The notes under the pieces are model-generated. The model was not told the DNA's origin and did no database searches. It saw only the letters and a list, made by a program, of their open reading frames with translations. Made by a program: the position numbers and the translations under genes. 20,085 nucleotides of DNA, from NCBI GenBank assembly GCA_021817025.1, contig JAKAWF010000031.1, positions 1 through 20,085 of the forward strand, written 5' to 3'. This document shows positions 1-20,085 of this stretch, in pieces; positions within the stretch are counted from its first letter, which is position 1, and every line of letters begins with the position of its first letter. Source of the DNA: a bacterium. GTDB lineage: Bacteria > Chloroflexota > Dormibacteria > UBA8260 > Bog-877.

Positions 1-2
1 TG

Positions 3-923
3 GGCGCGGGGCTGACCTGCACCGAGATGACGGCGGCGGCGGCTCTGGTGCGCGCCCCAGAGGATGCCATCGAGAGGATCTTGGACATGGGCTCGGATGA
101 ACGTCCGGTGGCGGCTCAGCTGGTGGGCTGCGATCCCCAGCTGATGGCCGACGCCGCCCAGATCTGCGTCGCCCGGGGGGCCGACATCGTCGATGTCAAC
201 CTCGGCTGCCCGGTCCCCAAGGTGGTCAGGCTGGGGTCCGGCGCCGCCCTGGCCCGAGACATTGAGATGACCGTGGCCGTCCTGGAGGCGATGGTGAACG
301 CGGTCGCGGTCCCGGTCACCGCCAAGATGCGACTCGGCTGGGACCACCAGAGCATCAACGCCCCTGAGCTCTGCCACGCCCTGGAGCAGGTGGGAGTGGC
401 CGCGGTGACGATCCACGGGCGCACCCGCGCCCAGCGCTACACCGGCTGGGCCGACTGGGACGAGATCGCCAGGGTGCGCGAGGCGGTCGACCACATTCCG
501 GTGTTGGGGTCGGGGGATGTCCGCGACCCCGCGGTGGTGGAGGCGCGCATCCGCCAGGGGGTGGTCGATGGCGTCGTGGTGGCGCGGGGGATGCTGGGGG
601 ACTGGAACTTCCTGGAACAGGCGGTGCGTCAGCTGCGGTATGGCGACCCCGGCCCCGACCCCTCGTTTCAGGAGCGCCTGCTGCTGGCCCGACGGCACTG
701 GGACGCGGTTGTCGACCACCACGGAGAGCGCTTGGGGGTGCGCCTGGCGCGCAAGTTCGTGGTCTGGGCCATCAAGGGCTGCAGCGGCGCCGCTCGCCTG
801 CGCGCTCGGGTGGCCGACCTGAACACCAGGACCGATCTCGAGGAGCTCTTCGCCGAGATCTCCGCCGCCGGGGAAGGACCGGGAGGCTGGCATCGGCCCC
901 AGTTCAGCTCCGGCGAGGGCTGA
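3..923 (+). CDS. dus: tRNA-dihydrouridine synthase (DusB-like), 5' end cut by window edge
   Basis: Flavoenzyme that reduces uridine to dihydrouridine in the D-loop of tRNA. The reading frame is already open at base 3 and begins with GAGLTCTEMTAAAA, the conserved early strand of Dus proteins, so the ATG at 27 is an internal methionine and the gene starts upstream of the window. Visible family motifs: VNLGCPVPKVV, whose Cys is the expected catalytic proton donor; the GSGAAL turn; TAKMRLGWD, whose Lys is in the FMN pocket; TIHGRTRAQRYTGWADW; and the C-terminal phosphate-binding strands GSGDV and VVARGMLGDWNFL. About 306 residues are visible; full-length proteins of this family are only a few tens of residues longer. 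The stop lies 7 nt before the next gene on the same strand, so they are probably cotranscribed. DusA/B/C subtype is not certain; the class is secure. Confidence 0.95.
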   Translation, partial: GAGLTCTEMTAAAALVRAPEDAIERILDMGSDERPVAAQLVGCDPQLMADAAQICVARGADIVDVNLGCPVPKVVRLGSGAALARDIEMTVAVLEAMVNAVAVPVTAKMRLGWDHQSINAPELCHALEQVGVAAVTIHGRTRAQRYTGWADWDEIARVREAVDHIPVLGSGDVRDPAVVEARIRQGVVDGVVVARGMLGDWNFLEQAVRQLRYGDPGPDPSFQERLLLARRHWDAVVDHHGERLGVRLARKFVVWAIKGCSGAARLRARVADLNTRTDLEELFAEISAAGEGPGGWHRPQFSSGEG

Positions 924-930
924 GGTCGGA

Positions 931-1323
931 GTGGCTGCGAGCAAGCGCCAGCTGGTCTGCCCCTATGGCTGCCAGCCTGCTCGGTTCGAGCTCCTGGGTG
1001 GGGCGGTGTTCGTCGATGCCCGGGGCTCGTACCTGGAGCACCGGGACAAGCTCGCCTCATTTCGCTGCGCCAGCTGCGGGGCGGTGGCCCTGGATCTGGC
1101 CGCCGCCGCCGCCGCCATGGCGCGGGAGCGAAGGAGCGCGCCAGCCACCACCGTCACCTGCCCCGCCTGCGGGGCGGTCCTGCTCCCGCCGGATGACTAC
1201 GATGCCGGCGCCGAGATGGAGTGCCCCGAGTGCGAGGGTGTCTTCTCACTCGAAGAGGGCAGTCCCCACCTCCTGGGCGGCTTCGGTGAGGGACCGGAAG
1301 AGGTCGATCCCGGGGACCTCTGA
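931..1323 (+). CDS. small protein with two four-Cys zinc sites
   Basis: 130-aa protein with a GTG start, 7 nt after the dihydrouridine synthase stop. Two cysteine quartets are visible: C10 and C14 (CPYGC) with C46 and C49 (CASC), and C77, C80, C98 and C101 (CPAC...CPEC). These fit two zinc-ribbon-like modules, separated by an alanine-rich, probably helical linker (residues 51-66). The C-terminal 20 residues are acidic and glycine-rich. No catalytic motif, signal peptide or membrane segment is seen. I do not recognise a named family. Zinc ribbons of this kind bind nucleic acid or protein, and the neighbour suggests a link to tRNA or translation, but that is inference only. The spacing supports an operon with dus. 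Confidence 0.75.
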   Translation: MAASKRQLVCPYGCQPARFELLGGAVFVDARGSYLEHRDKLASFRCASCGAVALDLAAAAAAMARERRSAPATTVTCPACGAVLLPPDDYDAGAEMECPECEGVFSLEEGSPHLLGGFGEGPEEVDPGDL

Positions 1324-1497
1324 CCGGCGTCTCAGCTGCGCCAAGAAGCTCATGCGCCGGCCGGTGTGCGACCGGGCCTGGAGTCCACCCCGGCGCTCGC
1401 GGAACAGCCGCCGACATCGCCTTGAGCCCCGGCCGAAGCGCTCCCCCAGGTCTGCGCAAACCGACCACTGGGTCTCCTTGTAACTTAAGCTTGAGGG
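1324..1497 (+). promoter_or_regulatory. tetR-clc promoter region with operator-like palindrome at 1484-1495
   Basis: Gap of 174 bp between the zinc-ribbon gene and tetR. Just before the tetR ATG is an AT-rich patch that stands out from its GC-rich surroundings. It contains TAACTT (1481-1486, a TANNNT-type -10 candidate) overlapping CTTAAGCTTGAG (1484-1495), which is symmetric at 10 of 12 positions around AAGCTT. A TetR dimer site overlapping its own -10 would give autorepression. I see no convincing -35 hexamer. The predicted leader would be only about 5-12 nt. Confidence 0.35.
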
Positions 1498-2094
1498 ATG
1501 CCAAAGCTGGCCCACAGCACCCGGGCCAGGCGGCGCAGGGTCCTGATCGACGCTGGCTGGAGCTGCCTCGCCCGCACCGGGTGCCGGGATCTCCGGGTCG
1601 ACGACATCTGCCGTGAGGCTGGTGTCAGCAAGGGTGCCTTCTACGGCTACTTCCCCCACAAGCAGACCTTCCTGCTGGCGCTGGTGCAGGCCGACGCGGA
1701 GAGAGTCGAGGCGACGATGCTGAGGCTGGAGGCCGCGCCCATGAGGGCCGGGGAGCGCCTGCGGGCCTTCACCTCCGCCATGTTGGAGCGCGCCCAGGAA
1801 CCCGGCCGGGTGCAGCTGGCCGCCGACATCTGGTCGGGGATGCGGGCTGATGCAACCATGCGCCGGCTCCTGGTGGCAGTCACCGCCCGGAGGCGGGAAC
1901 GGCTCCGCAGTTGGCTGGAAGTGGGCATCGCCGACGGCGAACTGCTGGAAGCTCCCGCCAACGCCCTGGCCTCGCTGGTGCTGGCGCTCGGCGACGGGCT
2001 CACGATGCATGCTGGGCTCGACCCTCAGGCGTTCCGCTGGGACAACATCCGTCGCGCCCTGGACATCCTGCTCTCCGCCCTCCAACCGCCATGA
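1498..2094 (+). CDS. TetR/AcrR family transcriptional regulator
   Basis: 198-aa one-component repressor-type regulator. The N-terminal DNA-binding domain (about residues 9-56) has the classic TetR pattern: a first helix rich in Arg, then VDDICREAGVSKGAFYGYF with the recognition helix and the aromatic YGYF turn, followed by HKQTFLLALV. Residues 60-198 form the helical ligand/dimerisation domain, whose inducer cannot be read from sequence. GAGGG stands just ahead of the ATG at 1498. The stop TGA overlaps the ATG of the ClC gene (ATGA, 2091-2094), so the two are translationally coupled. The regulator therefore probably controls the anion transporter and itself, perhaps through the palindrome at 1484-1495. 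Confidence 0.93.
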   Translation: MPKLAHSTRARRRRVLIDAGWSCLARTGCRDLRVDDICREAGVSKGAFYGYFPHKQTFLLALVQADAERVEATMLRLEAAPMRAGERLRAFTSAMLERAQEPGRVQLAADIWSGMRADATMRRLLVAVTARRRERLRSWLEVGIADGELLEAPANALASLVLALGDGLTMHAGLDPQAFRWDNIRRALDILLSALQPP

Positions 2095-4460
2095 GAGGCC
2101 GGTTGCGGTCGGGGCTGGGCTCACTTGGCCGCCGGCTGAAGCGGGGACTCCGGGGAGGCCTTGTCGGGGCCATCGAGGGAGGAACCTCCACCCGCCTCAG
2201 AGCCGCCCGGCTCTGGAACCGCACAGCCCCCAGACTGCGACGGTCGGCGGCCCGCTGGAAGCGTCAGAGACCCGGGGCGGGCGAGCCACCTGGGGCCGCC
2301 AGCCCGCCCGCCGCTGCGCGGGAGGAGCAGCCCGGGCTGGATCGCGCCGCGCTCACCTGGAGGCGGCCCATCCGGGGCCGGGGATGGCCGGGGTGGCGGA
2401 CCCTTGGCAGCCACCTCGGCTCTCGCATCAGCGAGATGTCCTACGTGGAGAGGTGGCTCGTGCTGGGGCTGGCCATCGGCGTCGTGGCCGGGCTGGGGGC
2501 GGTCCTCTTCTACTCAGCCCTGCAGTTGGGAACCCACCTCTTCCTGGTCGACCTCGCCGGCTACCACATCCCCACCCCGAGCGGCGAGGGCAACGCCGCG
2601 GGGTCGGCAGGCTACGCCCGTCCCTGGGCGATCCCGCTGGTGGTGGGCCTGGGCGGCCTGCTGTCGGGCCTGCTGGTGTTCACCTGGGCCCCAGAGGCCG
2701 AGGGGCACGGCACCGACGCCGCCATCGAGGCCTTCCACCGCAACCCTCGCGGGATCCGCCTGCGGGCGGTGGCGGTCAAGATCGTCGCCTCCGCACTCAC
2801 CATCGGGTCCGGGGGCTCGGGGGGTCGGGAGGGTCCGACCGCCCAGATCAGTGCCGGCTTCGGCTCCCTGCTGGCACGGATTCTCGACCTCTCGCCAGAG
2901 GACGGCCGCCTCGCCGTGGCGGTCGGGATTGGCTCGGGGATCGGGGCGATCTTCAGCGCTCCCCTGGGCGGCGCCGTGCTGGCCGCCGACATCCTCTACC
3001 GGGATGACTTCGAATTCGCCGCTCTGCTACCGGGGCTCGTGGCTTCGATCGTCGCCTTCCTGATCTTCGGAGCCGTTGAGGGATATCAGTCCCTCTTCGC
3101 CGTGGCCGGCGGCTACCACTTCAACGATCCCCTGCAGCTGGTCTGGTTCGCGGTGATCGGCCTGGCTGCGGGTCTGATCGGCCTGCTCTATTCCCGGGGT
3201 TTCTACGGGATGGTGGCATTCAACGCCCGGATTCCGATCAGCCGCAAGCTCAAGCCGGCCCTGGGCGGAGTGCTGGTGGGCGTGATCGCCCTGGGCCTGC
3301 CGGAGGTGCTGGGAACGGGCTACGGCTGGGTCCAGAAGGGGCTTGGCCCGGAACTGCTCCAGATCCCCCTCTACGCCGTGCTGCTGCTGCCGTTCGCCCG
3401 CATCCTGGCCACCTCGCTGTCGATCGGCACCGGCGGCTCCGGCGGCGTGTTCGGACCGGGCATGGTCATCGGCGCCTTCACCGGCGCCGCCGTCTGGCGG
3501 GTGCTGGAGCCGATTGCCCCCGGCATCCCCCATGATCCGGCGGCCTTCGTCATCGTCGGCATGATGGCCTGCTTCGGCAGCATCGCCCGGGCCCCGCTGG
3601 CGGTGATGCTGATGGTGGCGGAGATGACCGGCACCATCTCCTTGCTGGCACCGGCGATGGTGGCCGTGGCTCTGGCCACGTTCGTGGTTCGCCACTTCGA
3701 CGACAGCATCTACCGCAGTCAGCTGCGCACCCGCGCCGACTCGCCGGCCGCTCGCTTCCAGTTCGGTCTGCCGCTTCTGAACACAGTGAAGGTCAGCGCG
3801 GTCGGCCACCAGCCGCGCCTGGTACTGGAGGCGGAGATGCCTCTCAAGACGGCGCTGGCCGCCCTTCGCCAAGCCCAGGTGCCGGGCGCGCCGGTGGTGG
3901 ACGGGCAGGGAATCTATCTGGGCACCGTCTCCACCCGACAGCTGGAGGGCCGGCCGGAGCAGGAGGCGGACACACCGCTCGACCAGTTGCTGGATGCCAC
4001 CGCCCCCACCGTCGCGGGCACGGCCAGGCTCGACTCGGCGCTGGAGTCCATCACCCAAGCCGGCGGCCACTGGGTGACCGTGACAGACGGCGCCCGCCAC
4101 GTGCTGGGTGTGCTCACCTTCGGTGACCTGATCGCGGGCTACCACGCGGCCCTGGACAGCAACATCGGAACCATGGCTCAGGTGAGCGCTCACACCATGG
4201 CATTGGAGGAACGCATGGGTGCCGGTTCGCCTCTGGTCGGCCGACCTCTGCGAGAGCTGGACCTGCCCACGGGCTGCATCGTCGTCACCGTCCTTCGTGG
4301 CGACGACCTAACCTTCCCGAGCGGGGCTACGGTCCTGCAGGTGGGGGACGTCGTGAGCGCGCTCGCCGAGCCCCGCCAGGGCGATCGGATGCGGCACCTC
4401 ATGCGCGGCGACGAGGGCCTTATCGACCCCGCTGTGGAGCGTGGCAGCCAGCTCATGTAG
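2091..4460 (+). CDS. ClC-family chloride channel/antiporter with CBS pair and TrkA-C domain
   Basis: About 789-aa inner-membrane anion transporter. The start at 2091 overlaps the tetR stop (ATGA); ATG 2436 is an alternative that would remove a roughly 115-residue Arg-rich tail. The ClC membrane core spans about residues 120-535. GREGP keeps the gating glutamate (about E247), and TGGSGGVFGPG and the C-terminal RAPLAVMLMVAEMTG are clear. The usual GSGIP selectivity motif reads GHGTD (about 205-209). After FSAPLGG, the two residues aligning with E. coli E202/E203 are Asp-Ile, so the internal proton glutamate appears missing. Two CBS repeats (about 565-690) follow, then a TrkA-C/RCK-C-type domain (about 700-765), both cytosolic and probably nucleotide- or ligand-sensing. 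Family assignment is secure. Channel versus exchanger, and which anion, are open. Confidence 0.93.
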   Translation: MRGRLRSGLGSLGRRLKRGLRGGLVGAIEGGTSTRLRAARLWNRTAPRLRRSAARWKRQRPGAGEPPGAASPPAAAREEQPGLDRAALTWRRPIRGRGWPGWRTLGSHLGSRISEMSYVERWLVLGLAIGVVAGLGAVLFYSALQLGTHLFLVDLAGYHIPTPSGEGNAAGSAGYARPWAIPLVVGLGGLLSGLLVFTWAPEAEGHGTDAAIEAFHRNPRGIRLRAVAVKIVASALTIGSGGSGGREGPTAQISAGFGSLLARILDLSPEDGRLAVAVGIGSGIGAIFSAPLGGAVLAADILYRDDFEFAALLPGLVASIVAFLIFGAVEGYQSLFAVAGGYHFNDPLQLVWFAVIGLAAGLIGLLYSRGFYGMVAFNARIPISRKLKPALGGVLVGVIALGLPEVLGTGYGWVQKGLGPELLQIPLYAVLLLPFARILATSLSIGTGGSGGVFGPGMVIGAFTGAAVWRVLEPIAPGIPHDPAAFVIVGMMACFGSIARAPLAVMLMVAEMTGTISLLAPAMVAVALATFVVRHFDDSIYRSQLRTRADSPAARFQFGLPLLNTVKVSAVGHQPRLVLEAEMPLKTALAALRQAQVPGAPVVDGQGIYLGTVSTRQLEGRPEQEADTPLDQLLDATAPTVAGTARLDSALESITQAGGHWVTVTDGARHVLGVLTFGDLIAGYHAALDSNIGTMAQVSAHTMALEERMGAGSPLVGRPLRELDLPTGCIVVTVLRGDDLTFPSGATVLQVGDVVSALAEPRQGDRMRHLMRGDEGLIDPAVERGSQLM

Positions 4461-4520
4461 CCCGGCCCACGCCGCAGCTGGGGACCCCCATGCCCCTCGG
4501 GGCGCGGCGGGGTGGTGGGC

Positions 4521-6482
4521 TCAGCTCGCTGTGGTCGAGCCCCGCAGCAGCGCCGCCCCGATCTCCTCTTGGGTCTCGGGCCGCCCCTGGAATGGACACT
4601 TGGCGGGCTCCGCCTCGGACCTCGAATCCGCCCCGGCCGCGTCCGCTCCGCCGTTGCGGGCACCGTTGTGGCCGGGGGTCGTTCCCTGCTCGTGCGGCCG
4701 CAGCCGCGCCACGGTCGGCGACGCCTCGCGCGGGACGTACCTGCCCCCGCTGCCACCCGAGGCGTAGGTGTGCAGGGCCAGGTCGACCTCGCCCGCGTCA
4801 GCGGGAAGATCGTCGAATCCCGCGGCTGGAATCGGGCTCAGCTCCGGGGTCCCCGGCCCATCCTCGAGCGGGGTGCGATGGGGTTGAGCGTGGGCGGACC
4901 GGCCCAGTTCTGGTTCGATCACGGGAGCCGCCACCTGCAGGGTGACCACTGACAGCCGTCTGGTCCGGGCCACCTTCTCCACCTTGGCCTTGATCCGGCG
5001 CCGGAGGTAGCCGGCCGGCATCTCGTGGAGCAGGTTGCGAGCCTCCGTCGACCACCCGATCTTGCGATTGTCGAAGGTGCGCTCCTCGGTGACCTCGCCT
5101 TCGCCCTCGGCGTCTCTCAGCATGCTCTGGTGATCGACCTTGGAGAACTGCTCCTGCGCGCCGCCACAGACCGGGCAGGCGACCGGCCTCACGCCCCGGG
5201 CCGTGTAGCCGCACTCACGGCAGATGTGAACCTCGGTCTCGGTCATGACCGCGGCCCGAGCCTCGCGCTGGATCCCGATCGCGGAGGAGGCCTCCGGGGG
5301 CAGGATGTCGCCCAGGGCCGCGGTGACCAGGTCGTGGGAGACGATCGAGTGGCCCCGCTCCATCGCCCAGCGCAGGACCGCGGTCCGCGCCAGTCCCTGC
5401 GCCGAGCAGGGGATTCGATCCAGCACCTCGGTCGCCTCCGGGGTCCACACCACCGAGGCGGCCCCGCGCATGTCGATGGGAGGCACGTAGGTGCGCGAGG
5501 ACAGCATCACGCTGCAGGGAGCGAGCCGGAGCAGGTTCTCGCTGTTGCCGCCGATGTCCATGTCCTGATCCGAGTGGACCCCGATCCGACCACAGACCAG
5601 CAGGGAGGCGTCCCGGTCGCGGACATAGCGCAGCACCTGCTCGAAGGCCTTGCCGTCCAGCAGCGTTATGGGGAGGTCGTACCCCTGCGCCTGCGCCACC
5701 TCCTTGGCCACCTTGAGGTGGGAGGAGTAGATCATCGCCAGCCCGGTGTCGATGATCTCCTCGTGAAGGGCCTCCTGCTCCTTGAAGCGGAAGACCTTGC
5801 TGGCCTCGTCGGAGAGGACTCCCACGATGCCGTTGAAGAGCACGTAGTGAAGGTAGGGGTCGTAGACGGAGACCGCCTCCACCGGCAGGTCCAGCGCCCG
5901 GCCCATCTCGAGCGCCGAGCGCAAACCGGCAAACGACTGGGAGGAGCCGTCGATCGCCACCACGATGGGGCCGGAGAGCGGGTCGCGGCCCTCCCGATGG
6001 CGGACCACGATGGTGTCCTGATGAGCTCGCCGGACCACCCGGTCCACGCAGGTCCCGAGCTGGGTCTCCTTGACCTGTCCCAGGCCATAGGCGCCCATCA
6101 ACACCAGGTCGTACTGCGACTCCTCGATGTCCTTGACCAGGATCTCCCAGTTCTTGCCGTCGAAGGTCTTGGGAGTGAACGGGATGCCCTCCTCCAGGCA
6201 GCGCCGCTGGGCGACCTCGAGGTAGGAGTCGGAGATCAGTCCGAGCCCGGTCGCGATCAGGCTGTTGTGGATCTTGCGCTGGCGCTCCAGCTCCGCCTCG
6301 TCCTGGTACTCCTCGGGCAGGGTGTACTCCATCTGCTTGAAGCGGTAGTCGTGCATCCGCGCGGCGTACACGTGACTGCCCACGATCTCCGCCCCGGTGG
6401 CCCTGGCCAGCCGGATCGCCACCTCGGCGGCGGCGCTGGAGTGGTCGGAGTTGTCCAGCGGCAGATAGAGCTTGCGATACAT
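4521..6482 (-). CDS. tandem universal stress protein fused to PCP-reductase-type domains and a zinc ribbon
   Basis: 653-aa soluble multidomain protein. Domains in order: USP 1 (1-162) with an intact ATP-binding signature G-2x-G-9x-G-T at G130, G133, G143 and T144; USP 2 (171-330) with a degenerate version (G298, G301, G311, then Gly-Asn instead of Ser/Thr); a PCP_red-type helical domain (345-395, WTPEATEVLDRIP...ARTAVLRWAMERG) like the C-terminal piece of light-independent protochlorophyllide reductase subunit B; a four-Cys zinc ribbon (C421, C424, C436, C439); a second PCP_red-like unit (476-525, WSTEARNLLHEMP); and a low-complexity tail to 653. Start chosen at MYRKLYLPLD, where the USP fold begins. 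It lies 87 bp downstream of argH on the same strand. The ATP binding and domain calls rest on motif matching; the overall role is unknown, possibly redox or stress sensing. Confidence 0.85.
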   Translation of the reverse strand: MYRKLYLPLDNSDHSSAAAEVAIRLARATGAEIVGSHVYAARMHDYRFKQMEYTLPEEYQDEAELERQRKIHNSLIATGLGLISDSYLEVAQRRCLEEGIPFTPKTFDGKNWEILVKDIEESQYDLVLMGAYGLGQVKETQLGTCVDRVVRRAHQDTIVVRHREGRDPLSGPIVVAIDGSSQSFAGLRSALEMGRALDLPVEAVSVYDPYLHYVLFNGIVGVLSDEASKVFRFKEQEALHEEIIDTGLAMIYSSHLKVAKEVAQAQGYDLPITLLDGKAFEQVLRYVRDRDASLLVCGRIGVHSDQDMDIGGNSENLLRLAPCSVMLSSRTYVPPIDMRGAASVVWTPEATEVLDRIPCSAQGLARTAVLRWAMERGHSIVSHDLVTAALGDILPPEASSAIGIQREARAAVMTETEVHICRECGYTARGVRPVACPVCGGAQEQFSKVDHQSMLRDAEGEGEVTEERTFDNRKIGWSTEARNLLHEMPAGYLRRRIKAKVEKVARTRRLSVVTLQVAAPVIEPELGRSAHAQPHRTPLEDGPGTPELSPIPAAGFDDLPADAGEVDLALHTYASGGSGGRYVPREASPTVARLRPHEQGTTPGHNGARNGGADAAGADSRSEAEPAKCPFQGRPETQEEIGAALLRGSTTAS

Positions 6483-6569
6483 CTCAGCTGACTTGGTAGA
6501 CCTGCACCTTGCCTCTGATGCTAGCAAGTCGGCCCTCTGCGAGGCCGGTGGAAGCCCCCGCCAGCCAGT
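6483..6569 (-). promoter_or_regulatory. argH-usp gap with possible usp promoter
   Basis: Gap of 87 bp, the only sizeable break in the leftward gene series. Read on the - strand, it has a GGCCTC...GAGGGCC imperfect hairpin (6-bp stem with one bulge) soon after the argH stop, then TAGCAT, a TANNNT-type -10 candidate, about 40 nt ahead of the usp ATG. No U-tract follows the hairpin and no good -35 is visible. The stress protein could have its own promoter or read through from the arg operon. Confidence 0.2.
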
Positions 6570-8015
6570 TCACCGACCCTGGCGCCTGATCCAGGCCCGG
6601 CTTTGCCTGAGGCGGCGGGCTGCCTCCGTCAGGGCCAGCTCGGTCGCCTTGGGACCGGGGGCTCCCGGCTGCTCCCGGCGCCCCAGGGACGCCCGCGCAT
6701 CGAACACCCCAGCCGCCACGGGATCGGCAGGCAGGCCCAGCTCCCGCCACGCACCGGCCAGCAGCACGTCCAGGCCCTGGCCCAGCTCCTCCGCCCGCCG
6801 CACGGCCCGGCCCACCAGCTCATGGGCCTGCCGGAAGGCCACGCCCTGGGCCACCAGGTGCTCGGCGAGGTCGGTCGCCAGCAGCTCGGGATCCTGAGCC
6901 GCCAACCCCATGCGCTCCCGGTTGAAGAGGACCTCCCCCAGGAGCCCGGTGAGGGCCAGCAGACTGGCCTCGGTCGCGGCCACCGCCGCAAAGAGGTGGT
7001 GCTTGTCCTCCTGGAGGTCGCGGTTGTAGCTGAGCGGCAACCCCTTGAGGACCGTGAGCAGTCCCACCAGTGAGCTGATCGGCCTGGCCGCCCGGCCGCG
7101 GACCAGCTCCAGCACGTCGGGGTTCTTCTTCTGGGGCATCAGGCTGGAGCCGGTGGCCCAGCTGTCGGGCAGGCTGACGAAGGCGAACTCCCTGGTGTTC
7201 CAGAGGATCAGGTCCTCGGCCAGCCGGGAGAGGTGAACGCCGATCAGGGCGCAGCAGAAGACGATCTCGACTGCGAAATCGCGATCCGACACCGCGTCCA
7301 GGCTGTTCCCGGTGAGGCCCCCAAAGCCGAGCTCGGCGGCCACCCAGGAGCGGTCTATCGCCAGGGTGGTCCCGGCCAGCGCCCCCGCCCCGAGGGGCGA
7401 TCTGTCGAGTCGGCGCTGGCACTCCCGCAACCGCTCCAGGTCCCGCTCCAGCATCTCGAAATAGGCGAGCAGGTGGTGGGCCAGATGGACCGGCTGGGCC
7501 CGCTGGAGGTGGGTGTACCCCGGCAGCAGCGTCCGCCGCTCCCGGCGCGCCCGAGCCAGCAGCACGGCCTGCGCTCCGGCGCCGGCCGAGACCAGCCGCA
7601 GACAGGCCTGCTTGGCCCAGAGCCGCAGGTCCAAGGCCACCTGGTCGTTGCGGCTGCGCCCGGTGTGGAGCCGTCGCGCCGGCTCCCCCAGCAGCTCCGT
7701 GAGCCGGCGTTCCACCGCCATGTGGATGTCCTCATCGGAGCTGAGAAACTTGAAGCCGCCGGAGCTGATCTCGGCGGCGACGGTGGTCAGCCCGGCCAGC
7801 AGGAGGTCCTTGGTCGCCTCGTCCAGGAGGCCGGCCCGGAACAGCGCCATCGCGTGCGCCCTGGAGCCGGCCAGATCTTGAGGCGCCAGTTCCCGGTCCT
7901 CCTGCAAGGAGCTGGTGTACTCCTCCAGGGTGGGGTTGGTACCCCCGTGGAGGCGACCGCTCCAGGCCTTGGCGAAGCCTGGCTGGGTGGGGACGGGCTC
8001 AGGGCGTCTTGGCAT
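6570..8015 (-). CDS. argH: argininosuccinate lyase
   Basis: Last step of arginine synthesis: splits argininosuccinate into arginine and fumarate; cytosolic homotetramer. The 481-aa length is slightly above the usual 450-470. Family landmarks are all present: the N-terminal WSGRLHGGTNP (usually WGGRF), HTGRSRND at 117-124, the fumarase-superfamily signature GSSLMPQKKNPD at 289-300 containing the catalytic serine loop, and LPLSYNRDLQEDK after it. The start at 8015 (MPRRPEP) overlaps the end of argG by 17 bp. The frame stays open further upstream inside argG, but that extension is Arg/Ser-rich and unlike the family. Last gene of the tight arg operon. Confidence 0.96.
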   Translation of the reverse strand: MPRRPEPVPTQPGFAKAWSGRLHGGTNPTLEEYTSSLQEDRELAPQDLAGSRAHAMALFRAGLLDEATKDLLLAGLTTVAAEISSGGFKFLSSDEDIHMAVERRLTELLGEPARRLHTGRSRNDQVALDLRLWAKQACLRLVSAGAGAQAVLLARARRERRTLLPGYTHLQRAQPVHLAHHLLAYFEMLERDLERLRECQRRLDRSPLGAGALAGTTLAIDRSWVAAELGFGGLTGNSLDAVSDRDFAVEIVFCCALIGVHLSRLAEDLILWNTREFAFVSLPDSWATGSSLMPQKKNPDVLELVRGRAARPISSLVGLLTVLKGLPLSYNRDLQEDKHHLFAAVAATEASLLALTGLLGEVLFNRERMGLAAQDPELLATDLAEHLVAQGVAFRQAHELVGRAVRRAEELGQGLDVLLAGAWRELGLPADPVAAGVFDARASLGRREQPGAPGPKATELALTEAARRLRQSRAWIRRQGR

Positions 8016-9300
8016 CGGCCAGGTCGTCCGCCGCCGGCTTGCCCTGGGCGATCCCGCGGGGAGCGGCCTGCAGCAGCGAGCCGGAATCCTCCCAGAGATT
8101 TCCCTGGATCGAAGCCTGGGTGCGCAGCGGCAGCCCGAAGATGTTGAGGAAGCCCTCCGCCGACTGGTGCCGGAACTGGTCCTCCGCGCGTTCATAGGTG
8201 GCCAGCTCGCGGCGGTAGAGGGAGCTGGGGCTGCTCCGGCCCAGCAGCCGGATCGCGCCCTGGCGCAGCTGCAGGCGGACGTCGCCGGTGACGAAGTGCT
8301 GGGTGGAGCCCACGAAGGCGGCCAGGCTCTGGCGCAGCGCCGAAAACCAGAGCCCGTCGTAGGTCAGCTGGGCCCACTCATCGGCCACCAGCCGCTTGAA
8401 GCGCAGCACGTCGCGGGAGAGGGTCAGCGACTCCACCGCGCGGTGGGCGAAGTCGAGCACCACCGCCGCCGGCGCCTCGTAGAGCTCGCGGGACTTGATC
8501 CCCACCAGCCGATCCTCGACATGGTCTATCCGACCCACGCCCTGGGCGCCCGCCAGCAGGCTGAGCCGGGTCACCAGCTCGACCGGGGAGAGTTCCTCCC
8601 CGTCCAGCCGGGTGGGTGTCCCCTGCTCGAAGTGCAGCTCCACGACCAAGCCCGCGGCCGGCGCCCGCTCCGGGGCCACCGTCCACGCGAAGGCGTCCTC
8701 CGGAGGCTCGACCCAAGGATCCTCCAGAATCCCGGTCTCCACGCTGCGACCCCAGAGGTTGGCGTCGATGCTGTAGGGGCTCTCCTTGGTGGCCTTGACC
8801 GGCAGGCCGTGCTCGGCGGCGTAGGCGATCTCCTCGCTGCGTCCCATCTGCCAGTCTCGCACCGGGGCGACCACCTCCAGGGCGGGGGCCAGCGCCCCCA
8901 CCGCCACGTCGAAGCGAACCTGGTCGTTGCCCTTGGCGGTGCAGCCGTGGGCGACGGCGGCGGCCCCGGCCTCGCGGGCCACCTCCACCAGAAGCCGGGC
9001 GATCAGGGGGCGCCCCAGGGCGGTGGCGAGCGGGTAGACGCCCTGGTAGAGCGCCCCCGCCTGCAGCGACGGCCAGACGAAGTTGGTGAGGAAGAGCTCC
9101 TTGGCGTCGACCACATGGGCGGCCACCGCCCCCGCCTGCAGCGCCCGCCGCTGCAGCTCCTCGGCGTCCTTGGTCTCGCCCAGGTCGGCCGACAGGGTGA
9201 TCACCTCAAAGCCGCGCTGGTGGGTGAGCCAGTGGACTGCGACCGTGGTGTCGAGGCCCCCGGAGAAGGCCAGGACGCAGCGGGGCCGATGCTCAGACAT
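7999..9300 (-). CDS. argG: argininosuccinate synthase
   Basis: ATP-dependent condensation of citrulline and aspartate to argininosuccinate. The 433-aa protein starts with the PP-loop AFSGGLDTTVAVHWL (SGGLDTT at 13-19) and has the family signature AHGCTAKGNDQVRF at 117-130, followed by SPYSIDANLWGRSVE and substrate-binding segments of the multifunctional C-terminal domain. Three in-frame Met codons are possible (9321, 9309, 9300). I chose 9300 because GAGG lies 9 nt upstream and it gives the usual distance to the PP-loop. It overlaps the argR stop by 8 bp and its own end overlaps argH by 17 bp. It needs citrulline, so ornithine carbamoyltransferase must be encoded elsewhere. Confidence 0.96.
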   Translation of the reverse strand: MSEHRPRCVLAFSGGLDTTVAVHWLTHQRGFEVITLSADLGETKDAEELQRRALQAGAVAAHVVDAKELFLTNFVWPSLQAGALYQGVYPLATALGRPLIARLLVEVAREAGAAAVAHGCTAKGNDQVRFDVAVGALAPALEVVAPVRDWQMGRSEEIAYAAEHGLPVKATKESPYSIDANLWGRSVETGILEDPWVEPPEDAFAWTVAPERAPAAGLVVELHFEQGTPTRLDGEELSPVELVTRLSLLAGAQGVGRIDHVEDRLVGIKSRELYEAPAAVVLDFAHRAVESLTLSRDVLRFKRLVADEWAQLTYDGLWFSALRQSLAAFVGSTQHFVTGDVRLQLRQGAIRLLGRSSPSSLYRRELATYERAEDQFRHQSAEGFLNIFGLPLRTQASIQGNLWEDSGSLLQAAPRGIAQGKPAADDLADAKTP

Positions 9301-9823
9301 GGGTACCATCCTCTTCGCCAAGGGTGTCGGCCGGCAACCACCTGGCCCACTCGGGCCCGCCGCCAGGCGCCCACTGCCGGACCTGCTCCAGCCGATGCAC
9401 CACCTGCCGGGCCGCGCCGGCGGAGCGGGCCTGGATGAAGACGGTGTCGTCGCCGGCCACCGTGCCCGCCACCTGATCCAGCCTCATGGCGTCCACCGCC
9501 GACGCCACCACGGGAGCCGCCCCCGCCGAGGTGTGCAGCACCACCATCGCCGCCACCAGATCCACCCGGGCCAACTGGGTGCGCAGGATCTGAGCCAGCC
9601 TTCCCTCCTCGTCCTCAGGCGGCGGCAGGTAGCGCCGGCCACCCGTACCCTCCACTCGGGCCACTCCCAGCTGGCGCAGGTCCCGGCTGATGGTGGCCTG
9701 GTCAGCCTCGATGCGCAGCCGGTGGAGCTCCTCCGCGAGCTGGGCCTGGGTCTCGACCGGGTGACTGCGCAGGACCGCCACTATGGCCGCCTGGCGCGCG
9801 CGCTTCAGCTCGACCGCGGTCAC
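9293..9823 (-). CDS. argR: arginine repressor ArgR/AhrC
   Basis: Hexameric arginine-sensing regulator of arginine genes. The 176 aa comprise an N-terminal winged helix-turn-helix (about 5-70; QAQLAEELHRLRI...DQATISRDLRQLG carries the SRD recognition helix) and a C-terminal oligomerisation/arginine-binding domain (about 78-148) with the conserved GTVAGDDTVFI stretch, whose Asp pair (D125, D126) contacts arginine in known ArgR. A tail of about 26 residues rich in Gly, Pro, Trp and Glu extends beyond the usual length of about 150. The GTG start overlaps the argD stop (GTGA, 9820-9823) and its stop overlaps argG by 8 bp, so the repressor is made from the operon it probably controls. Confidence 0.95.
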   Translation of the reverse strand: MTAVELKRARQAAIVAVLRSHPVETQAQLAEELHRLRIEADQATISRDLRQLGVARVEGTGGRRYLPPPEDEEGRLAQILRTQLARVDLVAAMVVLHTSAGAAPVVASAVDAMRLDQVAGTVAGDDTVFIQARSAGAARQVVHRLEQVRQWAPGGGPEWARWLPADTLGEEDGTHV

Positions 9824-11034
9824 GGCGGGTTGGCTCCGGCCGCTCGCTCCAGGGCGCGTCCCAGGGCCGAGACAGCCAGTTCGATCTCATCGTCGGAGAT
9901 AACCAGCGGGGGTGCCAGGCGAATCGTCTCCTCCCCGATCGGGTTGACCAGGATTCCCTCCTCCAGCGCCAACCGCCCCACCTCGGCTGCGATCGGCGAG
10001 GAGAGGCCGACCCCGAGCAGGAGCCCCCTGCCCCTGGTCTCCGCGACCGGCAGCCCCTGTTGCCGCAGGCCCAGAATCCCCTCTTTGAACTGCTCTCCGG
10101 CCCCGGCCGCGCGCTGGCACAGCCGGTCGCGCTCGAGCACCCGCAGCACGGCCAGGCCGGCGGCAGCCGCGACCGGGTTGCCACCGAAGGTGCTGCCGTG
10201 GTCGCCGGCCTCGAATACATCGGCGCGCCTGGCCACCAGCACCGCGCCCAGAGGCAGGCCGCCGCCCACCCCCTTGGCGACGGTCATCAGGTCCGGGACC
10301 GCTCCCGAGTGCTGGTGGGCCCACATCCTCCCGGTGCGGCCCATCCCACTCTGAACCTCGTCCAGGATCAGGAGCGCGTGGTGCTGATCGCAGAGCTCCC
10401 GCAGCCGGCGCAGGTAGGAGTCCTCCAGGACATGGACCCCACTCTCCCCCTGGATGGGCTCGGCCAGCACCGCCACCGCGGGCCTGTCGGGGTCGGCGAG
10501 GGCGCGTTCGACCGCGTCCAGGTCGCCCCGCGGCAGCTGCCGGAACCCCTCCGGGAGGGGCCGGAAGGGATCCCCGTAGTGGGCGTTGCCGGTGGCGGCC
10601 AGGGTGGCCAGGGTGCGGCCGTGGAAGGCTCCCTCCAGGGTGAGGATGGTGTGAGCGCCCTGGCGGTGGAGCTGGCCCCATTTGCGAGCCACCTTGATGG
10701 CGGCCTCGTTGGCCTCGGCCCCACTGTTGCAGAGGAACACCCGGCTGGGGAAGGCGGTCGCCGAGAGCCGCTCCGCCAGCTCCACCTGGGGCTCGGTGTA
10801 GTACAGGTTGCTGGTGTGCATCAAGCGCCCCATCTGGGCCGTGGCCGCCGCCACCACCTCGGCCTGGCAGTGGCCCAGGAGGTTGACCGCGATCCCGCCC
10901 ACCAGGTCCAGCAGCCGCCGGCCGTCATCGGTCTCCACGAAGCAGCCGTCGCCCCGCACCAGGGTCACCGGGAGTCTCCGGTAGGTCCCACAGAGGGCCC
11001 TCGCCTCGCGCTCCACCAGGGTCGCCGGCGCCAC
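9820..11034 (-). CDS. argD: acetylornithine aminotransferase
   Basis: PLP-dependent class III aminotransferase: N-acetylglutamate semialdehyde plus glutamate gives N-acetylornithine plus 2-oxoglutarate. The 404-aa length is normal. Visible landmarks: LVGGIAVNLLGHC near the N-terminus, the cofactor-phosphate loop NSGAEANEAAIKVAR, the aromatic-His EGAFHGRT, EPIQGESGV, the LILDEVQSGMGRTG segment with the PLP-pyridine Asp, and the Schiff-base lysine K254 in TVAKGVGGG, followed by GSTFGGNPVA. The GTG start lies 1 nt after the argB stop, so coupling is likely. It could also serve lysine synthesis (succinyldiaminopimelate aminotransferase activity is common in ArgD). Confidence 0.96.
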   Translation of the reverse strand: MAPATLVEREARALCGTYRRLPVTLVRGDGCFVETDDGRRLLDLVGGIAVNLLGHCQAEVVAAATAQMGRLMHTSNLYYTEPQVELAERLSATAFPSRVFLCNSGAEANEAAIKVARKWGQLHRQGAHTILTLEGAFHGRTLATLAATGNAHYGDPFRPLPEGFRQLPRGDLDAVERALADPDRPAVAVLAEPIQGESGVHVLEDSYLRRLRELCDQHHALLILDEVQSGMGRTGRMWAHQHSGAVPDLMTVAKGVGGGLPLGAVLVARRADVFEAGDHGSTFGGNPVAAAAGLAVLRVLERDRLCQRAAGAGEQFKEGILGLRQQGLPVAETRGRGLLLGVGLSSPIAAEVGRLALEEGILVNPIGEETIRLAPPLVISDDEIELAVSALGRALERAAGANPP

Positions 11035-11035
11035 C

Positions 11036-11938
11036 TCAGGTGGCCCCCGCGGGCGCTGGATCGATCATGGTGCCGACGCCGGACTCGGTCAGCAGTTCCA
11101 GCAGGATCGAGTGCGGCTCGCGGCCGTCGATGATGTGCACCGTGACCCCCGCGCGGGCGGCGTCGCAGGCTGCCTTCAGCTTGGGGATCATCCCCTCCCG
11201 GGCCGTTCCGTCCGCCAGCAGCTGCTCCGCCTGGCCCAGGGTGACCTCACTGAGAAGCTCGCCCTGAGGCCCTTGGACCCCCACCACATCGGTCAGGATG
11301 AGCAGCTTGGCGGCCTTCAGCTCAGCCGCCAGAGCGGCCGCCACCGTGTCCGCGTTGACGTTGTAGCTGAGCCCGTCGTAGCCCAGCCCCACCGAGGCCA
11401 CCACCGGGATCACGCCCCGCTCCGTGAGCGCCAGGACGGGCTCCGGGTTGACCTCCTCGACCGCTCCCACCAGGCCCAGGTCCTCGCCGTCGGGCCCCAG
11501 CTGGCGCCGCACCAGAAGGGTCGGACCGTCCTCGCCGGAGAGGCCCGTGGCACGGCCGCCCAGCCGGTGGATGGCGGTCACCAGCTCGGGCGTGATCTTG
11601 CCGGTCAGGACCATCTTGGCGACCTCCATGGTGCGCTCGTCGGTGACCCGCAGACCACCCACGAAGCGGGTCTCCAGGCCCAGCGCTCCCGCCATGGCGG
11701 TGATCTCCTTGCCCCCTCCGTGGACCAGCACCGGCCGCAGCCCGACAAAGCGCAGCAGGACCAGGTCCTGCAGCACCGTGTCGCGGGCCTGGGAGTCGTC
11801 CATGGCGGCGCCGCCCAGCTTCACCACCAGGAGCTGGCCGTGAAACCGCCGGATGTAGGGGAGCGCCTCGACCAGGATGCGGGCCCGCAGCGCCGGGCTG
11901 ACGGCGGCCAGGGTGGGGTCAGGTGGAGTAGTCGGCAT
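11036..11938 (-). CDS. argB: acetylglutamate kinase, arginine-sensitive type
   Basis: Phosphorylates N-acetylglutamate, usually the committed and regulated step of the pathway. The 300 aa show the amino-acid-kinase fold: VVKLGGAAM (K40 in the ATP-phosphate strand), LVHGGGKEI, the acetylglutamate-binding RFVGGLRVTDERTMEV, SYNVNADTVAAALA, and LILTDVVGV. It has an N-terminal extension with a helix ending in ALPYIRRFHG (25-34). In structurally known enzymes this kinked helix makes the hexamer and marks the arginine-inhibited class; the short E. coli-type enzyme lacks it. Feedback inhibition by arginine is therefore inferred. The ATG start lies 20 bp inside argJ; the stop is 1 nt before argD. Confidence 0.96.
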   Translation of the reverse strand: MPTTPPDPTLAAVSPALRARILVEALPYIRRFHGQLLVVKLGGAAMDDSQARDTVLQDLVLLRFVGLRPVLVHGGGKEITAMAGALGLETRFVGGLRVTDERTMEVAKMVLTGKITPELVTAIHRLGGRATGLSGEDGPTLLVRRQLGPDGEDLGLVGAVEEVNPEPVLALTERGVIPVVASVGLGYDGLSYNVNADTVAAALAAELKAAKLLILTDVVGVQGPQGELLSEVTLGQAEQLLADGTAREGMIPKLKAACDAARAGVTVHIIDGREPHSILLELLTESGVGTMIDPAPAGAT

Positions 11939-13145
11939 TGATCCTCACATAGTCGGGGCCGAGGTCACAGCCGAGGGCGGTGGCCTCGGCTTCCCCGACT
12001 CCAAGGTTGATTTCGATGGCGATCCGGGGTTCGCTGAGCCTGGGGACCAGCCGCTCCAGCGAGGCCTCCACCGCCTGCCCCAGCGCGAACATCTCGTGGC
12101 CCTGGATAAGGAGGCGGCAGCGGTCGAGCGCGAATTCGGCCCCGGAGCGTCCCACCGCCGCCAGGATGCGCCCCCAATTGGGGTCCCCGCCGTGAATCGC
12201 GGTCTTGACCAAGGGCGAGGTGGTCACGGTCCGGGCCGCGGCCAGCGCCTGGGCGTGGTCCAGCGCTCCCCTGACCGTGACCGAGAAGGTCCTGGTGGCC
12301 CCCTCGCCGTCCGCCACCACCTGCTCCGCCAGGGAGGCCAGCACCTGTCCCAGGCCCGCCGCGAAGAGGGCGGCGGGCTCGGAGCCGGCCTCCAGCAGGG
12401 GGCCCCCGGCCGCGCCGTTGGCCAGTACCAGGCAGCAGTCGTTGGTGCTGGTGTCGCCGTCCACGCTGATGACGTTGAAGCTCTCGCGCACCGCCTCTCT
12501 CAGCAGCTGGCGCAACAGCTCCGGCGCCAGCTGAGCGTCGGTGGTGACGAAGGCCAGCAGGGTCGCCATGTCGGGGTGGATCATCCCGGACCCCTTGGCC
12601 ATCCCCCCGATGCGATGAGTCACCCCGCCCACCTCGAAGGTCGTCCCGGCCTGCTTGGGCCGGGTGTCGGTGGTCATGATCGCCTCGGCGGCAGCCGCTC
12701 CTCCCAGCTCGGTGGCGGCGCCGGCGGCAGCCGCGATCGCGGGCAGGACCCGCTCCATCGGCATGATCCTTCCGATCACGCCAGTGGAGGCGACCAGCAC
12801 CTCGCCGGGGGCGCACTCCGCGGCGTCCGAGGCGGCCTGGGCCATGCGCAGGGCGTCCCCCAGGCCGCGCGCCCCGGTGCAGGCATTGGCGTTGCCGCTG
12901 TTAACCACCACCGCCCTCGCCACCCCCCGCTTGAGGTGGAGCTGGCTGATCACGACCGGGGCGGCCTTGACCGCATTGCGGGTGAAGACCCCGGCCGCCG
13001 CGGCCGGCCGGTCACTGACCAGCAGGGCCACGTCGGCGCGCGCCGAGCCGTCCCCGCGCACATCGGCACTGGCGGTACCGGCGCGAAACCCGGCTGGTTC
13101 GGTGACGCCGGTCAGGCGTCCCTGGGTCACCGCGCTCACGGCCAT
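11919..13145 (-). CDS. argJ: glutamate N-acetyltransferase / ornithine acetyltransferase
   Basis: Transfers acetyl from N-acetylornithine to glutamate, closing the cyclic arginine pathway; bifunctional members also use acetyl-CoA. The 408-aa Ntn-type precursor is autocleaved before the nucleophile Thr195 in KGSGMIHPDMATLLAF (cleavage Ala194/Thr195) to alpha and beta chains. Other hallmarks: VFTRNAVKAAPV, VVNSGNANACTG, ASTGVIGRIMPM (oxyanion region), SVDGDTSTNDC and the C-terminal NADYST. The ATG start overlaps the argC stop by 10 bp. No argA or argE is seen nearby, which fits the ArgJ recycling route. Whether it is mono- or bifunctional cannot be judged from sequence. Confidence 0.96.
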   Translation of the reverse strand: MAVSAVTQGRLTGVTEPAGFRAGTASADVRGDGSARADVALLVSDRPAAAAGVFTRNAVKAAPVVISQLHLKRGVARAVVVNSGNANACTGARGLGDALRMAQAASDAAECAPGEVLVASTGVIGRIMPMERVLPAIAAAAGAATELGGAAAAEAIMTTDTRPKQAGTTFEVGGVTHRIGGMAKGSGMIHPDMATLLAFVTTDAQLAPELLRQLLREAVRESFNVISVDGDTSTNDCCLVLANGAAGGPLLEAGSEPAALFAAGLGQVLASLAEQVVADGEGATRTFSVTVRGALDHAQALAAARTVTTSPLVKTAIHGGDPNWGRILAAVGRSGAEFALDRCRLLIQGHEMFALGQAVEASLERLVPRLSEPRIAIEINLGVGEAEATALGCDLGPDYVRINADYST

Positions 13146-14173
13146 TGCGGAGCCCCCTCCAGTCCGGCCGTGGGCGCCATCCCGAAGCGCTGGTTGAGCA
13201 CCTGCAGCGCCTGCGAGGAGGCGCCCCGGCCGAGATTGTCAAGCACCGCGCACGCCACCAGGTGGGGTCCTTGGATCTGCAGGCTGATGAAGCAGAGGTT
13301 GGTGTGGGTGGCCAGCTTGCTGGGTGCGGCCTGGTCCACCAGGGAGACGAACGGGGTCTCCTGGTAGCGCCGCCGGTACGCCTGGAGAAGCTGCTCCAGG
13401 CCGACCCCCGGCAGCGGGCGCAGGTAGCAGGTGGCGACTATCCCCCTGGTCATGGGAGTCAGATGGGGGACGAAGGTGACCCCGAAGTCGCCGCCCGCAA
13501 GCTGGGTGAGCGCCTGCTCCATCTCGGGGCGGTGGCGGTGGCCGGTGACCGAGTAGGCGCGCACCGACTCGTTCAGCTCCGAGAAGAGGTGGCCAGAGTC
13601 GGCCTGGCGGCCAGCCCCGCTGGTCCCGGTCTTGGCGTCCACCACCACATCGGGCTCGACCAGGCCGGACATGGCCGCCGGACCACAGGCCAGAATCGCG
13701 GCGGTGGAGAAGCAGCCGGGCAGGGCCAGCAGGGAGGCCCCTGAGATGGCCTCCGGTTGCAGCTCGGGCATGGCCAGGACCGCCTGCGCGAGAAGCTCGG
13801 GGGCTGGATGGTCCTGCCCGTACCAGGTCCGGTAGGCTGCCGCATCCCGGAGCCTGAAGTCGGCCGCGACATCGATCACGACCACCCCCTTGCCGAGCCA
13901 CCCCCGCGCCGCCCGGGCGGCCTCACCGGGAGGCAGGGCGCTGATCACCACGTCGCAGCCGACGCCATCGACTTCGGCTGTGAGCTCCAGCGGGCAGGTG
14001 GACCCGGGGTAGACATCCTGATGGCGCCGCCCGGCCTGGGAGCGCGATCCGACCTGGACCAGATCCACCCCCGGATGCCGCTGCAACAGCTCCACGCATC
14101 CCGCCCCGGCATACCCGGTGGCTCCGGCCACCGCCACCCGCAGCTTGGCTCCGACCCCGGGAGTACCTGTCAC
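13136..14173 (-). CDS. argC: N-acetyl-gamma-glutamyl-phosphate reductase
   Basis: NADPH-dependent reduction of N-acetylglutamyl phosphate to the semialdehyde. The 345 aa comprise a Rossmann domain with VAGATGYAGAGCVELL (GATGYAG at 17-23), VVISALPPGEA and DVAADFRLRD, then the catalytic cysteine C154 in LPGCFSTAAIL (the usual motif is GCYPT), and the C-terminal dimerisation domain with VTGHRHRPEMEQ and FVPHLTPMTRGI. GTG at 14173 is chosen because the fold begins about 10 residues later and no in-frame ATG fits; the ATG a few nt upstream is out of frame. There is no clear ribosome-binding site, so a very short leader is likely. First gene of the operon, behind the palindrome at 14183-14200. Confidence 0.95.
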   Translation of the reverse strand: MTGTPGVGAKLRVAVAGATGYAGAGCVELLQRHPGVDLVQVGSRSQAGRRHQDVYPGSTCPLELTAEVDGVGCDVVISALPPGEAARAARGWLGKGVVVIDVAADFRLRDAAAYRTWYGQDHPAPELLAQAVLAMPELQPEAISGASLLALPGCFSTAAILACGPAAMSGLVEPDVVVDAKTGTSGAGRQADSGHLFSELNESVRAYSVTGHRHRPEMEQALTQLAGGDFGVTFVPHLTPMTRGIVATCYLRPLPGVGLEQLLQAYRRRYQETPFVSLVDQAAPSKLATHTNLCFISLQIQGPHLVACAVLDNLGRGASSQALQVLNQRFGMAPTAGLEGAPQWP

Positions 14174-14236
14174 GGGGCCATGTTTGCATATTTATGCGGT
14201 CTCGTGCATCGGCAGGTCTCAGCGGTGGGCCTCATA
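14174..14236. promoter_or_regulatory. divergent argC/GNAT promoter region with ARG-box-like palindrome
   Basis: AT-rich island in a GC-rich region. GCATATTTATGC (14186-14197) is an inverted repeat with 5-bp arms and a TT centre. Set as an 18-mer (14183-14200) it reads TGCAT-ATTT-ATGCG in its core, matching the layout of ArgR operators (TGAAT-wwww-ATTCA) with altered arm bases. On the - strand the same bases supply an A/T-rich -10 candidate (CATAAAT or TAAATA) about 16-20 nt ahead of the argC GTG, so a bound ArgR would block argC. On the + strand CATATT could be a -10 for the GNAT gene. Operator identity is inference. Confidence 0.5.
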
Positions 14237-15097
14237 ATGCCTACCGTGCTGAGGCGGGCGTCGTTGCGTCAACCGCGGGCTCGCCAGCTGGGGGCGGCCG
14301 ACTCGGCGGCCGTGGGCGCCTGCCTGGAGCTCCATCCTCTGGAGACGGTGTACTTGCGCAGCGAGATCCGCCATGGAGCTCTCCGCCAGGGGGCCGTGGT
14401 CGGGGTCGAGCACCCCGACGACCGCCGCCTCCACGCGGTCGCCCTGCGGGGCCCGCTGGTGGTCCCGTGGGCTCCTGCCGAGCGCGACCTGGTGACACTG
14501 GCGGGAAACCTGCGCGGGCAGGTTCACTTCATGCAGCTCATCGTCGGGCCCCGGGACCAGGTGGCCGGGTTGCAGCGCCTGCTCGCTCCCCATCTGCCCC
14601 CGGTGCGGCTGCTGCGCGCGGAGCAGCCCCACTACGCGGTGGACCTGGACGGCCTGGCGCTGGTCGGCCCGGAGCCGCCGCTGCGGCTGGCGACCGTCGC
14701 CGACCTGGAGCAGGCGGTGGCGGCGGGCGCGGCCATGCATCTCGAGGAGGTCGGCTTCGATCCGCTCCTTTCCGACCCCGTCGGCTTCCGGCAGCGGGTG
14801 CTGACCCTGATCCGTCGTGGCTGGGTCCACCTCTGGATGGAGGATGGCGAGATCGTCTTCAAGGCCGAGCGCTCGGCCGTCACCGCCGAGGCGATCCAGC
14901 TCCAGGGGGTGTGGACCAACCCCCGGTTCCGAGGCCAGGGGCTGGGAACGCTGGCGATGGCCCGCCTCTGCCAGCAGCTGCTGGCCGAGACAGAGGCCGT
15001 GACCCTCTTCGTCAACGACTTCAACGCCGTCGCCATCCACGTCTACGAGCGGATCGGCTTCCGGCGCATCGGCACCATGCGCTCGGTGCTCTTCTGA
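14237..15097 (+). CDS. GNAT family N-acetyltransferase with DUF4081-like N-terminal domain
   Basis: 286-aa two-domain protein. Residues about 10-140 resemble the DUF4081 domain of actinobacterial GNATs, with HFMQLIVGPRDQVAGL and RLLRAEQPHYAVDL as the recognisable core. Residues about 149-286 are a GCN5-type acetyltransferase: QGVWTNPRFRGQGLGTLAMA contains the acetyl-CoA pyrophosphate loop RGQGLG (232-237), and the end FVNDFNAVAIHVYERIGF is the typical motif B. Substrate unknown. The ATG at 14237 is preferred; in-frame GTG 14204 and ATG 14180 would add 11 and 19 residues. The gene diverges from argC across the ARG-box-like site, which allows shared control, but a role as glutamate acetyltransferase is only speculation. 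Confidence 0.88.
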   Translation: MPTVLRRASLRQPRARQLGAADSAAVGACLELHPLETVYLRSEIRHGALRQGAVVGVEHPDDRRLHAVALRGPLVVPWAPAERDLVTLAGNLRGQVHFMQLIVGPRDQVAGLQRLLAPHLPPVRLLRAEQPHYAVDLDGLALVGPEPPLRLATVADLEQAVAAGAAMHLEEVGFDPLLSDPVGFRQRVLTLIRRGWVHLWMEDGEIVFKAERSAVTAEAIQLQGVWTNPRFRGQGLGTLAMARLCQQLLAETEAVTLFVNDFNAVAIHVYERIGFRRIGTMRSVLF

Positions 15098-15290
15098 ACG
15101 GACGAGTGGCGATGCCTGCTCGGAGCCGGCCGAGGCTGCCCGCCCGCGCGTGAACCTCCCCGGATGGCACGGCCCCCACGTGAGCCGGGCCCTGGGCGCG
15201 CTTCCGACCGACCGGACCTGACCAGCGGACGGCACCAGGAGATCCCTCGCCCAACGGGAGCGGGGACGGGGCCCGGGACCGGAGTTCGGC

Positions 15291-16289
15291 TCAGCTCGCG
15301 TCGGCACCCGGCAGCCCCGCCAGCTGCCGGCGCTCCTTGCGCCTGGCCAGGCGAGGACCGCTGACCATCAGCACCACCCCCAGGGTGATGAGCCCAGCCG
15401 CCAGAGCGCTGCCCTCGGTCAGGCCCTGGCCAAGGATGAAGAAGCCAAGCAGAAGGGCGACCATCGGATTGACATAGGCGTAGGTGGCCACGGTGCTGGT
15501 GGGCAGGGTCTTGAGCGCGTAGACGTAGCAGGTGTAACCCAGCAGGGAACCCCCCAGCACGAGCCAGACGTAGGCCGCCAGGGGCCCCCCCATGATGTGC
15601 CCCCAATGGATCCGCGAAGTCTCGCCTGAGGCCAGCCCGGCGACCAGCAGCCCGATCCCTCCAAAGGCCATCTCCAGGGCGGAGGCGGCGAAGATGTCGC
15701 CCGGCAGTGGGGCCCGCCGGGAGTAGAGCGACCCCGCGGCCCACATCACCGCGGCCGCGAGCAGGGCCGCGGTGTAGAGCGGGGACAGATGGCCGGCGGT
15801 GGAGGGGCTGGCCAGCACCCCCACCCCGGCCAGGCCCACCAGCACCCCGATCCAAGCCACCCTTCCTGGCCTGATCGAGCGACCCCAGGCGAGCCCGAGC
15901 ACGGCCATCCAGAGGGGAACCGTGGCGATGACCAGAGCCGCCAGGCCTGAGGGCACTCTCTGCTCACTCCAGCTGAGCAGCCCGTTGGCCCCCAAGAGCA
16001 GGAGCAGCCCGACCACCGCCGAGCTGTAGAGCTCAGGCCAGCTGGGACGCCGCCAGCGCCATCCGCCACTGCGACCCACGACGGCGTAGAGCACCGCTCC
16101 GGCCAGGAGGTAGCGAGTGCCCGCCATCAGGAGGGGCGGCATCGCCCGGACCGCAACCTGGATGCCGGTGAAGGTGGAGCCCCAGACCACGTACACGACC
16201 AGCAGGGCCAACCAGCCCCGGACGATCGGGCTGCCCCGGACGCCGGCCTGAACCCTGGCGAAGATCAACAACTGGCTCCCCTGACCCAT
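15291..16289 (-). CDS. DMT superfamily transporter, EamA family (probable exporter)
   Basis: 332-aa integral membrane protein with about ten hydrophobic helices arranged as two EamA repeats (about 25-160 and 170-310). Typical sequences: ALLVVYVVWGSTFTGIQVAVRAMPPLLMAGTR in the first repeat, with WGSTF and the P-rich loop, and VWLVLGGSLLGYTCYVYALK...YAYVNPMVALLLGFFILGQ in the second, with the conserved VNP and GE/GQ positions. It ends in a basic cytosolic tail. The ATG at 16289 is used; TTG codons about 20-25 nt further in sit behind AGGGGAG and could be the real start, leaving the first helix intact. Divergent from an Lrp-type regulator, so an amino-acid or metabolite exporter controlled by it is a reasonable inference. 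Confidence 0.9.
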   Translation of the reverse strand: MGQGSQLLIFARVQAGVRGSPIVRGWLALLVVYVVWGSTFTGIQVAVRAMPPLLMAGTRYLLAGAVLYAVVGRSGGWRWRRPSWPELYSSAVVGLLLLLGANGLLSWSEQRVPSGLAALVIATVPLWMAVLGLAWGRSIRPGRVAWIGVLVGLAGVGVLASPSTAGHLSPLYTAALLAAAVMWAAGSLYSRRAPLPGDIFAASALEMAFGGIGLLVAGLASGETSRIHWGHIMGGPLAAYVWLVLGGSLLGYTCYVYALKTLPTSTVATYAYVNPMVALLLGFFILGQGLTEGSALAAGLITLGVVLMVSGPRLARRKERRQLAGLPGADAS

Positions 16290-16350
16290 CTGACGATTAC
16301 AAGCCAGTTTAGCTGGACAAGCTTCGTAAATTAGGCCACACTGCACCCTG
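16290..16350. promoter_or_regulatory. divergent promoter region between eamA and lrp-type gene
   Basis: Sixty-one bp, much richer in A/T than the surroundings. On the - strand TGTAAT (16301-16296) is a good -10 only 6 nt from the exporter ATG, implying a leaderless message. On the + strand TAAATT (16327-16332) is a -10 candidate 18 nt before the regulator ATG. Between them lies CCAG-TTTAG-CTGG (16304-16316), a short inverted repeat that could be part of a regulator site. -35 hexamers are not convincing. Confidence 0.4.
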
Positions 16351-16827
16351 ATGGATGACGTCGACAGTCGGCTCCTGGCTGCGGTCGCAGGCAGCGGCAG
16401 GATCACCCTGGCCGCGCTGGGCGAGCTGGTGGGCATGTCGGCACCGGCGGTGCACGAGCGCATCCACAAGCTCGAGGCGGCCGGGGTGATCCGTGGCTAC
16501 GCCGCCCTGGTCGACCCCGACCGGGTCGACCGGTCGACGGCGGCACTGGTCTTCCTGCGTCTCGACGGCGGCCGCGCGGAGCGCGAGCTGCTGGAGGCGC
16601 GGCTGACCCGGAGCCCAGCCGTGCTGGAGCTGCACGAGGTGGCCGGGGAGGACTGCTACGTGGCCAAGGTGCGGGTCTCGTCCCCGACCGGCCTGGCCAC
16701 CTTCCTCCGCCAGCTGAGAGATGAGCATCCCGGGCTCTCGAGCCGGTCCTCGGTGGTGCTCCGCTCATGCTTCGAGCGGCCGCTGCTCTGGCCGGTCGAA
16801 CAGCCGCCGCCCCTGAGCCAACCGTGA
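16351..16827 (+). CDS. Lrp/AsnC family transcriptional regulator
   Basis: 158-aa feast/famine regulator. Residues 1-60 form the N-terminal winged HTH: DVDSRLLAAVAGSGRITLAALGELVGMSAPAVHERIHKLEAAGVI carries the typical 'D..D..IL..L...GR....LA...G.S...V..R...LE..GVI' pattern. Residues about 68-145 form the RAM ligand/oligomerisation domain (VLELHEVAGEDCYVAKVRV, then LSSRSSVVLRSCFERPL). It acts as dimers that assemble to octamers and usually senses amino acids. A Pro-rich tail ends the protein. It is divergently placed from the EamA exporter, the classic layout for a local Lrp-type activator of an amino-acid exporter gene. No ribosome-binding site is seen before the ATG. Confidence 0.93.
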   Translation: MDDVDSRLLAAVAGSGRITLAALGELVGMSAPAVHERIHKLEAAGVIRGYAALVDPDRVDRSTAALVFLRLDGGRAERELLEARLTRSPAVLELHEVAGEDCYVAKVRVSSPTGLATFLRQLRDEHPGLSSRSSVVLRSCFERPLLWPVEQPPPLSQP

Positions 16828-17280
16828 TCGAGCCACCGGCACGGTCGGCCGTTCCCACACATCCGACAGGGGGCGACAACCACCAGTCGTGGTCCAGAAC
16901 CACGGGGCAGGCGGGTGGGCTCCCGGAGTCGGCCCCTGATCCCGCTTGATCGCGGTTGGCCGAGATCGCCCGCGAGCTTGGACCCCCTCCCCAGCCGTTT
17001 CCAGCCGCCGGCGCGCCGACGGCGACCCGCCCGGTGCGCACCTGTGTCCGGCGGGGCGGTGGGCTTGGGTTGCGCCTCACCACGCTCCGTTCGACACTCC
17101 ATCAGTCCGCCTGCGTCCCCAACCTGGTGAACCGCTCCTGACCCCAGGGCCCGGCTCCCCAACCGCCATTCCGAAACCGGCTCAGGCGGCTCCGGGACCT
17201 CCCGGCCAAGGGCGCGCTGGGACGGCCCAGGGGCGGCCAGACCAGTGGGGCCAGGCCGGCCCGACGACCCCGCTCAGATC
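16828..17280. other. 453-bp intergenic stretch with no convincing gene
   Basis: No reading frame here shows a recognisable domain or a natural-looking protein; the short frames that exist are Arg/Pro/Ser-rich by-products of high GC. A hairpin CGTGGT-CCAGA-ACCACG (16888-16904) about 60 bp after the lrp-type stop, and GGGCC-AGGCC-GGCCC (17248-17262) just beyond the end of the TPR gene, may act in transcription ending, but neither has a T-run. I see no tRNA, ncRNA motif or repeat. It separates two genes whose 3' ends face each other. Confidence 0.5.
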
Positions 17281-18141
17281 TCAGTAATCGTCGTCGGCGG
17301 GGTCGTCCTCATCCGGGCCCGGGCTGTCCGGGGCGTCGTCCAGCTCCTCGAACTCCTCGAATCCCTCCTCCATGTCGTTGGAGACGCGAGGGGGCCGCGG
17401 CGCCAGCCGCTCGCCGTCGTCGTCGTCCATGACCACCTGGTCGTCGTCTCGAGCCAGCAGGGTCTCCTTGGCGTAGGGGCGGTAGTCCGGCTCCCGGCCC
17501 TTGCGCACCGGGAAGGAGACGGTGCCGGCCATCTCCGGTGCCTGGTAGACCTCGCGCAGAATCACCTGGACCGAGCCCCCCTCGATGTGCGCGACCGCCC
17601 CCGCGTAGCGATTGCCGCCTTCGACCATGCGCCGCAGTCGCTGGGCGATCCGAGGCTCGAGGGTGCCGACCTCGGCCCCACGCACGCTCCGCACCATCAC
17701 CTGGCCCGAGCCGACGGCCAGCTCGATGGGCTCGCCCGGGGCGACCGCTCCCGGTTCGCAGTCCCCCTCGGACACGACCCGGGTGAGGACGGTCTTGCCC
17801 GGCTCCTCGGTGAAGAACTTGATGTCCAGGGTGGCCGCCGTCGGCGCAGCGGGGCCGCGGCCGTCCTCTCGAGCGCGCAGTTTGGCGAGCTGCCGTTGGG
17901 CGATCTGATTGAGCGGGTTGAGCTCGGTGGCGGCCCGATACGAAGCTTCAGCCTCCCCCCAGCGCCCCAGCTCCAGGAGGGCCTTGCCGAGTCGGTTGTG
18001 GGTGTCGGCGTCCGCCCCGAACCTGTCCAACAGGTTCTGGTTGACGGCGACGGCCTCCTCCCATCTGGACGCCAGCGCCAGCTGGATGGCGTAGTCGACG
18101 GCTTGGACCTTGGACTTGGGGTGGTCACTGGGTTCGGCCAC
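17281..18141 (-). CDS. TPR protein with central beta-type domain and acidic C-terminal tail
   Basis: 286-aa soluble protein without a signal peptide. Residues 12-88 form about two tetratricopeptide repeats (AIQLALASRWEEAV...; HNRLGKALLELGRWGEAEAS). Residues about 131-212 form a strand-rich domain of unnamed family (MVRSVRGAEVGTLEPRIAQR, then GGNRYAGAVAHIEGG and REVYQ), whose 'G..lG.l.p..a.rl..l...G..y' pattern faintly recalls HIRAN domains. Residues 222-286 are strongly acidic (runs of Asp/Glu) and probably disordered. The GTG at 18141 is chosen because AGGAG stands about 9-10 nt upstream and the sequence before it is not protein-like. Divergent from parA. The TPR suggests protein binding and the tail an interaction with a basic partner; function not known. 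Confidence 0.8.
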   Translation of the reverse strand: MAEPSDHPKSKVQAVDYAIQLALASRWEEAVAVNQNLLDRFGADADTHNRLGKALLELGRWGEAEASYRAATELNPLNQIAQRQLAKLRAREDGRGPAAPTAATLDIKFFTEEPGKTVLTRVVSEGDCEPGAVAPGEPIELAVGSGQVMVRSVRGAEVGTLEPRIAQRLRRMVEGGNRYAGAVAHIEGGSVQVILREVYQAPEMAGTVSFPVRKGREPDYRPYAKETLLARDDDQVVMDDDDGERLAPRPPRVSNDMEEGFEEFEELDDAPDSPGPDEDDPADDDY

Positions 18142-18202
18142 GAAGGCGGATCTCCTAGTCGCAACGGGTCCGGCGATGGTCCGGGTGGAGTCCGGGGTAC
18201 GC

Positions 18203-18232
18203 AATGTAGCGGTCGGCCCGGCGAGGATGCAA
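18203..18232 (-). promoter_or_regulatory. candidate promoter of the TPR gene
   Basis: On the - strand TTGCAT (18232-18227), an 18-bp spacer and TACATT (18208-18203, TANNNT type) precede the GTG start by about 60 nt, leaving room for the AGGAG ribosome-binding site. The match is moderate. Confidence 0.35.
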
Positions 18233-18270
18233 CGGCGAACTGCGCCCAACTGCGCTCCCGGGACGGCCCT

Positions 18271-18295
18271 CCGCCCGGCCGGGCGGCCATATGAT
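18271..18295 (+). promoter_or_regulatory. candidate parA promoter with perfect 16-bp palindrome
   Basis: TATGAT (18290-18295) is a near-consensus -10. Immediately upstream, CCGCCCGGCCGGGCGG (18271-18286) is a perfect 16-bp palindrome lying where the promoter spacer would be. The layout fits an operator that controls parA, and perhaps the divergent TPR gene. High GC makes such palindromes somewhat easier by chance. The site does not resemble the conserved parS sequence. Confidence 0.35.
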
Positions 18296-18356
18296 AGCGA
18301 CGGGATCACCAGACCGGTCGGCCCTGACCGGGTGGCCCCTTGAGGTTCGGCCCCAG

Positions 18357-19160
18357 ATGTCCTCCAACCACCACCCATCCCCTGAGGTTCAGGTCTTCGC
18401 CATCTCCAATCAGAAGGGTGGCGTGGGCAAGACCACCACTGCGGTCAACCTGGGCAGCGCCCTGGCGGAGCGGGGCGCGCGGGTGCTCTGCGTGGACCTC
18501 GATCCCCAGGGCCACCTGACGGTGAACATGGGGGTCGCCAAGCCCGACGAGCTCCGCCTCACCGTGTACGACATGCTGTGCGAGCACAACGTCGCCGCCC
18601 AGGACATCCGCCTCCATTCCCCCGGGGTGGGAGTGGACTTCCTGCCCGCCAACGTGGAGCTGGCCGGAGCCGAACTCCAACTGGTGACGGAGATCGGGCG
18701 CGAGTCGGTGCTGCGGGAGAAACTGCACCCCGTGATGGCCGACTACGACTACATCATCATCGACTGCCCGCCCTCCCTGGGGCTGCTCGCCATCAACGCG
18801 CTGGTGGTGGCCACCGATGTGATCATCCCGCTGCAGTGCGAGTATTTCGGGATGAAGGGCATGGAGCAGCTGCGCCGCACCATTGAGCGAGTCCGGACCA
18901 AGCTCAATCCCCGGCTGCGCATCCACGGCATTCTGCCCACCATCCACAGGGGGCGCACGGTCCACGCCAACGAGGTCCTGCACGAAGTCCAGGCCAACTT
19001 CGGCGAGCTGGTCTACCCATTCCAGGTGGCCGACAGCATCCGCTTTGCGGAGTGCCCGCTGGCGGGCCAGTCGATCCTCCAATACGCCAAGGACTCGGAC
19101 GGAGCCACCGCCTACCGGGCCCTGGCGGACTACGTCCTCAACCACCGGCGGGATGGCTGA
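18357..19160 (+). CDS. parA: ParA/Soj-type partition ATPase
   Basis: 267-aa deviant-Walker ATPase that binds DNA non-specifically as an ATP dimer and positions chromosomes, plasmids or large protein complexes. Walker A is KGGVGKTT (20-27) with the signature lysine at the start; then the A' motif CVDLDPQG, the Walker B strand YIIIDCPPSLG, and QCEYFGMKGMEQL and PTIHRGRTVHANEV typical of Soj/ParA. The ATG at 18357 is preferred: the upstream ATG at 18291 is part of the TATGAT -10 candidate and would add 22 residues with no family counterpart. No ParB lies next to it; instead a 116-aa unknown gene overlaps its stop by 8 bp. It may be chromosomal Soj with ParB elsewhere or an orphan cargo-positioning ParA. 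Confidence 0.92.
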   Translation: MSSNHHPSPEVQVFAISNQKGGVGKTTTAVNLGSALAERGARVLCVDLDPQGHLTVNMGVAKPDELRLTVYDMLCEHNVAAQDIRLHSPGVGVDFLPANVELAGAELQLVTEIGRESVLREKLHPVMADYDYIIIDCPPSLGLLAINALVVATDVIIPLQCEYFGMKGMEQLRRTIERVRTKLNPRLRIHGILPTIHRGRTVHANEVLHEVQANFGELVYPFQVADSIRFAECPLAGQSILQYAKDSDGATAYRALADYVLNHRRDG

Positions 19161-19503
19161 GATGGGCTTCAAGCGCGCCAGCCTGTCGGGTTCCGCCCAG
19201 CTCTTTCAACCCACCAAGGTGCCGCCCCGAGAGGTGGGCCAGGAGGCGGGTGAGCCCGCCGAGCTCCGGCTCGAGCCGCTCGAGTACGAACCCCAGCTGG
19301 TCACCGAGGCGCTGCCACCGGCCTCCCAACAGGGTCATCTCTACCGCCTCACGGAGGAGGACGTCGAGCTGCTCCTGGGCGCCCTGCAGCACGCCAAGTT
19401 CCCCCACTCCTATCAGCGCCTTCCCAAGCCACCGCTCGAGGAGTTCGAGGAGCTGGAGGCGCTCCGGCAGAAGCTCACCCAACAGCGCGAGGAACGTCTC
19501 TGA
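19153..19503 (+). CDS. small uncharacterised protein coupled to parA
   Basis: 116-aa protein of no family I recognise (ATG 19162 would give 113 aa). The start overlaps the parA stop by 8 bp and its own stop overlaps the next gene's start, so it is made together with ParA. The N-terminal third (MGFKRASLSGSAQLFQP) is basic and probably flexible; the middle is Pro/Glu-rich; residues about 65-116 look helical, with LYRLTEEDVELLLGALQHA, then PPLEEFEELEALRQKLTQQ, which could form a coiled coil. No HTH or ParB motif is visible. Its position is that of a ParA partner or adaptor, which is inference. Confidence 0.75.
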   Translation: MAEMGFKRASLSGSAQLFQPTKVPPREVGQEAGEPAELRLEPLEYEPQLVTEALPPASQQGHLYRLTEEDVELLLGALQHAKFPHSYQRLPKPPLEEFEELEALRQKLTQQREERL

Positions 19504-20085
19504 GCACGCCACCGCCCCGACCCCGGCTCCAGATCGCCCGGGTCAAGGTGGAGGGCACCCAGCCCAGCAACTGCTACCTGGTGGCCTGCGCCCGCACCCA
19601 GGAGGCGGTGGTGATAGACCCCGGGGCCGACTCCGACAAGATCGTGGCGCAATGCCAGGGGCTGAGCGTGCGTCACATCGTGTGCACCCACGGCCACCGC
19701 AACCACGCCGCCGTGAAGGACGAGGTCAAGGCCGCGGTCGGCGGCGAGACCGCCCTCAGCCTGCTCGACGCCAAGGCCTACCTGCGCTCGGCCGACCGCT
19801 ATCTGGTCGACGGAGACCGCCTCGGCTTCGGCGACTTCGAACTGGAGGTCGTCTTCACCCCCGGGCACAGCCCGGGCAGCCTCTGCTTCAAAGTCGGCAA
19901 CCACCTCTTCACCGGCGACACCATGAGAGCGGGGGACCTGGGGCCGACGGACCTCCCCGACATCGACCTGTCGCGGCAGCTGATGGCGGTGCTGTCGAAG
20001 CTGCTGGTGCTGCCGGAGAACACGGTGGTCTATCCCGGCCACGGAGCCACCACCACCGTCGGCCAGGAGCGCCGCCAGAACGTGG
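19500..20085 (+). CDS. metallo-beta-lactamase fold hydrolase (glyoxalase II-like), 3' end cut
   Basis: The frame runs from 19500 off the window end (195 codons visible). It starts with the beta-strand LQIARVKVEGTQPSNCYLV typical of glyoxalase II-like MBL proteins, then VVIDPGAD, the metal motif THGHRNH (His64, His66, His69) in which the usual Asp of HxHxDH is Asn68, TPGHSPGSLCF (His123), LFTGDTM (Asp140) and VVYPGHGATTT. The likely start is CTG at 19500: it overlaps the previous TGA (CTGA) and has GAGG 7 nt upstream. GTG 19548 would remove the first strand; no in-frame ATG lies nearby. Expected role is hydrolysis of a thioester or similar ester; substrate unknown. Confidence 0.88.
   Translation, partial: MSTPPPRPRLQIARVKVEGTQPSNCYLVACARTQEAVVIDPGADSDKIVAQCQGLSVRHIVCTHGHRNHAAVKDEVKAAVGGETALSLLDAKAYLRSADRYLVDGDRLGFGDFELEVVFTPGHSPGSLCFKVGNHLFTGDTMRAGDLGPTDLPDIDLSRQLMAVLSKLLVLPENTVVYPGHGATTTVGQERRQNV

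Follow-up and report, generated by a model that had tools for sequence, protein, structure and literature searches.

A USP-PCP_red fusion protein that probably helps to build or control an unusual CydA-type oxygen reductase

Universal stress proteins (USPs) are held to be regulators. Proteins in which USP is combined with an LI-POR_suB-like_C domain have been reported from Methanomicrobiaceae, as a noted architecture only in the accessible part of that source (PMC12159084). Bd-like enzymes related to those discussed here are proposed terminal oxidases of nitrite oxidisers, and in Nitrospirales the OR-N5 CydAA' sits directly downstream of alternative complex III, according to the accessible parts of the two sources (PMC6606698 and PMC12342949 for the former, PMC12342949 for the latter). 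The domains of the protein described here, and their combination, are thus already known from databases and, as far as the accessible text goes, once in print (PMC12159084), while for its link to predicted non-quinol CydA proteins a search of the open-licence literature found no published account.

Here we describe a gene on the minus strand of a contig from a soil bacterium of the Dormibacteria (Chloroflexota), of which the whole analysed stretch, 20,085 nucleotides long, is referred to as the window. A sequence-only reading had proposed a USP fused to two PCP_red-type units around a CxxC ribbon and gave no strand; the plus-strand frame across 4521-6482 is interrupted by a stop. The features are as follows.

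4521..6482, minus strand: USP-USP-PCP_red-ribbon-PCP_red protein of 653 amino acids (ATG at 6482, stop at 4521; open reading frame, Pfam and relatives)
6000..6482, minus strand: USP domain 1, residues 1-161 (Pfam Usp best stretch; tandem USP fold)
6051..6095, minus strand: USP1 ATP motif G-2x-G-9x-G-T, residues 130-144, intact
6192..6362, minus strand: USP1 helical insert, residues 41-97, with invariant H44, R47, F48, Q50, E52, R69 and H72
5493..5972, minus strand: USP domain 2, approximately residues 171-330, borders approximate, ATP motif altered (GG replaces GS/GT)
5688..5852, minus strand: USP2 helical insert, residues 211-265, with invariant H212, F233, Q236, H240, E242 and D245
5325..5447, minus strand: PCP_red domain 1, residues 346-386 (Pfam, own profile)
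5145..5231, minus strand: rubredoxin-like ribbon C421-x2-C424-x11-C436-x2-C439, below the Pfam cut-off
4929..5054, minus strand: PCP_red domain 2, residues 477-518 (Pfam, own profile)
4524..4892, minus strand: tail, residues 531-653, mostly low-confidence in the model and faster-evolving; most relatives have a third PCP_red here
6570..8195, minus strand: argH (argininosuccinate lyase), upstream of the gene on the same strand after a gap of approximately 87 bp

Pfam found Usp (PF00582) in two stretches (6e-36, 124.5 bits), and the tandem USP fold of the predicted model matches 3cis, 3ab8 and UspE (Foldseek), which bears out the two USP domains read from the letters. The first ATP motif, GAYGLGQVKETQLGT at residue 130, is an intact G-2x-G-9x-G(S/T), and in the second, GRIGVHSDQDMDIGG at residue 298, the final S/T is changed to G. 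The earlier description of an intact and a degenerate motif therefore holds for the window protein; across the aligned proteins the first is intact in 80 of 84 and the second in 34 of 84. The units placed earlier at 345-395 and 476-525 are PCP_red domains (PF08369, 4.6e-16, 59 bits against a cut-off of 32.5, two stretches); our custom profile puts them at 346-386 and 477-518, with scores that arise partly by construction as its seeds include the window's domains. The ribbon proposed at 421-439 is likewise present, with C421, C424, C436 and C439 each at least 90% conserved in 49 aligned proteins. Its match to RUBY_RBDX (PF21349, residues 420-446) reaches 22 bits against a cut-off of 26.5, and PF21349 is annotated in several relatives (precomputed domain column). 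In the helical inserts, H44 and H72 of USP1 and H212 and H240 of USP2 are all found in 84 of 84 proteins. When the window is compared with five members of its clade, dN is well below dS in the USP, PCP1 and PCP2 parts, which indicates purifying selection there; the tail beyond residue 530 shows this less strongly.

The PCP_red region has the fold of the BchB C-terminus, a structural comparison that the sequence-only reading had suggested. Matches from E 0.027 up in the search linking PCP_red to BchB (a designed protein, histones H4 and others) were taken as chance. The first 50 matches of the whole model in Foldseek were USP-like proteins and cation-chloride cotransporters, with no PCP_red chain among them. 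The predicted PCP_red fold, from a model of residues 335-530, also resembles the AAA+ lid of RuvB and of the magnesium chelatase ATPase subunit, a likeness that probably reflects a common arrangement.

An argH-family open reading frame is the tiled frame just before the gene in 10 of 10 loci having it, among the best 80 of 95 loci plus the window and with the window included. In the window, argC-argJ-argB-argD-argR-argG-argH follow in this order at 6570-14173 on the minus strand (translations, with Pfam for argD, argG and argH), and a GNAT acetyltransferase with DUF4081 lies beside them (14219-15097, plus strand). A ClC-type chloride channel with CBS and TrkA_C domains (1911-4460, plus strand) converges on the USP-PCP_red gene, and a small protein at 931-1323, plus strand, has several CxxC pairs and weak zinc-ribbon matches. 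We found no tRNA or Rfam match in the window and, within 4400-6700, no sigma-70-type promoter-like site, which says little for such an organism; the one terminator-like site there, on the plus strand against 0.5 expected, says equally little.

We found that the gene belongs to a large, uncharacterised family, with 5003 relatives at E<=1e-3 among 7997 scored candidates of a database search; database names of the listed relatives, where there are any, are 'universal stress protein' or similar. The closest among the matches listed, P0002, is 84% identical over 100% of the length, and Usp and PCP_red are both present in 119 of the 120 relatives listed (precomputed column), the exception, P0035, being partial. 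These two observations exclude an assembly artefact joining two genes, which the sequence-only reading had named as a way in which it could be wrong. The best 80 of 95 confirmed GTDB loci, which with the window make the set of 81 used below, span Dormiibacterota, Acidobacteria, Rhodothermales, Entotheonella, Methylomirabilota, Myxococcota and others by record title. Three PCP_red copies were found in 62 of these 81, two in 17 and one in 2, with some counts lowered by contig ends; the window protein has two, and the family ranges from one to five clear copies per chain. The CxxC...CxxC ribbon is present in 79 of 79 aligned proteins longer than 520 amino acids. A separate PCP_red-only protein (f35) is read divergently just before the gene in five Dormibacterota-like loci, and is fused to the gene's C-terminus in P0040, P0083, G270/L108 and G224/L109, giving five clear PCP_red per chain; f35 and the fused C-terminal parts are 44-59% identical over 171-244 residues.

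Other architectures were seen in passing. In L118 (489-3733, a Myxococcota sample genome) a USP protein has five PCP_red domains, and two more lie in an overlapping downstream frame. Frames of approximately 320-335 amino acids that have a single PCP_red close to the N-terminus and lack a USP match form a further architecture in Chloroflexota and Myxococcota samples (L112 4022-5014, L113 4691-5665, L122 2962-3960, L126 2700-3668).

Open reading frames were called in the best 80 of 95 loci and in the window and grouped into families by BLASTP; the families were then counted up to 8 kb on each side, with one representative of each of the first six families domain-checked in Pfam. A CydA-like/cytochrome c cluster lies near the gene in 53 of the 81 loci (87 of 89 frames on the same strand), followed by a di-heme cytochrome c with an EB_dh (ethylbenzene-dehydrogenase-like) domain in 46 (48 of 49), an Mrp/NBP35-type ATPase in 43 (42 of 43), a small ribbon-PCP_red protein in 35 (34 of 35), a radical-SAM/SPASM protein in 32 (31 of 32), a further cytochrome c in 25 and, in 22, an iron-sulfur protein that we read as ActB of alternative complex III and in which Pfam finds 4Fe-4S domains only. 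These oxidase-type neighbours are found outside the window clade. The survey of architecture and neighbours that the sequence-only reading had suggested thus places an oxidase cluster beside the gene in other lineages. In L017, L018 and L020 the gene is followed directly by CydA, then by Rieske and cytochrome b and then by a second CydA-like gene. The complete genome of Sulfidibacter corallicola M133 (L053) has the gene beside a CydA-like gene to which a di-heme cytochrome c part is fused. We make no claim of a tandem CydAA' in the non-Dormibacterota loci listed: wherever the second member of the cluster is a protein of its own, it is smaller, 6 of 8 such loci show CxxCH motifs in it, and the L019 copy is a cytochrome c (Pfam). 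In 13 loci a protein of approximately 121 amino acids immediately precedes the gene; the L034 copy (7611-7976) has no Pfam or NCBIfam match.

We next consider the CydA-like proteins themselves. For those of at least 380 amino acids, aligned to E. coli CydA, we looked at the GRQPW motif and at positions 19, 186, 393, K183, K252 and E257 of the E. coli protein, which we take to be the relevant sites. The GRQPW quinol loop is found in 0 of 54; His19 is kept in 45 of 54, His186 in 54 of 54 and Met393 in 1 of 54, and K183, K252 and E257 are replaced in the listed proteins. Since the quinol loop is missing and the His ligand positions are kept, these partners are, judged by alignment, predicted non-quinol CydAs.

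We searched 684 genomes of four groups, named from the loci used as centres, with PF08369 and CydA profiles. The gene is present in 54 of 57 CydA-positive genomes versus 1 of 627 CydA-negative ones, in a sample of related and often fragmentary genomes, with CydA profiles (A1 and A2) built from gene-linked CydAs and Fisher p-values that ignore relatedness. With profile A1 the counted CydAs score at least 333 bits and the next matches at most 93.2, except for G483, a contig-end fragment at 50.7 bits that lies below the best canonical matches and is 67% identical to a clustered CydA over a short match; with profile A2 they score at least 110 bits versus 42.5 for the next, G306, which was not counted. 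A gene-positive call rests on the length of the PCP_red frame, and on fetched sequence where that was unclear. Thirty-two PCP_red-positive genomes were counted as negative for both gene and CydA, 15 after checking in fetched sequence (G070, G225, G239, G306, G351, G380, G396, G408, G413, G423, G443, G458, G525, G532, G556) and 17 by score and frame length (G138, G164, G200, G212, G247, G261, G272, G280, G304, G308, G318, G326, G334, G348, G353, G519, G567).

The pattern is similar in each group. In Acidobacteriota, 12 of 149 genomes have CydA (at least 333 bits; next 88), and the same 12 carry the gene. In Rhodothermia it is 20 of 146 (at least 1028 bits; next 87), and the same 20 are the only PCP_red-positive genomes; the frame is full-length in 18, and G673 and G684, with PCP_red only in frames of 84-166 and 87-412 amino acids, were counted as gene-negative on frame length. 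In Chloroflexota taken broadly, the window's relatives among them, CydA is found in 19 of 201 genomes (at least 110 bits), and 18 of these have the gene; the remaining one, G359, has a USP-PCP_red only of the sister-group (archaeal) type and was counted as gene-negative. In Myxococcota, CydA is found in 6 of 188 genomes, once as a contig-end fragment, and all six have the gene. The sole gene-positive, CydA-negative genome, G034, is also from Myxococcota, and its contig begins inside the neighbouring cytochrome c. Contig ends truncate the genes of G517, G483 and G234.

Could the gene encode an ordinary stress protein that merely hitch-hikes with the oxidase in a shared cluster? Clusters can be inherited as blocks, and gene and CydA do share a contig in 29 of 30 positive Acidobacteriota and Rhodothermia genomes. 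However, the same pattern recurs in four groups, and the two are both retained, on separate contigs, in 5 of 6 positive Myxococcota genomes, a number that fragmentary assemblies may inflate, and in the window clade, where CydA is present in 10 of 10 genomes and always on another contig than the gene. The window clade is the cleanest test of the link, as the gene there follows argH and CydA is retained elsewhere. We regard hitch-hiking as unlikely. Our data indicate that the gene probably helps to build or control this unusual oxygen reductase, since its close relatives are nearly confined to bacteria that carry the CydA-type enzyme.

A more direct part in the enzyme would be that of a peripheral cytosolic subunit, either of the oxidase or of its supercomplex with complex III or alternative complex III. 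The near one-to-one co-occurrence with CydA fits this, as does a position among cytochromes c, CydA and, in 22 of the 81 loci (best 80 of 95 plus the window), the ActB-like protein; yet tandem USP proteins are known to be soluble, and in the window clade the gene lies away from the oxidase locus, which makes a subunit quite unlikely.

We tentatively favour the reading that the protein is a cytosolic ATP-binding accessory or maturation factor dedicated to the bd-like oxygen reductase without a quinol loop, and that it would probably handle a tetrapyrrole. Three things point this way: the almost one-to-one association with CydA, a scaffold predicted to be cytosolic and to bind ATP, and a domain seen repeatedly on tetrapyrrole enzymes (BchB, and radical-SAM proteins nearest to NirJ2 and AhbD). 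The tandem USP pair would bind ATP and serve as a switch or dimer platform, and the ribbon may be a metal or electron-transfer site. As the same domain is found in a chlorophyll-pathway reductase, the PCP_red domains may grip a tetrapyrrole or a heme protein during assembly, and the factor would act on CydA. Against maturation, no Cys or His is common to all of 15 aligned PCP_red domains, although His378 of PCP_red domain 1 is present in 79 of 84 proteins, and G359 has CydA with a gene of the sister-group type only.

Use in bacteriochlorophyll synthesis was rejected, as BchB over the cut-off is found in 0 of 42 carrier genomes; the BchB model TIGR01278 gives the window protein 35.3 against a cut-off of 490, with model positions 458-507 only as its best stretch, and G012 has one longer nitrogenase-like match, outside the PCP_red part. 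The earlier interpretation is therefore partly supported as a whole: its non-photosynthetic use of PCP_red stands, while the link to an oxidase lay beyond what the window could reveal.

The domain is also carried by neighbours. With the custom profile we found PCP_red in 33 ribbon proteins, 29 radical-SAM proteins and five f35 proteins; the other tiled neighbour families of the best 80 of 95 loci plus the window had none. Two radical-SAM proteins have NirJ2 (350 bits), which we take to be a heme d1 model, and AhbD heme b synthase (303 bits) as their best NCBIfam matches, both under cut-offs of 500. USP-PCP_red, ribbon-PCP_red and the NirJ2/AhbD-like radical-SAM-PCP_red protein might work together in a dedicated pathway for making, carrying or inserting the heme, perhaps of chlorin type, of quinol-independent bd-like reductases, with PCP_red as a general tetrapyrrole module. 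We consider so extended a pathway unlikely. A NirJ2/AhbD-like protein was found in 24 of 42 carrier genomes at E<=1e-40 and is missing in 18, namely G024 and 17 with Dormibacterota-like loci that include the window's 10 nearest, so the heme-modification pathway is not common to all. Since none of these 17 has the protein, the window's organism probably works without such a partner, which also counts against maturation.

A regulator or sensor is a close rival of the maturation factor and fits almost as well: the USP pair would read ATP or redox state and control expression or activity of the oxidase branch, PCP_red would make protein contacts and the ribbon would sense oxygen or redox. The general view of USPs as regulators and the ribbon's weak resemblance to the rubredoxin domain of rubrerythrin are in its favour. 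Four UspA proteins of Nitrospira marina are reported to increase at low oxygen and to lie beside operons, electron transport among them (PMC8115632); none of the four is known to have PCP_red. On the other hand, Pfam finds no DNA-binding or kinase domain in the window protein, and a regulator leaves the recurrence of PCP_red on the ribbon and radical-SAM neighbours unexplained. Co-retention on different contigs fits either reading.

Short relatives bear on this choice. A search with a short relative found USP-USP-PCP_red proteins (the named ones of 400-486 amino acids) in Methanoculleus, Methanobacterium, Promethearchaeota and Thorarchaeota, and also lists USP-PCP_red proteins named from Methanomicrobiales and Anaerolineae. 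To our knowledge, an oxidase of this type is not expected in methanogens or Asgard archaea. These relatives, as a sister group, count against maturation and are better accommodated by a regulator. They make it unlikely that heme delivery to CydA is the ancestral role, and weaken the idea that the whole family is strictly tied to the oxidase. In a tree of 38 chosen sequences, built on residues 1-400 and midpoint-rooted solely for display, a branch with support 100/99 sets off the long form within a group (100/100) that also holds five CydA-linked short forms; the archaeal and Anaerolineae short forms fall in a separate group, and L120 and S102 are long-branched. The separate group indicates that the architecture predates the association with the oxidase or reaches beyond it; what goes with the oxidase is the long form that carries the ribbon, together with the short forms closest to it.

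Should this family prove to be an obligate partner of the quinol-independent bd-like reductases, it would offer a testable handle on their building or control. PCP_red would then also have a functional context outside phototrophs; a search of the open-licence literature on PCP_red and PF08369 yielded almost only unrelated papers.

Compared with known systems, the non-quinol CydA (OR-C/OR-N) and alternative complex III clusters are alike in having CydA without the quinol loop and, in 22 of our 81 loci (best 80 of 95 plus the window), an ActB-like protein; they differ in that no USP-PCP_red gene is named in the accessible part of their description (PMC12342949). The Methanomicrobiaceae proteins share the domain combination, as far as the accessible text describes them (PMC12159084), and the short relative P0166 of Methanoculleus differs in having no ribbon region, in ending after one PCP_red (by eye) and in its separate tree group. 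Asr4154 of Nostoc (2l09) is a stand-alone PCP_red, a 62-residue chain without USP. The rubredoxin domain of rubrerythrin and nigerythrin is matched by the window ribbon below the Pfam cut-off, and Pfam finds no rubrerythrin ferritin-like part. Relative to BchB (2kru, 2ynm), the window protein is without the nitrogenase-like body and has several PCP_red copies per chain. With the tandem USPs TTHA0350 (3ab8), Rv2623 (3cis) and UspE (5cb0) it shares the tandem fold and the intact USP1 ATP motif, to which it adds a long, highly conserved helical insert in each USP and the fused PCP_red and ribbon region.
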